64,000 nucleotides of DNA. Origin: Streptomyces sp. NRRL B-24484. GTDB lineage: Bacteria; Actinomycetota; Actinomycetes; Streptomycetales; Streptomycetaceae. How positions within the stretch are numbered: the first letter of the stretch is position 1; each line of letters starts with the position of its first letter. The notes under the pieces are model-generated. The model was given only the letters and a program-made list of their open reading frames with translations. It searched no databases and was not told the origin of the DNA. Positions 1 through 64,000 of this stretch are shown here, piece by piece. The translations under genes and the position numbers were made by a program. The stretch is taken from assembly GCF_000717715.1 (NCBI RefSeq), contig NZ_JOAI01000001.1:1-64000 (forward strand). The letters run 5' to 3'.

Positions 1-79
1 AGCGCAGCGCCGGAGACTTGCGCGACCCCTCAGCCGCACCGTCCGCGGCCGACTCCCACCCGAATCGCGATGAAGCCAT
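1..79 (-). CDS. partial CDS at left edge, unknown product
   Basis: An ATG at 79-77 on the minus strand is preceded by a strong ribosome-binding site (GGGAGG, about 4 bases upstream). It opens a frame with no stop through the window edge, 26 codons, starting MASSRFGWES. A good promoter lies 44 bases further upstream. The fragment is too short to name a family. I infer a real gene from the start signals alone; it would run away from the flavin monooxygenase. Confidence 0.4.
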   Translation of the reverse strand, partial: MASSRFGWESAADGAAEGSRKSPALR

Positions 80-507
80 TTTCCCTCCCGAAAACAACAG
101 CCCCAGATTTGAGGCGTGCATGACCCTACCGAACACGAACGGACTGGGCAACTGAAAATCACCGCACGCTCCACCGTCACCAACTGTGCAAGATTTGTGG
201 ACTTCGGGACAAGCGGCCCACAGCAGTGACATAATCCCCCGCGGTCAAACTGCCCTAAATCGGCGCATTCTAAATCTCCCCACCCTGGCTTCGGTCACCG
301 CATTCACGAACCACTCTCAGACGAAACGCCGCAATCGTTCGATCGGTGACAACCTGCCGCTGATGGCGTTTTCCCACCAAAAGCTCCGGAATGGCGACGG
401 CGCACCGTGGATCCGCCGCACCGACATGCCCAGTGCGAGTGGCAGGGGACGCTGCCGGTGCGCACGCTGGTAGGCGAGGAGACGCCTGCGGCGGACGGGA
501 GCCGGTC
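80..507. other. AT-richer intergenic regulatory region
   Basis: This 428-base stretch has no convincing gene and is visibly richer in A and T than the rest of the window. It separates two divergent genes, so it should hold both promoters. The minus-strand promoter is listed separately. On the plus strand CATAAT (230-235) and TCTAAAT near 268 resemble -10 boxes, but no well-spaced -35 accompanies either. Confidence 0.5.
123..151 (-). promoter_or_regulatory. promoter for the left-edge minus-strand gene
   Basis: On the minus strand a -35 box TTGCCC (151-146) and a -10 box TAGGGT (128-123) are separated by exactly 17 bases. Transcription would start near 116, giving a leader of about 37 bases before the ATG at 79. 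Spacing and both boxes fit the main vegetative sigma factor. Confidence 0.45.
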
Positions 508-2133
508 ATGGTGGACACGGACGTGCTGGTGGTCGGGGCCGGGCCGGTCGGGCTCACCGCTGCGGCGGAGCTGCGGCGGCACGGTGCCGAGTGCCGGATC
601 GTCGACCGGCTGGCCGCGCCGCACCGCTATGCGAAGGCCGTCGGCGTGCAGCCCCGCACCCTGGAGGTCTGGGACACCATGGGCCTGGCCCGGCAGGTGC
701 TCGCCGAGGCCGTCCCGATGCACGGCCAGCTGAGCTGGGTCGACGGCGAGGAGAAGCCGCGGATCGAGCTGGCGCTGCCGCCGGACGTGCCGTACTCCTT
801 CGCCGCGCTGCCGCAGTACGTCACCGAGGAGCTGCTCACCGCCCACCTGGAGACCTTCGGCACCCGGGTCGAGCGCGGCTGCGAGCTGCTCTCCTTCGTC
901 CAGGACCCGGACGGTGTGGAGGCCGTGCTGCAGACGGCCGGCGGCACCGAGCGCGTCCGTTGCCGGTACCTGGTCGGCTGCGACGGCGCGCACAGCGCGG
1001 TGCGCAAGGGCCTCGGTCTGGACTTCGGCGGCGGTGCCTTCGGCGAGTCGTACATGCTCGGCGACGTCGAGATCGACTGGGAGATGCCCTCCGGGTACGG
1101 GGTGCGGGTGGTGCGCCACCGGCCGGACGGGGCGCCCGACGACGTGCTGGTGGCGATCCCGCTGCCGGGCCGCAACCGCTACCGGATGTCCACGGTGGCC
1201 GCACCGGAACTGGTCGGCGACGGCGCCGGCCGGGACGGGATCGCGCACGGCCTGGACGCCGGCGGCCTGCCCGGCATCGTGCACCTGCAGGCCGTCGTCG
1301 ACCGGCTCTCGCCGCAGCCGGCGACCGTCTCCGCCCTGCGCTGGTCCTCCGTCTTCCGGATCAGCCACCGGCTGGCCGGCCGCTACCGGCAGGGCCGGGT
1401 GTTCATCGCCGGGGACGCCGCCCACATCCACCCGCCGACCGGTGCCCAGGGCATGAACACCGGCGTCCAGGACGCCTACAACCTCGCCTGGAAGCTCGCC
1501 CTGGTGCTGCGCGGCGCCGCCGGGGACGCCCTGCTCGACAGCTACGACGCCGAGCGGCGCCCGGTCGGCGAGGAGGTCGTGGGCCGCACCGTCCGGCACG
1601 CCCGCGGAGGCATCGGCACGGGCGGCGACAGCATGGCGACCCTGCTGCGCCGCGAGGCCCAGCTGCTGGTCGCCTACCCGGACAGCCCGCTGCTCGACCC
1701 GGCCGCCGCGGACGACGACGCCGTCGTGCCCGTCCGGCCGGGCGAGCGGGCGCCGGACTGCCGCGGTCTCGTCCAGCCCCTGGCGACCTTCCCGCAGCGG
1801 CTGTTCGACCTGCTCCGCGGCCCGCACCACACCCTGCTGATCCACCTCGGCCCGGACGCACCCGCCGACCTGGCGGCCGCCTGTGCCCGGGCCGGCCGCG
1901 AGGCGGCCCGCGGCGAGCTGGACGTCTACGCGGTGCTCGCGCCCGGATCCACGGCGGACACCCCCGGGGTCGCGGCCGTCCGCGACGGGCTGGACGAGTT
2001 CCGGGCCGCGTACGGGGCCCGCAGCCCCGAGGCCGTGCTGGTCCGCCCCGACGGCTACCTCGCCGGACGCGTCCACCCGGCCGACCCGGAGCGGATCGCG
2101 GCCCTGCTGCGGCGTACCTTCACCGCGCCCTGA
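508..2133 (+). CDS. FAD-dependent aromatic monooxygenase
   Basis: Flavoprotein hydroxylase of the p-hydroxybenzoate hydroxylase fold, 541 residues, cytosolic, predicted to insert oxygen into an aromatic or polyketide substrate using NAD(P)H. The N-terminal dinucleotide motif GAGPVG (residues 10-15), the DG motif GCDGAHSAVRKG (near 155-166) and the second FAD motif GDAAHIHPPTGAQGMNTG (near 302) are all intact. About 130 residues after the FAD domain form the thioredoxin-like tail seen in RdmE/MhpA-type enzymes. I chose the ATG at 508 because GCGGACGGGAG lies just upstream and GAGPVG then falls at its usual distance; an in-frame upstream ATG at 391 would add an unconserved extension. It is monocistronic, and the substrate cannot be told from sequence. 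Confidence 0.88.
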   Translation: MVDTDVLVVGAGPVGLTAAAELRRHGAECRIVDRLAAPHRYAKAVGVQPRTLEVWDTMGLARQVLAEAVPMHGQLSWVDGEEKPRIELALPPDVPYSFAALPQYVTEELLTAHLETFGTRVERGCELLSFVQDPDGVEAVLQTAGGTERVRCRYLVGCDGAHSAVRKGLGLDFGGGAFGESYMLGDVEIDWEMPSGYGVRVVRHRPDGAPDDVLVAIPLPGRNRYRMSTVAAPELVGDGAGRDGIAHGLDAGGLPGIVHLQAVVDRLSPQPATVSALRWSSVFRISHRLAGRYRQGRVFIAGDAAHIHPPTGAQGMNTGVQDAYNLAWKLALVLRGAAGDALLDSYDAERRPVGEEVVGRTVRHARGGIGTGGDSMATLLRREAQLLVAYPDSPLLDPAAADDDAVVPVRPGERAPDCRGLVQPLATFPQRLFDLLRGPHHTLLIHLGPDAPADLAAACARAGREAARGELDVYAVLAPGSTADTPGVAAVRDGLDEFRAAYGARSPEAVLVRPDGYLAGRVHPADPERIAALLRRTFTAP

Positions 2134-2237
2134 GCGCGTCGCACCTTGAACGCACCGCGCCCCGATCGGCGGCGGGCACGCACGGGCCCGCCTCGGCCGG
2201 GTGGGCGCGGTACCGGCCGGGGCGGGGGCTGGGTGGT

Positions 2238-2915
2238 TCAGACGGTCTTCGCGGGGACGGAGACCAGCAGCTGGTTGCCGTCGATGGTGCGGACCTCGAA
2301 GTGGTCGATGTCGCCGGGGGCGAGCGCGGCGCCGCCGGTGGTCTGCAACGCGTCGGTGCCGTAGCCGGTCGGCGGCACCGACCAGGTGGTGACGGTCTGG
2401 CGCTCACCGGTGCGGGAGACCGCCACCAGGTCGCAGACCTGCGGCCCGCTCACGTGCGAGAGCGACAGGCTGATGCTGCTGCCCCACTTCTTCGGCTCGA
2501 CGCCGACCTTCGCGGAGACGCCGGTGCCGGGGTCGGTGGCGGCGAACTGCGCGGTCGCGGCGGGCGGCGTGTGGGTGTCATCGCCGGTCGCGGCCAGGGT
2601 GGCCAGTGGGCCGCCGACCACCAGCACCGCCGCGGCGGCGACCAGCGCCAGTCGGCGCACGCGGTTGCGCCTCCGGGTCGCGGAGACCTCGTCGACCAGC
2701 CGGTCGAGCAGCTGCGGCGAGGGCGGTGCGGCGGCGACCGGGCCGGCCTCCGCGAGTTCCGCCAGCAGCGGTGCCACCCCGGAGAGTTCGTCGATCTCGG
2801 CGGCGCAGACCTCACAACCGGCGAGGTGCTGCTCGAAGAGTTCGAGGTCCTCCGGGTCCAGGACGCCGAGGATGTACGCGCCGACGTCGACGTGCTGCCC
2901 GTGGTGCGACGTCAC
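2238..2915 (-). CDS. zinc-binding anti-sigma factor, membrane anchored
   Basis: Predicted partner that holds the adjacent ECF sigma factor inactive. The N-terminus has the zinc-binding anti-sigma signature H30-x3-C34-x2-C37 (HLAGCEVC). One membrane helix follows at about residues 89-108 after a basic stretch, and about 115 extracytoplasmic residues remain as a possible sensor domain. Length is 225 residues. The GTG start shares bases with the TGA of the sigma gene (a GTGA overlap), which indicates translational coupling and roughly equal dosage. The architecture resembles the mycobacterial SigL/RslA pair. The inducing signal is unknown. Confidence 0.85.
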   Translation of the reverse strand: MTSHHGQHVDVGAYILGVLDPEDLELFEQHLAGCEVCAAEIDELSGVAPLLAELAEAGPVAAAPPSPQLLDRLVDEVSATRRRNRVRRLALVAAAAVLVVGGPLATLAATGDDTHTPPAATAQFAATDPGTGVSAKVGVEPKKWGSSISLSLSHVSGPQVCDLVAVSRTGERQTVTTWSVPPTGYGTDALQTTGGAALAPGDIDHFEVRTIDGNQLLVSVPAKTV

Positions 2916-3487
2916 GATGTCACTCCTCGCTCCTCCAGCGCGATCTTCAGGGCGCGCAGCCCGTAGAAGATGCGCGACCTGACCGTACCCGCGGGGATGC
3001 CGAGCTCCGCGGCGGCCTCGTTGACGGTACGCCCTTTGAGGTACGTCTCGACGATGACCTCGCGGTGCGCTTCGGTCAGGTCGTCGAGCGCGTCGGAGAT
3101 GGTCATCAGCCGCAGTGCCTTCTCGAGTTCGTCCTCGGCGGGCAGCAGCTCCAGCGGCGCGGGGTCGACCTCGCGCGGCCGGGCCATGCTGCTGCGGTGG
3201 CCGTCGATCACGATCCGCCGCGCGACGGTGACCAGCCAGGGGCGCAACGACCCGGTGGCGGCCTCGTCGAGGCGGTGGATGTTGCGCCAGGCGCGGACCA
3301 GCGTCTCCTGCACCACGTCCTCGGCGCGCTGCCGGTCGCCGCCGACCAGGCGCAGCACGAAGCCGAACAGCGGGCCGGCGTGGTCCCGGTAGAGGGCACG
3401 CATCAGCTCTTCGTCGGGCGCCGGGGCCGGGCCGCCGGGCGGCGGACCTCCCGCGTCCGCCCTCCGTCGGTACGGATGCTCGGTCAC
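2912..3487 (-). CDS. ECF-family RNA polymerase sigma factor
   Basis: Group IV (extracytoplasmic function) sigma factor of 191 residues that would direct RNA polymerase to its own regulon when released by the anti-sigma factor encoded immediately downstream. Region 2 (ALYRDHAGPLFGFVLRLVGG to AEDVVQETLVRAWRN) binds core enzyme and the -10 element. Region 4 (EAHREVIVETYLKGRTVNEA to GTVRSRIFYGLRAL) is the helix-turn-helix for the -35. I prefer the GTG at 3487 because AAGGA lies about 8 bases upstream; an ATG at 3511 would add eight residues. The pair most resembles SigL-type systems. ECF operons are often self-activated, but I cannot identify its own promoter motif with confidence. Confidence 0.9.
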   Translation of the reverse strand: MTEHPYRRRADAGGPPPGGPAPAPDEELMRALYRDHAGPLFGFVLRLVGGDRQRAEDVVQETLVRAWRNIHRLDEAATGSLRPWLVTVARRIVIDGHRSSMARPREVDPAPLELLPAEDELEKALRLMTISDALDDLTEAHREVIVETYLKGRTVNEAAAELGIPAGTVRSRIFYGLRALKIALEERGVTS

Positions 3488-3663
3488 GGCGCCATCCTTG
3501 CGCACGTGCACCTCCAGGTCGAGACGTTGCCGGGGTCGGACGGGTTGTGGGACGGGGTCGCGACCGGGCCGGGACGGCTTCGGGACACTCGGGCCCGGGG
3601 CGGGGTGTCCGCCGCGGTGTCCGGGGCCTCAAGTCGGGGCCGGATCCTGTCGATATCGGTGGT

Positions 3664-3693
3664 GGGTGCGGCGCGGGCGCCCGCGCCGCACCC
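3664..3693. terminator. 30-base perfect palindrome
   Basis: Two 15-base arms (GGGTGCGGCGCGGGC and its exact complement) meet with no loop. It lies about 100 bases beyond the lipoprotein stop in its direction of transcription. It has no T-run, as is common for terminators in such GC-rich DNA. It may be a back-up terminator or a cruciform-forming site. Confidence 0.45.
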
Positions 3694-3741
3694 GACCTGC
3701 GGGCCGCGCCGCCCCCAGCCGGCGCGGCGGTGCCGTCGGGC

Positions 3742-3775
3742 GGGGCCGCCGACGGAAGCCGGTGTCGGCGGCCCC
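3742..3775 (-). terminator. likely terminator of the lipoprotein gene
   Basis: A perfect 12-base stem (GGGGCCGCCGAC with GTCGGCGGCCCC) and a 10-base loop lie 20 bases past the lipoprotein stop codon. Confidence 0.55.
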
Positions 3776-3794
3776 CCGGCGGCTGCCGGACGGA

Positions 3795-4364
3795 TCAGTA
3801 GCCGTAGCCGCCGGTGGCGGGCGAGGCGGCGGCCGCCTTGCCGCCGGTCGGGGTGACGGCCCACCACGTGCCCTTGACGCCCTGGCCCTTGGTGTCGCCG
3901 GGCTTGGTGTCGGGCGTGTAGCGGTAGAGCGGCCAGCCGTTCAGGGTGAGCTGCTTGCTCCCGTCGGCGCGGGTGACGGTGGAGACCAGCTTGGCGTCGA
4001 TGCCCTTGAGCTGCGGGTTGTCGCTCGCCATCACGGGCGGCCAGAGCTTTGCGCAGTCGCCGTTGCAGTTGGACACCGGCGGCTTGGCGGTGTCCTTGTC
4101 GAAGCGGTACAGCGTGTAGCCGGTGCCGTCGGTGACGATCGTGCCGAGCGTCGCGGAGGCGGCGGTCTGCAGCCCCGTGCCGCCGCCGGCGGGTGCGGTC
4201 GGGGCGGACGAGGACGGCTCCGTCGGGTTCGCGGGCGTGCTCGCGGCGGGGGCGGTGGTGCCGCCCGCGTTGTCGGTGCCGCCGCTCGGGTCGCAGGCGG
4301 TGACCAGGGCGATCGCGGCGGCGGCCGAGGCGGCGAGCAGGGCGGTACGGCGGAAGTCGGGCAT
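3795..4364 (-). CDS. secreted lipoprotein with COG4315-type repeats
   Basis: Predicted lipid-anchored extracellular protein of 189 residues. A signal sequence of about 23 residues ends in a lipobox (VTAC, Cys24). A flexible Ser/Thr/Pro/Ala linker follows to about residue 65. The rest holds two copies of the short beta repeat typified by GYTLYRFDKD and WPLYRYTPDTKPGD, with CNGDCAKLWPP between them. This is the SCO0930-like 'secreted repeat of unknown function' family. Related proteins have been linked to redox or electron-transfer roles at the cell surface, but nothing here proves that. Two hairpins follow the gene, and a thioredoxin is divergently encoded 177 bases away. Confidence 0.82.
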   Translation of the reverse strand: MPDFRRTALLAASAAAAIALVTACDPSGGTDNAGGTTAPAASTPANPTEPSSSAPTAPAGGGTGLQTAASATLGTIVTDGTGYTLYRFDKDTAKPPVSNCNGDCAKLWPPVMASDNPQLKGIDAKLVSTVTRADGSKQLTLNGWPLYRYTPDTKPGDTKGQGVKGTWWAVTPTGGKAAAASPATGGYGY

Positions 4365-4541
4365 GGCTGGTTCCCCCACGGTGTGAGTCCGGTGTCGTCG
4401 GGCGCTCTCCCCGCGCCCACACCGAGGAGTACGGGCCCGGCGCCGGATCGACTCAACGCGGCGCGAAACTTTTTTTGGAATACCTCGGGGCCGGGCAGGG
4501 TTGACGCCACCGGACCACTCCCGAAGGGCAGGTAGGACACC

Positions 4542-4937
4542 ATGAGCACGGTCGAACTGACCACGGCGAACTTCGACGAGATCGTTCCCGGCGCGGAGGG
4601 CAAGGACTTCGTGCTGATCGACTTCTGGGCGGCCTGGTGCGGTCCGTGCCGGATGTTCGGTCCGGTCTTCGAGAAGGCCTCCGAGCGGCACCCGGACCTG
4701 GTCTTCGCCAAGGTCGACACCGAGGCGCAGCAGGAGCTCGCGGCGGCGTTCGACGTGCAGTCGATCCCCACGCTGGCGATCATCCGCGAGGGTGTGCTGG
4801 TGTTCGCGCAGCCGGGCGCGCTGCCCGAGCCCGCGCTGGAGGACCTGATCGGCCAGGCCCGCGGGCTGGACATGACCGAGGTGCACGCCAAGGTCGCCAA
4901 GGCCCGCGCGGAGGCGGAGGCCGCCTCCAAGGCCTGA
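4542..4937 (+). CDS. thioredoxin
   Basis: Small cytosolic dithiol oxidoreductase of 131 residues. The active site WCGPC has Cys33 and Cys36, and the cis-proline motif SIPT and a central FDVQSIPTLAIIREG strand are present. The family core is about 105 residues; the extra C-terminal tail is a charged helix rich in Ala, Lys and Glu. It begins at an ATG after GGGCAGGTAGGACACC and ends before a perfect terminator. It is monocistronic, so its reductase is not encoded next to it. Confidence 0.93.
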   Translation: MSTVELTTANFDEIVPGAEGKDFVLIDFWAAWCGPCRMFGPVFEKASERHPDLVFAKVDTEAQQELAAAFDVQSIPTLAIIREGVLVFAQPGALPEPALEDLIGQARGLDMTEVHAKVAKARAEAEAASKA

Positions 4938-4957
4938 GTCCCCCCTCTCCGTACGAC

Positions 4958-4994
4958 GGCTGCGCCCCCGGACCGGTGGTCCGGGGGCGCAGCC
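4958..4994. terminator. bidirectional terminator between thioredoxin and TetR genes
   Basis: A 17-base perfect stem (GGCTGCGCCCCCGGACC and its complement) closes a 3-base loop. It stands between two converging genes, 20 bases past each stop codon, so it can serve both. Confidence 0.8.
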
Positions 4995-5014
4995 GTGTCC
5001 GTCCGGGCGGGTGC

Positions 5015-5638
5015 TCAGTGGGCGGCGCGGGCGGCGAGGCCGTCGAGCAGCAGGCGCAGGGCGAGGTCGAAGCCGCGGTCGTCGAGGCCGGGGCCGCGGG
5101 CGGCGGAGGCCTCCAGGGCTCCGGCGAGGGCGGGGTGGCGGGGGCGGTACTCGGCGGCGTCGCGGGTGAAGCCGGCGGTGAAGGTCTCCAGGGCGGAGCC
5201 GAGCACCAGGTAGTCGAGGGCGGCGGCGGCCTCGGCGGCGTCCGCGGGGTCGAGGCCGGCCCGGCCGAGGGCGGCGAGCAGGGCGTCGTAGGTGAGCAGC
5301 TGGCGGTCGGCCTCGACCCGGCGGCGGGCGAGCAGCGCGATGGTGTTGGGGTGGCGCAGGAAGACGGCCCGGTAGCCGTGGGCGTACTGCGCGAGGCCGC
5401 GGCGCCAGTCGGGGTCGTCGAGCGGGGCGAGGTCGATCTCGGCGTTGACGAGGGCGGCGAGGTCGTCGAGCAGGTCGTCCTTGCCGGAGACGTGGTTGTA
5501 GAGCGAGGCGGCCTTCACGCCGAGGCGGTCGGCGAGGGCGCGCATGGTGAGGCCGTCGGGGCCGGTGCTGTCGACGACGTCCAGGGCGGCCTCGGCGATC
5601 GCCTGCCTGCTGAGCATCGGCCTGGTCGGTCGCCCCAC
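5015..5638 (-). CDS. TetR-family repressor of the divergent permease
   Basis: DNA-binding regulator of 207 residues. The N-terminal helix-turn-helix (LTMRALADRLGVKAASLYNH, about residues 30-49) is of the TetR/AcrR class. The C-terminal half is an Ala/Leu-rich helical ligand domain resembling the TetR_C family. It is transcribed divergently from an APC permease, and an 8-base inverted repeat lies between the two starts. I infer that it represses the permease and probably itself, and that the permease substrate or a derivative is the inducer. Confidence 0.88.
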   Translation of the reverse strand: MGRPTRPMLSRQAIAEAALDVVDSTGPDGLTMRALADRLGVKAASLYNHVSGKDDLLDDLAALVNAEIDLAPLDDPDWRRGLAQYAHGYRAVFLRHPNTIALLARRRVEADRQLLTYDALLAALGRAGLDPADAAEAAAALDYLVLGSALETFTAGFTRDAAEYRPRHPALAGALEASAARGPGLDDRGFDLALRLLLDGLAARAAH

Positions 5639-5734
5639 GTGTCCCGTCCCCTGTTCGCGCGTACCGGTCGACCGGCCACGTTACAGCCTGGTGTCGACCC
5701 CTTCCGTTACCGCCGGGTCGGGGCTACGGTCCAT

Positions 5735-5751
5735 AACTAACTAAGTTAGTT
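5735..5751. promoter_or_regulatory. candidate TetR operator
   Basis: AACTAACT-A-AGTTAGTT is an inverted repeat with perfect 8-base arms and a one-base centre. It is an AT-rich island in very GC-rich DNA, 29 bases before the permease ATG and 97 bases from the TetR start. This is the expected size and position for a TetR dimer site. Confidence 0.72.
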
Positions 5752-5779
5752 TTCGGATCGCGACGGCAAGGCGGACCGC

Positions 5780-7297
5780 ATGACGACCACTCCCCCACGG
5801 GCCGACAGACCCACCGGAACGGACCGGCCGGGCGGGCCGGCGGACGCCGACCGGCTGGCGGCGCTCGGCTACCGGCAGGAGCTGCGGCGCAGCCTCGGCG
5901 TGCTCGGCAACATCTCGATGGGCTTCGCCGTGGTCTCCCCCGTGGTCGGCCTGTACGCCGTGGCGCAGGTCGGCATCGGCGTGGCCGGCGGCGCCTGGGT
6001 GTGGGCCCTGCCGGTCTGCCTGCTGGGCCAGCTGCTGGTGGTCTGCGTGTACTCCGAGCTCGCCTCGCAGTGGCCGCTGGCCGGCGGCGCCTACCAGTGG
6101 AGCCGCCGGCTGGCCGGGCCCACCTTCGCCTGGCTGACCGGCTGGCTCTGGCAGTTCGCGGTGATGTTCGCCAACACCACCGTCGCCTACCTCGCCGCGC
6201 CCTGGTTCTTCGCCCTGTTCGGTGCCACCCCCGCACCCGCGCAACTGGTGCTGACCGCGCTCGGTTTCATGCTCTGCTGCACCCTGGTCAACGCGTACGG
6301 GATCACCCTGCTGCGGCGGTTCGTCTCGCTGGGCATCGCCGCGGAGGCGATCGCCTCGGTGCTGGTCGGGCTCGCCCTGCTGCTGTTCTTCCGCAAGCAC
6401 GGGCTCGGCCTGCTCACCGACACTCTGGGCGCGCCGGCGGCCACCGGCACCGGCACGCTGATGTCCTTCCTCGCGGTGGTCGCAGTCGGCGGCTGGGCGT
6501 TCATCGGCTTCGACGCCTGCGTCTCCACCGCCGAGGAGACCAAGGACGCCGCCCGGCAGGTGCCGCGGGCGATGCGGTGGTCACTGCTCGGCGTCGGCCT
6601 GGTGGTGGTCCTCAACGCCGTGGCCGTGCCGCTGGCCCACCCCGACCCGGCGGCGGTCGTCGCCGGCACCGACCTCGACCCGGTCACCACCGCGGTCACC
6701 GCCGGCTTCGGCGACTGGTCGGCCAAGCCCTTCGTGGTGGTGGTGCTGGTGAGCTTCACCGCCTGCCTGATGGCCTCGCAGGGCGGCGCCGCCCGCGGGC
6801 TGTACTCGCTCGCCCGCGACGGGGTCTTCCCGTTCTCGGCACAGGTCCGCAAGGTCAACCGGCACCAGGCACCGATCGGCGGCCTAGTCGCGGCCACCCT
6901 GGTCAGCTGCGCGGCGCTGCCGCTCGGCCTGGAGTCGACGGCGATCGGCTCGCTGATCGCCTTCGGCACCGCCGCGACCTTCCTGCCGTTCTTCCTGCTC
7001 ACGGCGGTGGCCCTGGTCGCCCGGCTGCGCGGCACCTGGCGCCCGGCCGGCGAGGTCTCGTACGGGCGCTGGGGCACCGCGCTCAATGCGCTCGCCGCAC
7101 TGTGGACGGGCCTGGAGGTGGTCAACATCTGCTGGCCGCGGGCGCTGCTCGCACCGCCCGGAGCGCCCTGGTACCAGGTGTGGGCGGCCGTGCTCGGGAC
7201 GGGCGTGGTGACGCTCGCCGGGCTCGGCTACCTGCTGGTGCACCGTCCGCAGCGGCTGATGCGGGAGCCCGCGGCGCCGGACGGCGCGGTGCGCTGA
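5780..7297 (+). CDS. APC-superfamily amino acid permease
   Basis: Integral membrane transporter of 505 residues with about 12 predicted hydrophobic segments, the usual size for the family. The conserved first-helix region GVLGNISMGFAVVSPVVGLY and the loop SQWPLAGGAYQWSRRLAG are characteristic of amino acid/polyamine/GABA-type permeases. Substrate is not determined. The gene has its own promoter region, shared with the divergent TetR gene, and the operator there implies substrate- or product-dependent induction. A hairpin follows the stop codon. Confidence 0.88.
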   Translation: MTTTPPRADRPTGTDRPGGPADADRLAALGYRQELRRSLGVLGNISMGFAVVSPVVGLYAVAQVGIGVAGGAWVWALPVCLLGQLLVVCVYSELASQWPLAGGAYQWSRRLAGPTFAWLTGWLWQFAVMFANTTVAYLAAPWFFALFGATPAPAQLVLTALGFMLCCTLVNAYGITLLRRFVSLGIAAEAIASVLVGLALLLFFRKHGLGLLTDTLGAPAATGTGTLMSFLAVVAVGGWAFIGFDACVSTAEETKDAARQVPRAMRWSLLGVGLVVVLNAVAVPLAHPDPAAVVAGTDLDPVTTAVTAGFGDWSAKPFVVVVLVSFTACLMASQGGAARGLYSLARDGVFPFSAQVRKVNRHQAPIGGLVAATLVSCAALPLGLESTAIGSLIAFGTAATFLPFFLLTAVALVARLRGTWRPAGEVSYGRWGTALNALAALWTGLEVVNICWPRALLAPPGAPWYQVWAAVLGTGVVTLAGLGYLLVHRPQRLMREPAAPDGAVR

Positions 7298-7328
7298 GCC
7301 GTCGCCCCGGGGTGTGGGCGCCGCGGGC

Positions 7329-7360
7329 GGGGGCAGGCGCCGGTCAGGCCGGCGCCCCCG
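7329..7360 (+). terminator. likely permease terminator
   Basis: GGCGCCGG (7336-7343) pairs with CCGGCGCC (7349-7356) around a 5-base loop, and flanking G and C runs extend the stem imperfectly. It lies about 35 bases past the permease stop. Confidence 0.45.
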
Positions 7361-7460
7361 TCCCGGGGCGCTCCGCGGTCACGTTGGTCCGGGACCGCGG
7401 GTCGCCGAGGGGGCAGGATGGGCCGGGTTCGACGGTGGCGGGTGAGAGCGAGGGGTGCAG

Positions 7461-8867
7461 GTGGCGACGGCGGACGAGTACGACGTGGTGGTGATCGGCG
7501 GTGGCTCCACCGGCGAGAACGTGGCCGACCGCACGGCTGCGGCCGGGCTGCGGACGATCGTGGTGGAGGGCGGCCTGGTCGGCGGCGAGTGCTCCTACTA
7601 CGCGTGCATGCCGAGCAAGGCGCTGCTGCGCCCGGGCGCGGCGGCCGCGCACGCCCGGGCGGTCGCCGGGGTGACGGTCGGCGACGGGCTCGACGCGGCC
7701 GCGGTGCTGGCCCGCCGGGACTCCTTCGCCGACCACTGGAAGGACGACGACCAGGTGGCCTGGCTGGACGGGGTCGGCATCGACCTGGTCCGCGGCCACG
7801 GCCGGCTGACCGGCGAGCGGACGGTGCAGGTGGACGGCGGGCGGGTGCTGACGGCCCGCCACGCGGTCGTGCTGAGCACCGGCAGCCTGCCCGCGCTGCC
7901 CGACCTGCCGGGGCTCGCCGAGGCCCGGCCGTGGACCAGCCGGGAGGCCACCTCGGCGCATCAGGTGCCGCCGCGGCTGGCGGTGGTCGGCGGCGGGGTG
8001 GTCGCGGTCGAGATGGCCGCCGCCTGGCGGTCCCTGGGCAGCGAGGTGGTGCTGCTGGCCCGTGGGCCGCTGCTCGGCCGGATGGAGCCGTTCGCCGGGG
8101 AGCTCGTCGCGGACGGTCTGTCCGCCGCGGGCGTCGAGGTCCGGCAGGCCGAGGTCACCGGGGTGCACCGGGACGGCGAGGTGCGGATCCACCTCGCGGA
8201 CGGCTCCACGGTGGTCGCCGACGAGGTGCTGTTCGCCACCGGCCGCCGGCCGAACACCGCCGAACTGGGCCTGGAGAGCGTCGGACTGACGCCCGGCTCC
8301 TGGCCCGGGGTGGACGACAGCTGCACGGTCACCGGCGTGCCCGGCGGCTGGCTGTACGCGGCGGGCGACCTCAACCACCGGGCGCTGCTGACCCACCAGG
8401 GCAAGTACCAGGCACGGATCGCCGGCGCCGCGATCGCGGCCCGGGCCCGCGGCGAGCGGATCGACGGCGGCCGCTGGGGTGCGCACAGCGCGAGCGCGGA
8501 CACCGCCGGGGCACCGCAGGTGGTGTTCACCGAGCCGGAGGCCGCGTCCGTCGGGCTGACCCTGGCCGCGGCCGAGGAGGCCGGGCTGCGCGTCCGGGCC
8601 GTCGACCACGACCTCGGCGCGGTGGCCGGCGCCAAGCTGTACGCCGACGGGTACACCGGGCGCGCCCGCATCGTGGTCGACCTCGACCGGGAGGTGCTGG
8701 TCGGCGCGACCTTCGTCGGGCCGGGCGTCGCCGAACTGCTGCACGCCGCAACGGTCGCGGTGGTCGGCGAGGTACCGATCGCCCGGCTCTGGCACGCGGT
8801 GCCCGCCTACCCGACGGTCAGCGAGGTCTGGCTGCGGCTGCTGGAGGCCTGGCGCGACGGCCGGTAG
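7461..8867 (+). CDS. NAD(P)/FAD-dependent disulfide oxidoreductase, variant active site
   Basis: Flavoprotein of the dihydrolipoamide dehydrogenase/mercuric reductase family, 468 residues. It has the FAD motif GGGSTGENVA, a redox pair C-x4-C (ECSYYAC, about Cys44 and Cys49), an NAD(P) motif GGGVVAVE and the C-terminal dimerisation domain. Classic family members have CVNxGC and a catalytic His in HxHPTxSE. Here the loop is CSYYAC and the second position reads PAYPTVSE, with Tyr in place of His, more like MerA-type enzymes. There is no MerA metal-binding domain or C-terminal Cys pair. I therefore do not call it Lpd. Start GTG 7461 has AGGGG 5 bases upstream; GTG 7455 is possible. Confidence 0.85.
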   Translation: MATADEYDVVVIGGGSTGENVADRTAAAGLRTIVVEGGLVGGECSYYACMPSKALLRPGAAAAHARAVAGVTVGDGLDAAAVLARRDSFADHWKDDDQVAWLDGVGIDLVRGHGRLTGERTVQVDGGRVLTARHAVVLSTGSLPALPDLPGLAEARPWTSREATSAHQVPPRLAVVGGGVVAVEMAAAWRSLGSEVVLLARGPLLGRMEPFAGELVADGLSAAGVEVRQAEVTGVHRDGEVRIHLADGSTVVADEVLFATGRRPNTAELGLESVGLTPGSWPGVDDSCTVTGVPGGWLYAAGDLNHRALLTHQGKYQARIAGAAIAARARGERIDGGRWGAHSASADTAGAPQVVFTEPEAASVGLTLAAAEEAGLRVRAVDHDLGAVAGAKLYADGYTGRARIVVDLDREVLVGATFVGPGVAELLHAATVAVVGEVPIARLWHAVPAYPTVSEVWLRLLEAWRDGR

Positions 8868-8870
8868 CCG

Positions 8871-8894
8871 GCACCGGCACCGGCACCGGCACCG
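8871..8894 (+). repeat. GCACCG hexamer tandem repeat
   Basis: Four perfect copies of GCACCG follow directly after the oxidoreductase stop codon. It is probably a slippage-prone simple repeat without function. Confidence 0.7.
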
Positions 8895-8969
8895 GCGCGG
8901 TGACGTGCGCCGGTGCCGGGCGCGGAGGAGACTGGCGCGGGGGCCGCGATCGTTCACCGGGTGGTGCGC

Positions 8970-10058
8970 ATGACCGAGGTGCTGTTGGCCGTCGGAACGC
9001 AGAAGGGTCTGTTCCTGGGCCGCAGTTCCGACCGCGAGAAGTGGGAGTTCACCGGGCCCCACTTCCCGATGAACGCCGTCTACTCGGTCGCGGTCGACCG
9101 CCGCGGCGGCCGGGTGCGGCTGCTGGCGGGCGCCGACTCCAGCCACTGGGGGCCGTCCGTCTGGTGGTCCGACGACCTCGGCGCGACCTGGCAGGAGCCG
9201 GCCCGGCCCGCGGTGCGCTTCCCCGAGGACACCGGCACCTCGCTGGAGCGGGTCTGGCAGTTGCAGCCGGCCGGCGAGGAGGCGCCCGACGTGGTGTACG
9301 CGGGGACGCAGCCCGCCGCGCTGTTCCGCTCCGACGACCGCGGCGAGACCTTCGAACTCGTCCGCGCGCTCTGGGACCACCCGCAGCGCACCGAGTGGAA
9401 CGCCGGCTTCGGCGGCCAGGGCATGCACACCGTGCTCACCGACCCGCGCGACGCCCAGGCCGTCACCGTCGCCGTCTCCACCGGCGGCGTCTACCGGACG
9501 AAGGACGGCGGCGCGAGCTGGTCGCCGTCCAACACCGGCATCCGCGCGGAGTTCCTGCCCGACCACTACCCGGAGTTCGGGCAGTGCGTGCACAAGGTCG
9601 CCCGGGACGCCGGCGAGCCGGGACGGCTGTACCTGCAGAACCACGGCGGGGTCTACCGCAGCGAGGACGACGGCGGCAGCTGGACGGACATCGGCGGCGA
9701 CCTGCCCGCGGTGTTCGGCTTCGGCCTGGCCACCCACCCGCGCACCGCCGGCACCGCCTACCTCTTCCCGCTCAACGCCGACTACTCCCGGCTGCCCGTC
9801 GGCAACCGCTGCCGGGTCTTCCGCACCCGCGACGCCGGCGCGACCTGGCAGCCGCTCTCGGACGGGCTGCCGGACGAACCCCACTACGGCGTGGTGCTGC
9901 GGGACGCCCTGTGCACCGACGACGCCGACCCCGCCGGGGTGTACTTCGGCAACCGCAACGGCGAGGTGTACGGCAGCGCGGACGAGGGCGACCGCTGGTC
10001 GCTGCTCGCCTCGCACCTGCCGGACGTGCTGTGCGTCCGTGCCGCGGCCATCGGCTGA
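8970..10058 (+). CDS. BNR/Asp-box repeat beta-propeller protein
   Basis: Protein of 362 residues built from sialidase-type propeller blades. At least six Asp-box motifs are visible: SDDLGATW, SDDRGETF, TKDGGASW, SEDDGGSW, TRDAGATW and SADEGDRW. There is no signal peptide, so it is probably cytosolic. Such proteins are often annotated as exo-alpha-sialidase or glycosyl hydrolase, but the catalytic residues of sialidases are not evident and I make no enzymatic claim. The ATG at 8970 is chosen because MTEVLLAVGTQKGLF is the natural start of the first blade. It is followed by the molybdate-binding protein after 39 bases, so co-transcription is possible. Confidence 0.8.
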   Translation: MTEVLLAVGTQKGLFLGRSSDREKWEFTGPHFPMNAVYSVAVDRRGGRVRLLAGADSSHWGPSVWWSDDLGATWQEPARPAVRFPEDTGTSLERVWQLQPAGEEAPDVVYAGTQPAALFRSDDRGETFELVRALWDHPQRTEWNAGFGGQGMHTVLTDPRDAQAVTVAVSTGGVYRTKDGGASWSPSNTGIRAEFLPDHYPEFGQCVHKVARDAGEPGRLYLQNHGGVYRSEDDGGSWTDIGGDLPAVFGFGLATHPRTAGTAYLFPLNADYSRLPVGNRCRVFRTRDAGATWQPLSDGLPDEPHYGVVLRDALCTDDADPAGVYFGNRNGEVYGSADEGDRWSLLASHLPDVLCVRAAAIG

Positions 10059-10097
10059 TCCCGCCGACTCCCCCTCCCACCACCAGGAAGCCCGCCC

Positions 10098-10520
10098 ATG
10101 AGCCTGAGCATCCGCAACCGCATGCCCGGCACGGTCGCCGGCATCACCACCGGTGCGGTGATGGCCACCGTCCGGATCGACGTCTCCGGCGGGCGCGAGC
10201 TCACCGCGGCCGTCACCGCCGAGGCCGTGCGGGAGCTCGGCCTGGAGACCGGCAGCCGGGTGCACGCCCTGGTGAAGGCCACCGAAGTGGCCCTGGCCAC
10301 CGGCCCGGTCAGCGGGCTGAGCATCCGCAACCGGCTGCCCGGAACGGTCTCCGAGGTCTCGGCGGGCCCGGCCATGGCGAGCGTGCGGATCGCGGTCGAG
10401 GGCGGCGTGGAGCTGACCGCCGCGATCACGGCGGACGCCGCCGACGAACTGCGACTGACCGCCGGCACCCCCGTGATCGCCCTCATCAAGTCGACCGAGG
10501 TCTCCCTCGACGCCGCCTGA
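10098..10520 (+). CDS. di-Mop (tandem TOBE) molybdate-binding protein
   Basis: Cytosolic protein of 140 residues made of two homologous Mop domains of about 70 residues. Each begins with the signature LSIRNR(M/L)PGTV (residues 2-12 and again near 74-84) and ends with ALVKATEVAL or ALIKSTEVSL. Mop/TOBE proteins bind molybdate or tungstate and act in storage and homeostasis. It starts at an ATG after AGGAAG. The convergent neighbour is a molybdopterin-domain protein, which supports a molybdenum-related role for the locus. Confidence 0.9.
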   Translation: MSLSIRNRMPGTVAGITTGAVMATVRIDVSGGRELTAAVTAEAVRELGLETGSRVHALVKATEVALATGPVSGLSIRNRLPGTVSEVSAGPAMASVRIAVEGGVELTAAITADAADELRLTAGTPVIALIKSTEVSLDAA

Positions 10521-10530
10521 CCGACAACAC

Positions 10531-10673
10531 CTCGGGGGCGCGTGGGGGCACCTCCCGGCCGAAGGCCGGGGGAGAACCGTGCAATTCGGATGGGACCCAC
10601 CGTACGAAACAGGGGCCGGTCCGGATCGCCAGGAGCACCCACCTCGGACTGCGCAGTTCCCCGCGCCCCTGGT
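10531..10673. repeat. two facing copies of a dispersed intergenic repeat
   Basis: Copy A (10531-10597, plus) carries GGGGCGCGTGGGGGCACCT, a hairpin CTCCCGGCC-GAA-GGCCGG, then a GAACCGTGCAATTCGG tail. Copy B (10673-10641, minus) carries CCAGGGGCGCGGGGAACTG and lacks the hairpin insert. Related copies lie at 33601, 46403, 50173 and 63401. The facing pair fills the gap between two converging genes and may work as a two-way transcription stop. Confidence 0.7.
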
Positions 10674-10691
10674 GTGACCACCCCGCCGCCT

Positions 10692-11138
10692 CTAGTGGAC
10701 CGGTTCGCCGAGCCAGACTTCGGTGATGCCGCTGACGTAGCGGGCGCCGCAGACGTCGGCCGGGACGACCAGTTGCGGGCCCGCCTCGTCGAGCGGGCTG
10801 CCGTCGATGCTGGTCGCCAGCAGCACCTGCTGGTTGCCGAACTCCGGGTCGATCTCGGCCCAGGAGAGCACGGCGCGGTGGCCGTCCGCGCCGGTCACGT
10901 CGAGCAGCAGGTGCGGCCGCTGCTTGCGGCCCCGCAGGTCGACCCGCGGGCGGGCGGCCCGGAGCACGTCCCAGAGCCTCGGCCCCTCGAAGCCGTGCCG
11001 CTGCGGGCCGCTGCTCAGGCAGTCGAAGACCACCTCCACCCGGTGGGCGGGCAGGGCCCGCAGCTCGGCCACTGTCAGCTCCAGCGGGGTGTCCAGGCGG
11101 CCGGTCAGCCGGACGGCGGGTCTGGCGGTTCGGAGCAC
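10692..11138 (-). CDS. small molybdopterin-dependent oxidoreductase (sulfite oxidase fold)
   Basis: Single-domain protein of 148 residues resembling the Moco-binding domain of sulfite oxidases. The region TPLELTVAELRALPAHRVEV followed by VFDCLSSGPQ matches the segment that carries the molybdenum-ligand Cys in that family, and GPRLWDVL follows as usual. It lacks the dimerisation and heme domains. There is no signal peptide or twin-arginine motif, so it may stay in the cytosol. Start GTG 11138 has GGGAGG 7 bases upstream; the frame stays open to 11300 but without family similarity. It converges on the di-Mop gene. Confidence 0.8.
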   Translation of the reverse strand: MLRTARPAVRLTGRLDTPLELTVAELRALPAHRVEVVFDCLSSGPQRHGFEGPRLWDVLRAARPRVDLRGRKQRPHLLLDVTGADGHRAVLSWAEIDPEFGNQQVLLATSIDGSPLDEAGPQLVVPADVCGARYVSGITEVWLGEPVH

Positions 11139-11460
11139 GGTCGGTCCCTCCCGGCCGCACCGTGCGACCCGGGGTGGTGGTACCCGCCGTCCCTCGCGGT
11201 TACCCGTGTGCAGTCCGATATTCACCTGCATCTGCCAGGTATCAACGGCTTCAGCCATGGCAGCCGAGATGCCACCTGCAGAGCGTCGACCGCCGGGCAA
11301 TCGGGCGGACGCCCGGACCCCGAGGCTTCCGCCAGCCGCCCGTCTGGACGATCGGACGAGAGAAGAACCGGCAGGTCAGGCTTGCATTTACGATGCTCCT
11401 GCGCTGGTCTGCCTGGCAACAGCGAGGCATCGGTCGGTGCGGAGCGACAAGGAGCGAGAG
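11139..11460. other. divergent promoter region, no gene seen
   Basis: These 322 bases separate the molybdopterin protein (minus) from the PucR regulator (plus). I find no credible ORF or strong inverted repeat. The last 90 bases are somewhat AT-richer and should hold the PucR promoter. Confidence 0.4.
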
Positions 11461-13011
11461 ATGATCGTCGGGGACCTGCTGGAGCTGGACGGGCTGGGCA
11501 TCCGGGCCGCCTGGGCCACCCCGGAACTGCTGCGCCGCACGGTCGCCGGCGTGACCTCCACCGACCTCCAGGACCCGGCCCGCTACCCGCAGCCGGGCGA
11601 GGTCGTACTGACCGGACTGGTCTGGTGGAACCCCGCAGACACCTCGGCGGCCCTGCGCTTCGCCACCTCGCTGCGCAGCGCCGGCGTGGCCGCCCTGCTC
11701 GCCGGCGAGGGCACCCACGGCACCGTCCCGGAGGCGCTGGCCGCCGCCTGCCGCACCCACCGGATCCCACTGCTGTCGGTGCCGGCGGGCACCAGCTTCC
11801 GGGCCGTCACCGACCGGATCTACCTGCGGCTCTGGGGCGATCTGCAGGCCTCCTCGCAGGGCACGGCCGCGGTGCCGGAGGGCGTCCGCCGGGAGCTCGC
11901 GGCGCTGCTGCAGGGCGACACCCCGCCGCAGCGGCTGCTCGACCTGGCGTCGGCGCGGCTCGGCCTGCCGGACTGCTCCATCACCACGGCGGGCGGCCGG
12001 GTGCTCGCCCGGTCCGGTGCGGACACCGCCGCCGAGGACGGGGACACGGCGTGGGCCGTCCCGATCGGCGCCCGCGGCGGATCACCGTACGAGGGGTGGC
12101 TGCTGCGGCCGCACGAGCGGCCCGCCCCGGCGGCGGCCACCGTGCTGCACGGGCTCGCCGACCTGCTCGGGCCGGCCGCCGCCCGGGCCGCCGCCGGGGC
12201 CGCCGCGCGCCGCGGGCACGCCGCGCGGCTCTTCGAGGCACTCGCCCAGGACGCGCCCGGCCCCGCCGACGCCCTGGCGGCCTGCGGTCTCGCCGACGCC
12301 GCGCTGACCGCCGTCACCGCCCGGATCGACGGCGCCCCCGCGGGCTGGGCCTGCGCGGCGCTGGCCGAGGCCCTGTACGGGACGGGCGCGCCGTTCGCCG
12401 CCGCACCGGACCGCCGGGGCGGCGCCTGCGCGCTCACCCCCGCCGCACCGGCCGAGGCCGCCCGGGCCCTGCGGGCCGCCCTGCCCCGGTTGCAGGCCCG
12501 GCTGTCCGGGCGACGGACGCTGCGGGCGGGCGTCGGGCCGGCGGTGCCCGCCGACGGTGCGGACGCGCTGCGCGGGGCGCTGGTCCAGGCCGTGTACGCG
12601 CTGGAGTCCGCCCCGGCCGGGACGGTCGCGAGCAGTGCGGAGACGGACTCGCTCGCGGCGCTGCTGCTCGGCACCCCGCCTGAGGTCCGGGCCGCCTTCC
12701 ACCACCGGCTGCTCGCCCCGCCGGCCGCCCACGACCGGGCCAACGCGGTGTCGCTGCTGGGCACGCTGGACGCCTTCCTGGCGCACGACTGCTCGTGGAC
12801 CCGTACCGCGGAGGCGCTCCACCTGCACGTCAACACGGTGCACTACCGGCTGCGCCGCATCGAGGAGCTCACCGGCCGCAGCCTCGCCCGGCTGCAGGAC
12901 CGCCTCGACCTCCGCGCCGCCCTCCTCTGCGCACCCGTCCCGGCCGCCGGGCCGGCCCCGACCCCGGCACCGCGCCGCGGGGCGGCCGCGGCCGGCGCGC
13001 GGCGGCGCTGA
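11461..13011 (+). CDS. PucR-family transcriptional regulator
   Basis: Regulator of 516 residues. The N-terminal PucR-type domain (IVGDLLELDGLGIRAAWATP onward, about residues 1-130) senses a ligand. A variable middle follows, and the C-terminal PucR helix-turn-helix (TAEALHLHVNTVHYRLRRIE, near residues 450-470) binds DNA. The prototype controls purine catabolism, but actinobacteria have many paralogues acting on other catabolic genes. It starts at an ATG behind AAGGAG and has an Ala/Pro/Arg-rich tail. No obvious target gene is adjacent, so its regulon is open. Confidence 0.88.
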   Translation: MIVGDLLELDGLGIRAAWATPELLRRTVAGVTSTDLQDPARYPQPGEVVLTGLVWWNPADTSAALRFATSLRSAGVAALLAGEGTHGTVPEALAAACRTHRIPLLSVPAGTSFRAVTDRIYLRLWGDLQASSQGTAAVPEGVRRELAALLQGDTPPQRLLDLASARLGLPDCSITTAGGRVLARSGADTAAEDGDTAWAVPIGARGGSPYEGWLLRPHERPAPAAATVLHGLADLLGPAAARAAAGAAARRGHAARLFEALAQDAPGPADALAACGLADAALTAVTARIDGAPAGWACAALAEALYGTGAPFAAAPDRRGGACALTPAAPAEAARALRAALPRLQARLSGRRTLRAGVGPAVPADGADALRGALVQAVYALESAPAGTVASSAETDSLAALLLGTPPEVRAAFHHRLLAPPAAHDRANAVSLLGTLDAFLAHDCSWTRTAEALHLHVNTVHYRLRRIEELTGRSLARLQDRLDLRAALLCAPVPAAGPAPTPAPRRGAAAAGARRR

Positions 13012-13032
13012 CCGCGTCCCGGCGCGGCGGCG

Positions 13033-13497
13033 TCAGTCGGTGCGGGGGCGCAGCCGGTCGGCGACGGCGCCGAGGCTCTCGGCGAGCGCGGTGAGCTGGG
13101 CGGGGGCGAGGACGTCGATGAGCGCCTCGCGGACGGCGGCGACGTGGCCGGGGGCGGCGGACCGCAGCGCCTCCCACCCCTGGTCGGTGATCTCGGCGAA
13201 GACGCCGCGGACGTCACTGGGGCAGGAGCGGCGGGAGACCAGGCCGCCGCGTTCGAGCTGGCCGACCTGGTAGGTGAGGCCGCTCTTGGAGGTGAGGAGG
13301 CGGTCGGCGAGGTCGGTCATCCGCAGAGAGCCGTCGGGGGCGGCGGAGAGCTGGACGAGGATCTCGTACTGGGTGTGGGAGAGTCCGGCGTCCTCCTTGA
13401 GCTGGCGTTCGAGGTGGCGGGCGACGAGGTTGGTGGCGGCGACGAAGCCGCGCCAGGCGGCCATCTCGTTCTCGTTCAGCCAACGGGGTTCGTCCAT
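13033..13497 (-). CDS. MarR-family regulator of the adjacent dioxygenase
   Basis: Winged-helix repressor of 154 residues. The recognition region is LRMTDLADRLLTSKSGLTYQ and the wing region RRSCPSDVRGVFAEITDQGW; a conserved N-terminal MarR helix begins MDEPRWLNENEMAAWRGF. It is transcribed divergently from a DODA-type dioxygenase with two TTCAAATTTGAA-like sites in the 104-base gap. I infer autorepression and control of the dioxygenase, with a phenolic compound as plausible inducer, as is known for MarR proteins paired with ring-cleavage enzymes. Confidence 0.9.
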   Translation of the reverse strand: MDEPRWLNENEMAAWRGFVAATNLVARHLERQLKEDAGLSHTQYEILVQLSAAPDGSLRMTDLADRLLTSKSGLTYQVGQLERGGLVSRRSCPSDVRGVFAEITDQGWEALRSAAPGHVAAVREALIDVLAPAQLTALAESLGAVADRLRPRTD

Positions 13498-13518
13498 GGG
13501 TCGATCGTACCCTGGTTG

Positions 13519-13574
13519 TTCAAATTTGAATGAGGGTGTACCGTCGACACCAGGTGGTTAAAATTTGAACCACC
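13519..13574. promoter_or_regulatory. twin MarR operators
   Basis: Site 1 is the perfect 12-base palindrome TTCAAATTTGAA (13519-13530). Site 2 is TTAAAATTTGAA (13558-13569), one mismatch from site 1, framed by perfect GGTGG/CCACC arms (13553-13574). Centres are 39 bases apart. Both lie in the gap between the MarR and dioxygenase starts and stand out against the GC background. Confidence 0.8.
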
Positions 13575-13601
13575 GGTGACAGGCCACGGAGGACGACCAC
13601 C

Positions 13602-14384
13602 ATGAGCACCGCAGCCCCCGAGCGCATGCCCACCCTCTACCTCTCGCACGGCGCGCCGCCGCTCGCCGACGACCCGGTCTGGCCCGGTCAGCTCGCCGCG
13701 TGGTCCGCCGGCCTGCCGCGGCCCACCGCGATCCTGATGGTCTCCGCGCACTGGGAGGAGGCCCCGCTCGCGCTGGGCGCCACCACCGCCGTGCCGCTGG
13801 TCTACGACTTCTGGGGCTTCCCCGAGCACTACTACCGGGTGCGGTACGCGGCGCCCGGCGCGCCCGCCCTCGCCGACGGCGTGCGCAAGCTGCTGCGCAC
13901 CGCCGGCATGCCGGTGCAGGACATCCCGGACCGCGGCCTCGACCACGGCGCGTACGTGCCGCTGGTGGAGATGTACCCGGACGCGGACGTCCCGGTGCTG
14001 CAGGTGTCGCTGCCGACCCTGGACCCGCAGCGGCTGATGGAGATCGGCCGCAGGCTCGCCCCGCTGCGCGACGAGGGCGTGCTGATCGTGGGCAGCGGCT
14101 TCTTCACCCACAACCTGCGGGCGCTCAGCACCGACGGCCGGGTCTCCTCGGTGATGGCCGAGTTCGACGACTGGGGCCGCCGCGCCCTGGAGGCGAAGGA
14201 CGTGGACGCGCTGCTCGACTTCGAGCACAAGGCGCCGGCCGGCCGGTTCGCCCACCCGCGCACCGAGCACTTCGCCCCGCTGTTCGTGACCCTGGGCGCC
14301 GGCGAGGCCGAGCTCGGCACCCAGCGCAGCGTGATCGACGGCTTCTGGATGGGCCTGGCCAAGCGCTCGGTGCAGATCGGCTGA
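13602..14384 (+). CDS. DODA-type class III extradiol ring-cleavage dioxygenase
   Basis: Metal-dependent dioxygenase of the LigB/4,5-DOPA dioxygenase superfamily, 260 residues, the normal length. Likely metal-binding and active-site histidines sit in LYLSHGAPP, MVSAHWEE, DRGLDHGAYVPL and SGFFTHNLRAL; EHFAPLFVTLGA closes the fold. It would open a catechol-type ring or a related substrate in the cytosol. The divergent MarR gene and the twin operators in its promoter suggest induction by an aromatic compound. The true substrate is unknown. Confidence 0.9.
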   Translation: MSTAAPERMPTLYLSHGAPPLADDPVWPGQLAAWSAGLPRPTAILMVSAHWEEAPLALGATTAVPLVYDFWGFPEHYYRVRYAAPGAPALADGVRKLLRTAGMPVQDIPDRGLDHGAYVPLVEMYPDADVPVLQVSLPTLDPQRLMEIGRRLAPLRDEGVLIVGSGFFTHNLRALSTDGRVSSVMAEFDDWGRRALEAKDVDALLDFEHKAPAGRFAHPRTEHFAPLFVTLGAGEAELGTQRSVIDGFWMGLAKRSVQIG

Positions 14385-14409
14385 ACCCGCGGCCGGCCCG
14401 ACGGGCCCC

Positions 14410-15054
14410 TCAGTGGGCGCAGGTGAAGCGCTCGCCGAGGTGCCGGGGCTGCTCGATCTCGTCGACCAGGGCGACCGCGAAGTCCGGGATGCTGACGGCG
14501 CTGCGGCCCTCGGCGTCGATCACCAGGCGGTCGGTGTCGGTGCGGTAGTGCCCGGTCCGCTCGCCGGGCAGCAGGTCGGCCGCCGGGCTGAGCACCGTCC
14601 ACTGCAGGTCCGCGACGGTGCGGAGGAAGGCGAGGGCCTCGCCGTGCGCGTGCATCATCTGCCGCACGTCGGCGGGCAGGCCGGGGGTGTCCCAGACGCG
14701 GACACCGGGTGCGGTCTCCAGGCTGCCGGCGCCGCCCACGACGATCAGCCGCGGGGCGGCCGAGCCGAGCGCGCGCAGACCGGCGACCAGGGACCGTGCG
14801 GCCGGTTCGACCAGCCGCCGGGTACCCGGGCCGTCCCCGCCGCCGACCGCGCTGACCAGCGCGTCCTGGCCCTCGGCGACCCGGGCGACGTCCTCGGCGG
14901 CGAGCACGTCGCCGCGGGCGACCTCCGGGGTGAGCCCCTGGTAGCGGCCGGGGTCGCGGACGGCCGCGGTGACCCGGTGCCCGCGCGCGAGCGCCTCGGT
15001 GACGATGCACCGGCCGATCGACCCGTTGGCGCCGAAGACCGCGATCCTCGCCAT
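14410..15054 (-). CDS. NAD(P)-binding protein, atypical SDR/NmrA-like
   Basis: Rossmann-fold protein of 214 residues. The dinucleotide motif GANGSIGR is at residues 8-15, followed by HRVTAAVRDPGRY, where Arg suggests NADP preference. The pattern LIVVGGAGSLETAPG and WTVLSPAADLLPGERTG matches the SDR_a5/NmrA-like group (YwnB-like) that lacks the classical YxxxK. Possible roles are NADPH-dependent reductase or redox sensor. It converges on the dioxygenase gene with a 25-base gap and is divergent from an acyl-CoA synthetase. Confidence 0.85.
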   Translation of the reverse strand: MARIAVFGANGSIGRCIVTEALARGHRVTAAVRDPGRYQGLTPEVARGDVLAAEDVARVAEGQDALVSAVGGGDGPGTRRLVEPAARSLVAGLRALGSAAPRLIVVGGAGSLETAPGVRVWDTPGLPADVRQMMHAHGEALAFLRTVADLQWTVLSPAADLLPGERTGHYRTDTDRLVIDAEGRSAVSIPDFAVALVDEIEQPRHLGERFTCAH

Positions 15055-15155
15055 GGTGTGCCCGCCTCTCCGTCCGGCAGCCTGTCACCCCCAGCATGGG
15101 TCCGGTCCGTCCGCCGGGGCGGTGCGACGCGCGGCGGTGCGGCCGCCCGGGCGTG

Positions 15156-15187
15156 CGCCGTGCGCGGGGTACGCCGTGCGCGGGGTA
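15156..15187 (+). repeat. 16-base tandem duplication in a promoter region
   Basis: Two perfect copies of CGCCGTGCGCGGGGTA stand head to tail, followed by a decayed partial third copy. They end 14 bases before a 20-base palindrome in the same divergent promoter region. Confidence 0.7.
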
Positions 15188-15201
15188 CGCCGTTGTGCGT
15201 A

Positions 15202-15221
15202 ACACCCCCGATCGGGGGTGT
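15202..15221. promoter_or_regulatory. perfect 20-base palindrome, candidate operator
   Basis: ACACCCCCGATCGGGGGTGT is an uninterrupted perfect palindrome. It ends 20 bases before a -10-like CACAGT (15242-15247), so it covers or abuts the -35 region of the acyl-CoA synthetase promoter. That position fits an activator. The GAF-LuxR regulator encoded beyond the synthetase is one candidate binder, by inference only. Confidence 0.65.
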
Positions 15222-15253
15222 CCGGGCGGCGGGGCCGCGGGCACAGTGGCCCC

Positions 15254-16786
<1,533 letters not shown>

Positions 16787-16808
16787 CGGCACGCCAGTTC
16801 CCCGCGGG

Positions 16809-17543
16809 TCAGCCGAGGATGCCCCGCTCGCGGGCGGCGACGGCCAGTTCGACCCGGTTGCGGGCGCCGAGCTTGTGCATCGCGCTCTTCAGGTAGCCCG
16901 TCACGGTGTGGCCGCTGAGACCGAGCCGGGCGGCGATCTCCGGATTCGTCCGGCCGGTCGCCGCCCACCGCAGCACCTCGTGCTCGCGCGGGGTCAGCCC
17001 GGCCTCGGCCGAGCGTCCTGCCGGCCGGCCGCCCCAGGCCGCGGCACCCGCCAGGGCCCGGATGGCCGTCCGGGCCAGCTCGGCGACCGCGCCGATCCGG
17101 ACGTCGCCGAACGGCACCACGGTGCGCAGCGCGGCGTACACCACGCCGTGCACCGCACCGTCGTGGACGAGGGGCACGCCGAGCATCGCGTACAGGTCGT
17201 CGGCGCCGACCGCCGCGTCGTAGTGGTGCGAGATGGTGGTCGCGGCCCGGTAGTCGGGCACCCACGCGGGCGCCCGTTCGGCGAGGGCCCGGCCGCCCAG
17301 GCCGGTGCCGGCGGGCACCCGGAGGTTGTGCAGCAGGTCGGCGCGGGTGCCGGCCCAGTGGCGCAGCACCATGGCGTTCGCGGCGCGCGGGCCGTCGGGG
17401 CCGTCCGGGGTGTCGGGCACGCCGACCAGGCCGACGTCCGCGCCGCAGTCGGCGACCACCCGGCGGGCCAGGTCGGCGAGGACCGCGGAGCGGACGAGCT
17501 CTGCGGCGCGGGTGTCCGGGGGTTCGGGGGCTGCGCTCCTCAC
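16809..17543 (-). CDS. GAF-domain LuxR-type transcriptional regulator
   Basis: Regulator of 244 residues. An N-terminal GAF-like sensor (about residues 20-165, including VPAGTGLGGRALAERAPAWV and AMLGVPLVHDGAVHGVVYAA) precedes a LuxR helix-turn-helix (LTPREHEVLRWAATGRTNPE onward to NRVELAVAARERG). It has no receiver domain, so it answers to a small ligand or redox state rather than to phosphorylation. The GTG start at 17543 has GAGAAT at -12 to -7 and no ribosome-binding site, suggesting a leaderless transcript. It lies tail to tail with the acyl-CoA synthetase, 22 bases apart. Confidence 0.88.
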   Translation of the reverse strand: MRSAAPEPPDTRAAELVRSAVLADLARRVVADCGADVGLVGVPDTPDGPDGPRAANAMVLRHWAGTRADLLHNLRVPAGTGLGGRALAERAPAWVPDYRAATTISHHYDAAVGADDLYAMLGVPLVHDGAVHGVVYAALRTVVPFGDVRIGAVAELARTAIRALAGAAAWGGRPAGRSAEAGLTPREHEVLRWAATGRTNPEIAARLGLSGHTVTGYLKSAMHKLGARNRVELAVAARERGILG

Positions 17544-17639
17544 CGGGCGATTCTCACACGGGCCCTCTGGTTCGGGGAGACGTGCGGCAGCAGGATGGGC
17601 CTGCCCGCACCACGGGACATCGACGAGAAGGGGAGAGGG

Positions 17640-18425
17640 ATGGCCGACATCACCGCGCTGCTCGCGGACCTCACGGCGGAGAGCGACGGACTGGACGCCC
17701 TGGTGGCGGACCTGGACGCCGCGGGGCTGGCGGAGGCCACCCCCGCCGAGGGGTGGACGATCGCCCACCAGCTGGCCCACCTGGCCTGGACGGACCGCTG
17801 GTCGCTGCTCGCGGCGAGCGACCCGGAGCGGTTCACGGCCGAGGCGCAGCAGGCCTTCGAGACCGGGTTCGACGTGGTGGAGCGCGGCGCGGCCGAGGGG
17901 GTCGGCGAGCCGCCGCAGGTGCTGCTGGGCCGCTGGCGGGCGGGCCGGGCGGAGCTCGCTGCGGCGCTGGCGGCGGTGGCGCCGGACACCCGGCTGCCGT
18001 GGTTCGGGCCGCCGATGAAGGCGCCGTCGATGGCGACCGCGCGGCTGATGGAGACCTGGGCGCACGGGCAGGACGTCGCCGACGCGCTGGGCGCCGTCCG
18101 GCCGCCGACCGCCCGGCTGCGGCACATCGCGCACCTGGGGGTGCGCACCATGGGCTTCGCGTTCTCGGTGCACGGCCTGCCCGCGCCACAGGTGCCGGTG
18201 CGGGTCGAACTCACCGGACCGGCGGGCGAGTCGTGGACGTGGGGTGTCGAGGACGCGGCCGACCGGATCACCGGCCCCGCACTGGACTTCTGCCTGCTGG
18301 CCACCCGGCGGCGGCACCTCGACGACCTCGCGCTGACCGCGGTCGGCGACACGGCGCGGACCTGGCTGCCGATCGTCCAGGCCTTCGCCGGCCCGCCCGG
18401 CAAGGGCCGCGAGCCGCTGGGCTGA
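17640..18425 (+). CDS. TIGR03084-family metal-binding protein
   Basis: Protein of 261 residues in the DinB/maleylpyruvate isomerase-like superfamily, subfamily TIGR03084. The first helix bundle contains the metal-binding pattern WTIAHQLAHLAW and a later METWAHGQDVADAL. Superfamily members often use mycothiol as cosubstrate, but the reaction of this subfamily is not established. It starts at an ATG behind GGGGAGAGGG, 96 bases from the divergent LuxR gene. These proteins recur near acyl-CoA genes in actinomycetes, and an acyl-CoA synthetase is indeed one gene away. Confidence 0.85.
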   Translation: MADITALLADLTAESDGLDALVADLDAAGLAEATPAEGWTIAHQLAHLAWTDRWSLLAASDPERFTAEAQQAFETGFDVVERGAAEGVGEPPQVLLGRWRAGRAELAAALAAVAPDTRLPWFGPPMKAPSMATARLMETWAHGQDVADALGAVRPPTARLRHIAHLGVRTMGFAFSVHGLPAPQVPVRVELTGPAGESWTWGVEDAADRITGPALDFCLLATRRRHLDDLALTAVGDTARTWLPIVQAFAGPPGKGREPLG

Positions 18426-18443
18426 CCGCCCGGGAGGGAACCC

Positions 18444-19025
18444 TCAGCGGGCCGGGCCGAGCAGGACGGGCTCCGGGTCGGTGGCGAGGCGGGCGTGCAG
18501 GTGCTCGTCGTGGTGCCGGCCGTCGCCGTAGCGGTGCGAGGCCCGCAGGATGCCCTCCAGGGGGAAGCCGCAGCGGTCGGCGACCCGGCAGGAGGCGGTG
18601 TTGCCGACGGCGTGGCACAGCTCGATCCGGCGGGCGCCCGCGGCGGTGAAGGCCCAGCGGGTGGCCGCCGCGGTGGCCCGGGTCGCCACGCCGCGGCCGC
18701 GGGCCTCCGGCAGCAGCCGGTAGCCGACGGCGGCCTGCCCGTCGGCGCGGTTCGGCCAGTACAGGCCGACCGTGCCGAGCAGGGCGGCGGTGGCCGTGTC
18801 CAGCACGGCGAAGCCCGCGACGTCCCCGGTGCCGCCGTCGGCGTGGCCGAGGATCCACGCCTCGGGGTCGCTCTCGTGGACCGGGTTCCACCGGGCGACC
18901 TCCTCGTCCGCGGTGATCCGGGCGACGCCCGGGGCGTACCGCAGCAGCCCGGGGCCCCACGGCAGGAGGCGGACGTCCCCGAGGTCGAGCGGGACGGGGG
19001 CGAAACCGGGTTCGGTGAGGGTCAT
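18444..19025 (-). CDS. GNAT-family N-acetyltransferase
   Basis: Acetyltransferase of 193 residues of the RimJ/RimL-like group. The acetyl-CoA-binding motif is GYRLLPEARGRGVATRATAA and the C-terminal strand/helix pair reads IELCHAVGNTASCRVADRCG. An unusual insert HESDPEAWILGHADGG precedes the core. The acceptor substrate is unknown. The gene is convergent with the TIGR03084 gene and divergent from the DUF1963 gene. Confidence 0.85.
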   Translation of the reverse strand: MTLTEPGFAPVPLDLGDVRLLPWGPGLLRYAPGVARITADEEVARWNPVHESDPEAWILGHADGGTGDVAGFAVLDTATAALLGTVGLYWPNRADGQAAVGYRLLPEARGRGVATRATAAATRWAFTAAGARRIELCHAVGNTASCRVADRCGFPLEGILRASHRYGDGRHHDEHLHARLATDPEPVLLGPAR

Positions 19026-19095
19026 GGCCCCCAGTGGTACCCGCCGCGGCGGCCCGCTGCCAACCGGTTTCCCCGGCCCTGGGACGATCACGGCC

Positions 19096-19893
19096 ATGGA
19101 GTTCGACGACGACGACGCCCTGCACCTGATCTGCGCCGAACGGCTCGGCGAGGAGGCCGGCGGACGGTTCGCCGCGCTGGCCCGCCGGGGCTTCCGGCTG
19201 GAGCGCACGGCGGACGGCACCCCCGCCACCGGACGCTGCCGGCTCGGCGGCCCGGCCCTGCTGGAGCCCGGCACCCCGTGGCCCGTCCACGACGGCGTGC
19301 CGCTCTCCCTGCTCGCCGTCCTCGACACGGACGCGCTCGCCCCCTGGCTGGGCGGCCACCTGCCCGTCCGGCCCGGCCTGTTGAACTTCTTCCAGCTCGA
19401 CCCGGACGTCCCGTACGAGGAGTACGCGAAGCTCGACACCTCCTCCCCCGCGATGTACCGGGTGCTCCCCGCCGATCCGGCGCGGGCCGTGGAGACGGAC
19501 GCACCGGGACCGGCGACGCGCTACCCCGCGGTGCCCGTCCGCGCCGAAGGGGTCGTCATGCTCCCGGACTGCTGGGACGTCGAGGACGAGGACGTCCCCT
19601 TCGACCGGGACGTGCACTGGGGCGCCCCCTCGCTGCTCCTCGACGCCATGGAGGGCCTGAACGGCAACACCGCCGACCGGCACCGCGCCTTCGGCTGGCC
19701 GGACACCTCCTACAGCTCCCGGGTGACCGTCCGGGACGCCGACGGGCCCGCCGTCCACCTGCTGCAGCTCGCCGGTGACGCCGAACTGAACTGGGGCTGG
19801 GGCGACGCCGGTTCGCTCTACTTCACGATCCCCGCCGGGGCCCTCGCGGCCGGCGACTTCACCCGGGCCGGCGGCGAGGGGCGGTGCTGCTGA
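19096..19893 (+). CDS. DUF1963 (YwqG-like) protein
   Basis: Protein of 265 residues with the DUF1963 pattern: RCRLGGPALLEPGTPWP, LSLLAVLDTDALAP, NFFQLDPDV, and a C-terminal LLQLAGDAELNWGWGDAGSL segment with IPAGALAAGDF. The function of the family is unknown. GACGAT lies 7 bases before the ATG with no ribosome-binding site, a weak hint of leaderless transcription. It is followed after 67 bases by the racemase gene. Confidence 0.85.
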   Translation: MEFDDDDALHLICAERLGEEAGGRFAALARRGFRLERTADGTPATGRCRLGGPALLEPGTPWPVHDGVPLSLLAVLDTDALAPWLGGHLPVRPGLLNFFQLDPDVPYEEYAKLDTSSPAMYRVLPADPARAVETDAPGPATRYPAVPVRAEGVVMLPDCWDVEDEDVPFDRDVHWGAPSLLLDAMEGLNGNTADRHRAFGWPDTSYSSRVTVRDADGPAVHLLQLAGDAELNWGWGDAGSLYFTIPAGALAAGDFTRAGGEGRCC

Positions 19894-19960
19894 ACCCCCG
19901 TCCGAAGCCCCGTCCGAACCCCCGGCGGGACCCGGCCGTGCGGTGTGCGAGAGTGGCGCG

Positions 19961-20650
19961 ATGAGGACGATCGGACTGATCGGCGGAATGAGCTGGGAGT
20001 CGACCGCCGAGTACTACCGGCTGCTGAACGAGCTCACCAAGGAGCGGCTCGGCGGGCTGCACTCGGCGAAGTGCGTGCTGTACTCGGTGGACTTCGCCGA
20101 GATCGAGCGGCTGCAGACCGCCGGCCGCTGGGACGAGGCGGGCGAGGTCCTGGCCGGGGCCGCGCGCTCGCTGGCCGCGGCCGGCGCCGAGCTGCTGCTG
20201 ATCTGCACCAACACCATGCACAAGGTGGCCGACCGGGTCGCGGCGGCGGTGGACGTACCGCTGCTGCACCTCGCCGACACCACGGCGGGCGCCGTCCGGG
20301 GGGCGGGGCTGCGCCGGATCGGCCTGCTGGGCACCGCCTTCACCATGGAGCAGGACTTCTACCGCGGCCGCCTCGCCGGCCACGGTCTGGAGGTGCTGGT
20401 GCCGGACGCCGCCGGGCGGGCCGAGGTGCACCGGGTGATCTACGAGGAACTGTGCCTCGGCGTGGTCCGCGAGGAGTCCCGGGCCGCGTACCGCGCGGTG
20501 ATCGCCGACCTGGTGGCCCGCGGCGCCGAGGGCGTGGTGCTGGGCTGCACCGAGATCGAGCTGCTGGTCGGGCCGGAGGACAGCCAGGTGCCGGTCTTCC
20601 CGACCACCCGGCTGCACGCCGAGGCGGCCGTGGCGGCGGCCCTGGCCTGA
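19961..20650 (+). CDS. aspartate/glutamate racemase family protein
   Basis: Cofactor-independent amino acid racemase of 229 residues. It has the N-terminal IGLIGGMSWESTAEYYRLLN, the first catalytic Cys in LICTNTMHKVAD and the second in VVLGCTEIELLV, so the two-base mechanism is intact. Substrate is probably aspartate or a related acid. GAGAGT occupies -12 to -7 relative to the ATG and no ribosome-binding site is seen, so a leaderless mRNA is likely. Confidence 0.9.
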   Translation: MRTIGLIGGMSWESTAEYYRLLNELTKERLGGLHSAKCVLYSVDFAEIERLQTAGRWDEAGEVLAGAARSLAAAGAELLLICTNTMHKVADRVAAAVDVPLLHLADTTAGAVRGAGLRRIGLLGTAFTMEQDFYRGRLAGHGLEVLVPDAAGRAEVHRVIYEELCLGVVREESRAAYRAVIADLVARGAEGVVLGCTEIELLVGPEDSQVPVFPTTRLHAEAAVAAALA

Positions 20651-20807
20651 CCGGGACGTTCTCCCGGCCGGAGGTCTCGGGGAGGCTCCCGGCCCGCGAC
20701 CCTGCGTGTCGGCCGGGACGCGGGGTGTCCCGTCGAGCACAGTGGGTGGGACCGGGTCGGGCGGTCGGACGGCCGCCCGGCCGGACGACGGGCGGAGGAG
20801 CCGGACG

Positions 20808-21212
20808 GTGGACTGGAAGCTCGAAGTGGTGGTCGTCCCGGTGTCCGACGTGGACCGGGCCAAGCGGTTCTACGCCGACCGGGTCGGCTTCGTGGTCGAC
20901 ACCGACACCCGGATCGGCGCGGAGGCGCGGATCGTCCAGCTGACCCCGCCGGGCTCGGCCTGTTCGATCGTCATCGGCACCGGTGTCAGCGACTCGCTGC
21001 CCGGTTCGCTGCAGGGCCTGCAACTGGTGGTGGACGACGTCGAGGCGGCCCGGGCGGCCCTGGTCGCGGGCGGCGTCGAGGTCGGCCCGGTGCAGCACTT
21101 CGAGGACGGGGTGCGGGCCGAGGGCAAGGGCGGGGACTGGAACTCCTTCGTCTTCTTCACCGACCCGGACGGCAACGGCTGGGCCGTCCAGGAGCGCCCG
21201 GCCGGCGCCTGA
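20808..21212 (+). CDS. VOC-family (glyoxalase-like) protein
   Basis: Single vicinal-oxygen-chelate domain of 134 residues with the beta-alpha-beta-beta-beta arrangement: VVPVSDVDRAKRFYADRVGF, then LQLVVDDVEAARAALVAGGV and a terminal FVFFTDPDGNGWAVQE. Metal ligands and substrate cannot be assigned safely. The start is GTG 20808 with GGAGGAG about 8 bases upstream. Confidence 0.85.
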   Translation: MDWKLEVVVVPVSDVDRAKRFYADRVGFVVDTDTRIGAEARIVQLTPPGSACSIVIGTGVSDSLPGSLQGLQLVVDDVEAARAALVAGGVEVGPVQHFEDGVRAEGKGGDWNSFVFFTDPDGNGWAVQERPAGA

Positions 21213-21246
21213 GCCGTCGGCCCCGGTACCGTCCGGCACCTTCCCG

Positions 21247-22431
21247 TCAGGCCCGCTCTATGGCCACCGCGGCGGCGTCGTCCTTGAGCCGCCCGCCGAC
21301 GTGCGCCAGCAGGTCGCGGCGGAGCCGGTCGACCAGCGCGGACGGCTCGGCGCCGCCCCAGTCCGCGGCGCGTTCGGAGAGCGGGTAGAAGGCCCGCTCT
21401 CCGTCGCGGGCCTCGGTGACCCCGTCGGTGTACAGCAGCAGCGTCTCGCCGGAGCGCACGTCGTAGCTCTCCTGCCGGTAGTGCGCGCCGGGCAGGGTGC
21501 CGAGCCCGATCGGCGGGGCGGAGTGGACCGCCTCCAGGGTCCGGACGGGCTTCCCCTCGGCCAGCAGCAGCGGCGGCGGGTGCCCGCAGTTGGCGATCCG
21601 GACCGGTTCCACCGGGTCGTCCGGCAGGTCGGCGAGCAGCACGGTGACGAAGCGCTCCACGGCATCGTCCTCGCCGGCCGCCCCGGCAGACCCGGCCGCG
21701 CTCCCGGCGTCCCGGTCTCCGTCCCCGGCGGCCCCGGCGGCCCCGGTGCTCCCCGCGGTCTCGGCCAGGTGCCGGGCGAAGCCGGCGTCGAGGGCGGCGG
21801 CGAGCCCGGGCAGCCCGGTGTGGTGGTGGGCGAGCTCGCGGAAGGCGCCGAGCACCTGGGCGGCGTCCTCGATCGCGGTGAGGCCCTTGCCCCGGACGTC
21901 GCCGATCAGCACCCGGGTGGCACCGGGAACCCGGGTCGCGGCGTACAGGTCCCCGCCGAGCAGCGCCTCGTCCTCGGCGGGCAGGTAGAGGGCGGCGAGC
22001 CGCAGTGGCCCCAGCCGGTCGGGCAGCGGCCGCAGCAGCACCCGCTGGACGGTCTCCGAGACGGAGCGCACCCGGGTGAGTTCGCGCCCGCGTCTCTCCC
22101 GGACGCGGCAGTAGAGCACGATCAGCGTGGAGACCAGGATCAGCGCGATGATCTGCGTCTCGTGGTTGGTGGTGAACAGGCCGCCGTGGAAGATCCCGAT
22201 GACCACCTGCGCGGTCACCGCCAGGGCGCCGATCAGGCCGGTCAGCCAGGCGCCGGCGAAGGAGGCGGTGATCGCGGGGGCGACCACCAGCAGCGGGCCG
22301 AGGTGCACGTCGGTCGGCGAGGCCAGGTCGACCACGGAGATCAGCACGATGAATCCCAGCGGGATCATCACCAGCGCATGGGCTCGCCGCCACGCCCCGC
22401 GCAGGGCAGCCGGGCGCCGCCGTCCGTGCAC
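21247..22431 (-). CDS. membrane PP2C/SpoIIE-type serine phosphatase
   Basis: Protein of 394 residues. Three or four N-terminal membrane segments (about residues 15-115) are followed by a SpoIIE-type phosphatase domain with metal-binding motifs GGDLYAA, LIGDVRGKGLTAIEDAAQVLG and LLLYTDGVTEARDG. Such proteins dephosphorylate anti-sigma-factor antagonists in partner-switching pathways; no partner is encoded nearby. A low-complexity Gly/Ala/Asp insert lies near residues 245-275. The GTG at 22431 has GGAGG 7 bases upstream, so I prefer it over GTG 22437. Confidence 0.88.
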   Translation of the reverse strand: MHGRRRPAALRGAWRRAHALVMIPLGFIVLISVVDLASPTDVHLGPLLVVAPAITASFAGAWLTGLIGALAVTAQVVIGIFHGGLFTTNHETQIIALILVSTLIVLYCRVRERRGRELTRVRSVSETVQRVLLRPLPDRLGPLRLAALYLPAEDEALLGGDLYAATRVPGATRVLIGDVRGKGLTAIEDAAQVLGAFRELAHHHTGLPGLAAALDAGFARHLAETAGSTGAAGAAGDGDRDAGSAAGSAGAAGEDDAVERFVTVLLADLPDDPVEPVRIANCGHPPPLLLAEGKPVRTLEAVHSAPPIGLGTLPGAHYRQESYDVRSGETLLLYTDGVTEARDGERAFYPLSERAADWGGAEPSALVDRLRRDLLAHVGGRLKDDAAAVAIERA

Positions 22432-22542
22432 CGTCACCCCTCCACCCTGCACCCGGGACGGGTCGCCCACCTCCGCGACACGGCCCCCGGTGCGGCGGCG
22501 GCCCGGGCGCGCGTCCGGGCGGGCGGCGGCCAGCCGGCGCCG

Positions 22543-22572
22543 TTGACCGTGATCTTGGACAGCCCCTACAGT
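22543..22572 (+). promoter_or_regulatory. promoter of the MpaB-like oxygenase gene
   Basis: TTGACC (22543-22548) and TACAGT (22567-22572) are separated by 18 bases, a near-consensus vegetative promoter. Transcription would start near 22579, about 33 bases before the gene. Confidence 0.65.
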
Positions 22573-22611
22573 CGGGACCGCTCCCGCCCCCGGTCCGTCG
22601 GAAGGTCCATG

Positions 22612-23532
22612 ATGAAGCGTCACGGCTGGCTGGACCGGATCCGGCAGCTCGATCCGGAGACCGACTACGCGGAGATCTACCGGATCAGCAGCTGGTACGA
22701 GTTCCCGTGGGACACCAACCAGTCGCTCGGCTTCGCCCTCTACCGCACCTACGCGGTGCCGTCCATCGGCCGGCTGCTGGCCCGGACGGGAGAGTTCACC
22801 GGCCGCGCGCAGAAGCGGTACGACGACACCGTGCTGATCCTGGAGGCCGTGCTGGAGCACGGCTTCGGCTCGGAGCAGGGGCGTGAGGCGATCCGCCGGA
22901 TGAACGGGATGCACCGGCGGTACGAGATCTCCAACGAGGACTTCGTCTACGTCCTCGCCACCTTCGTGGTGGTGCCCAAGCGCTGGCTGGACGACTACGG
23001 CTGGCGCCCGTACTCCGCGCACGAGGTCCGCGCCGCCGTCAACTACTACCGCGAGCTCGGCCGGCACATGGGGCTGCGGGACGTCCCGGAGACGTACGAG
23101 GGGTTCGAGCAGCTGCTGGACGCCTACGAGGAGGCCAACTTCGCCTTCGACGAGGGCGGCCGGGCGGTCTCCGACGCCACCCTCGACCTCACCGCGAGCT
23201 GGTACCCGCGCCCGCTCGGTGCCCAGATGCGGCGCTCCTCGATCTGCCTGCTGGACGACCCGCTGCGGGAGGCCTTCGGCTACCCGCGGCCGCCGGCCGT
23301 GCTCACCGCACTGGTCCGCGGCGGGATGCGGCTGCGGGGCCGGCTGGTCCGGCTGCTGCCGCCGCGCCGCAGGCCGCACCTGGCCCGGGACGGCCGACAG
23401 GTGCGCGGCTACCCCGACGGCTACCGCATCTCCGAGCTCGGGACGTTCGAGGCACCGGCCGCCGGGCCCGCAGAGGGGTCCGCCGCGGGCCGGAGCGGCG
23501 GGGGCTGCCCCTTCGGCGCCGGGGCGTCCTGA
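22612..23532 (+). CDS. MpaB-family oxygenase (DUF2236)
   Basis: Protein of 306 residues of the oxygenase MpaB/DUF2236 family, related to latex-clearing protein Lcp and fungal MpaB, which cleave unsaturated chains using heme. The diagnostic opening (about residues 17-47) contains YRISSWYEFPWDTNQSLGFA and YAVPSIGRLL, followed by a conserved MHRRYEISNEDFVYVLATF and RRSSICLLDDP. GGAAGG lies 6 bases before the ATG at 22612; the overlapping ATG 22609 is the alternative. The tail after residue 270 is disordered and Gly/Ala rich. Natural substrate unknown. Confidence 0.85.
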   Translation: MKRHGWLDRIRQLDPETDYAEIYRISSWYEFPWDTNQSLGFALYRTYAVPSIGRLLARTGEFTGRAQKRYDDTVLILEAVLEHGFGSEQGREAIRRMNGMHRRYEISNEDFVYVLATFVVVPKRWLDDYGWRPYSAHEVRAAVNYYRELGRHMGLRDVPETYEGFEQLLDAYEEANFAFDEGGRAVSDATLDLTASWYPRPLGAQMRRSSICLLDDPLREAFGYPRPPAVLTALVRGGMRLRGRLVRLLPPRRRPHLARDGRQVRGYPDGYRISELGTFEAPAAGPAEGSAAGRSGGGCPFGAGAS

Positions 23533-23581
23533 CGCGCCGCCGCTCCCGGGCGCTGTCGGTGGCCCGTGCCAGGCTGGCGGG

Positions 23582-24178
23582 ATGACCGAGAACCCCGAGA
23601 AGTCCGACGGCCCGGCGACGGAGAACCCCGTGCCCGCGATCCCGCCGCAGAACTACTCCCAGACCTGGGACGACGGCGGCGCCCGGCCGGCCCTCCCGCT
23701 GGTCGGCGACGAGCGGGAGATCCTCACCGCCTACCTGGAGCACCACCGCGAGACGCTGGCCCTCAAGTGCGCCGGGCTGACGCCCGCGCAGCTGTCCGAG
23801 CACGCCGTGCCGCCGTCCCGGCTGACCCTGCACGGGCTGCTCCGGCACCTCGCCGGGGTCGAACGCTGGTGGCTGCACCTGCAGTTCGCCGGGCTGCCGA
23901 CGGAGATGCTCTACTACTCCGACGACGACCCGGACCAGGACTTCGAGAGCCTGGACGGCGACCCGGCCCAGGCACTGGCCGTCTGGCGGGCCGAGTGCGA
24001 GCGCTCCCGGGAGATCGTCGCCGCCGCCCCCTCCCTGGACGTCACCGGCGTGCACCGGGCCACCGGGCAGCCTGTGTCGCTGCGCCGCATCCTGGTCCAC
24101 ATGATCGCCGAGTACGCCCGTCACGACGGCCACGCCGACCTGCTGCGCGAGCGCCTCGACGGCGCGACCGGCTACTGA
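23582..24178 (+). CDS. DinB-family protein (DUF664)
   Basis: Four-helix-bundle protein of 198 residues of the DinB/YfiT-like superfamily. The helix containing LTLHGLLRHLAGVERWWL carries the first metal-binding His, and RILVHMIAEYARHDGHADLL carries the C-terminal His pair. In actinobacteria many relatives are mycothiol-dependent transferases, but the substrate here is unknown. CAGGCT lies at -12 to -7 of the ATG, with no ribosome-binding site, so a leaderless transcript is possible. Confidence 0.85.
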   Translation: MTENPEKSDGPATENPVPAIPPQNYSQTWDDGGARPALPLVGDEREILTAYLEHHRETLALKCAGLTPAQLSEHAVPPSRLTLHGLLRHLAGVERWWLHLQFAGLPTEMLYYSDDDPDQDFESLDGDPAQALAVWRAECERSREIVAAAPSLDVTGVHRATGQPVSLRRILVHMIAEYARHDGHADLLRERLDGATGY

Positions 24179-24198
24179 CCGGCCCGGCTCCGGAACGG

Positions 24199-26496
24199 CT
24201 ACTGACCGGCGCCCTGGCTGGGCTGCGCCGTACCGGTGCCCGGGATCGGCACCACGGTGCCGTGGGACGGGCGTCCGGTGCCCGGACCCGGGCTCGGCCG
24301 GCCCGGTCCGGGGGACGTCTGGTCCCCGCCCCGGGTGGGCCGCCCGCCCTGGGTCGGCCGTCCGGTGGCCGGCTGTCCTCCGCCCGGGGTCGGCCGGCCG
24401 GTCTCCGTGGCCTGCCCGTCGGGGTCGGACGGCTCCGGGTCCGCCGACGGCAGCCGCACGGCGGTGAACTCCCCCGCCGGGACGCCGTCCAGCGCGTCCT
24501 CCACCGCCTGCCGCCAGATCGGACCGGCGACCGCGCCGCCGAAGGCCGCGTCGATCCGCTCGCCGCCCATCCGCTGGCCCTCCAGCGGAGCCGGGTCCGT
24601 GGTGTCGCTGACGACCGTCGCGGCGGCCAGCTCCGGCGTGTAGCCGACGAACCAGACCTGCCGGCCCTCGTTGGTGGTACCGGTCTTGCCGGCCGTCGCC
24701 CGGTCGGACAGGCCGGCGGTGGCGCCGGTGCCGCCGTCCTCGACCACGCCGCGCAGCATCGCGGTGACGGTGTCCGCGGTCGTCCGCGACATCGCCCCGG
24801 TGCAGGAGGCCTTCGGCACCCCGAGGGCCTTGCCGTCCGGACCGGTCACCGAGGTGATCGCGGTCGGCGCGCAGTAGGTGCCGTGGGCGGCGAACGCCGC
24901 GTACACGCTCGCCATCTCCAGCGGCGTCAGGTCGTTGCTGCCGAGGGTCATCGACGGCACCACGCTGAGCTTCTCGCCGCCGGCCTGCTGGGTGATGCCC
25001 AGCCTGGCGGCGGTCTTCGCCACCTCGCACAGGCCGGTCTCGGCCTCCAGGTTGGCGAAGTAGGTGTTGACCGACTGCTTCATCGCGGCCGGCATGGCGA
25101 AGCTGCCGACCAGGCTGCGGCTGTCGTTGTGCACCTCGCCGCTCTCGGGGAAGCGGCCGCCCGAGCAGTCCCGCATGGCGGGCCACGGCATGCTGTAGCC
25201 GGAGGTGTAGGTGCGGCTCGCCGGGATGCCGTTCTCCAGCGCCGCGGCGGCCACGATCGGCTTGAAGGTGGAGCCGGTCGGGAATCCGAGACCGCCGCCC
25301 ACCCGCTTGGGCACGTTCAGGTTGATCGTGGTCTGGTCCTTGCCGAGCCCGTACGGGCGGCTCTGCGCCATCGCCAGCACCTTGCCGGTGCCCGGCTGGA
25401 CGACCGTCATCACCGCGGCCGGCCGGTCCGACGGCGCGGCGTGCGCGGTGACGGCCTGCTGCACCGCCTTCTGCGCCTTGGGGTCGAGGGTGGTGCGGAT
25501 CTGCAGTCCGCCGCGCTTCCACAGCGCCTTCCGCTCCTCCGGGGTCTTCCCGAAGGCCGGGTCGGACAGCACCACCCGCTGCACGTAGTCGCAGAAGAAG
25601 CCCTCGCCCGTCCCCGCGGTGATGCAGCCCTGGTGCGGCCGGGTCACCTTCAGCTCGACCGGCGAGGCGATCGCCTGCGCCGCCTGCACCGCGGTGATGT
25701 GCCCGAGCTCGGCCATCCGGCGCAGCACGGTGTCGCGGCGCGTCTTCGCCGCCGCCTGGTTGACGATCGGGTCGTAGGCGGACGGCGACTGCACCAGGCC
25801 GGCCAGCAGCGCCGCCTGAGGGAGCGTCAGATCCTTGGCGTGCACGCTGAAGTACCGCTGGGCGGCCGTCTCTATGCCGTACGCCTTCTCGCCGAAGAAG
25901 GTGATGTTGAGGTAGTTGGCGAGGATCTGGTCCTTGGTCAGGGTCTCCTCGACCTTGATGGCGTACTTGAGTTCGCGGACCTTGCGGTCCAGGGTCTGGC
26001 GCTGCGCCTCCTGGACCTTCTGCACGTCGTCGCCGGCCTGGTCGACGAAGACGTTCTTGACGTACTGCTGGGTGAGCGTGGACGCGCCCTGCGCGGTGGT
26101 GCCGGAGGCCGCGTTGGAGTTGACGGCGCGCAGCACGCCCTTCAGGTCGACGGCGCCGTGCTGGTAGTAGCGGCTGTCCTCGATGTCCACCAGGGCGGTC
26201 TTGACCAGCGGCGACATGGCGTCGGAGCCGATGACCGTGCGGTCCCGGCTGTAGACGGTGGCGATCGTGCCGCCGTCCGCGTCGTAGACGGTGGTCGCCT
26301 GGGACAGCGGCGGTGTCCTGAAGTCGTCCGGCAGGCTGTCGAAGTCCTCCACCGCCGACTGCGCACCCAGCCCGGCGGCCCCCACGGCGGGGAGGGCGAT
26401 GCCTGCGACGAGGACGCCGCCCAGGGCGCTCGCGCCGACCAGACGGGCTGCCAGAACGGCCTTCTTGCGGTATCCGATGGAGTTGTGACGCGCCAT
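24199..26496 (-). CDS. class A penicillin-binding protein
   Basis: Bifunctional peptidoglycan synthase of 765 residues acting outside the membrane. A basic N-terminus and one membrane helix (about 12-42) precede the GT51 glycosyltransferase (VDIEDSRYYQHGAVDLKG with the catalytic Glu, then GASTLTQQYVKN). The transpeptidase has SxxK as STFK in GFPTGSTFKPIVAAA, SxN as KQSVNTYF and KTG as AGKTGTTNEG. The last 75 residues are a Pro/Gly/Thr/Arg low-complexity tail. TAGGGT ends 7 bases before the ATG, again a leaderless arrangement. It converges on the DinB gene. Confidence 0.93.
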   Translation of the reverse strand: MARHNSIGYRKKAVLAARLVGASALGGVLVAGIALPAVGAAGLGAQSAVEDFDSLPDDFRTPPLSQATTVYDADGGTIATVYSRDRTVIGSDAMSPLVKTALVDIEDSRYYQHGAVDLKGVLRAVNSNAASGTTAQGASTLTQQYVKNVFVDQAGDDVQKVQEAQRQTLDRKVRELKYAIKVEETLTKDQILANYLNITFFGEKAYGIETAAQRYFSVHAKDLTLPQAALLAGLVQSPSAYDPIVNQAAAKTRRDTVLRRMAELGHITAVQAAQAIASPVELKVTRPHQGCITAGTGEGFFCDYVQRVVLSDPAFGKTPEERKALWKRGGLQIRTTLDPKAQKAVQQAVTAHAAPSDRPAAVMTVVQPGTGKVLAMAQSRPYGLGKDQTTINLNVPKRVGGGLGFPTGSTFKPIVAAAALENGIPASRTYTSGYSMPWPAMRDCSGGRFPESGEVHNDSRSLVGSFAMPAAMKQSVNTYFANLEAETGLCEVAKTAARLGITQQAGGEKLSVVPSMTLGSNDLTPLEMASVYAAFAAHGTYCAPTAITSVTGPDGKALGVPKASCTGAMSRTTADTVTAMLRGVVEDGGTGATAGLSDRATAGKTGTTNEGRQVWFVGYTPELAAATVVSDTTDPAPLEGQRMGGERIDAAFGGAVAGPIWRQAVEDALDGVPAGEFTAVRLPSADPEPSDPDGQATETGRPTPGGGQPATGRPTQGGRPTRGGDQTSPGPGRPSPGPGTGRPSHGTVVPIPGTGTAQPSQGAGQ

Positions 26497-26722
26497 GGGA
26501 TCGACCCTAGGCGAACCATCGGCCGTCGCGAACCGGTTTTCTTCCCGCTTTCGTCACAACTCCGTGACAGCGCCCGCCCGGTCCTCCCCCGCGCCTCCCC
26601 TGCGCCTCCCCCGGGGCGGCCGGCGGCGCGCCGGGGCCGTGTGCTCTTGACGCGGCGGCGCCCGGTGGCAAGCCTTGGTCCCGGCCGGTCCCCCCGGCCG
26701 TGACCGGCCCAGGAGGTCAACG

Positions 26723-28318
26723 GTGACCGCACAGGCGTCCCACACGCACGGCCGCACCGACGTGCCGCTGCTGGACGAGACGATCGGGCAGTGCCTGGAC
26801 CGGGCGGTCGCCGCCCATCCGGACCGCGAGGCGCTGGTGGACGTGCCGAGCGGCCGCCGCTGGACGTACGCCGAACTCGGCCGGGACGTGGACCGGGTGG
26901 CCCGCGGCCTGCAGGCGCACGGGGTCGGCCGCGGCGACCGGGTCGGCATCTGGGCGCTCAACTGCCCGGAGTGGGTGCTGGTGCAGTACGCCACCGCCCG
27001 CCTCGGCGCGATCCTGGTGAACATCAACCCGGCCTACCGGACGCACGAGCTGGCGTACGCGCTGAACCAGTCCGGGGTGGGCCTGCTGGTCGCCCAGCCC
27101 GCGTACCGCACCAGCGACTACCGGGCGATGGTGGCCGAGGTCCGCGAGGAGTGCCCGGGTCTGCGGGAGACGCTGTGGATCGGCGACCCGGAGTTCCTGG
27201 AGCTCGACGGGGACGGGGAGTTCCCGGCCGACCTGGCGCCCGACGACCCGATCAACATCCAGTACACCTCGGGCACCACCGGCTTCCCGAAGGGCGCCAC
27301 CCTCTCGCACCGCAACATCCTCAACAACGGTTTCTGGGTGGGCGAGCTGGTCGGGTACACCGAGCAGGACCGGATCTGCCTGCCGGTGCCCTTCTACCAC
27401 TGCTTCGGCATGGTGATGGGCAACCTCGCGGCGGTCAGCCACGGCGCCTGCGTGGTGATCCCCGGGCAGGGCTTCGACCCGGCCGCCACCCTGCACGCGG
27501 TGCAGGCCGAGCGGGCGACCTCGCTGTACGGCGTGCCGACGATGTTCATCGCCGAGCTGGGCCTCGCCGACTTCGCGACCTACGACCTCGCCTCGCTGCG
27601 CACCGGCATCATGGCGGGCTCGCCGTGTCCGGTGGAGGTGATGAAGCGCGTCCAGACCGAGATGCACATGGCCGAGGTGGCCATCGCGTACGGGATGACC
27701 GAGACCTCGCCGGTCTCCACCCAGACCCGCCGCGACGACGATCTGGAGCACCGCACGGGCACGGTCGGCCGGGTGCTGCCGCACCTGGAGGTGAAGGTCG
27801 TCGAGCCGGAGACCGGGCGGACGGTCGGCCGCGGCGAGCCCGGCGAGCTGTGCACCCGCGGCTACTCGGTGATGATCGGCTACTGGAACGAGCCGGAGCG
27901 CACCGCCGAGGCGATCGACGACGAGGGCTGGATGCACACCGGCGACCTCGCGGTGATGCACGAGGACGGCTACCTGGCGGTCGTCGGCCGGATCAAGGAC
28001 ATGATCATCCGGGGCGGCGAGAACGTGTACCCGCGCGAGATCGAGGAGTTCCTGCACACCCATCCGGCGATCGCCGACGTCCAGGTGGTCGGCGTGCCGG
28101 ACGAGCACTACGGCGAGGAGATCTGCGCCTTCGTGGTGCTGCGCGACCCGGCCGGCACGCTGGGCGCCGAGGAGGTGGCCGCGTTCTGCCGCGGCCGGCT
28201 CGCGCACTACAAGACGCCGCGGCACGTGCACGTGGTCGAGGGCTTCCCGATGACGGTCAGCGGCAAGGTGAGAAAGAACGAGCTGAGGGAAAGGGCGGCC
28301 CGCGCACTCGCCGGGTGA
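26723..28318 (+). CDS. fatty acyl-CoA synthetase (AMP-binding)
   Basis: Adenylate-forming enzyme of 531 residues that makes acyl-CoA from a medium- or long-chain acid and ATP. It contains [18 protein letters not shown], the [11 protein letters not shown] motif, [20 protein letters not shown] and the catalytic Lys in [17 protein letters not shown] 26723 follows a near-perfect AGGAGGT; a longer frame upstream is unconserved. The enzyme could feed the beta-oxidation operon at 35.6-41.4 kb, by inference. It is followed by a leader peptide and the 2OG oxygenase. Confidence 0.92.
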
Positions 28319-28393
28319 GCCCCCGGCCCGGGCGGCGGGCGGGCCGGGCGAGGGCCCGGCCACCACCGGGTCGCGGTCCGTTACGCTGGTTGC

Positions 28394-28468
28394 GTGATCC
28401 TTCTCGTCAGCCGTCGCCACGTGGACCTGCTCCGCGTCACGAGCATGTCCTGTCGACGCTCCGGCTGA
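28394..28468 (+). CDS. 24-residue leader peptide, cysteine-attenuator type
   Basis: GTG-initiated ORF of 24 codons whose peptide contains LLVSRRHVDLLRVTSMSCRR. It matches the short actinobacterial leader peptides with conserved RRHVDL(x)R and a Cys near the C-terminus that are usually found before sulfur-assimilation genes and are thought to sense cysteine supply by translation. TACGCT occupies exactly -12 to -7 of the GTG with no ribosome-binding site, so it is probably leaderless as well. It sits 137 bases before the 2OG oxygenase start, and a hairpin lies between. Confidence 0.72.
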   Translation: MILLVSRRHVDLLRVTSMSCRRSG

Positions 28469-28551
28469 TCCCGCTCGTCCTCCGCCCTTCGGGCACACAC
28501 CCTCCCCCGGCCCCGCTGCACCGGCCACACCCGGCGCGGCAGCGGCAGCGT

Positions 28552-28578
28552 CCCCGGCGACCGCCGGGCCCGCCGGGG
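28552..28578 (+). promoter_or_regulatory. hairpin between leader peptide and oxygenase
   Basis: CCCCGGCG pairs with CGCCGGGG (8 bases, 11-base loop), ending 27 bases before the oxygenase ATG. It could be the switchable structure of an attenuator, but no competing structure was computed. Confidence 0.35.
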
Positions 28579-28604
28579 CATTCGACACCCAGGTGATGTC
28601 ACCC

Positions 28605-29675
28605 ATGACCCAGCAGTCCCGTCCCACCGGTTCCACCGGACCCTTCGACGTCCGCGCCGGCGACCGCGCCGAGAACCTCCCGGTCATCGACCTCTCGCTC
28701 GCCGACGGCAGTGCCGGGGACCGCGCGCGGCTCCACGCGGCACTCCGCGCCGCCGCCACCGACGTCGGCTTCTTCCAGCTCGTCGGCCACGGCGTGACCC
28801 CGGCCGAGACCGTCGCGCTGACCGAGGCGATGCACGCCTTCTTCGCCCTCCCCGAGGCCGACCGGCTGGCCGTGAGCAACCTGAACTCCCCGCACTTCCG
28901 CGGCTACACCCGGACGGGCGACGAGCGCACCGGCGGCAACCGGGACTGGCGCGACCAGCTCGACATCGGCGCCGAACTGCCCCCGCACGTGCCCGGCACC
29001 GGCGAGCCGCCGTACTGGTGGCTGGAGGGCCCGAACCAGTGGCCCGACGCGCTGCCCGAGCTGCGCGAGGCCTCGCTGCACTGGATCGACCGGCTCGGCG
29101 GCGTCGCCCGCCGGCTGCTGCACGAGCTGCTCACCTCGATCGGCGCCCGGCCGGACTTCTACGACGACGCCTTCGCCGGCCACCCGCACCTGCGGCTGAA
29201 GCTGGTCCGCTACCCCGGCACCGCGCCGGACGGCGCCGCGCAGGGCGTCGGCTCGCACAAGGACTACGGCTTCATCACCCTGCTGCTGCAGGACACCGTC
29301 GGCGGTCTGCAGGTCGAGCGCTCGGACGGCTCCTTCCTGGAGGTACCGCCGATGGAGGGCGCCTTCGTGGTCAACCTCGGCGAGCTGCTGGAGGTCGCCA
29401 CCGACGGCTACCTGAAGGCCACCAGCCACCGGGTGGTCAGCCCGCCCGGCGCCCGCGAGCGGTTCTCGGTGCCGTTCTTCTACAACCCGCGGCTGGACGC
29501 GCACATCGAGCCGCTCGAATTCCCGCAGGCGCACCACGCCCCCGGCGCCACCCAGGACCCGGCGAACCCGCTGTTCGCCGAATTCGGCCGGAACGAGCTC
29601 AAGGGGTACCTGCGGGCGCACCCCGAGGTCACCCGCCGCCACCACGCGGACCTGCTGCCACTGACCGCCGCCTGA
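28605..29675 (+). CDS. 2-oxoglutarate/Fe(II) oxygenase, isopenicillin N synthase family
   Basis: Non-heme iron oxygenase of 356 residues. The N-terminal DIOX_N domain reads LPVIDLSLADG through VGFFQLVGHGVTPAETVALT. The catalytic domain has the iron ligands His-x-Asp in VGSHKDYGFITLL and the distal His in ATSHRVVSPPG, and the co-substrate-binding Arg-x-Ser in RFSVPFFYNP. The family name does not imply penicillin synthesis; most members are of unknown substrate. ATG 28605 has AGGTG 9 bases upstream; GTG 28593 and ATG 28596 are alternatives. The upstream cysteine-type leader peptide suggests a link to sulfur metabolism. Confidence 0.9.
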   Translation: MTQQSRPTGSTGPFDVRAGDRAENLPVIDLSLADGSAGDRARLHAALRAAATDVGFFQLVGHGVTPAETVALTEAMHAFFALPEADRLAVSNLNSPHFRGYTRTGDERTGGNRDWRDQLDIGAELPPHVPGTGEPPYWWLEGPNQWPDALPELREASLHWIDRLGGVARRLLHELLTSIGARPDFYDDAFAGHPHLRLKLVRYPGTAPDGAAQGVGSHKDYGFITLLLQDTVGGLQVERSDGSFLEVPPMEGAFVVNLGELLEVATDGYLKATSHRVVSPPGARERFSVPFFYNPRLDAHIEPLEFPQAHHAPGATQDPANPLFAEFGRNELKGYLRAHPEVTRRHHADLLPLTAA

Positions 29676-29681
29676 CGGCGG

Positions 29682-29728
29682 CCCCGGGCCCGTCCGGACG
29701 GGCGGGACCGTTCCGGCGGGCCCGGGGC
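29682..29728 (+). terminator. terminator of the 2OG oxygenase gene
   Basis: A perfect 12-base stem (GCCCCGGGCCCG with CGGGCCCGGGGC) encloses a 23-base loop just after the stop codon. Confidence 0.55.
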
Positions 29729-29752
29729 GCGGGCGTACGGAGGTCGGCACCG

Positions 29753-29819
29753 ACGATCGCGGATCCTTCCACCACTGCTTCGGCATTGTTCTAGCATGGT
29801 GCGAACAATCCGCGATCGT
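29753..29819. promoter_or_regulatory. nested inverted repeats, candidate GntR/YtrA operator and promoter
   Basis: The outer arms ACGATCGCGGAT (29753-29764) and ATCCGCGATCGT (29808-29819) are perfect 12-base complements. Inside, ATTGTTC (29785-29791) and GAACAAT (29803-29809) form a second repeat with 11 bases between. A -10-like TAGCAT (29792-29797) lies within the inner repeat, so a bound repressor would cover the promoter of the DUF1648/GntR pair. Confidence 0.7.
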
Positions 29820-29839
29820 TCGCGTCTCCGGAGGATCCC

Positions 29840-30844
29840 GTGTCCGCCCTGCCCTTACCCCGGCCGTCCCGGCCGTCCCGCGCCGCGCTCGCCGTCACCG
29901 CCCTGCCGCCCACGGCCGCCGCCGGGGCGCTGCTGCTGGTGTACGCCCGGCTGCGGCCGCGGCTGCCCGAACCGCTCGCCGTGCACTTCTCGGCGGACGG
30001 CGCCGACGGCACCCTGCCCGCCTGGCGCTTCCTCGCCGCCGCCCTCGGCCTGATCGCGCTCACCGGTGTCGCCCTGGCCCGGCCGGCACTCGCCGGAGGC
30101 CTGCCCGCCCGGGCCCGTCGTGCCCTGATCGCCGGCGGCTGGGCAGCCGCCGCCCTGCTCGGCTCGCTCTGCTGCGCGGTGCTCGCCGCCGGCGCGCACA
30201 CCGCCCGCGCGGCCGACGCCCGCCTGTCGGGCACCGCCGTGGCCGTCTGCGGCTGCGGTGCCGTTCTCGCGGCGGCCGTCGGCCTGCTGCTGGGCGGCAC
30301 GGTCGTCCGCCCGGGGCCCGCCGGCCGGACCGCTCCCCCGGCGCCCGTCCCGGTCGAGCTCGCCGAGGGGGAGGCCGTCTCCTGGTCCCGCACCGTCGGC
30401 TCGCCGCTGCTGCGCACCCTCGGGCCCGCCCTGTTGGCGCTCACCGCCGTCCTGCTGGTCGCCGGGGCCGGCGCCGGGGCGCTGCCGGTCGCCCTGATCG
30501 GCGCGACCGCCACGGCCACCGGCCGGGTGCGGGTCACCGTCGACCGGCACGGCCTGGCTGTGCGGCTGCCGTTCGCCCGCCGGCCGTGGATGCAGCTTCC
30601 GCTGGAGCGGATCGCCGCCGCCGACTGCCGCGAGGTGCGGTGGACGGGGGTCTTCGGCGACGAGGGGTACCGCTCCGGGCCCGGGCGCAGCGGCCTGGTG
30701 CTGCGGCCGGGCGAGGCCGTCGCCGTCCTGCTCACCGACGGACGGGAGTTCGTCGTCTCCGTCCCCGACGCCGCCACTGCCGCCGGACTGCTCACCGCCC
30801 TCGTCCGGCGACCACGGGAGGAGCGCCCGTGCTCTTCCGCGTGA
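29840..30844 (+). CDS. DUF1648-domain membrane protein
   Basis: Membrane protein of 334 residues with an N-terminal DUF1648 segment (LAVHFSADGADGTLPAW) and about six hydrophobic helices, followed by a soluble C-terminal region with RVTVDRHGLAVRLPFARRPW and DGREFVVSVPDAATAAG. Function unknown. It starts at GTG with GGAGG 5 bases upstream and overlaps the following GntR gene by 16 bases. The DUF1648/YtrA pair recurs in actinobacteria and is presumably self-regulated through the nested repeats upstream. Confidence 0.85.
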   Translation: MSALPLPRPSRPSRAALAVTALPPTAAAGALLLVYARLRPRLPEPLAVHFSADGADGTLPAWRFLAAALGLIALTGVALARPALAGGLPARARRALIAGGWAAAALLGSLCCAVLAAGAHTARAADARLSGTAVAVCGCGAVLAAAVGLLLGGTVVRPGPAGRTAPPAPVPVELAEGEAVSWSRTVGSPLLRTLGPALLALTAVLLVAGAGAGALPVALIGATATATGRVRVTVDRHGLAVRLPFARRPWMQLPLERIAAADCREVRWTGVFGDEGYRSGPGRSGLVLRPGEAVAVLLTDGREFVVSVPDAATAAGLLTALVRRPREERPCSSA

Positions 30845-31242
30845 ACCCCGCCTCTCCGCAGCCGCTCGCCGAGCAGATCGCGGCCTGCGTCCGCCGCGCC
30901 GTCGCCGAGGGCACGGCGCGGGCCGGCGACCGGCTGCCGCCCGCACGCGCCCTCGCCGACTCGCTCGACGTCAACATGCACACCGTGCTGCGCGGCTACC
31001 AGATCCTCCGCGAGGAGGGGCTGGTCGACCTGCGCCGCGGCCGCGGGGCACAGCTCACCGACGCCGCGTCACCCGGCCGGGCCCGGCTCGGTGCGGCCGC
31101 CGGGGAACTGGTCGCCGAAGCCCGCGCCCAGGGCCTGGCGGACGAGGAGGTCCTCGACCTCGTCCGGGCCGCGCTCGGGCCGCCGACCGGGCCGCCGACC
31201 GGGCCCGGCGGCAGCAACGTCCGCGACACGCAGAATGATTGA
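30829..31242 (+). CDS. GntR-family regulator, YtrA subfamily
   Basis: Regulator of 137 residues with a GntR winged helix (EQIAACVRRAVAEGTARAGD, LPPARALADSLDVNMHTVLR, GYQILREEGLVDLRRGRG) and only a short C-terminal helical extension, typical of YtrA members that lack a large ligand domain. It overlaps the DUF1648 gene by 16 bases, with GGAGGAG inside that gene, which indicates translational coupling. It probably represses its own operon at the nested inverted repeat near 29.8 kb. Confidence 0.88.
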   Translation: MLFRVNPASPQPLAEQIAACVRRAVAEGTARAGDRLPPARALADSLDVNMHTVLRGYQILREEGLVDLRRGRGAQLTDAASPGRARLGAAAGELVAEARAQGLADEEVLDLVRAALGPPTGPPTGPGGSNVRDTQND

Positions 31243-31355
31243 TGTCGAGTCAGGCCGTCGTCGGGCGCGGAGATGCATGGCCACGGCGTGAGGTCCGATG
31301 CACCGCTCTCGGGCGTGACCGCGGGGGGCGCGCCCGCCGGGCGCGGGGGCCGGCC

Positions 31356-31826
31356 CTAGCGGTCCTGGACCAGGTGGGCCGGGAAGCCTCCGGTGGCGAT
31401 CGGGCCCCAGCGGCGCGGGGTGATCCGGATCAGCGACTTGCCCTGCCGGCGCATCGCCTCGCGGTACTCGTCCCAGTCCGGGTGCTCACCGGCGATGTTC
31501 CGGTAGTACTCCACCAGCGGCTCCACGGCCGCCGGCATGTCCAGTACCTCGGCCTCGCCGTCCACCTGCACCCAGGGGCCGTCCCACTCGTCGGAGAGCA
31601 CGACCACGCTGACGGCGGAGTCCCGCCGGGCGTTGCGGGCCTTCGCCCGCTCCGGGTACGTGGAGACCACGATGCGGCCGCTGTCGTCCACCCCGCAGGT
31701 CAGCGGGGACGCCTGCGGGGTGCCGTCGGCGCGGCGGGTGAGCAGCAGCGCCCGGTGGCGCGGACGGACGAAGTCCAGCAACTCGGCCAGCTCCACCCGG
31801 GTGTTGGTGGCGATCGAAGGGCTCAT
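31356..31826 (-). CDS. PPOX-class F420-dependent oxidoreductase
   Basis: Flavin/deazaflavin split-barrel protein of 156 residues. The pattern LLLTRRADGTPQASPLTCGV, IVVSTYPERAKARNARRD and WVQVDGEAEVL is typical of the F420-binding PPOX proteins of actinobacteria. The substrate is unknown. TAGGCT lies at -12 to -7 of the ATG with no ribosome-binding site, a clear leaderless arrangement. Confidence 0.88.
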   Translation of the reverse strand: MSPSIATNTRVELAELLDFVRPRHRALLLTRRADGTPQASPLTCGVDDSGRIVVSTYPERAKARNARRDSAVSVVVLSDEWDGPWVQVDGEAEVLDMPAAVEPLVEYYRNIAGEHPDWDEYREAMRRQGKSLIRITPRRWGPIATGGFPAHLVQDR

Positions 31827-32247
31827 GGCGCCAGCCTAGGCCGTGTCGCCCGAAGCGCGCGGGTGCGATCTCGGGGCACTCGGGTGACGGCGGCTCAGGA
31901 GCAGGCCCGGAGGAACCGGCCGGAGGAGCCGCCGGGGCGTCGACCCGCGTGGCGGTCGGCCAGCAGGGTGCACCGCCGGATCCACCGGTCGGGCCGGCCC
32001 GGAGATCGGACCTTCCGGGAGTCGGAGAACCGTCCGCCGGCGCTGCCGGAAGGCCGCGCCGCACGGCCCGTCCCCGCTCCCGGCGGGACGGGTGATCACG
32101 GGGATGCCCCGGGGTGTGCCGCCGACGGTCCCGGGCGGTGGCCGGGCGGGCGTGGTGGACCGGCAGGTCGCGGCACTGTCACACTGGTGCTGTCACAGCA
32201 GGACTGCCGCACCCGGCGGGGCGAACGGGCGGAAGAGGTTGCACCGG
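31827..32247. other. 421-base divergent intergenic region
   Basis: No credible gene is present: the short frames lack starts with ribosome-binding sites and family similarity. The left end holds the leaderless promoter of the F420 protein. The right end holds a direct repeat CTGTCACA (32176-32183 and 32190-32197, 14 bases apart) in the probable MerR gene promoter. The GC-rich middle shows nothing I can name. Confidence 0.45.
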
Positions 32248-32964
32248 ATGACAGCAGGCACACCGCAGCTCACCGTCGACGAACTGGCGGCCCGGGCCGG
32301 GGTGACCGTCCGCACGCTGCGCTTCTACGCCGCGAAGGGCCTGCTGCCGCCGCCGGAGCTGGGCCCGCGCCGGGTCGGCCGCTACGGGCCGGAGCACCTC
32401 GGCCGGCTGGAGCTCATCGAGGAACTCCAGCGGCAGGGCCTCACGCTGGCCGCGATCGAACGCTACCTCGCCCAACTCCCCGAGGACATCGGCTCACTGG
32501 ACCTCGCCATCCACCGGGCGCTGGTCGCGTCCTGGACGCCGGAGACGGCCGAGGAGGCCGACCGCGGGCAGCTCGCCCGGCGGATCGGCCGCGACCCCTC
32601 CGAGGCCGACCTGGACCGGCTCGCCGCCATGGGCGCCCTGCACCGCACCGAGGACCCGGACGTCTTCAAGACCGACCCCGGTCTCCTGCCGCTCGGCGTG
32701 CGGATCCTGGACGTGCCGATCCCGCTGGAGACCCTGCTCGCGGCCCGCGCGGTCGTCCGGCTGCACAGCCAGGCCACCGCGCACGACCTGCACCGGCTGT
32801 TCCGCGACACGGTGTGGAAGCCCTACCGGGAGAGCGGGCCCGCCCCGGCCGACCTGGACCGGATGAAGAGCCTCACCGACCGCATCCAGCCGCTGGTGGT
32901 GCAGGCGATCGTCACGGCCTTCCAGCGCTCGCTGGCCGAGGAGCTGACCGGCAGCCCCGAGTAG
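32248..32964 (+). CDS. MerR-family transcriptional regulator
   Basis: Regulator of 238 residues. The N-terminal MerR domain reads LTVDELAARAGVTVRTLRFY and LLPPPELGPRRVGRYGPEHL. The long C-terminal part (about 165 residues) has no metal-binding Cys and probably forms a ligand-binding helical domain. Start ATG 32248 follows GGAAGAGG. Its targets are unknown. A CTGTCACA direct repeat upstream may be its own site. Confidence 0.87.
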   Translation: MTAGTPQLTVDELAARAGVTVRTLRFYAAKGLLPPPELGPRRVGRYGPEHLGRLELIEELQRQGLTLAAIERYLAQLPEDIGSLDLAIHRALVASWTPETAEEADRGQLARRIGRDPSEADLDRLAAMGALHRTEDPDVFKTDPGLLPLGVRILDVPIPLETLLAARAVVRLHSQATAHDLHRLFRDTVWKPYRESGPAPADLDRMKSLTDRIQPLVVQAIVTAFQRSLAEELTGSPE

Positions 32965-33020
32965 CGCCGGCCCCGGGAAATCCGGTCGACAGGGCGGGCG
33001 GCCCGGGGTTGGCTCGGGCC

Positions 33021-33602
33021 ATGACCGAACTGCGCACCGCACGCCTCACCCTGCGCCCCTGGCGGGAGTCCGACCTGGCCCCCTGGGCGGCGATGAACGC
33101 CGACCCCGCGGTGCGCGAACACCTCGGGGAGCTGCTCACCCGGGAGCAGTGCGACGCCGGGGTGGCCGCCTTCCGCGCCGACCTGGAACGGCGCGGGTAC
33201 GGCTGGTGGGCGCTGGAGTGCACGGCCACCGGGGAGTTCCTCGGCTTCGCCGGTCTCGACGACGTGGACGAGGACATGCCCTTCACCGGGGTCGAGGTCG
33301 GCTGGCGGCTCGCCCGCGGCGCCTGGGGCCACGGCTACGCCACCGAGGCGGGACGGGCCTGCCTGGACTTCGCCTTCGACACCCTCGGCCTGCCGGAGGT
33401 GCTCGCCGTCACCACCGCCGCCAACCACCGCTCGCAGGCGGTGATGCAGCGCCTCGGCATGGTCCGCGACCCCGCCGAGGACTTCGACGACCCCTACGTC
33501 CCCGCAGGCAGCCCGCTCCGCCCGAGCGTCGTCTACCGCCTCGTCCGCCCCGCTGACGCCCCGCGCCAGGACGTGTCTTCGGAGGCGACGGGTACTGCAT
33601 AG
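33021..33602 (+). CDS. GNAT-family N-acetyltransferase
   Basis: RimJ/RimL-like acetyltransferase of 193 residues. It begins MTELRTARLTLRPWRESDL and has the acetyl-CoA loop VGWRLARGAWGHGYATEAGR and the terminal pattern VTTAANHRSQAVMQRLGMVR. The acceptor may be a protein N-terminus or a small molecule. The stop codon TAG shares its last bases with the start of a dispersed repeat copy, so the repeat sits immediately at the 3' end. Confidence 0.88.
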   Translation: MTELRTARLTLRPWRESDLAPWAAMNADPAVREHLGELLTREQCDAGVAAFRADLERRGYGWWALECTATGEFLGFAGLDDVDEDMPFTGVEVGWRLARGAWGHGYATEAGRACLDFAFDTLGLPEVLAVTTAANHRSQAVMQRLGMVRDPAEDFDDPYVPAGSPLRPSVVYRLVRPADAPRQDVSSEATGTA

Positions 33603-33658
33603 GGGCGCGTGGGGGCACCTCCCCGCCGAAGGCCGGGGGGAACTGCGCAATTCGGATG
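33601..33658 (+). repeat. dispersed repeat copy C
   Basis: The copy carries GGGGCGCGTGGGGGCACCT, a hairpin built on CCCCGCC-GAA-GGCCGGGG, and the tail AACTGCGCAATTCGGATG. It is nearly identical to the copy at 10531 over about 58 bases. Confidence 0.75.
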
Positions 33659-33738
33659 CGGGCCGCCGTACGGGTCGCGGCTCGGCGCGTGCTCCCCGAT
33701 CCCTCTGTGGATGCACTCGTGCAAGGGGGACGCCGCCT

Positions 33739-34878
33739 TCAGGCCGAGTAGACCCAGGGGCGCTTCTCGCCCGGGTGGACGACGGCGGCGAAGTCGTCGG
33801 CGACGACGGCGATCGCCGCGCGGCCTTCGATCCGGGCGAGCCAGTCCGGCGGGAGCATGGCGTCGCCGTGGTGGGCGCCGAGCAGGTTGCCGCAGATCGA
33901 GCCGGTGGAGTCGCTGTCGCCGGAGTGGTTGACGGCCAGCAGGAGGGCCGACTCGATCGGGGTGCGGTGCTTCCAGAACTCGGTGCGGGCGAGGGCGGCG
34001 TACACGCCCATGGCGAGCGCCTCCTCGGCCGTCCAGCCGCCGCCGAGGCTCTCCATCGCCAGCGGGGTGGCCGGGCCGGCCTCGGCGAGGGCGACGGCCC
34101 GCTGCAGGGCGGCGTGCGTCTCCTGGTGGCCGGGGTAGCGGGTGAGCAGCTCCATGGCGTTGCGGACGGCGTCCGGCAGGGACGCGCCGTCGACCAGGCG
34201 GCTGATCATGGCGGCGAAGGCGCCAGAGGCGAGCTGGGCGGTCGGGTGGCCGTGGGTGATCCGGGAGCAGCGGGCGGCGAGTTCGAAGGCGTGCCGGTCG
34301 CCGTCGCCGCTGATGCCCGCGCCGGTGAAGCCGAAGGGGGCGGAGCGCATGACGGATCCGCAGCCCTTGGAGTCCGGGTTCACCGGGCCCGGGCTGCCGT
34401 CGACCGGTGCGTGCGCGTCGGGGGTGTGGTCCTCCTGGAGACCGAACTCGCAGGCGCGGCCGGGGGCGCGGCGGGCGTACAGCCAGAGCTGTTCGCGCAG
34501 GTCGCCGATGCGGTGCCGGAGGCCCTCGTGGGGCAGCGGGGCGGGGTGCCGCTGGGTCTCCAGCCAGCGCAGGTAGGCGTCCTTGATCAGGGCGGTCTCG
34601 GCGCCGCCGATGCCCTTGGTCTGGATGCGGCGGTAGCCGTACATCCAGCCCTCGGCGGAGAAGAGGGTCATCTGGGTGTCGTCGGTGATCCGGCCGATCA
34701 CGCCGTCGCGGTCGGGGACGAGTCCGGTGATGCCGGTCGGTCCGTGCTCCGCCTCGACGGTGACCATGGACTTCATCTCGATCGGGTTGCCGAGCGCGTC
34801 GCCGATCGCGCCGCCGAGCAGGCAGCCGCGGAGCCTCGCCCGGTACGCCGCCGTTTCCTGCCAGGTCAGCCGGCCCAT
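33739..34878 (-). CDS. ADP-ribosylglycohydrolase family protein
   Basis: DraG-like hydrolase of 379 residues that removes ADP-ribose from a protein or small molecule. Metal-binding motifs are complete: GCLLGGAIGDALGNPIEM, GRITDDTQMTLFSAEG and NHSGDSDSTGSICGNLLG. ATG 34878 is preceded by GGAGGAGG. The target of the modification is not encoded beside it. A GNAT gene precedes it in the same direction with a 38-base gap, so they may be co-transcribed. Confidence 0.92.
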   Translation of the reverse strand: MGRLTWQETAAYRARLRGCLLGGAIGDALGNPIEMKSMVTVEAEHGPTGITGLVPDRDGVIGRITDDTQMTLFSAEGWMYGYRRIQTKGIGGAETALIKDAYLRWLETQRHPAPLPHEGLRHRIGDLREQLWLYARRAPGRACEFGLQEDHTPDAHAPVDGSPGPVNPDSKGCGSVMRSAPFGFTGAGISGDGDRHAFELAARCSRITHGHPTAQLASGAFAAMISRLVDGASLPDAVRNAMELLTRYPGHQETHAALQRAVALAEAGPATPLAMESLGGGWTAEEALAMGVYAALARTEFWKHRTPIESALLLAVNHSGDSDSTGSICGNLLGAHHGDAMLPPDWLARIEGRAAIAVVADDFAAVVHPGEKRPWVYSA

Positions 34879-34916
34879 CCCGTCCCCCTCCTCCGGATGA
34901 TCACTACCGGTCCAGG

Positions 34917-35510
34917 CTAGCCGGGCCCACCGACGCCGTGGACCTCGGCCTCCGGTCGCGGCGGTCGGCCGAGCCTGCGGGCGAGGACCTGTCCGGGCCA
35001 GCTGCCGTCCAGGAAGCGGTCGGTGCGGGTGAAGCCGTTGCGCTCGTAGAAGGCGACCAGCGCGCCGTCGCCGCCGGCCCAGCAGTCGACCCGCAGCAGC
35101 GTGGCGCCGGCCCGCCGGGTCTCCTCGGCGGCGTGGGCCAGCAGGGCCGCCCCGATGCCGAGGCCGGCGTGCCGGCGGTCGGAGACCAACAGCCGGACGT
35201 AGCGCTCGGGTTCGCCGGCCGGGGCGATCGGCAGCTGCGGGCTGGGGCCGGTGTCGAGCACCAGGGCGCCGACGGGTGTGCCGTCGTGCTCGGCGAGGTA
35301 CGGCTCGTTCTCGGTGGTGTACCGCTCGACCCGGGCCGGCCCGCCGGGCCGCTGCGAGTACGGGACGGTGCCCCACTGCTCGGTGTTGCCGCGCTCGTTC
35401 ATCCAGCGGACGGCCGAGTCCAGCATCCCGAGGACGGCGGGCGCGTCGGCCGGGCCGCCGGGCCTGATCCGCAGGCCGGGTGTCGCCGGGCCGGGTACGA
35501 CGTCGTTCAC
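34917..35510 (-). CDS. GNAT-family N-acetyltransferase
   Basis: Acetyltransferase of 197 residues. The core pattern is VRLLVSDRRHAGLGIGAALL (acetyl-CoA loop with GIGAALL) and the conserved ending VAFYERNGFTRTDRF. The N-terminal part MLDSAVRWMNERGNTEQWGT is typical of a common streptomycete group. Substrate unknown. It is transcribed with or just before the ADP-ribosylglycohydrolase gene. Confidence 0.87.
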   Translation of the reverse strand: MNDVVPGPATPGLRIRPGGPADAPAVLGMLDSAVRWMNERGNTEQWGTVPYSQRPGGPARVERYTTENEPYLAEHDGTPVGALVLDTGPSPQLPIAPAGEPERYVRLLVSDRRHAGLGIGAALLAHAAEETRRAGATLLRVDCWAGGDGALVAFYERNGFTRTDRFLDGSWPGQVLARRLGRPPRPEAEVHGVGGPG

Positions 35511-35576
35511 GGAGGAAGCCTGTGCGGGCGCCGCCCCCGCCCGGGGTGGGCGGGGGCGGCGCGGGTGTCGCGGGTG

Positions 35577-37742
35577 TCAGTCCCGGAAGGTGCGGCCGTC
35601 GGCGGCCATCGCGTCCAGGAGGGCGGGCGGGGTGAAGCGGTCGCCGTAGGCGGCGGCCAACTCGCGGGCGCGGGCGGTGAATCCGGCGAGCCCGCCCTCG
35701 TAGCCGTTGATGTACTGGAGGACGCCGCCCGTCCAGGCGGGGAAGCCGATGCCGAGGATGGAGCCGATGTTGGCGTCGGCGACCGAGGTGAGGACGGACT
35801 CCTCCAGGCAGCGGACGGAGTCCAGGGCCTCGGCGAAGAGCATCCGCTCCTTCATGTCCTCGAACGGGATCTCCTTGCCGGGCTGCGTGAAGTGCTCGCG
35901 CAGGCCGGGCCAGATCCGGGCGCGCTGCCCGTTCTCGTACTCGTAGAAGCCGGCGCCGCCGCTGCGGCCCTCGCGGCCGAACTCGTCGACCATGCGGTCG
36001 ATGACGGTGTCGGCGGGGTGCGGCTGCCAGCTGCCGCCGGCCTCCTCGACGGCCCGCCGGGACTCGTTGCGGATCTTGCGCGGCAGGGTGAGGGTGAGCT
36101 CGTCCATCAGCGAGAGGACCTTGGCGGGGTAGCCGGCCTGGGCGGCGGCCTGCTCGACGGAGACCGGGTCGAGGCCCTCGCCGACCATCGCCACGCCCTC
36201 GTTGATGAACTGCCCGATCACCCGGGAGGTGAAGAACCCGCGGGAGTCGTTGACCACGATCGGCGTCTTGCGGATCTGCCGGACGAGGTCGAAGGCACGG
36301 GCGAGCGCCTCGTCGCCGGTCTGCGCGCCGCGGATGATCTCGACCAGCGGCATCTTGTCGACCGGCGAGAAGAAGTGCAGGCCGATGAAGTCGGCGGTGC
36401 GGTCGACGCCTTCGGCGAGCAGCCCGATCGGCAGGGTGGAGGTGTTGGAGCAGAGCAGGGCGTCGGGGGCGACGACGTCCTGGACCTCCTGGAAGACCTT
36501 GTGCTTGAGCTCGGGGTTCTCGAAGACGGCCTCGATGACGGCGTCGCAGCCGGCCAGGTCGGCCGCCTCGGCGGTCGGGGTGATCCGGGCGAGGAACTCG
36601 GCCCGCTCGGCCTCGGTGCTGCGGCCGCGGGCGACCGCCTTGTCCAGCAGCGCGGCGGAGTAGGCCTTGCCGCGCTCGGCGGCCTCGACGGTGACGTCCT
36701 TGAGGAGGACCTCGATGCCGGCCTTGGCGCAGGAGTACGCGATGCCGGCGCCCATCATGCCGGCGCCGAGCACGGCGACCTTCTCGACCTTCCGGGCGGG
36801 GACGCCCTTGGGGCGGCCGGCACCGGAGTTGACGGCCTGCATGTCGAAGAAGAAGGCCTGGATCATGTTCTTGGCGGTCTGTCCGGTGACCAGCTCGGTG
36901 AAGTACCGGGCCTCGATGGCCATCGCGGTGTCGACGTCGACCTGGGCGCTCTCCACGGCCGCGGCGAGGATGTTGCGCGGCGCCGGATAGGGCGCGCCGG
37001 CGAGCTGCTTGCGCAGGTTGGCCGGGAAGGCGGGCAGGTTGGCGGCGAGCGCGGGGCTGGCCGGGGTGCCGCCGGGGATCCGGTAGCCCTTGACGTCGAA
37101 GCGCTGCACGGACTCCGGGTGGGCGTCGACGAAGGCGCGGGCCTTGGCGAGCATCTCCTCGGGGGTGGCGGCGAGCTCGTCGACCAGTCCGTGCTGGAGG
37201 GCCTGCGCCGGACGGTACTGCTGGCCCTGCAGGAGGACCTTGAGCAGGGCGTCGGTGATGCCGAGCAGCCGCACGGTGCGGACGACTCCGCCGCCGCCGG
37301 GCAGCAGGCCGAGGGTGACCTCGGGCAGGCCGATCTTGGTGGCCGGGGTGTCCAGGGCGATCCGGTGGTGGCAGGCGAGCGCGATCTCCAGGCCGCCGCC
37401 GAGGGCGGCGCCGTTGATCGCGGCGACGACCGGCTTGCCGAGGGTCTCCAGGGCGCGCAGGGCGCGCTTGATCCGCATGCCGTGCTCGAAGGTCTCCTCG
37501 GCCTGGTCCGGGCCGACGGAGGAGAGCAGGTGGAGGTCGCCGCCGGCGAAGAAGGTCTTCTTCGCGGAGGTGACGATGACGCCGCGCACGTCGTCGGCGG
37601 CCTTCAGCCGGGCGACGGTCTCGTCGAGCGCCTCGGTGAAGGCGGCGTTCATGGTGTTGACGGACTGGGCGGGGTCGTCGAGGACGAGGGTGACCACGCC
37701 GTCCTGGTCCTGCTCCCAGCGGATGGCGGATGCTGCAGTCAT
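35577..37742 (-). CDS. FadB/FadJ-type enoyl-CoA hydratase/3-hydroxyacyl-CoA dehydrogenase
   Basis: Multifunctional beta-oxidation protein of 721 residues, last gene of the operon. The N-terminal crotonase domain has GGDLHLL and INGAALGGGLEIALACHHRI, with catalytic Glu region GLPEVTLGLLPGGGG. The NAD-binding domain starts at VAVLGAGMMGAGIAYSCAKA (near residue 330), the dehydrogenase signature is FIGLHFFSPVDKMPLVEIIR, and two C-terminal 3HCDH domains follow. It converts enoyl-CoA to 3-ketoacyl-CoA for the thiolase encoded just upstream. Confidence 0.94.
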   Translation of the reverse strand: MTAASAIRWEQDQDGVVTLVLDDPAQSVNTMNAAFTEALDETVARLKAADDVRGVIVTSAKKTFFAGGDLHLLSSVGPDQAEETFEHGMRIKRALRALETLGKPVVAAINGAALGGGLEIALACHHRIALDTPATKIGLPEVTLGLLPGGGGVVRTVRLLGITDALLKVLLQGQQYRPAQALQHGLVDELAATPEEMLAKARAFVDAHPESVQRFDVKGYRIPGGTPASPALAANLPAFPANLRKQLAGAPYPAPRNILAAAVESAQVDVDTAMAIEARYFTELVTGQTAKNMIQAFFFDMQAVNSGAGRPKGVPARKVEKVAVLGAGMMGAGIAYSCAKAGIEVLLKDVTVEAAERGKAYSAALLDKAVARGRSTEAERAEFLARITPTAEAADLAGCDAVIEAVFENPELKHKVFQEVQDVVAPDALLCSNTSTLPIGLLAEGVDRTADFIGLHFFSPVDKMPLVEIIRGAQTGDEALARAFDLVRQIRKTPIVVNDSRGFFTSRVIGQFINEGVAMVGEGLDPVSVEQAAAQAGYPAKVLSLMDELTLTLPRKIRNESRRAVEEAGGSWQPHPADTVIDRMVDEFGREGRSGGAGFYEYENGQRARIWPGLREHFTQPGKEIPFEDMKERMLFAEALDSVRCLEESVLTSVADANIGSILGIGFPAWTGGVLQYINGYEGGLAGFTARARELAAAYGDRFTPPALLDAMAADGRTFRD

Positions 37743-37779
37743 GGGGAAGTCTCTCCAGGGAGTGGCGGGGAGGGGGTGG

Positions 37780-38994
37780 TCAGATGCGCTCGATCACGGT
37801 GGCGACGCCCATGCCGCCGCCCACGCAGAGGGTGGCCAGGCCGTAGCGGAGGTCGCGGCGCTCCAGTTCGTCGACGAGGGTGCCGATGAGCATGGCGCCG
37901 GTGGCACCGAGCGGGTGGCCGAGGGCGATGGCGCCGCCGTTGACGTTGACCTTCTCGTGGCCGAAGCCGAGTTCGCGCATGAAGCGCAGGGCGACGGCGG
38001 CGAAGGCCTCGTTGATCTCGACCAGGTCGATGTCGTCCGCGGTGAGCCCGGCCTTGGCGAGGGCCTTGCGGGTGGCCGGGGCCGGGCCGGTGAGCATGAT
38101 GGTGGGCTCGGAGCCGGAGACGGCGGCGGAGACGATCCGGGCGCGCGGGGTGAGCCCGTACCGCTCGCCGATCTCGCGGGAGCCGATGGCGACCAGGGCG
38201 GCGCCGTCGACGATGCCGGAGGAGTTGCCGGCGTGGTGGACGTGGTCGATCTTCTCCACCCAGTGGTACTTCTGCAGGGCGACGGCGTCGAAGCCGCCGG
38301 CCTCGCCGATGCCGGCGAAGGAGGGCTTGAGGCCGGCCAGCGTCTCGACGGTGGTGCCGGGGCGGATGAACTCGTCGCGGTCCAGCACGACCAGGCCGTT
38401 GCGGTCGCGGACGGGCACCACCGAGCGGTCGAAGTGGCCGTCGGCCTGGGCCTTGGCGGCGCGGGCCTGCGACTCGGCGGCGAAGGCGTCCACGTCGGTG
38501 CGGCTGAGACCCTCGACGGTGGCGATCAGGTCGGCGCCGATGCCCTGCGGGACGAAGCCCGTCTCGTACGAGGTCATCGGGTCCATCGCCCAGGCACCGC
38601 CGTCGGAGCCCATCTTGACCCGGGACATCGACTCGACGCCGCCGGCCAGGATGAGGTCCTCCCAGCCCGAACGGACCTTCGCGGCGGCCAGGTTGACGGC
38701 CTCCAGGCCGGAGGCGCAGAAGCGGTTCTCCTGGACGCCGGCCACCGTGTCCGGCAGGCCGGCCGCGATGGCGGCGATCCGGGCGATGTCGGAGCCCTGG
38801 TCGCCGATCGGGCTGACCACGCCGAGCACGATGTCGTCGATCGCGGCCGGGTCCAGGGTCGGGAAGCGGGCCTGGAGTTCGTGGATCAGGCCGACCACCA
38901 GGTCGATCGGCTTGGTGCCGTGCAGGGAGCCGTTGGCCTTGCCGCGCCCGCGCGGGGTGCGGATCGCGTCGTAGACGAACGCTTCAGTGGTCAC
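37780..38994 (-). CDS. acetyl-CoA C-acyltransferase (thiolase)
   Basis: Thiolase of 404 residues that cleaves 3-ketoacyl-CoA to acetyl-CoA. The nucleophile Cys is in [13 protein letters not shown], and the acid/base His and second Cys are in [16 protein letters not shown] and [11 protein letters not shown] start with GAAAGG upstream. The spacing of 37 bases to the FadB-like gene is short, which supports one transcript. Confidence 0.94.
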
Positions 38995-39028
38995 GGTGAG
39001 TGCCTTTCGGGGGTAGGTGACCGGGCGG

Positions 39029-40171
39029 TCAGCCGAGGAGGGAGCGGCCGATGATCTCTTTCATGATCTCGGTGGTGCCGCCGTAGATCGTCTGGATGCG
39101 GCCGTCGGTGAACGCCTTCGCCACCGGGTATTCCGTCATGTAGCCGTAGCCGCCGTGCAGTTGCAGGCAGCGGTCGGCGGTGCGCTTCTGCAGTTCGGTG
39201 GCCCACCACTTCGCCATCGAGGCGTCGACCGGGGTGAGCGCGTACCGGTTGTGCTCGGTGATGCAGCGGTCGACGAAGGTCCGGGTGACGGCGCACTCGG
39301 TGGCGAGCTCGGCGACCTCGAAGCGGACGTGCTGCAGCTTGGCGAGCGGCTTGCCGAAGGCGGTCCGCTGCTGCACGTACCGGGTGGTCAGCTCCAGCAG
39401 GTGCTCGGCGCCGGCGATCGCGGAGACCGCGATGGTCAGACGCTCCTGCGCGAGGTTCTGCATCAGGTGGACGAAGCCGCCGTTGAGCTCGCCGAGCAGG
39501 TTCTCCTTGGGGACGCGGACGTCGTCGAAGAACAGCTCGGCGGTGTCCTGGGACTTCTGGCCGATCTTGTCGAGGTTGCGGCCGCGCCGGAAGCCCGGCA
39601 TGCCGCGCTCGACGACCAGCAGGCTCAGCCCGTGCGCACCGCCCTCGGGGGTGGTGCGGGCCACCACGATCACCAGGTCGGAGATGATCCCGTTGGAGAT
39701 GAAGGTCTTGCTGCCGTTGAGGAGGTAGTGGTCGCCCTCGTCCACGGCGGTGGTGCGGATGCCCTGCAGGTCGGATCCGGCGCCGGGCTCGGTCATCGCG
39801 ATCGCGGTGACCGTCCCGCCGCTGCAGAAGCCGGGCAGCCAGCGCCGCTTCTGCTCCTCGGTCGCCAGCGAGGTCAGGTACGGACCGATGATGTCGTTGT
39901 GCAGGCCGAGCGCCAGCCCGCTCACCCCGGCCCGGGTGAACTCCTCGGCGAGGACGGCCGGGAAGCGGAAGTCGGGGGTGCCGCCGCCGCCGTACTCCTC
40001 GGGGACGGCGAGGCCGAGCAGCCCGTGCCGGCCGGCGGCGAGCCAGGCCTCCCGGTCGACGATGCCGGCCTGCTCCCAGCGCTCCTGGTGCGGCAGCACC
40101 TCCTTGGCGAGGAACGCCCGGACGGTCTCCCGGAAGGCCTCGTGCTCCTCGGTGTAGATCTCGCGCTGCAC
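39029..40171 (-). CDS. acyl-CoA dehydrogenase
   Basis: FAD-dependent dehydrogenase of 380 residues catalysing the first step of beta-oxidation. Signatures are [14 protein letters not shown] and [20 protein letters not shown], with the catalytic-Glu region [18 protein letters not shown] at the C-terminus. It is flanked by the CoA-transferase (11-base gap) and the thiolase (34-base gap), so the four genes form one operon. Confidence 0.94.
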
Positions 40172-40182
40172 CTTGCTGCTCC

Positions 40183-41370
40183 TCAGTGGTGTGGACGGTC
40201 GGTGCTGGACTGCGGCGGTTGCTGCGGTGGTGACTGCGTACCGGCGAGGGCGGGGACGTCCCAGTCCCGGGCGACCTCCGCGGTGTGCGCGCCCGGCAGG
40301 GCGGGCGGCCGGCGCAGCGCGCCGGGGGTGGCCGAGAACCGCGGCGCCGGGGCCGGCTGGACGACGCCGTCCCGCTCGGTGTAGCTGCCGCGGGCCTTGA
40401 GCTGGGGGTGGTCCACGGCCTCGTCCAGGGTGAGGACGGGGGCGGTGCAGGCGTCGGCGCCCTCGAAGACGGCCGTCCAGTCGGCCCGGGTGCGGGTGGC
40501 GAAGCGGTCGGCGATCAGGGTGCGCAGCTCGGGCCAGCGGGCGATGTCGTGCTGGCCGGGGGCATCCGCGCCGAGGCCGAGCAGCCGGGCGAACTCGGCG
40601 TAGAACTGCGGCTCCAGCGCGCCGACGGCCATGTGCCCGCCGTCGGCGGTGCGGTAGAGCGCGTAGTAGGGGGCGCCGCCGTCGAGCATGTTGGCGCCGC
40701 GGGTGTCGTGCCAGTGACCGGCCGCCTTGAGGCCCCAGAGCATGCTGGTGAGGTGGGCGGATCCGTCGACGACGGCGGCGTCGACGACCTGGCCGGTGCC
40801 GGTGGCGCGGGCGTGGTGCAGGGCGGCGAGCAGGCCGACGGCCAGGTAGAGCGAGCCGCCGGCGTAGTCGCCGAGCAGGTTGGCGGGGACGCCGGGAGGC
40901 CCGCCGGGTTCGCCGGCGACCAGGCCGAGCACGCCGGCGGTGGCGATGTAGCCGATGTCGTGGCCGGCCCGGTCGGCGAGCGGGCCGTCCTGGCCCCAGC
41001 CGGTCATCCGGCCGTAGACGAGGGCGGGGTTGCGGGCGAGGCAGTCGGCGGGCCCGACGCCGAGGCGTTCGGCGACGCCGGGGCGGTAGCCCTCGATCAG
41101 CAGGTCGGCGCGGGCGACGAGGTCGAGCACGGCGGCGGGTCCGTCCGGCGCCTTGAGGTCGACCAGGACGGAGCGCTTGTTGCGGTTGGTGAGGTCGAGG
41201 GCGGGCCCGGGGCCGAGCGGCGGCGGCCCGGGACGGTCGACGCGCACCACGTCGGCGCCGAGGTCGGCGAGCAGCATCGCGGCGAACGGGCCGGGTCCGA
41301 GGCCGGCCAGTTCGACCACGCGCACGCCGGCCAGCGGGCCGTCGGCGGCGGGGCCGACGAGTACGGTCAC
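40183..41370 (-). CDS. CaiB/BaiF family CoA-transferase (alpha-methylacyl-CoA racemase-like)
   Basis: Class III CoA-transferase fold, 395 residues, first gene of the operon. It begins GVRVVELAGLGPGPFAAMLL ADLGADVVRVDRPG-type, has NRNKRSVLVDLKAPDG and the GYRPGVAERLGVGP segment. The arrangement DIGYIATAGVLGLVAG and the pairing with beta-oxidation genes favour an alpha-methylacyl-CoA racemase, which lets methyl-branched acids enter beta-oxidation. Start is GTG 41370. Promoter and operator are visible upstream. Confidence 0.9.
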   Translation of the reverse strand: MTVLVGPAADGPLAGVRVVELAGLGPGPFAAMLLADLGADVVRVDRPGPPPLGPGPALDLTNRNKRSVLVDLKAPDGPAAVLDLVARADLLIEGYRPGVAERLGVGPADCLARNPALVYGRMTGWGQDGPLADRAGHDIGYIATAGVLGLVAGEPGGPPGVPANLLGDYAGGSLYLAVGLLAALHHARATGTGQVVDAAVVDGSAHLTSMLWGLKAAGHWHDTRGANMLDGGAPYYALYRTADGGHMAVGALEPQFYAEFARLLGLGADAPGQHDIARWPELRTLIADRFATRTRADWTAVFEGADACTAPVLTLDEAVDHPQLKARGSYTERDGVVQPAPAPRFSATPGALRRPPALPGAHTAEVARDWDVPALAGTQSPPQQPPQSSTDRPHH

Positions 41371-41387
41371 GGCCGTTCTCCCTTGTT

Positions 41388-41441
41388 TGACAGTTCAGCT
41401 GTCACAGTCGCGATGATAGACATGTGACCCGCCGGTAACAA
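41388..41441 (-). promoter_or_regulatory. promoter and operator of the beta-oxidation operon
   Basis: On the minus strand TTGTTA (41441-41436) and TATCAT (41418-41413) are 17 bases apart, giving a start near 41406. Immediately downstream lies TGACAG-N5-CTGTCA (41388-41404), an inverted repeat that a TetR-type repressor could use as a roadblock. It ends 18 bases before the GTG start. Confidence 0.65.
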
Positions 41442-41544
41442 GGGTCCGCCCGCGCCCGCCCGGCCGCGCCCGCGCCACGCTTGCACGGCTCGCCCGGCAG
41501 GCGGATTCTGGGGCTGACGACCGCCGTCCGAGAAGGTGATCCGC

Positions 41545-41808
41545 ATGCACAACCACTGGATCGTCGACCTGAACTTCGAGGAGGACGAGAGCCGGACGAG
41601 CTGCACCGCCTCGCTCAGCGGGTTCAGCGCGCCCGGCGTGCGCGGCATCGGCATCGCCCGCCGCAATCCCGACGACTCCCCCGACTCCACCATCGGCGAG
41701 GAGCTCGCCGCGGCGCGCGCCTGCTCCAACCTCGCGCACCAGCTCATCGACAAGGCCGCCGCCGGCATCGAGACCCGCACCCAGGAATCCACCCGGCTGA
41801 CCTTCTGA
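41545..41808 (+). CDS. DUF1876 (dsRBD-like) protein
   Basis: Small protein of 87 residues of the DUF1876 family common in actinobacteria. It opens with WIVDLNFEEDESRTSCTASL and ends RTQESTRLTF; the predicted beta-beta-beta-alpha form has been compared with double-stranded RNA-binding domains, but the function is unknown. I prefer the ATG at 41545; GTG 41536 adds three residues. A strong terminator follows. Confidence 0.88.
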   Translation: MHNHWIVDLNFEEDESRTSCTASLSGFSAPGVRGIGIARRNPDDSPDSTIGEELAAARACSNLAHQLIDKAAAGIETRTQESTRLTF

Positions 41809-41841
41809 CCGCCCGCCGGCCCCGGGGCCGGCGGCCGCCCC

Positions 41842-41871
41842 ACGGGTCCGGCGCAACCGCGCCGGACCCGT
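41842..41871 (+). terminator. terminator of the DUF1876 gene
   Basis: A perfect 13-base stem (ACGGGTCCGGCGC with its complement) closes an AACC tetraloop. A second GC hairpin (CGCCGGCC-CCGG-GGCCGGCG, about 41814-41833) precedes it. Confidence 0.75.
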
Positions 41872-41940
41872 TGACGTGCCCGCGCCCCACCCGTAGCGTC
41901 GGCACCAACCCTCGGAGGCACCACCGACCCCTCCGGGACT

Positions 41941-41978
41941 CTGCGTGTCGCAGTACCCCGGGTACACACTTCACGCAG
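41941..41978. promoter_or_regulatory. nested dyad upstream of the xylanase gene
   Basis: The outer arms CTGCGTG (41941-41947) and CACGCAG (41972-41978) and the inner arms GTACCC (41953-41958) and GGGTAC (41960-41965) share nearly the same centre. It ends about 13 bases before the GTG start, overlapping the ribosome-binding region. It could be a repressor site or an mRNA hairpin. Confidence 0.55.
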
Positions 41979-41991
41979 AAGGGACGCCCCC

Positions 41992-43464
41992 GTGGCCTCC
42001 ACTCCGCGCCGCAGCAGCCTGGTCGCGATCCTCGCCGCCCTGCTGGCCGCCGTGCTCCTCCCGTTGTCCTCGCTCAGCGCCCACGGCGCCGACACCCCGT
42101 TGCGGACCCTCGCATCGGCGGACGGCCGCCAGATCGGCGTCGCCGTCGCGGACAACCGCCTCACCGGCTCCACCGCCTACAGCTCGCTCGTCTCGGGGCA
42201 GTTCAACTCCGTCACGGCCGAGAACGCGATGAAGTGGGACGCCGTCGAACCGAGTCAGGGCAACCTCAACTGGGCCGCCGCCGACCGGCTGGTCGCGTTC
42301 GCCCGGGCCAACGGCCAGGTCGTCCGCGGCCACACCCTCGCCTGGCACAGCCAGGTGCCCGGCTGGATCACCAACGGCGGCTTCACCGCCGCCCAGCTGC
42401 GCACCCTGCTGCAGCAGCACATCACCACCGAGGCCGGCCGCTACGCCGGGCAGGTCTACGCCTGGGACGTCGCCAACGAGGCCTTCAACGACAACGGCAC
42501 CCGCCGCAGCAGCATCTGGCAGGACAACCTCGGCGACGGCTGGATCGCCGACGCGCTGACCTGGGCCCACCAGGCCGACCCGGCCGCCCGGCTGTACATC
42601 AACGACTACAGCGTCGAGGGCGTCAACGCGAAGAGCACCGCGCTCTACACCCTCGTCAAGTCGCTGAAGCAGCAGGGCGTTCCGATCGACGGCGTCGGCT
42701 TCCAGGCGCACCTGGTCCTCGGCCAGGTGCCGTCCGACCTCAAGGCCAACCTGCAGCGCTTCGCCGACCTGGGCGTGGACGTCGCGATCACCGAGCTGGA
42801 CGTCCGGATGCAGACGCCGTCCAACGCCACCACCCTCGCCTCGCAGGCCGAGGACTACCGCAAGGTGATCACCGCCTGCCGGGCCGTCGCCCGCTGCGTC
42901 GGCGTGACCGTCTGGGGCCTGGACGACGCCGACTCCTGGGTGCCGGGCGTCTTCTCCGGCTACGGCGCAGCCACCCTGTACGACGAGAACCTGCAGGCCA
43001 AGCCCGCCTGGGCGGCGGTGGCCGCGGCCTTCGGCGGCTCCACGGCCAGCCCGTCGCCGTCCGGTTCCGGCTCCCCGTCCTCGTCGGCCTCGCCCTCGCC
43101 GTCCGCCCCGCCCAGCTCCTCGCCCAGCCCCTCGCCGCTGCCGGGCGGGTGCACCGTCGCGTACCGGGTGGCCAACCAGTGGACGGGCGGCTTCACCGCC
43201 GACGTCACCGTGACCAACACGGGGACCTCGGCGATCGGCCCGTGGCAGGTCGGCTGGCAGTTCGGCGCCGGCCAGCAGGTCACCCAGGGCTGGAGCGCGG
43301 GGTTCAGCCAGTCCGGATCGGCCGTGACCGCGGCCAACCCGTCCTGGGCCACCGGCCTCGCCCCCGGCGCGTCCTACGGGTTCGGCTTCAACGGCAGTTG
43401 GGGCACGAGCAACCCGGTGCCCGCCTCGTTCACCCTGAACGGGACGGTCTGCACCGCCGTCTGA
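41992..43464 (+). CDS. secreted GH10 endo-1,4-beta-xylanase with CBM2
   Basis: Extracellular xylan-degrading enzyme of 490 residues. A signal peptide of about 32 residues ends near SAHGAD. The GH10 barrel (about 35-345) has the acid/base Glu in VYAWDVANEAFND and the nucleophile Glu in VAITELDVRM. A Ser/Pro linker (about 350-382) leads to a family 2 cellulose/xylan-binding module bounded by Cys in GGCTVAYRV and NGTVCTAV. GTG start with AGAAGGGA upstream. The nested dyad in the promoter implies regulation, probably by xylan products, though it is not a CebR-type palindrome. Confidence 0.95.
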   Translation: MASTPRRSSLVAILAALLAAVLLPLSSLSAHGADTPLRTLASADGRQIGVAVADNRLTGSTAYSSLVSGQFNSVTAENAMKWDAVEPSQGNLNWAAADRLVAFARANGQVVRGHTLAWHSQVPGWITNGGFTAAQLRTLLQQHITTEAGRYAGQVYAWDVANEAFNDNGTRRSSIWQDNLGDGWIADALTWAHQADPAARLYINDYSVEGVNAKSTALYTLVKSLKQQGVPIDGVGFQAHLVLGQVPSDLKANLQRFADLGVDVAITELDVRMQTPSNATTLASQAEDYRKVITACRAVARCVGVTVWGLDDADSWVPGVFSGYGAATLYDENLQAKPAWAAVAAAFGGSTASPSPSGSGSPSSSASPSPSAPPSSSPSPSPLPGGCTVAYRVANQWTGGFTADVTVTNTGTSAIGPWQVGWQFGAGQQVTQGWSAGFSQSGSAVTAANPSWATGLAPGASYGFGFNGSWGTSNPVPASFTLNGTVCTAV

Positions 43465-43478
43465 TCCCTGCACGAACG

Positions 43479-43510
43479 GCGGGCCGGCTCCCCCTCGGGG
43501 GTCGGCCCGC
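43479..43510 (+). terminator. xylanase terminator
   Basis: GCGGGCCG (43479-43486) pairs with CGGCCCGC (43503-43510), and an inner C-run/G-run pairs as well, 14 bases after the stop codon. Confidence 0.6.
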
Positions 43511-43665
43511 TCCGCATCTCCGCAGGACAGCCGTAGTGCGGGGACGCCGGCAGGCGGCTTCCACAGCTTCCCTACCGGCGGGTAGAGTGCGGCGACCGGT
43601 CCGCCCTCCGACCCATCCGGCCGGCGTCGGGCCGCGTCCGCACTCCGACGAGAACTGGTGAACCC

Positions 43666-44343
43666 ATGACAGTCCGGACCAAGCCCGCCCTCTGGTGGCG
43701 GCTGGCCATCGTGCTCTCGGCCGGCCTGGGGCTGGTCCTCAGCAACAGCTCGCTGGTGTACTTCACCCTCGAGAGCAACGTCGTCGTGCTCGGCTACTTC
43801 ATCTCCGCCGTGTACTGGATGGTCAAGCGCAACACCGTCGACGCACCCGCGCCCCGGCTGCGCGGCGCCGCCACGCTGTACATCGTGATCACCGGCCTGG
43901 TCTCGCACATCCTGCTCCAGCACGGCGAGAGCCCGCTGCCCGGCCTGGTCTCCGGCCCCGACCGGCTGCAGCACTGGTCCAGCTTCTTCCTGCACTACAC
44001 GACGCCGCTGATGGTCGTCGCCGACTGGCTGCTGCTGAGGCCCCGCAACGCCTCCCGCTGGAAGGACATCCCGCTCTGGCTGGCCTTCCCGCTCGGCTAC
44101 GCGCTGGTCACCGAGGCCCGGGCGATCCTCTTCCCGTCCTTCCCGCTGAAGTACCCCTACTTCTTCCTCGACCCCACCACGGACGGCTACGGCTGGGTGG
44201 CCGGCCAGATCGGCCGGCTGACCGTCGAGTTCGTCGTCCTCGCGGTCGTCGTGGTCGGCCTCGACCGGCTCGGCACCAAGCTCGTCGGCGGCCGCGCCCC
44301 CACCCCGACGGCCGAGGCGGCCGGGGTGCCCGCCGAGGGCTGA
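43666..44343 (+). CDS. Pr6Pr-family membrane protein
   Basis: Integral membrane protein of 225 residues with six predicted helices. Features are YFTLESNVVVLGYFISAVYW, the LQHWSSFFLHYTTPLMVVAD segment with buried His, and YPYFFLDPTTDGYGWVAG near the end. This resembles the Pr6Pr/FAR-17a/AIG1-like group; those animal and fungal relatives include lipid hydrolases, but activity here is unproven. It is followed by a strong terminator and converges on an ABC-F gene. Confidence 0.82.
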   Translation: MTVRTKPALWWRLAIVLSAGLGLVLSNSSLVYFTLESNVVVLGYFISAVYWMVKRNTVDAPAPRLRGAATLYIVITGLVSHILLQHGESPLPGLVSGPDRLQHWSSFFLHYTTPLMVVADWLLLRPRNASRWKDIPLWLAFPLGYALVTEARAILFPSFPLKYPYFFLDPTTDGYGWVAGQIGRLTVEFVVLAVVVVGLDRLGTKLVGGRAPTPTAEAAGVPAEG

Positions 44344-44386
44344 CCGCCGAGGGCCGGCCCGGCAGCGCCGCCGGCCACCGAGAGCC

Positions 44387-44434
44387 CGCCGGGGAGGGAC
44401 GACCGCAGGGGGTCGGCCCTCCCCGGCGCCTTTT
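44387..44434. terminator. strong intrinsic terminator
   Basis: CGCCGGGGAGGG (44387-44398) pairs perfectly with CCCTCCCCGGCG (44417-44428), with GACC/GGTC pairing inside the loop. A TTTT run follows at 44431-44434 on the plus strand. It lies between two converging genes. Confidence 0.85.
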
Positions 44435-44449
44435 CCGGCCCGGGACGGC

Positions 44450-46072
44450 CTACAGCGGGTCGACCGTGCGCAGACTGCCGCCGTCCAGCTCCAGCCAGCG
44501 GGTGATGCCGATCGACCGCAGGAACGGCACGTCGTGGCTGACCACCACCAGTGCCCCCTGGTAGCCGGCCAGCGCCTGGGTGAGCTGGCGGACGCTCGCC
44601 AGGTCCAGGTTGTTGGTCGGCTCGTCCAGCAGCAGCAGCTGCGGCGGCGGCTCGGAGAGCAGCAGCGCCGCCAGCGTCGCCCGGAACCGCTCCCCGCCGG
44701 AGAGCGTGCCGGCCGGCCGGTCGGCCCGCTCGCCGCGGAACAGGAACCGGGCAAGCCGCGCCCGGATCGCGTTGTTCCCCGCCGAAGGGGCGAACTGCCG
44801 CACGTTGCCGACCACGCTCAGCTCGTCGTCCAGCAGGTCGAGTCGCTGCGGGAGGTACCGCATCGGCACCGGCGTGCCCACCTCGCCCGCCGCCGGGGCG
44901 AGTTCGCCCGCGACGGTGCGCAGCAGGGTGGTCTTGCCGGAGCCGTTCCGCCCGACCAGGGCCACCCGCTCCGGGCCGCGCAGCTCCAGGTCGATCGGTG
45001 CGGCACCGACCGGCCCGTGCGCCGGACGCACCCGGTCGAGGACGAGCACCGTACGGCCCGCCGGGACGCCGGTGTGCGGCAGGTCGATCCGGATCTCCGC
45101 GTCGTCGCGGACGGCCTCCTCCGCCGCGGTCAGCCGCTCCTTCGCGTCGGCCAGCCGCTCGGCGTGCATGCCGCGCAGCCGCCCGGAGGTCTCCTCCGCC
45201 CGGCGCTTGAACGCCCCGGCCAGGATCTTCGGGTCGTTGCGCTGGATCGACTTCGCCTTCCCGTACGCGGCACTGCGCTCCAGCCGGGCCCGGGCGTCGA
45301 TCAGGTCGCGCTTCTGCCGCTGCACGTCGGCCGCGGCGTTGCGCACCAGCCGCTCGGCGGTCTCCTGCTCGGCGGCCAGCGTCCGCTCGTAGTCCGCGAA
45401 GTTGCCGCCGTACCAGGTCACCGAGCCGTCCCTGAGGTCGGCGATCTGGTCGACGTGCTGCAGCAGTTCGCGGTCGTGGCTGACGATCACCATGACGCCG
45501 CGCCAGGCGGCCACCGCCTCGTACAGCCGCGCGCGGGCGGACCGGTCGAGGTTGTTGGTGGGCTCGTCCAGCAGCAGGACGTCCGGGCGGCGCAGCAGCA
45601 GCGCCGCGAGGTGCAGCAGCACGCCCTCGCCGCCGGAGAGTTCGCCGGTGGTGCGGTCCAGGTCGAGCCGGCCGAGGCCGAGCCGGCCCAGGGTCTCCCG
45701 GGCGCGCTCCTCGACGTCCCAGTCGTCGCCGACCGCGGTGAAGTGCCGCTCGTCGGTGTCGCCGGACTCGATGGCGTGCAGGGCCTCGCGGGCCGCCCGG
45801 ATGCCGAGCGCCTCGTCGACCCGCTCGCCCTGCCGCAGGGTGAGGCCCTGCGGCAGGTAGCCGAGCTCGCCGCCGACCCGGACGGTGCCCGAGGTCGGCG
45901 TCAGCTCACCGGCGATCAGCCGGAGCAGGGTGGACTTGCCGGCCCCGTTGAGACCGATCAGGCCGGTGCGGCCGGGACCGACGGCGAGGTGGAAGCCCTC
46001 CAGGACGGGCGCGCCGTCGGGCCACTCGAAGGACAGGTCCGAGCAGAGGACGGACGTGGTGGGTTGAGCCAT
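44450..46072 (-). CDS. ABC-F family ATPase, ribosome-associated
   Basis: Soluble protein of 540 residues with two ATP-binding cassettes and no membrane domain. Walker A motifs are GLNGAGKST and GRNGSGKTT; signature motifs are LSGGE in GELSGGEGVLL and GTLSGGERFRA; both Walker B regions read LLLDEPTNNLD. The linker is long and Lys/Arg/Gln rich (QKRDLIDARARLERSAAYGK). The form resembles actinobacterial ribosome-protection proteins that displace antibiotics, but resistance cannot be assumed. ATG 46072 has GGAGG 6 bases upstream. The 5' leader is long. Confidence 0.9.
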   Translation of the reverse strand: MAQPTTSVLCSDLSFEWPDGAPVLEGFHLAVGPGRTGLIGLNGAGKSTLLRLIAGELTPTSGTVRVGGELGYLPQGLTLRQGERVDEALGIRAAREALHAIESGDTDERHFTAVGDDWDVEERARETLGRLGLGRLDLDRTTGELSGGEGVLLHLAALLLRRPDVLLLDEPTNNLDRSARARLYEAVAAWRGVMVIVSHDRELLQHVDQIADLRDGSVTWYGGNFADYERTLAAEQETAERLVRNAAADVQRQKRDLIDARARLERSAAYGKAKSIQRNDPKILAGAFKRRAEETSGRLRGMHAERLADAKERLTAAEEAVRDDAEIRIDLPHTGVPAGRTVLVLDRVRPAHGPVGAAPIDLELRGPERVALVGRNGSGKTTLLRTVAGELAPAAGEVGTPVPMRYLPQRLDLLDDELSVVGNVRQFAPSAGNNAIRARLARFLFRGERADRPAGTLSGGERFRATLAALLLSEPPPQLLLLDEPTNNLDLASVRQLTQALAGYQGALVVVSHDVPFLRSIGITRWLELDGGSLRTVDPL

Positions 46073-46515
46073 GGATGGCCTCCTGCGGTTGCTTCGGATG
46101 AATGAGGGAGCAACACGGGAGACACCGCGGGAGCGGCAGGACGGCACAGGGAGGCGGCACGGACACCACGCAGGGGCCGGCTCTCGTCCGAGGTCGCACG
46201 CTCACGCGCTCCACCGCCGACGATCGGTCGGGCGGGAGCTGTCGAGCGGTGTCTCGTGACCTCAGAAGAGCAAGGGCCTTCTCCAGACGTGCGGGGCTGT
46301 CGTGCGAACACCCACCACCGTACGGACCGCTCCCCCGCGGAGCAACGGATTAAGTCGAGGGGCCCCAGGGACGGCGCACCTGAAGGATGCGGGAATCCCA
46401 CATCAGGGGCGCCTGGGGGCACCTACGGGTAGAACCGTCCCCGTACGGTTCTGCGTCTCCTGGGGTGTGGGCAGGTCTGCAGGTAGTGCCTGCCCGGTCC
46501 CGGACGGGGGACGTC
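46073..46515. other. 443-base divergent region with long ABC-F leader
   Basis: No stable gene is supported. The minus side must hold the promoter and leader of the ABC-F gene; CTTAAT (46354-46349, minus) is a weak -10 candidate that would give about 270 bases of leader, with a Cys-rich short frame inside (minus, from 46214) that overlaps the ABC-F start. The plus side holds a dispersed repeat copy and its hairpin before the DUF4232 gene. Confidence 0.45.
46403..46452 (+). repeat. dispersed repeat copy D with hairpin
   Basis: CAGGGGCGCCTGGGGGCACC matches the repeat core. It leads into AGAACCGT-CCCCGT-ACGGTTCT (46431-46452), a perfect 8-base hairpin; outer CCCACA/TGTGGG arms (46397 to 46470) extend the structure. 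Confidence 0.65.
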
Positions 46516-47013
46516 ATGATTCGATTCGGCAAGCGCACCCTGGCCCTCGGTTCCGCCGCCGCCCTGCTCGCCGCAGGCGGGGCGGTCGCCGCCGCGCAGA
46601 GCGTCCAGGCCGCACCCGCGACCCCCACCTGCCAGGCCGGCGACCTGTACCTGGCCGTCGGCAGCCCGCAGGGCGCCGCGGGGTCCTTCCTCTACCCGGT
46701 GGAGTTCACCAACACCTCCACCCACTCCTGTGCGCTGCGCGGTTACCCCGGTGTCAGCGTGCTCACGACCGGCCACGCCATGATCGGTGCGCCGGCCACC
46801 CGCAACGGCGTCCCGGTGAGCACGGTGGTGCTCCCACCGGCCGGCACCGCGGCGGCGACGATCCGTACCAACGACCCGGGTGTCGTCCCGAACTGCCGGA
46901 CGACCTCGACCTACCTCGGCGTGTACCCGCCGGCCAGCACCCAGCAGATGCTGGTCCCGTACCACCTGCGGGTGTGCGGGCTCTTCGAGATCAGCCCGGT
47001 GCAGAGCTCCTGA
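46516..47013 (+). CDS. secreted DUF4232 protein
   Basis: Exported protein of 165 residues. The signal peptide (about 33 residues) has basic MIRFGKR, a hydrophobic core and AQSVQA-AP as likely cleavage. The mature part has four Cys (TCQAGD, SCALRGYPG, NCRTTS, VCGLF) and the DUF4232 pattern YPVEFTNTSTHSCALRGYPG. Function is unknown; related proteins are exported to the envelope. ATG 46516 follows GGGGGA. A 13-base-stem hairpin lies directly downstream. Confidence 0.85.
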   Translation: MIRFGKRTLALGSAAALLAAGGAVAAAQSVQAAPATPTCQAGDLYLAVGSPQGAAGSFLYPVEFTNTSTHSCALRGYPGVSVLTTGHAMIGAPATRNGVPVSTVVLPPAGTAAATIRTNDPGVVPNCRTTSTYLGVYPPASTQQMLVPYHLRVCGLFEISPVQSS

Positions 47014-47026
47014 CCGCGGCGGTCAC

Positions 47027-47060
47027 GGCCGCCCGGGCCGGGGCCGCGGCCCGGGCGGCC
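47027..47060 (+). terminator. hairpin between DUF4232 and second ABC-F gene
   Basis: A perfect 13-base stem (GGCCGCCCGGGCC with GGCCCGGGCGGCC) closes an 8-base loop. Its last base touches the -10 box TAGAAT (47061-47066) of the next gene, so the terminator DNA occupies the spacer and -35 region of that promoter. Confidence 0.6.
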
Positions 47061-47075
47061 TAGAATCGGCGCATC

Positions 47076-48713
47076 ATGAGCGCCACTCTCGTAGTCAAGG
47101 ACCTCGCTGCCGGCCACGGCGAGCGCACCCTCTTCGCCGGGCTCGACCTGGTCGTCGCGCCCGGCGACGTGATCGGCCTGGTCGGGGTGAACGGGGCGGG
47201 CAAGTCGACGCTGCTGCGCCTGCTGGCCGGCCTGGACACCCCGGAGGGCGGTGCGTTGCGGCTGAGCCCGCCGACCGCGAACGTCGGGCACCTGCCGCAG
47301 GAGCCGGAGCGCCGCCCCGGCGAGTCGGTCCGGGACTTCCTGGCCCGGCGGACGGGGGTGGCGGCCGCGCAGGCCGCCCTGGACGAGGCCACCGAGGGCC
47401 TGGTGGAGAGCCGTCCCGGCGCGGACGACGAGTACGCGGTGGCCCTGGACCGCTGGCTGGACCTGGGCGGCGCGGACCTGGAGGAGCGCGCCGAGGAGGT
47501 CGCCGACCAGCTCGGTCTGAAGGTCTCGCTGGACCTGCCGATGACGGCGCTCTCCGGCGGCCAGGCGGCCCGCGCGGGCCTGGCATCGCTGCTGCTGTCG
47601 CGCTACGACGTCTTCCTGCTGGACGAGCCGACCAACGACCTCGACCTGGACGGCCTGGAGCGGCTGGAGTCCTTCGTCAAGGGCCTGCGCGCGGGCACCG
47701 TGCTGATCAGCCACGACCGCGAGTTCCTGGCCCGGACGGTGACCCGGGTGCTGGAGCTCGACCTGCACCAGCAGCAGGTCAACCTGTACGGCGGCGGGTA
47801 CGAGGCGTACCTGGAGGAGCGGGCGGTGGCCCGCCGGCACGCCCGCGAGCAGTACGAGGACTACGCGGACACCAAGGCCTCGCTGGAGGCCCGCGCGCAG
47901 ATGCAGCGCAACTGGATGGAGCACGGCGTCCGCAACGCCCGCCGCAAGGGCGGCGACAACGACAAGAAGGCGCGGGCGACCCGCGCGGAGTCGACGGAGA
48001 AGCAGGCTTCCAAGGCCCGGCAGACGCAGCGCATGATCGAGCGGCTTGACGTGGTCGACGAGCCGCGCAAGGAGTGGGAGCTGCGGATGGAGATCGCCAC
48101 CGCGCCGCGCTCCGGCGCCGTGGTGGCCACCCTGCGCGGTGCGACCGCGCGGCGCGGCGACTTCTCCTTCGGGCCGGTGGACCTGCAGGTCGACTGGGCG
48201 GACCGGGTGGCGATCACCGGGGCGAACGGTGCGGGCAAGTCCACGCTGCTGGCCGCCCTGCTGGGCCGGCTCGACCTGGACGGCGGCAGTGCCGCGCTGG
48301 GTTCGGGCGTGGTGGTCGGCGAGGTCGACCAGGCCCGCGGGCTGTTCCTCGGGGACGAGCCGCTGTCGGACGCGTTCGCGGCGGCGGTTCCGGAGCTCAC
48401 CGAGGAGGAGGTGCGCACGCTGCTGGCCAAGTTCGGGCTGAAGGCGGTGCACGTGCTGCGTCCGGCGGGCACCCTGTCGCCGGGCGAGCGGACCAGGGCG
48501 GCGCTGGCGCTGCTGCAGGCCCGCGGGGTGAACCTGCTGGTGCTGGACGAGCCGACCAACCACCTGGACCTGCCGGCGATCGAGCAGTTGGAGTCGGCGC
48601 TGGCCTCGTACACCGGGACGCTGCTGCTGGTGACGCACGACCGCCGGATGCTGGAGGCGGTCACGGTGAACCGGCGGCTGGCGGTCGAGGGCGGCCGGGT
48701 CCGCGAGCTCTGA
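47076..48713 (+). CDS. ABC-F family ATPase, second copy
   Basis: Soluble twin-cassette ATPase of 545 residues. Walker A motifs are GVNGAGKST and GANGAGKST; signatures are LSGGQAARAGLA and LSPGERTRAALA; Walker B regions are LLDEPTNDLDL and VLDEPTNHLDL. The linker is very basic (RRKGGDNDKKARATRAE), fitting ribosome contact. It differs enough from the 44.4 kb copy to be a separate family, perhaps a housekeeping translation factor such as Uup/EttA-like. TAGAAT ends 9 bases before ATG, so the leader is about 3 bases. Confidence 0.92.
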   Translation: MSATLVVKDLAAGHGERTLFAGLDLVVAPGDVIGLVGVNGAGKSTLLRLLAGLDTPEGGALRLSPPTANVGHLPQEPERRPGESVRDFLARRTGVAAAQAALDEATEGLVESRPGADDEYAVALDRWLDLGGADLEERAEEVADQLGLKVSLDLPMTALSGGQAARAGLASLLLSRYDVFLLDEPTNDLDLDGLERLESFVKGLRAGTVLISHDREFLARTVTRVLELDLHQQQVNLYGGGYEAYLEERAVARRHAREQYEDYADTKASLEARAQMQRNWMEHGVRNARRKGGDNDKKARATRAESTEKQASKARQTQRMIERLDVVDEPRKEWELRMEIATAPRSGAVVATLRGATARRGDFSFGPVDLQVDWADRVAITGANGAGKSTLLAALLGRLDLDGGSAALGSGVVVGEVDQARGLFLGDEPLSDAFAAAVPELTEEEVRTLLAKFGLKAVHVLRPAGTLSPGERTRAALALLQARGVNLLVLDEPTNHLDLPAIEQLESALASYTGTLLLVTHDRRMLEAVTVNRRLAVEGGRVREL

Positions 48714-48776
48714 CGGCCCGGGCCGCACCCGCCGGAGGTCTGTACCACTGGGCGGCCGTGTGCTGTGCTGGCGGGC

Positions 48777-49454
48777 ATGGTTGACGAATCATCAGCACAG
48801 GGCGCGGTCCACCCGGCCGTGCCGCTGGTCCCGATGGCGGTGCCGGCCCACCAGGCCGAGGACCGCTGCAGGTCGTTCCACGACGTGATGGCGCAGCGGC
48901 GCACCGTCCGCGACTTCTCCACCCGGCCGCTGCCGGACGGGGTGGTGGAGTGGGCGGTGCGCACCGCGGCGACGGCGCCGAGCGGGGCGCACGTCCAGCC
49001 GTGGCGCTTCGTGGTGGTCACCGATCCGGCGCGCAAGCGGCGGTTGCGGGAGGCCGCGGAGGCGGAGGAGCGCGAGTTCTACGCCCGCCGGGCCTCGCCG
49101 GAGTGGCTGGCGGCGCTGGCCCCGCTGGGCACCGACTGGCGCAAGCCGTTCCTGGAGGACGCGCCGGCGGTGATCGTCGTCTTCGAGGTGCACAAGGGCC
49201 CGGACACGCCGCGGCCGTACTACACCAAGGAGTCGGTGGGGATCGCCGTCGGGCTGCTGCTGGCGGCCCTGCACCAGGCCGGTCTGGCGACGCTGACGCA
49301 CACGCCGAGTCCGATGCGCTTCCTGAACGAGGTGTGCGAGCGGCCGGCCGAGGAGCGGGCGGCGTACGTGATCCCGGTCGGCTACCCGGCGGACGGCGCC
49401 CAGGTGCCGGACCTGCGACGCAAGGGGCTGGAGGAAGTCCTGGTGCGGATGTGA
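48777..49454 (+). CDS. nitroreductase-family protein
   Basis: FMN-dependent oxidoreductase of 225 residues. The flavin-binding start RRTVRDFSTRPLP, the mid motif AATAPSGAHVQPWRFVVVTD and SVGIAVGLLLAALHQAGLAT place it in the nitroreductase/iodotyrosine-deiodinase-like group. Substrate unknown. ATG 48777 chosen; GTG 48765 would add four residues. Confidence 0.87.
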   Translation: MVDESSAQGAVHPAVPLVPMAVPAHQAEDRCRSFHDVMAQRRTVRDFSTRPLPDGVVEWAVRTAATAPSGAHVQPWRFVVVTDPARKRRLREAAEAEEREFYARRASPEWLAALAPLGTDWRKPFLEDAPAVIVVFEVHKGPDTPRPYYTKESVGIAVGLLLAALHQAGLATLTHTPSPMRFLNEVCERPAEERAAYVIPVGYPADGAQVPDLRRKGLEEVLVRM

Positions 49455-49517
49455 CGCCAGTGGCGGGCGCCGGCCGCGAACCGGTGCCCGCCCGTCCCCG
49501 GCGCGCCGCGAAAGCCG

Positions 49518-49547
49518 TTGAAGGCGCTGCTGGCCTGCGCCGATAAT
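49518..49547 (+). promoter_or_regulatory. promoter of the GNAT gene, leaderless
   Basis: TTGAAG (49518-49523) and GATAAT (49542-49547) are 18 bases apart. The -10 ends 7 bases before the ATG at 49555, so transcription should start at or next to the start codon. Confidence 0.65.
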
Positions 49548-49554
49548 CCTTGTC

Positions 49555-50154
49555 ATGAACCACACTGCCGACGTTCCTGACACCGGCCCGCGTCCGGTGT
49601 CCGCCGCCCGTCCGCCGGAGCTGCTGCCGCTCCCGCTCGGCGCGACGCTGCGCCGCCGCCGGGTCGCGGACGCGGCCGCGCTCAACGAGGCCGTCCGCAC
49701 CAACCTGGAGCACCTGCGCCCGTGGATGCCGTGGGCGAAGGCCGCGCCGAGCATGGAGCACAGCATCGAGATGTCCCGCGCCGGCGAGGAGGTCTGGGAC
49801 ACCGGCACCGACTTCATGTACGTGCTCGTGCCGGACGCCGAGCCGGGCGAGGTGATCGGCGCGTTCGGCCTGCACGGGCGGATCGGGCCGGGCGCGCTGG
49901 AGATCGGCTACTGGGTGGGCGTCGGGCACACCGGCCGCGGCCTGGCCACGGAGGGCGCGCGGGCGCTCGCCGGGGCCGCGCTGGCGCTGCCGGGCGTCGA
50001 GCGGGTGGAGATCCACTGCGACGAGGCGAACACCGCCAGCGCGGCCGTCCCGCGCAAGCTCGGCTTCCGGCTGGACCGGGTGGACGACGCCCTGGTCACC
50101 GCCCCCTCCGAGACCGGCCGGAAACTGATCTGGGTGATGGACGGAGCAGACTGA
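49555..50154 (+). CDS. GNAT-family N-acetyltransferase
   Basis: RimJ/RimL-type acetyltransferase of 199 residues with RRRRVADAAALNEAVRTNLE, WMPWAKAAPSMEHSIE, the loop IGYWVGVGHTGRGLATEGAR and the C-terminal NTASAAVPRKLGFRLDR. The pattern 'LRPWMPWA' is typical of enzymes modifying ribosomal or small-molecule amines. A near-consensus promoter sits directly upstream and no ribosome-binding site is seen, so the mRNA is probably leaderless. Confidence 0.9.
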   Translation: MNHTADVPDTGPRPVSAARPPELLPLPLGATLRRRRVADAAALNEAVRTNLEHLRPWMPWAKAAPSMEHSIEMSRAGEEVWDTGTDFMYVLVPDAEPGEVIGAFGLHGRIGPGALEIGYWVGVGHTGRGLATEGARALAGAALALPGVERVEIHCDEANTASAAVPRKLGFRLDRVDDALVTAPSETGRKLIWVMDGAD

Positions 50155-50172
50155 GGCAGGCGGGCAGAGACG

Positions 50173-50206
50173 ACAGGGGCGCTGGGGGCACCTGAGGTGC
50201 CTCAGG
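50173..50206 (+). repeat. dispersed repeat copy E
   Basis: CAGGGGCGCTGGGGGCACCT is followed by a small hairpin CCTGAG-GTGC-CTCAGG (50191-50206). It lies between the convergent GNAT and aldo/keto reductase genes, ending 9 bases from the latter's stop. Confidence 0.65.
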
Positions 50207-50214
50207 CCCGATTC

Positions 50215-51171
50215 TCAGTAGCGGTCGCCGACCGGGGCGGGCAGGGCGTCGAGTTCGGCGAGGTCCTCGGCGGTGAGCCGGACCTCGGCCGAAGCGGCGT
50301 TGTCCGCCAGGTACTTCGGCGTCTTGGTGCCGGGGATCGGGATGACCAGCCGGCCCTGGGCGAGCACCCAGGCGAGCGCCACCTGGGCGGTCGTGGCGCC
50401 CGTCCGCCCGGCGATCTCCTTGACCTTCGCGACCAGCGCCAGGTTGGCCTCCAGCGCCTCGGCCTGGAACCGCGGCAGGGTGGCCCGCCAGTCGTCCGCC
50501 GGCAGGTCGCCCGCGGAGGAGAACCGGCCGGCGAGGAAGCCGCGGCCGAGCGGCGAGAACGGCAGGAAGGCGATGCCGTTGGCCTCGGTGTAGGGCAGTA
50601 CCTCGGCGAGGGCGTCGCGCGTCCAGAGCGAGAGCTCGGACTGCACGGACGCCACCGGGTGGACGGCCTGGGCCCGCCGGATCTGTTCGACGGTGACCTC
50701 GGACAGGCCGATCTGCCGCGCCTTGCCGGCCGTGACGGCCTCGGCGAGCGCGCCCCAGGTCTCCTCGATCGGCACCTGCGGGTCGACCCGGTGCAGCTGG
50801 TAGAGGTCGACGTGGTCGGTGCCGAGCCGGCGGAGGCTGTCGTCGATCGCCTTCCGCACGTGCTCGGGGCGTCCGTCGTTGCCGACCCGCGCGCCGCCGG
50901 TGCCGGGCACCAGGCCGACCTTGGTGGCCAGCACGGCGCGCTCCCGGTACGGGCCGGCGAGTGCACGGCCGACCAGTTCCTCGTTGTCGTACGGGCCGTA
51001 GATGTCGGCGGTGTCGATCAGGGTGACCCCGAGGTCCAGTGCGCCGCGGACGACCTCGACGGAGGTCTCGTCGTCGCGGCCGTTGGGGTCGTATGCCCAG
51101 GTCATGCCCATGCAGCCCAGGCCGACCACGCCGACCTCGGGGCCGCCGGTGCCGAGCACGGTGGTACGCAT
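50215..51171 (-). CDS. aldo/keto reductase
   Basis: NADPH-dependent reductase of 318 residues with the TIM-barrel pattern of the AKR13-like group. Catalytic residues appear as Asp and Tyr in LIDTADIYGPYDNEELVG, Lys in AVLATKVGL and His in DLYQLHRVDP. NADPH-binding IPIPGTKTPKYLADNAASAE is near the C-terminus. ATG 51171 has AGGAGG 5 bases upstream. A promoter with a 19-base spacer lies upstream, implying control by a MerR-family activator. Confidence 0.93.
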   Translation of the reverse strand: MRTTVLGTGGPEVGVVGLGCMGMTWAYDPNGRDDETSVEVVRGALDLGVTLIDTADIYGPYDNEELVGRALAGPYRERAVLATKVGLVPGTGGARVGNDGRPEHVRKAIDDSLRRLGTDHVDLYQLHRVDPQVPIEETWGALAEAVTAGKARQIGLSEVTVEQIRRAQAVHPVASVQSELSLWTRDALAEVLPYTEANGIAFLPFSPLGRGFLAGRFSSAGDLPADDWRATLPRFQAEALEANLALVAKVKEIAGRTGATTAQVALAWVLAQGRLVIPIPGTKTPKYLADNAASAEVRLTAEDLAELDALPAPVGDRY

Positions 51172-51218
51172 CTGTTCCTCCTGCGGTGGTGGTTCGGTGG
51201 TGATCCGGTCGCGGTGCA

Positions 51219-51249
51219 AGCCTGCCGGTTGGAGTGCACTCGAGGTCAA
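51219..51249 (-). promoter_or_regulatory. MerR-type promoter with 19-base spacer
   Basis: On the minus strand TTGACC (51249-51244) and CAGGCT (51224-51219) are separated by exactly 19 bases, the overlong spacing that MerR-family activators correct. The spacer holds the palindrome GAGTGCACTC (51232-51241). It serves the aldo/keto reductase gene; no MerR gene is adjacent. Confidence 0.7.
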
Positions 51250-51334
51250 GCCGACACCCGACTGACCGTCAGCAGCGAAGGCTCAGACGGACCTTAAGCG
51301 TGCCGTAAACCTTTCCCGGGCGCCGCCGGGAGGG

Positions 51335-51361
51335 TTGACGCGCCCAGATGGTCTAGTCCAT
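51335..51361 (+). promoter_or_regulatory. chitinase promoter with DasR-type (dre) site
   Basis: ATGGTCTAGTCCAT (51348-51361) is a near-palindrome close to the known DasR box and to the 12-base repeats of Streptomyces chitinase promoters (consensus about TGGTCTAGACCA). A -35-like TTGACG (51335-51340) precedes it, and the site would cover the spacer and -10 region. DasR represses chitin-related genes until amino-sugar phosphates release it. Confidence 0.72.
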
Positions 51362-51457
51362 TTTGTGAGCGGCGCCGCCCCTCGACCCCCGGCCCCCGCC
51401 CCGCGCTCCCCCACGATCCGCGCGGGCGGCGGGCCACGTCCCGAAAGGCCCTCCCCC

Positions 51458-52993
51458 ATGCCACGCGCGCTCCACCGCCACGCCGCCCGCCGCACGAGCC
51501 GCATCGCCGCAGCCGCCTGCGCGGCCGCCCTCGCCGCGGGCGGCCTGACCGTCCTCGCCTCGGGCGCCGACGCCGCCGCGGCCAACCTGCTCGCCAACCC
51601 CGGTCTGGAGAGCGGCTCGGCGAGCCCCTGGACCTGCTCCGCCGGCACCGGCTCGGTGGTCAACACCGGTGCGCACAGCGGCACCTACGCACTGCGCGGG
51701 GCCGCCTCCAACAGCGACACCGCGCAGTGCACCCAGACCGTCTCCGTCCAGCCCAACACCACCTACAGCCTCTCCGCCTGGGTGCAGGGCCAGTACGTCT
51801 ACCTGGGCGCCACCGGCAACGGCGTCACCGACCCGGCCACCTGGACGCCCGGCGGCAGCAGCTGGCAGCAGCTCAGCACCACGTTCACCACCGGCGCCGC
51901 GACCACCAGCGTCACGGTCTACCTGCACGGCTGGTACGGCCAGGGCGCCTACCTCGCCGACGACGTCGTCCTCTCCGGCCCCGGCGGCAACCCGACGCCG
52001 ACCCCGACCGGCACCACCACGCCCACACCCACCCCGACGCCCACGCCCACCCCGACGCCCACGCCCACCCCGACACCGACGGCCACACCGACCTCGACCC
52101 CGACCGGCCCCGCGGTGGCCGTCCCGGTCGCCCCGTACGTCGACATGGGCGCCTGGCCGACCCCGTCGCTCACCGCGATGGCGAGCGCCGGCAACCTCAA
52201 GTCCTTCACCCTCGCCTTCGTGACCTCGGTCGGCTGCAAGGCCAGCTGGTTCAACGCCTACGACCCGCGCACCGGCTGGGGCAAGGACCAGATCGACGCG
52301 ATCCGCGCGGCCGGCGGCGACGTCAAGGTCTCCTTCGGCGGCGCCTCCGGCACCGAACTCGCCCAGGCCTGCTCGACGGTGGACTCGCTCTTCGCCGAGT
52401 ACGACGCCGTGGTCAAGGCCTACGGCCTCACCTACGTCGACTTCGACATCGAGGGCGCGGCCGTGCCCGACACCGCCGCCAACGCCCGCCGCGGCGCCGC
52501 CCTGGCCAAGCTGCAGCAGGCCCACCCGGGCCTGAAGGTCTCCTTCACCCTGCCGGTGCTGCCCGAGGGCCTCACCGCCGAGGGCGTCTCCGTGGTCCGC
52601 GCGGCCCGCGACGCCGGGGTGGCCGTGGACCTGGTGAACGTCATGGCGATGGACTACAACCGGCCCGCCACCGATTACGGCACCGACGCCGTGCAGGCCG
52701 CCCAGTCCACCCGCGACCAGCTCGCCGGCCTGTACCCGGGCAAGTCGGACGCCCAGCTGTGGGCGATGACCGGCGTCACCCCGATGCTCGGCGAGAACGA
52801 CGACCACGGCATCTACAACCAGGACGACGCACGGCAGTTGGTGGCCTTCGCCCAGCAGCACCACCTCGGCATGCTGTCCTTCTGGGAGACGGGCCGCGAC
52901 GCCAACGCATGCACCGGTGCGCTCTACAAGTGCACCAACATCAGCCAGAGCCCCTACGAGTTCTCCAAGATCTTCGCGCAGTACCGGGGCTGA
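51458..52993 (+). CDS. secreted GH18 chitinase with N-terminal carbohydrate-binding module
   Basis: Extracellular chitinase of 511 residues. A signal peptide with twin arginine (RRTSRIAAAACAAALAAGG) precedes a beta-sandwich binding module (about 43-175, NLLANPGLESGSASPWTCSA onward), a Pro-Thr repeat linker (about 180-222) and a GH18 catalytic domain. The catalytic signature is YVDFDIEG (DxDxE) near residues 326-333, with SFGGASG and MAMDYN segments typical of bacterial ChiC/ChiD-like family 18 enzymes. A dre site in the promoter fits chitin-dependent control. Confidence 0.92.
   Translation: MPRALHRHAARRTSRIAAAACAAALAAGGLTVLASGADAAAANLLANPGLESGSASPWTCSAGTGSVVNTGAHSGTYALRGAASNSDTAQCTQTVSVQPNTTYSLSAWVQGQYVYLGATGNGVTDPATWTPGGSSWQQLSTTFTTGAATTSVTVYLHGWYGQGAYLADDVVLSGPGGNPTPTPTGTTTPTPTPTPTPTPTPTPTPTPTATPTSTPTGPAVAVPVAPYVDMGAWPTPSLTAMASAGNLKSFTLAFVTSVGCKASWFNAYDPRTGWGKDQIDAIRAAGGDVKVSFGGASGTELAQACSTVDSLFAEYDAVVKAYGLTYVDFDIEGAAVPDTAANARRGAALAKLQQAHPGLKVSFTLPVLPEGLTAEGVSVVRAARDAGVAVDLVNVMAMDYNRPATDYGTDAVQAAQSTRDQLAGLYPGKSDAQLWAMTGVTPMLGENDDHGIYNQDDARQLVAFAQQHHLGMLSFWETGRDANACTGALYKCTNISQSPYEFSKIFAQYRG
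52033..52075 (+). repeat. 18-base repeat in chitinase linker
   Basis: CCCGACGCCCACGCCCAC occurs twice head to tail plus a partial third copy and encodes the Pro-Thr linker. Such repeats vary in number between strains. Confidence 0.75.
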
Positions 52994-53147
52994 CCCCCGC
53001 CCCGGCGGACCCGGCGGGGCCTCCACGGCCCGCCGGGTCCGCCCGCCGTCGCCGCGCGAACGCCATCTGACGGAACCTCAACCCCCTGGGGCATCATGGG
53101 CCGGTCCCGGACCACCGGCCGCACCACGTCCCAGGGAGACCTCGCGC

Positions 53148-54044
53148 ATGCCCCTCGACCGCGCCCTGCCGCGCCGCGCCTGGCACCACCTCGAACCGCT
53201 GCACGCCGTCCTCTACTACGCCCCCGAGGCCTTCGCCGAGGCCGCGGCGCTGGGCTACGACACGGCGACCCGCTGGCCGAGCTACTTCGCCTGGCGCACG
53301 GCCCCGTTCGGCGCCGCCAGTGCCGAACTCGCCGCCGCGGTCTGCTACAGCTTCAGCCCGGCCGCGGTCGCCGAGCACGTGCCCGCCGCCTGGTCGGTCG
53401 CCGCACCCGAGGAGGTGCTCGCCGCCCGGCTGCGCGGGGTGGACGCCTTCTACCGCGGCCTGCTCGACGGCGCCGCGCTGCTCGACGGTACCGGCCTGAC
53501 CGACCTCCGCGAGGCCGCGGAACTCGCCCGCGCCGCGGCCGGGTCGGCCGTCACGGCGGGCCGCCCGCTGGCCGCCGCCAACGCCGCGCTCCCCTGGCCG
53601 GACGAGCCGCACCTGGCGATCTGGCACGCCGCCACCGTGCTCCGCGAGCACCGCGGCGACGGCCACCTCACCGCCCTGCAGGCGGCGGGCCTGGACCCGT
53701 GCGAGTCCCTGGTCTCGCTCGCCGCCACCGGGGCGGTCGCCGTGCCGGACTTCGCCGGGCGCGGCTGGACGGGCGAGGAGTGGGCGGCCGCCACCGAGCG
53801 GCTGGCCGCCCGCGGCTGGGTGGACGCCGGGGGCCGCGCCACGGAGACCGGCCGGGCCGGCCGCAACGAGGTGGAACGGCTCACCGACGAACTCGCCGCC
53901 GCCCCCTGGGAGGCCCTCGGCGCCGAGCGCACCGAGCGGCTGCTCGGCCTGCTCGGGCCGCTCTTCCTCACCGTCGTCCGGGCCGGGCTCTTCCCACCCG
54001 GCGGCACGCTCGGCATCATGACCGTTCCCGCACCCACCTGGTGA
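53148..54044 (+). CDS. SCO6745/SalK-like helical protein
   Basis: Protein of 298 residues, all-helical, of the SCO6745 (SalK-like) family. It begins WHHLEPLHAVLYYAPEAFAE, followed by a FAWRTAPFGAASAELAAAVC segment, and later has GWTGEEWAAATERLAARGWV, which resembles a winged-helix region. The function of the family is unknown. ATG 53148 follows AGGGAG. Confidence 0.85.
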   Translation: MPLDRALPRRAWHHLEPLHAVLYYAPEAFAEAAALGYDTATRWPSYFAWRTAPFGAASAELAAAVCYSFSPAAVAEHVPAAWSVAAPEEVLAARLRGVDAFYRGLLDGAALLDGTGLTDLREAAELARAAAGSAVTAGRPLAAANAALPWPDEPHLAIWHAATVLREHRGDGHLTALQAAGLDPCESLVSLAATGAVAVPDFAGRGWTGEEWAAATERLAARGWVDAGGRATETGRAGRNEVERLTDELAAAPWEALGAERTERLLGLLGPLFLTVVRAGLFPPGGTLGIMTVPAPTW

Positions 54045-54234
54045 CGGGAGGCGGGCCGCCGGGGCCGGCCGCCGTGCGCGGGCCCGGCGCCGCCGGTTAT
54101 TCGATTCCGGGCTGACAGAGGTGCTCGCTAGGCTCCGAGCACCGCCGGGGCGGCCGGAACACCGGCGGCCGGGTGGTGTCCACACGAGCCCGCCTCCACC
54201 GCCGGGCTGCCGACCTAGCCCGAACGGAGGGGCC

Positions 54235-55632
54235 GTGCCAACGCTGACCACCGAGCTTTCCGAGGATGATCTCGCGGCCTGGGAACACACCGTGACGCGG
54301 CTGCGACGGCTGCCCGCGGACCACCCCGTACGGGTCCGGGCCGAGAAGACCGCCAGCGAGATGATCCGCGAGGGCCGCCGCCGTCGCCGTCAGCACGCCC
54401 TGGACGCCGCCCGGCTCGCCGACGGCGCGCTGGTGGCCCGCACCGCCACCGGCGCCCCCGACCGCCGCGAGGACGCCCCGCTGCCCCTCCCGGAGATCAC
54501 CGGCCCGATCGGCGACCTGGCCCGCTCCCACCACTGCTACGTCTGCAAGTCTTCGTATCGACAAATGGATGCCTTCTACCACCGGCTCTGCCCGGGCTGC
54601 GCGGCCGACAACACCGCCCGCCGCGCCCTGAGCACCGACCTGCGCGGGCGCCGCGTCCTGCTCACCGGCGGCCGGGTGAAGATCGGCTTCCAGCTCGCCC
54701 TGATGATGCTCCGCGACGGCGCCGACCTCACCGTCACCAGCCGCTTCCCCGGCGACACCCTGCGCCGCTTCCGCTCCGCCGCCGACAGCGCCGACTGGTT
54801 CGACCGGCTGCGGGTGGTCGGCATCGACCTGCGCGACCCGCGCCAGGTCCTCGGCCTCTGCGAGCAGCTCCACACGGAGGGCCGGCCGCTGGACATCCTG
54901 GTCAACAACGCCGCGCAGACCATACGGCGGCCCCCGGAGGCGTACGCGCTGCTCACCGCCGGCGAGCAGGCCGCGCTGCCGGAGGGGGCCCGTGTGCTGC
55001 ACGCCCCGGGCTTCAGCCCGATGCCGGCGCTCGCCCCGGCCTGGCCCACCGCCGAGCTGGAGTCCGCCGGCGGACCCGCCCGCCCGGGCCCGCTCCCGGC
55101 GATCCCGGCGCAGCGGGCCGACGAGGCCGGGCTGCTGCCGGACACCTCGGAGCACAACTCCTGGTCGGCGAAGCTCGGTTCGCTCGACCCGGCGGAGCTG
55201 CTGGAGGTCCAGCTGGTCAACGCGGTCGCCCCGGCGCTGCTCTGCGACCGGCTGCTGCCGCTGCTGCTCGCCTCGCCGCACCGCAACCGCTACATCGTCA
55301 ACGTCACCGCCGTGGAGGGCCGGTTCGCCGTCCGCAACAAGACGCCCGACCATCCGCACACCAACATGGCCAAGGCCGCGCTCAACATGCTGACCCGCAC
55401 CAGTGCGGCGGAACTCGCCAAGCAGGGCGTCCACCTGTGCGCCGTCGACACCGGCTGGATCACCGACGAGACGCCCGCGCCGGTCAAGGCCCGCAAGGCG
55501 GCCGCGGGCTTCCGCACCCCGCTGGACATCGTCGACGGCGCCGCCCGGATCTACGACCCGATCGTCCGCGGCGAGTCCGGCGCGCCGGTGTCGGGCGTCT
55601 TCCTCAAGGACTACCGGGAGGCCGCCTGGTGA
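54235..55632 (+). CDS. SDR-fold protein with N-terminal zinc ribbon, catalytic Tyr missing
   Basis: Protein of 465 residues. The N-terminal 100 residues contain an Arg-rich helix ([17 protein letters not shown]) and a Cys4-type motif, CYVC (near residues 101-104) and CPGC (near 119-122). A Rossmann domain follows with [16 protein letters not shown] and [12 protein letters not shown]. The classical Tyr-x3-Lys is absent: the equivalent is [12 protein letters not shown], with Thr at the Tyr position, and the usual Ser is Thr in VNVTAVEG. About 75 extra residues are inserted after NNAAQ. It may be an inactive or altered oxidoreductase. GTG start after GGAGG. Confidence 0.82.
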
Positions 55633-55733
55633 CACGCCCGGGCAGGGGCCGGAACGGGGCGCCGACCGGCGGATGCGGGCGCCGCCACCGGGTGCTGTCG
55701 GCCTCCGGCCCCGGTCCGTGCCATGATTCCCCC

Positions 55734-56228
55734 ATGGCTTCGAACGTTTTCTTCGACATCACGATCAACGATGAGCCGGCCGGTCGCATCGTCTTCAAGC
55801 TGTACGACGATGTCGTCCCCAAGACCGCTCAGAACTTCCGCGAGCTCGCCACCGGCCAGAACGGCTTCGGTTACGAGGGCTCCGGCTTCCACCGCGTCAT
55901 CCCGAACTTCATGCTGCAGGGTGGTGACTTCACCAACCACAACGGCACCGGTGGCAAGAGCATCTACGGCGAGAAGTTCGCGGACGAGAACTTCGAGCGG
56001 AAGCACGACCGCCCGGGCCTGCTCTCGATGGCGAACGCCGGCCGCAACACCAACGGCTCGCAGTTCTTCATCACCACCGTCGTCACCAGCTGGCTGGACG
56101 GCAAGCACGTCGTCTTCGGCGAGGTCGTCGAGGGCCTGGACATCGTCAAGCTCATCGAGTCCAAGGGCTCGGACAGCGGCCGCACCTCGGCCAAGATCAC
56201 CATCGCCAAGTCCGGCATCGTCGAGTAA
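55734..56228 (+). CDS. cyclophilin-type peptidyl-prolyl isomerase
   Basis: Cytosolic single-domain prolyl isomerase of 164 residues that speeds protein folding. The full active-site set is present: [15 protein letters not shown] (Arg, Phe, Met, Gln), [17 protein letters not shown] and [12 protein letters not shown]. It closely resembles eukaryotic cyclophilin A, including the [14 protein letters not shown] loop, as is known for Streptomyces CypA. CATGAT occupies -12 to -7 of the ATG with no ribosome-binding site; a leaderless mRNA is likely. A strong terminator follows. Confidence 0.94.
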
Positions 56229-56248
56229 GGCCCACCGGGCCCCGCTCC

Positions 56249-56295
56249 GGCCCGCCGTTCGCCCCCGCCGCCTCGGCGCGGGCGAACGGCGGGCC
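56249..56295 (+). terminator. cyclophilin terminator
   Basis: A perfect 16-base stem (GGCCCGCCGTTCGCCC with its complement) encloses a 15-base loop that itself pairs (CGCCG-CCT-CGGCG). It begins 20 bases after the stop codon. Confidence 0.8.
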
Positions 56296-56410
56296 TTCGC
56301 ACGTCCGGGCCCGTGCGCCCGCGCACGGTCCTTGAACGACGGCTCACCCTTCCGGTCGACGCGTCCCCGAACGCGCATCGACGGGGCGGTGGGCGGACTA
56401 GGATCGATCA

Positions 56411-56980
56411 ATGACGGACACCACGGACAGAGCAGGGGAACTCGCGGCGCTGGCGGCCCGGTTCCCGCACCTGCACGCCCCGCAGCGGTGGGCGTGGGGC
56501 GGCATCGACGCACAGTTCTCCACGGAGCTCCCGCCGGACGAACTGATCACCAACATCCATCTGGTGGGCTTCACCGAAGGCGGGGTGGTGCTCTGCAGGG
56601 ACGCCCGCGGGCACTGGTTCCTGCCGGGCGGCACCCGCGAGGCGGCGGAGTCGGTGGAGTCTTGCCTGGTACGGGAGTTGCGTGAGGAGGCGGGCGCGCG
56701 GCTGCTCTCCCCGCCGGTCTGGATCGGCCACCACCACGCCGTCACCGACGCCCCGGAGCCGTACCGGCCGTGGCAGCCCCACCCCGAGAAGGCCTGGCTG
56801 TGGGGCTGGGCCGAGGTGGTGGTGGACTCGCTGCCGACCAACCCGGACGACGGCGAACAGGTCGTCGAGGTACGGGCGATGTCCCCCGAGGAGGCCCAGC
56901 GCCTGCTGGTGCGCGGCCGGGAGGCCTGGTGGGGCGAGTTGGTGGCCCTGGCCGTCGAGTCCCGCGCGGCCCACGGCTGA
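56411..56980 (+). CDS. NUDIX hydrolase
   Basis: Pyrophosphohydrolase of 189 residues. The NUDIX box runs from GGTREAAESVESCLVRELRE into EAGA at about residues 76-99, with all Glu residues intact. The C-terminal part has a Trp-rich stretch (PHPEKAWLWGWAEVVV) and the N-terminus an 'FPHLHAPQRWAWGG' segment. The substrate, a nucleoside diphosphate derivative, is unspecified. TAGGAT occupies exactly -12 to -7 of the ATG and no ribosome-binding site exists: a model leaderless gene. Confidence 0.9.
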   Translation: MTDTTDRAGELAALAARFPHLHAPQRWAWGGIDAQFSTELPPDELITNIHLVGFTEGGVVLCRDARGHWFLPGGTREAAESVESCLVRELREEAGARLLSPPVWIGHHHAVTDAPEPYRPWQPHPEKAWLWGWAEVVVDSLPTNPDDGEQVVEVRAMSPEEAQRLLVRGREAWWGELVALAVESRAAHG

Positions 56981-57010
56981 CCGCAGCCCCGCTCCGGCCC
57001 GCCCCGGCCC

Positions 57011-57412
57011 TCAGGACGGGTCGAGGGGGACGACCTGCCGCACGACGGGCACGAGGCAGCGCTGGGCGCTGCACGCCCCGTAGCTGAACACGGCTCCGGC
57101 CGGGCCCGTCCCGGCGCCGCGGACCGGCACGGTGAGGGTCACCGGGCCGTCCGGGTAGACCGGCAGGGCGACGCCGAGGCCGGACGGGCTGACGGTCAGC
57201 AGGGGCCGGTCCGCCGTCGGCGCGCCGGCCGCCGCGAGCGAGCCGTTGAGCCCGAGCCTGGTGGGGATGCCGAGCCCGGAGACTCCCCCGTCGGGGAGGT
57301 CGACGCTGTAGAGGTGGAAGCCCGGTTCCTGCGGGGTGAAGGTGGCCCGCAGGAGCCGGGGCGAGGCGCCGGCGGCGTCCAGCCGGAGTTCGACCGAGAC
57401 GCCGCCGGTCGG
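57011..57412 (-). pseudogene. DsbD N-domain-like gene with broken start
   Basis: A 133-codon frame on the minus strand encodes VELRLDAAGASPRLLRATFT, then EPGFHLYSVDLPDGG, VSPSGLGVALPVYPDGPVTL and FSYGACSAQRCLVPVV, ending at TGA 57011. It resembles the DsbD N-terminal domain family with its paired Cys. There is no ATG, GTG or TTG at its front: a TGA (57413-57415) closes the frame. A good ATG (57416-57414) stands one base out of frame, so a one-base indel in the first codons is the simplest explanation. It is either a recent frameshift, a sequencing error or a remnant. Confidence 0.6.
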
Positions 57413-57461
57413 TCATGGATGACCTGGGGAGGACAGCGGGCAGCCGTACGTGCCCCGACGG

Positions 57462-57507
57462 GGGTGCCCGCCCGAGGAGCCGTCCTCGCGGCCCCAGGCG
57501 GGCACCC
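57462..57507. other. two-tier hairpin upstream of the DsbD-like remnant
   Basis: GGGTGCCCGCC (57462-57472) pairs with GGCGGGCACCC (57497-57507), and CGAGGA-GCCG-TCCTCG pairs inside it. It lies between the remnant's start and the terminator of the next gene. Confidence 0.5.
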
Positions 57508-57601
57508 GGGACGGACGCGGGCGGACTGCGCGTGTCGGGGCGGGTGTCACGGCGCCACGGGCCGGCCGACTTCGGTACGGCGGCACGCCGGCGGAGAGCA
57601 C

Positions 57602-57653
57602 CCGGCCCCGGCCGCGGACCGTCCCCGGGTGGGACGGTCGCGGCCGGGGCCGG
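57602..57653 (-). terminator. terminator of the tex gene
   Basis: A 23-base-pair stem with a single bulged G (57602-57625 with 57631-57653) closes a 5-base loop. It begins 10 bases past the tex stop codon. It is the strongest hairpin in the window. Confidence 0.85.
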
Positions 57654-57662
57654 CGACTGCCG

Positions 57663-60011
57663 TTACCGGGTCAGGCCAGCCCGGCGGAGGGCGTCGGCCA
57701 TGGCGGAGTTGACGGCCGGTGCCTGTTCGCGGCCGCCGCCGCGACGGTCCTGGCGGGGCGGGCGGGAGCCCCCGCGGTCGCCGCCGCCACGCCGGTCGCC
57801 GCGGTCGCCGCGCTCGCCCCGCTCGCCGCCCGGGCGAGGGGCGGCCTCGTCGTCCAGCCGCAGGGTCAGGCCGATCCGCTTGCGCGGCACGTCGACCGAG
57901 GTGACCTTGACGCGGACGATGTCGCCGGGCTTGACGACGTCCCGCGGGTCCTTGACGAAGTTCTTGGACAGTGCGGAGACGTGCACCAGGCCGTCCTGGT
58001 GAACGCCGATGTCGACGAAGGCGCCGAAGGCGGCGACGTTGGTGACGACGCCCTCCAGCACCATGCCGACCTCCAGGTCCCCGATCTTGTCGACGCCCTC
58101 CTTGAAGGTGGCCGTCTTGAAGGCGGGGCGGGGGTCGCGGCCCGGCTTGTCGAGCTCGCCGAGGATGTCGGTGACGGTCGGCACGCCGAAGGTGTCGTCG
58201 GCGAAGTCCCCCGGGCGCAGCGAACGCAGCACCGAGCCGTTGCCGATCAGTGCGGGCAGGTCGCCGCCGGTGGCGGCGAGGATGCGGCGGACGACGGGGT
58301 AGGCCTCGGGGTGCACGGCGGAGGCGTCCAGCGGGTCGTCGCCGCCGGGGATCCGCAGGAAGCCGGCGCACTGCTCGAAGGCCTTCGGTCCGAGCCGGGC
58401 GACGTCCTTGAGCGCGCGCCGGGTGCGGAAGGGCCCGTTGGCGTCGCGGTGGGCGACGATGTTGTCGGCGAGGGTGCCGGTGATGCCGGAGACCCGGGTG
58501 AGCAGCGGCGCGGACGCGGTGTTGACGTCGACGCCGACGGCGTTGACGCAGTCCTCGACGACGGCGTCCAGCGAGCGGGAGAGCTTCACCTCGCTGAGGT
58601 CGTGCTGGTACTGGCCGACGCCGATCGACTTGGGGTCGATCTTGACGAGTTCGGCGAGCGGGTCCTGCAGGCGGCGGGCGATGGAGACGGCGCCGCGGAT
58701 GGAGACGTCCAGCCCGGGCAGTTCCTGCGAGGCGAAGGCCGAGGCGGAGTACACGGAGGCGCCGGCCTCGGAGACCATGACCTTGGTGAGGCCGAGGTCG
58801 GGGTGGCGCTTGATCAGGTCCTCGGCGAGCTTGTCGGTCTCCCGCGAGGCGGTGCCGTTGCCGATGGCGACCAGGTCGACGGCGTGCTTCTTCGCCAGGG
58901 CGGCGAGGGTGGCGAGCGCGGCGTCCCACTTGTTGGCGGGCTGGTGGGGGTAGATCGTGTCGTGGGCGACGACCTTGCCGGTGGCGTCGACGACGGCGAC
59001 CTTGACGCCGGTGCGGAAGCCCGGGTCGAGTCCCATGGTGGAGCGGGTGCCGGCGGGGGCGGCGAGCAGCAGGTCGCGCAGGTTGGCGGCGAAGACGCGG
59101 ACGGCCTCGTCCTCGGCCTCCTGCCGCAGCCGGGTGCGCAGGTCGATGCCGAGCCGGACGAGGATCCGGGTGCGCCAGGCCCAGCGGACGGTGTCGGTGA
59201 GCCACTTGTCGGCGGGCCGGCCGCGGTCGGCGACGCCGAAGCGGGCGGCGATCCGCTGCTCGTAGTCGTTCTCGCCGGGCAGGTCGCCGTCCTCGCCGTC
59301 GTACGGCGAGAGGTCCAGGTCGAGGACCTCCTCCTTCTCGCCGCGCAGCATGGCGAGGATGCGGTGCGAGGGCAGCTTGGTGAAGGGCTCGGCGAAGTCG
59401 AAGTAGTCGGCGAACTTGGCGCCGTCCTGCTCCTTGCCCTCGCGGACGGCGGCGACCATGCGGCCCCTGGTCCACATCCGCTCGCGGAGCGAGCCGACCA
59501 GGTCGGCGTCCTCGCCGAAGCGCTCGACCAGGATCGAGCGGGCACCGTCCAGGGCGGCCGCGGTGTCGGCGACGGCCTCGCCGAGGTACCCGGCGGCGAG
59601 GGCGGCCGGGTCCTGCGAGGGGTCGGCGAGCAGGGTGTCCGCGAGCGGCTCCAGGCCGGCCTCGCGGGCGATCTGGGCCTTGGTGCGCCGTTTGGGCTTG
59701 AAGGGCAGGTAGATGTCCTCCAGGCGCGCCTTCGAGTCGGCGGCGAGGATCCGCGCGCGCAGCGCGTCGTCCAGCTTGCCCTGGGCCTCGACGGACTCCA
59801 GGACGGCGGTGCGCCGCTCCTCCAGCTCGCGCAGGTAGCGCAGCCGCTCCTCGAGGGTGCGCAGCTGGGCGTCGTCGAGCGCGCCGGTGGCCTCCTTGCG
59901 GTAGCGGGCGACGAAGGGAACGGTCGCGCCGCCGTCGAGCAGGTCGACGGCCGCCTTCACCTGCCCTTCGCGGACGCCCAGCTCTTCGGCGATCTTGCGT
60001 TCGACCGGCAT
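57663..60011 (-). CDS. tex: Tex-family RNA-binding transcription accessory protein
   Basis: Cytosolic nucleic-acid-binding protein of 782 residues. In order: Tex N-terminal helices ([20 protein letters not shown]), the YqgF-like domain ([20 protein letters not shown]), helix-hairpin-helix motifs ([20 protein letters not shown]) and an S1 domain ([20 protein letters not shown]) followed by [23 protein letters not shown] sequence. The C-terminal 55 residues after S1 are an Arg-Gly/Asp-rich tail ([20 protein letters not shown]) of the kind that binds RNA. ATG 60011 is used; GTG 60017 would add two residues. A long bulged hairpin ends the gene. Confidence 0.93.
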
Positions 60012-60227
60012 GGTCACGGGGCCTGCCACCTTCTCCCGGGGTTCCTCCTGGTACGCCCTGCATTCTGGCAGGTACGGCCTTCCGGATCGGGCCGGGCCGT
60101 GTCCTGCGGGCGGCGTGGCGCGTTGTGCTGACGGTCGGTGACACACGGTTTCACCGCGATTACCCGACTCGATTTGTCTGATATGAGATAGATCCCAGGC
60201 ACGCGAAGCTTCTCCGTGGAGGCGATG

Positions 60228-61538
60228 GTGGCTCAGGCCCCGACCCCGGTCACCCAGTGGGGAATGCCCCTGGGCGGGCCGTTCCGCTGGACGCGGCCCG
60301 CGACCTGGCCCCGCGAGGCGCTCGCCCTGGCCGGGTACTGGACCGCCTCCCGCCTCGTCATGATCGGCATGCTCCGCTCCGGCAAGGCCGAGCAGGCGAT
60401 CGAGGTGCACCGCACCTACTACCACTGGTTCCTGGTCCTCAGCGACGGCCACTTCCCGGTCGGCGACGTGACCTGGCAGTACCCGCCCGGCGCGGCGCTC
60501 GCCATGCTGGCCCCCGGGCTGCTGCCCTTCCTCACCTACCTGCAGGCCTTCGCCCTGCTGATGCTGCTCACCGACGCGGTCACCCAGGCCGCGCTGGTCC
60601 GGGTCTCGCTGCGCCGCAACGGCGGGGTGCACCGGGGGCGGTCGACGGCGGGGGCCTGGATGTGGGCGCTCTCCCTGCCGCTGCTGCTCGGCCTGCCGTA
60701 CGGCCGCTACGACCTGCCGGTGACGGCACTGGCGATGGCCGCCCTGCTGCTGATGCCGAGCCGGCCGCGGGCGGGCGGGGCGCTGGCCGGGATCGGCGCG
60801 TTGGTCAAGGTGTGGCCGGCCCTGGTGGTGCTGGGCGCGCCGCGCGGCAAGGGGACCCGGCAGGCGTGGACGGGGATGTGCCTGTCGGCGGCGGCGCTGC
60901 TGCTGGTGATGGCCACGCTGTTCGACGGCGCGATGGACTTCCTGACCGCACAGCGCGGCCGGGGCGTGGAGATCGAGTCGCTCGGCGGCAGCGTGCTGCA
61001 CGTGGCCCGGGAGCTGGGCTGGCCGGGCGAGGTGGAGATGCACTACGGCTCGCTGGAGTTCCTCGGCCCGCACGTCGGCCTGGTGGCCCGGGTGTCGCTG
61101 GTGCTGACGGCGCTGGCCTTCGGCTGGCTGCTGCTGTGGCGCTTCCGGGCCAGGCGGTGGAACCCGGCGCTGCCGTACGACGCGGCGCTGACCGCGGTGC
61201 TGCTCTTCACCGTGACCAGCCGGGTGATCAGCCCGCAGTACCTGATCTGGCTGATCGGGCTCGCCGCGGTCTGCCTCACCGTACGGGGCTCCTCGCAGCG
61301 GCCGGTGGCGGTGGTCATCCTGCTCGCGGTGGGCGTCACCACCGTCGACTACCCGCTCTTCTTCGACGCGATGATCAAGGGCGGCTGGCAGCCGACCCTG
61401 GTGATCGTGGCCCGCAACGGCCTGCTGCTCGCCGCCTCCCTCTGGTCGGCGGCCCGGCTGTGGCGCGTCTCGGTCTCCCCGGTCGCCGCCCTCCAGGAGG
61501 CCCCCCGCGTCAGCCGCGGCCCCATCCGGGTGGCCTGA
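60228..61538 (+). CDS. GT87-like integral membrane glycosyltransferase
   Basis: Membrane protein of 436 residues with about 10-11 predicted helices. It fits the DUF2029/GT87 family, polyprenyl-phosphate-mannose-dependent mannosyltransferases such as mycobacterial PimE. The first extracytoplasmic loop carries [15 protein letters not shown] with the Asp typical of the GT-C catalytic region, and [20 protein letters not shown] lies near the C-terminus. Acceptor unknown. GGAGG at 60218-60222 fits GTG 60228 best; ATG 60225 and GTG 60216 are alternatives. It is divergent from tex across an AT-rich promoter region. Confidence 0.82.
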
Positions 61539-61571
61539 GGGCCGGGAGCACACCGCCCCGCCCGGCCGCCG

Positions 61572-62018
61572 TCACCAGACCGGCCGGATGCGGCCGCTGG
61601 GGCCGAGCGCGGCGAGGTCGGCGGTGAGCCGGTGCAGGCGCTGGTCGCCGAGCGCCTCCCGCCAGGGCCGGACGGCGTCCGCGGCGGCCTCGTCGGCGGC
61701 GCGGGTGCAGGCCCACCCCCGCTCGGTGAGGACGACCAGCCGGGCGCGGGCGTCGGCCGGGTGCGGGTGGCGCTCGACGTACCCCTTGCGGACGAGCTCC
61801 TCGACCATCTGACTGGCCGCCTGCTTGGTCACCCCGAGGTGCTCGGCGAGTTCGCCGACGGTGGCGCCGTCGGGGGCGAGCCGGACGAAGGCGAAGCCGT
61901 GCGCGGGCCGCAGGTCCTCGAAGCCGCGGGCCCGGACGCCGTCGTCGATGCTGCGGACCAGGTCGGCGGCCAGGCCGATGACCAGGGGCGGCAGGGCGCG
62001 GGCGGCGGTCTCGTCCAT
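61572..62018 (-). CDS. MarR-family regulator
   Basis: Winged-helix regulator of 148 residues. The recognition segment is TVGELAEHLGVTKQAASQMV and the wing VERHPHPADARARLVVLTER. It is divergent from a cupin gene, with two TTGAC-N6-GTCAA sites in the 151-base gap. TAGACT ends 7 bases before the ATG and no ribosome-binding site is seen, so its own mRNA is likely leaderless. Repression of itself and the cupin is inferred. Confidence 0.9.
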   Translation of the reverse strand: MDETAARALPPLVIGLAADLVRSIDDGVRARGFEDLRPAHGFAFVRLAPDGATVGELAEHLGVTKQAASQMVEELVRKGYVERHPHPADARARLVVLTERGWACTRAADEAAADAVRPWREALGDQRLHRLTADLAALGPSGRIRPVW

Positions 62019-62089
62019 GGCCGTCAGTCTAGGTGCTTGACGATCTCCGGGTCCCGAGGGCACATCGACCTCCACAACAGTCCAGCGGC

Positions 62090-62129
62090 TTGACCAAATC
62101 GTCAATCCGCTTGACCATATAGTCAAGCG
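62090..62129. promoter_or_regulatory. twin MarR operators
   Basis: Site 1 is TTGAC-CAAATC-GTCAA (62090-62105) and site 2 CGCTTGAC-CATATA-GTCAAGCG (62108-62129), with perfect 8-base arms. Centres are 21 bases apart, two helical turns, so dimers would line up on the same face. They lie 41-80 bases before the cupin start. Confidence 0.82.
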
Positions 62130-62169
62130 AACTGACCTTCTTCACGCCAATCACACCAAGGAGACAGCT

Positions 62170-62544
62170 GTGCCAGTCGTCCGTCCCGACCACGCCACCG
62201 TGTTCGACCTGCACGGTGCCCGTTTCACCTCGCACGCCTCCGCCGCCACCGGGGCCGAGCGGCTCCGCGCCTGGCGGCTGGACGTCCCCGCCGGCACCAC
62301 CGGCGTCGAGCACTCCGTCAGCGCCGAGGAGGTGCTGCACCTGCTCGACGGCTCGCCGGTCGTCACCCTCGACGGCGAGGCCACCGTCCTCGTACCGGGC
62401 GACACCGTCGTCGTCCCGGCCGGCAGCCGGCTGAAGGTGGACAACCCGGGGCCCGGTCCCGCCGCCGCCTGGGTCACCACCACGGCCGGGCTGCGGGCGA
62501 CGCTGCCCGACGGCTCGGTGGTCGACCCGCCCTGGGCCGTCTGA
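62170..62544 (+). CDS. cupin-domain protein
   Basis: Small beta-barrel protein of 124 residues. Cupin motif 1 is around EHSVSAEEVLHLLDGSPVVT and motif 2 around LVPGDTVVVPAGSRLKVDNP. The metal-binding residues are partly atypical (no full GxxHxH), so metal dependence is unsure. GTG start follows AAGGAGA. Expression is probably controlled by the divergent MarR protein through the twin operators. Confidence 0.87.
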   Translation: MPVVRPDHATVFDLHGARFTSHASAATGAERLRAWRLDVPAGTTGVEHSVSAEEVLHLLDGSPVVTLDGEATVLVPGDTVVVPAGSRLKVDNPGPGPAAAWVTTTAGLRATLPDGSVVDPPWAV

Positions 62545-62623
62545 ATCGAACTCCGGATCGGGGGAAGGATCCGCGGGTCGGGCCGGACACCCGGGCCCGC
62601 CACCGATTCCAGGAGGTTCCGCG

Positions 62624-63358
62624 ATGGCCCGCCGGTCCGCACCGAACCGCACGTCCGAGCACGACGACGAGTCCGAGGCGGACAGCGGACCCGCGGGCGG
62701 GCGGACCGCCCGCGGCGGGCGCGGCCGGCTCCCCTGGTACTTCGGGGTGCCGGTCGCGCTGGCCGCCGTCCTCGTCCTGCTGCTGGCGGTGGCCAAGCTC
62801 GACCTGCTGCCCGGCCTGCCGAACCCGTTCGCCGAGCGGGAGGTCGACCGCAGCGGGCCCGCCGTCCTCAAGTCCATCCAGAACATGAGCCGCTACACCG
62901 CGGCCACCGGCAACTTCCAGGTCATCGTCGACCTGGACCAGGACGCCAAGTTCCTGCCCTCGCAGCTGCTCGGCAAGCGCACCCTGTACGTCGCCACCGG
63001 CAGCGTCGGCGCCTACGTCGACCTCGGGGCGCTGCCGGAGGGCGCGGTGACCGTCTCCGCGGACCGCCGGACGGCCGCCATCGCCCTGCCGCACGCGAAG
63101 CTGGCCGACGCCACGCTGGACGTCCGCCGCTCCTACGTGTTCTCGCAGCAGCGCGGACTGTTCGACCGGATCGGCGACTTCTTCTCCGGGAACCCCGGCG
63201 ACCAGCAGCGGCTGGAGGTCCTGGCGACCGAGAAGATCCAGACCGCCGCCCACGACACCGCGCTCACCGCCACCGCCGAGACCAACACCACCGCCGTGCT
63301 CCAGGGGCTGCTGCGCTCGCTCGGCTTCACCACCGTCACCGTCACCACCACCGGCTGA
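62624..63358 (+). CDS. DUF4230 membrane-anchored protein
   Basis: Protein of 244 residues. A charged, disordered cytosolic N-terminus (about 1-35) leads into one membrane helix (about 41-60, VPVALAAVLVLLLAVAKLDL) and an extracytoplasmic DUF4230 domain with ATGNFQVIVDLDQDAKFLPS and LYVATGSVGAYVDLG. Function unknown. ATG 62624 follows AGGAGG. A dispersed repeat copy follows the gene. Confidence 0.87.
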   Translation: MARRSAPNRTSEHDDESEADSGPAGGRTARGGRGRLPWYFGVPVALAAVLVLLLAVAKLDLLPGLPNPFAEREVDRSGPAVLKSIQNMSRYTAATGNFQVIVDLDQDAKFLPSQLLGKRTLYVATGSVGAYVDLGALPEGAVTVSADRRTAAIALPHAKLADATLDVRRSYVFSQQRGLFDRIGDFFSGNPGDQQRLEVLATEKIQTAAHDTALTATAETNTTAVLQGLLRSLGFTTVTVTTTG

Positions 63359-63400
63359 CCGGGCCCGGGAGCGCACTTCGAGAGCGCCCGGACGGTCGGC

Positions 63401-63430
63401 CCAGGGGCGCGCGGGGGGCGCCTCCCGGGC
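63401..63430 (+). repeat. dispersed repeat copy F
   Basis: CCAGGGGCGCGCGGGGGGCG followed by CCTCCCGGGC matches the repeat core with changes. It lies between the convergent DUF4230 and GlsB-like genes. Confidence 0.55.
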
Positions 63431-63432
63431 GC

Positions 63433-63699
63433 CTAGCGGACCTTCCGGCGTTCCCACATCGGGGCGACGACCGCGACCAGGGCGACCGCGAAGCCGATCT
63501 GCAGCAGGTGGCGGGTCCAGTCGATGCCGCCGGTGTGGGCGACACCGAGCCAGCCGGCGACGCCGTTGCCGAGCAGTGCACCGGCGGCGCCGAGCAGCAT
63601 CGTCAGCCACCACGGGATCGCCTGCGGACCGCGCAGGACCAGCTTGGCCAGGACGCCGAGGACGAATCCGATCAGCAGGATCCACAGCAGTTGGAACAC
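63433..63699 (-). CDS. GlsB/YeaQ/YmgE-family membrane protein
   Basis: Small membrane protein of 88 residues with three predicted helices and the Gly-rich family pattern LIGFVLGVLAKLVLRGPQA and GAAGALLGNGVAGWLGV. Members are linked to stress responses but have no known mechanism. GTG 63699 follows GGAGGAACC. Confidence 0.87.
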   Translation of the reverse strand: MFQLLWILLIGFVLGVLAKLVLRGPQAIPWWLTMLLGAAGALLGNGVAGWLGVAHTGGIDWTRHLLQIGFAVALVAVVAPMWERRKVR

Positions 63700-63802
63700 G
63701 GTTCCTCCGCTCCGCCGGGCCTCCGCCCGCCCCGGCACCGCCGCTGGTTGTGGGTGATCACCAGCTTGCGTCCTGCCGGGCCGCTCAGCACGTCGGGGCG
63801 GT

Positions 63803-64000
63803 TCAGAGCGGCCGGACCCCCGGGGCGCCGACGCCGCGGTGGGCCTCGGCGAGCAGCAGGTAGCCCTCGGCGTTGGCCCGGATCCCGGCGCGCTCCTCGT
63901 CGGTGAGCGGGCGCCGCACCTTCGCCGGGACTCCGGCGACCAGGGAGCCGGGCGGCACCTCGGTGCCCTGGGTGACCACCGCCCCGGCGGCGATCAGCGA
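63803..64000 (-). CDS. left-handed beta-helix protein, gamma-carbonic-anhydrase-like (partial)
   Basis: The minus-strand frame ends at TGA 63803 and runs off the right edge of the window, so only the C-terminal 65 residues are visible. It contains SLIAAGAVVTQGTEVPPGSL, VAGVPAKVRRPLTDEE and a helical tail, the closing turn of a hexapeptide-repeat beta-helix of the gamma-carbonic-anhydrase/PaaY type. The metal ligands lie outside the window. Confidence 0.75.
   Translation of the reverse strand, partial: SLIAAGAVVTQGTEVPPGSLVAGVPAKVRRPLTDEERAGIRANAEGYLLLAEAHRGVGAPGVRPL

Follow-up and report, generated by a model that had tools for sequence, protein, structure and literature searches.

An invariant TGT codon in a cysteine-type leader peptide ahead of an isopenicillin-N-synthase-family oxygenase in Streptomycetaceae: a candidate attenuator in sulfur metabolism

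Among the closest described systems to the locus studied here are the leaderless short open reading frames of mycobacteria that carry a run of cysteine codons near their end and lie ahead of sulfur genes (Ms4527A, NCBIfam NF042936), as presented in the accessible part of PMC4633059; Canestrari 2020, on the same cysteine-rich short ORFs, is mentioned in the portion of PMC13236596 available to us. Earlier cysteine leader candidates were described by Seliverstov 2005 (PMC1262725) as runs of cysteine codons before cys operons in Mycobacterium and Propionibacterium and before cbs in Bifidobacterium. In the available portion of that paper, Rho-dependent termination is considered for the mycobacterial leaders and called a weak prediction, and neither an oxygenase nor a Streptomyces cysteine leader is named. 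A further family, NF042934, is catalogued as "putative leader peptide" (cis_reg_atten).

In this study, we followed up a leader peptide predicted in a genome of Streptomyces sp. NRRL B-24484, within the whole stretch of 64,000 nucleotides that was analysed (hereafter the window). Direct reading bore out the elements that had been called there, namely a -10 box TACGCT with a six-base gap to a GTG at 28394 and a 24-codon ORF containing a cysteine codon (Table 1). Like the NF042934 family, the window leader combines a profile match at the cut-off with leaderless spacing, the core RRHVDLLR, and a cysteine near its end, and, like the candidates of PMC1262725 in the part of that paper seen by us, it has no intrinsic terminator. 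It differs from the Ms4527A family in having one cysteine codon instead of a run, and its similarity to that profile is weak (25.6 bits, cut-off 45). Before the leader start, T at -12, A at -11, and T at -7 were conserved in 46, 46, and 51 of 63 Kitasatospora loci, and in 50, 52, and 53 of 59 family loci outside Kitasatospora, respectively. Given this conservation, the leader transcript is predicted to be leaderless.

Table 1. Features of the leader and oxygenase region, in positions of the window.
Feature	Position	Strand	Remarks
-10 box TACGCT	28382..28387	+	predicted leaderless promoter; read directly
Leader-peptide ORF VILLVSRRHVDLLRVTSMSCRRSG	28394..28468	+	GTG start, 24 codons, TGA 28466-28468
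Cys codon TGT of leader	28451..28453	+	putative control codon
C-rich, G-poor stretch	28469..28543	+	candidate rut-like stretch; (C-G)/(C+G) 0.40
8-bp stem	28552-28559 CCCCGGCG with 28571-28578 CGCCGGGG	+	mutually exclusive with the GC hairpin
Conserved GC hairpin	28553..28568	+	upstream of oxygenase start
IPNS-family Fe(II) oxygenase	28605..29675	+	DIOX_N and 2OG-FeII_Oxy (PF14226, PF03171), 356 aa

The window leader scored 27.3 bits against NF042934 (cut-off 27) when submitted as an ORF with GTG read as M, but 25.4 bits, under the cut-off, when the whole genome was searched in six frames, so that the profile match on its own is borderline. Seven further cysteine-bearing leaders were found in this genome, four over the NF042934 cut-off and three below it (24.9, 21.9, and 19.4 bits). 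The genes behind these seven are mostly of sulfur-related types. SsuE, which scored over its cut-off, is one of them, and an SsuA-like binding protein, which stayed below the SsuA cut-off, is another. The remaining five are a cysteine synthase (some 0.4 kb further on, the intervening stretch being outside the scan), a rhodanese-domain protein, a cysteine-dioxygenase-family protein, a nitrite/sulfite reductase-type gene for which no NCBIfam model exceeded its cut-off, and an acyl-CoA-dehydrogenase-type gene that we read as possibly SfnB/DszC-like. None of the genes identified behind leaders in this genome encodes MetY. In contrast to its kin, the window leader stands before an oxygenase to which no sulfur role has been ascribed, and its C-terminal part reads SMSCRRSG as opposed to the SA.C type of two of the other leaders (L154 and L155; locus numbers are our own). 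L158, which like its neighbours scored up to the NF042934 cut-off, has no cysteine at the control place and was dropped as a cysteine leader; L163-L165 were dropped as weak matches.

At E 1e-60 or better, an ortholog of the oxygenase occurs in all but one of 70 genomes of the window's own genus, taken to be Kitasatospora (69/70); at E 1e-90 or better, one occurs in 139 of 249 sampled family genomes, Kitasatospora included. Upstream DNA was read for 70 of the 71 Kitasatospora matches, leaving out a second, partial copy in genome G039, and for all 71 other family matches. Absence of the leader ahead of orthologous oxygenases, which the original prediction had named as a finding that would speak against it, was not what we observed: with a leader HMM at a threshold of at least 25 bits, which was trained on ten leaders from these same loci and so finds its own kind by design, the leader was in place at 63/70 Kitasatospora loci and at 60/71 loci of other Streptomycetaceae, the latter divided into 60 of the 64 with an oxygenase identity of at least 60% and none of the seven below 60%. 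At all 123 of these 141 family loci, the match was on the right strand, 78-365 nt ahead of the point where the oxygenase match begins. As a control, a search of both strands over the other 751,362 bases of the loci gave only four HMM matches, all on the opposite strand (L231, L232, L233, and L235); those in L231-L233 stand ahead of metY, and the retrieved sequence of L235 stops short of the gene ahead. Given 123 placed matches at 141 loci against four elsewhere, the association between leader and oxygenase exceeds chance.

The leader was missing, by the same threshold, at seven Kitasatospora loci (L123, L126, L128, L129, L135, L137, and L153) and, among the other family loci with at least 60% identity, at L203, L210, and L212, while L213 lacks this leader type. 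Absence at 7 of 70 Kitasatospora loci could be taken to favor a conserved promoter and 5' region that happens to contain an incidental ORF, with no cysteine control at all. We regard this as very improbable, given that the peptide is conserved at the residue level over several genera with synonymous change, and given the NF042934 match, the sulfur context, and the TGT rule described below.

At three of the seven loci (L128, L135, and L137), the leader frame has decayed with promoter and start still recognisable, which would represent natural loss of the putative control. At L126 and L129, the place of the leader is taken by a short GTG/TGT stretch, possibly a truncated leader, behind a TAATCT or TAACCT box. 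A MOSC-type gene lies upstream of the oxygenase at L203 (1549-2094, by Pfam) and at L210, L167, and L168 (by tblastn), L203 and L210 being loci in which the leader is missing. The Catenulispora copies (L055, L058, L060, and L063) also lack a leader, and the two that were placed in the tree, L055 and L063, sit inside the Kitasatospora clade; this suggests that the Catenulispora oxygenase was transferred without the switch. A Catenulispora neighbour considered as a solute-binding protein was rejected as such, being a GH3 hydrolase.

The cysteine codon of the leader was TGT in 63 of 63 Kitasatospora leaders and in all 60 other-family leaders of the HMM set (123/123 overall). These 60 comprise 58 among 59 leaders that were read together plus L196 and L208, which were read separately; the 59th leader of that set is the other-type leader in L213, which likewise carries TGT. 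For comparison, in nearby genes called by a simple gene caller, TGT made up 69 of 630 cysteine codons in L035-L069 (mostly Kitasatospora) and 155 of 1069 in L166-L236, or 11-15% over both sets. Other invariant residues of the leader vary synonymously, with histidine encoded by CAC in 61 and CAT in 2 Kitasatospora leaders, and by CAC in 46 and CAT in 13 others. The same codon was used by 8/8 NF042934-type matches of this genome with a cysteine at the control place, window leader included (L154-L157 and L159-L162), and by 15/15 further leaders read in related loci. The latter were chosen from leader matches, with L212 and L233 (copies) and a 9-bit match in L266 left out; the L213 leader mentioned above is one of these 15. 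Several cysteine codons elsewhere inside these peptides are TGC. Invariant TGT is a rule beyond NF042934 membership, and was found in every leader read with a cysteine at the control place.

A single tRNA-Cys would read UGU by wobble. To judge from the TGT rule, the choice between synonymous codons may form part of the sensor in a family of actinobacterial leaders. Our literature search found no published report of such a UGU/TGT control-codon rule; the opposite preference, UGC, is described in the accessible part of PMC8632094 for a cysS leader of Rhodobacterales.

Plain codon-counting attenuators need less peptide conservation than is seen in the RRHVD..R leader. The residues ahead of the cysteine are conserved at the residue level with synonymous change, and there is one control codon and no run of cysteine codons, all of which would suit an arrest peptide, in which nascent RRHVD..R stalls the ribosome on a ligand or redox state and the cysteine codon only places the stall. 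We consider an arrest peptide of this kind improbable, given that the codon itself is invariant, which points to decoding, and that the leader family precedes mostly sulfur-related genes. Control by ribosome stalling at UGU is the likely alternative.

The leader stop is separated from the likely oxygenase start, ATG 28605, by 136 bases (alternative starts are ATG 28596 and GTG 28593). The first part of this spacer is C-rich and G-poor, and this property is shared: over at most 75 bases after the leader stop, (C-G)/(C+G) skew averaged 0.43 in the 63 Kitasatospora loci and 0.38 in 54 of the 59 others, and was above 0.3 in 62/63 and 47/54 of them, respectively, compared to a background mean of 0.03, with 4% above 0.3, in 296 upstream regions. 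The skew after the other leaders of this genome was weaker (0.14-0.28). Such a stretch fits Rho loading. We consider the chances evenly balanced that expression is controlled by Rho-type termination rather than by hiding of the start site.

Further downstream, the 8-base hairpin noted in the original prediction is present as a stem, although a shorter, overlapping hairpin is better conserved (Table 1), and by eye the longer stem is not kept as 8 bp across all alignment rows. In the shorter hairpin, 90.7% of cells were paired versus at most 50.5% when the structure was slid along the alignment. Its inner pair was C-G in 12 rows, U-A in 5, and A-U in 1, with 16 of 34 rows unpaired in that register, at least partly due to a shifted register. 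The number of further pair types did not stand out, being reached in 438 of 500 shuffles. Given that the structure was chosen after seeing the alignment and that shuffles were equally rich in pair types, support for this hairpin as conserved with some covariation is modest. RNAalifold over the whole 5' region returned almost no covariation (term -0.1). An intrinsic terminator was rejected, as no U run follows either stem; after the shorter hairpin comes CCCGCCGGGG. Rfam gave nothing credible near the leader (best match 19.9 bits versus a gathering score of 72.2, E 0.16), and in 13 related loci, including six with an importer-methyltransferase operon and six with metY, it returned only tRNA and the L31 leader.

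The gene downstream had been called an isopenicillin-N-synthase-family oxygenase, which agrees with both Pfam domains scoring over their cut-offs and with the iron ligands H218, D220, and H275 and an RxS motif, identified by alignment to solved relatives. It matches PF14226 and PF03171 only, and thus not PF02668 of the taurine dioxygenase TauD. Isopenicillin N synthase itself (1bk0) scored 62 bits in sequence comparison, versus 192 for 9ovh. The closest solved relatives are PDB 6jyv, PaIPNS of P. aeruginosa, and 9ovh, the reconstructed ancestor Anc357 (E 5e-50 and 1.8e-55, respectively), which share the aligned HxD...H and RxS motifs. According to the available part of PMC12329707, which describes both, PaIPNS has no known function; it binds 2-oxoglutarate and produces succinate, no substrate being known.

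Sulfur-poor proteins are expected in a sulfur-starvation response. The window oxygenase has no cysteine and 3 methionines in 356 residues. Cysteine was absent from the tblastn-matched region at 70/70 Kitasatospora loci and 59/64 others (at least 60% identity), and methionine made up 0.64% and 0.39% of it, respectively, versus 1.48% and 1.59% in nearby called genes, counts that are not independent, as the orthologs share ancestry. Six outgroup sequences had 1.16% cysteine and 2.85% methionine. Given that about 8% of nearby genes have no cysteine in their first 350 residues, a single cysteine-free protein is by itself a weak sign. Seventeen class relatives without metY were also low in cysteine (0.18%) and not low in methionine (1.36%), so the low cysteine content of the oxygenase may be partly inherited.

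In the window itself, no sulfur gene adjoins the oxygenase: the gene upstream is of acyl-CoA-ligase type, and the downstream ORFs have no Pfam match or are of the GntR type. A mycothiol-S-transferase-family gene (PF04978) is found about 4.4 kb upstream (23219-24178), and at several Kitasatospora loci besides this one, an ORF sharing that C-terminal end terminates directly before the leader or what remains of it.

Sulfur genes appear among the relatives. In L231 (3998-6346), an oxygenase is fused to the O-acetylhomoserine sulfhydrylase MetY (TIGR01326 605.6 bits, cut-off 495.1; PF01053), adjoining a divergent metY-metX pair with a leader ahead. Long ORFs with the same metY match occur in L232-L235, the domain scan having covered L231 only. 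Among the matches listed, 1 of 25 public proteins (P0002) has the fusion's domain pairing; 15 of these 25 relatives of the oxygenase half (within P0003-P0018) carry a NUDIX domain (PF00293) instead, and P0021 carries GNAT-type domains. Unfused metY lies next to the oxygenase in L230 and next downstream in 7 of 40 class loci outside the family (L246, L258, L262, L265, L268, L273, and L274; 40 of 46 matches were fetched and 6 left out). A cysteine leader precedes the oxygenase in four of these seven, with 28.4 bits in L258, 36.2 in L265, and weak matches in L262 (10.7) and L273 (13.1). The fetched flanks of the other 33 class loci held no metY, with a weak 36% match in L255 uncounted and less than 1 kb downstream in L244 and L261.

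Moreover, a homocysteine S-methyltransferase gene lies just upstream of the oxygenase in 8 of 64 loci (L035-L098), in L085 in the order binding protein, permease, ATPase, homocysteine S-methyltransferase (NF007020 351.7 bits, cut-off 215), oxygenase. The leader was not found at these eight loci, and the three of them placed in the tree are nested in the leader clade, as if operon membership had replaced the leader. A leader was also sought at the head of the importer-methyltransferase operon and none was found, in stretches that begin only a few hundred bases before the operon. In L213, an SsuA-family binding protein (over cut-off) and a leader of a different type come before the oxygenase. 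Three further relatives have one of the following genes no more than about 3 kb away: a TauD-family gene (L086), an SsuD-like LLM gene (L088), or an SfnB/DszC-like gene (L089), the last two as matches below curated cut-offs.

We found no paper tying this oxygenase type to homocysteine S-methyltransferase in Streptomyces and, among titles and abstract beginnings, none linking it to O-acetylhomoserine sulfhydrylase or to sulfur starvation with a leader peptide. MetY is reported as raised (log2 2.9-3.1) in Rhodococcus growing on dibenzothiophene as sulfur source, in the accessible portion of PMC8557817.

These comparisons support the suggestion of the original prediction that the oxygenase belongs to the cysteine or sulfur-starvation response, through the targets of the other leaders, the MetY fusion and adjacency, the importer-methyltransferase operon, and the cysteine-free protein. 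Judged from sequence comparison, the oxygenase is very probably a member of a cysteine/sulfur regulon. What the enzyme contributes there is another matter. With a true cysteine attenuator in place, it could make or modify a sulfur metabolite, for example by oxidizing a thioether amino acid or a MetY product, or aid the cell under sulfur shortage otherwise, without releasing sulfur: the MetY fusion is compatible both with an enzyme that acts before MetY and with one that acts after it, and the nearest natural solved relative, 6jyv of P. aeruginosa, has no known function. We think such a role rather unlikely, given that the other leaders here, as far as their targets were identified, mostly precede genes of assimilation and scavenging types and that TauD-family, SsuD-like, and SfnB/DszC-like genes occur near relatives. 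That the oxygenase is instead a scavenging enzyme that frees sulfur is a tentative reading, to which we give somewhat less than even chances, and an organosulfur compound as its substrate is a guess.

On balance, the oxygenase, which comparison assigns to sulfur metabolism, is most likely controlled by a leader peptide of a known family, and it is probable that the leader acts as a cysteine-sensing attenuator of a sulfur-scavenging gene. In the mechanism that we propose, transcription would start at the leader GTG, as the -10 spacing suggests. When charged tRNA-Cys is plentiful, the ribosome would pass the single UGU and leave at the stop, and Rho, acting on the exposed C-rich stretch, or the GC hairpin would halt expression before the oxygenase. 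When cysteine is short, the ribosome would stall at UGU, perhaps aided by the conserved nascent RRHVD..R, and the oxygenase would be made. With Fe(II), O2, and probably 2-oxoglutarate, the enzyme may then oxidize an organosulfur compound, and the thiol, sulfide, or sulfite thereby freed could be taken up by MetY or cysteine synthase.

A bolder proposal, which we hold to be unlikely in its entirety, is that O2-dependent, nearly cysteine-free oxygenases of actinobacteria cleave thioether or methylthio C-S bonds and pass the thiol to MetY, and that in Streptomycetaceae expression is set by leader peptides whose one cysteine codon has to be UGU, the codon that would serve as the sensor. The accessible part of PMC12552129 describes a methylthio-alkane reductase that, where sulfate cannot be had, releases the methionine precursor methanethiol from organosulfur compounds. 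The likeness to the oxygenase would be one of logic only, as that reductase is a nitrogenase-like, anaerobic, and unrelated protein. If the proposal is true, thiol handover to MetY would sometimes take place within one fused protein, and the oxygenase would provide an aerobic counterpart of methylthio-alkane reductase salvage.

In our study, a leader peptide could place an enzyme of unknown job in a regulon, and the MetY fusion, the importer operon, and the sulfur-poor protein composition lend this placing independent support. An oxygenase that is common across Kitasatospora and the family Streptomycetaceae thereby gains a testable function.
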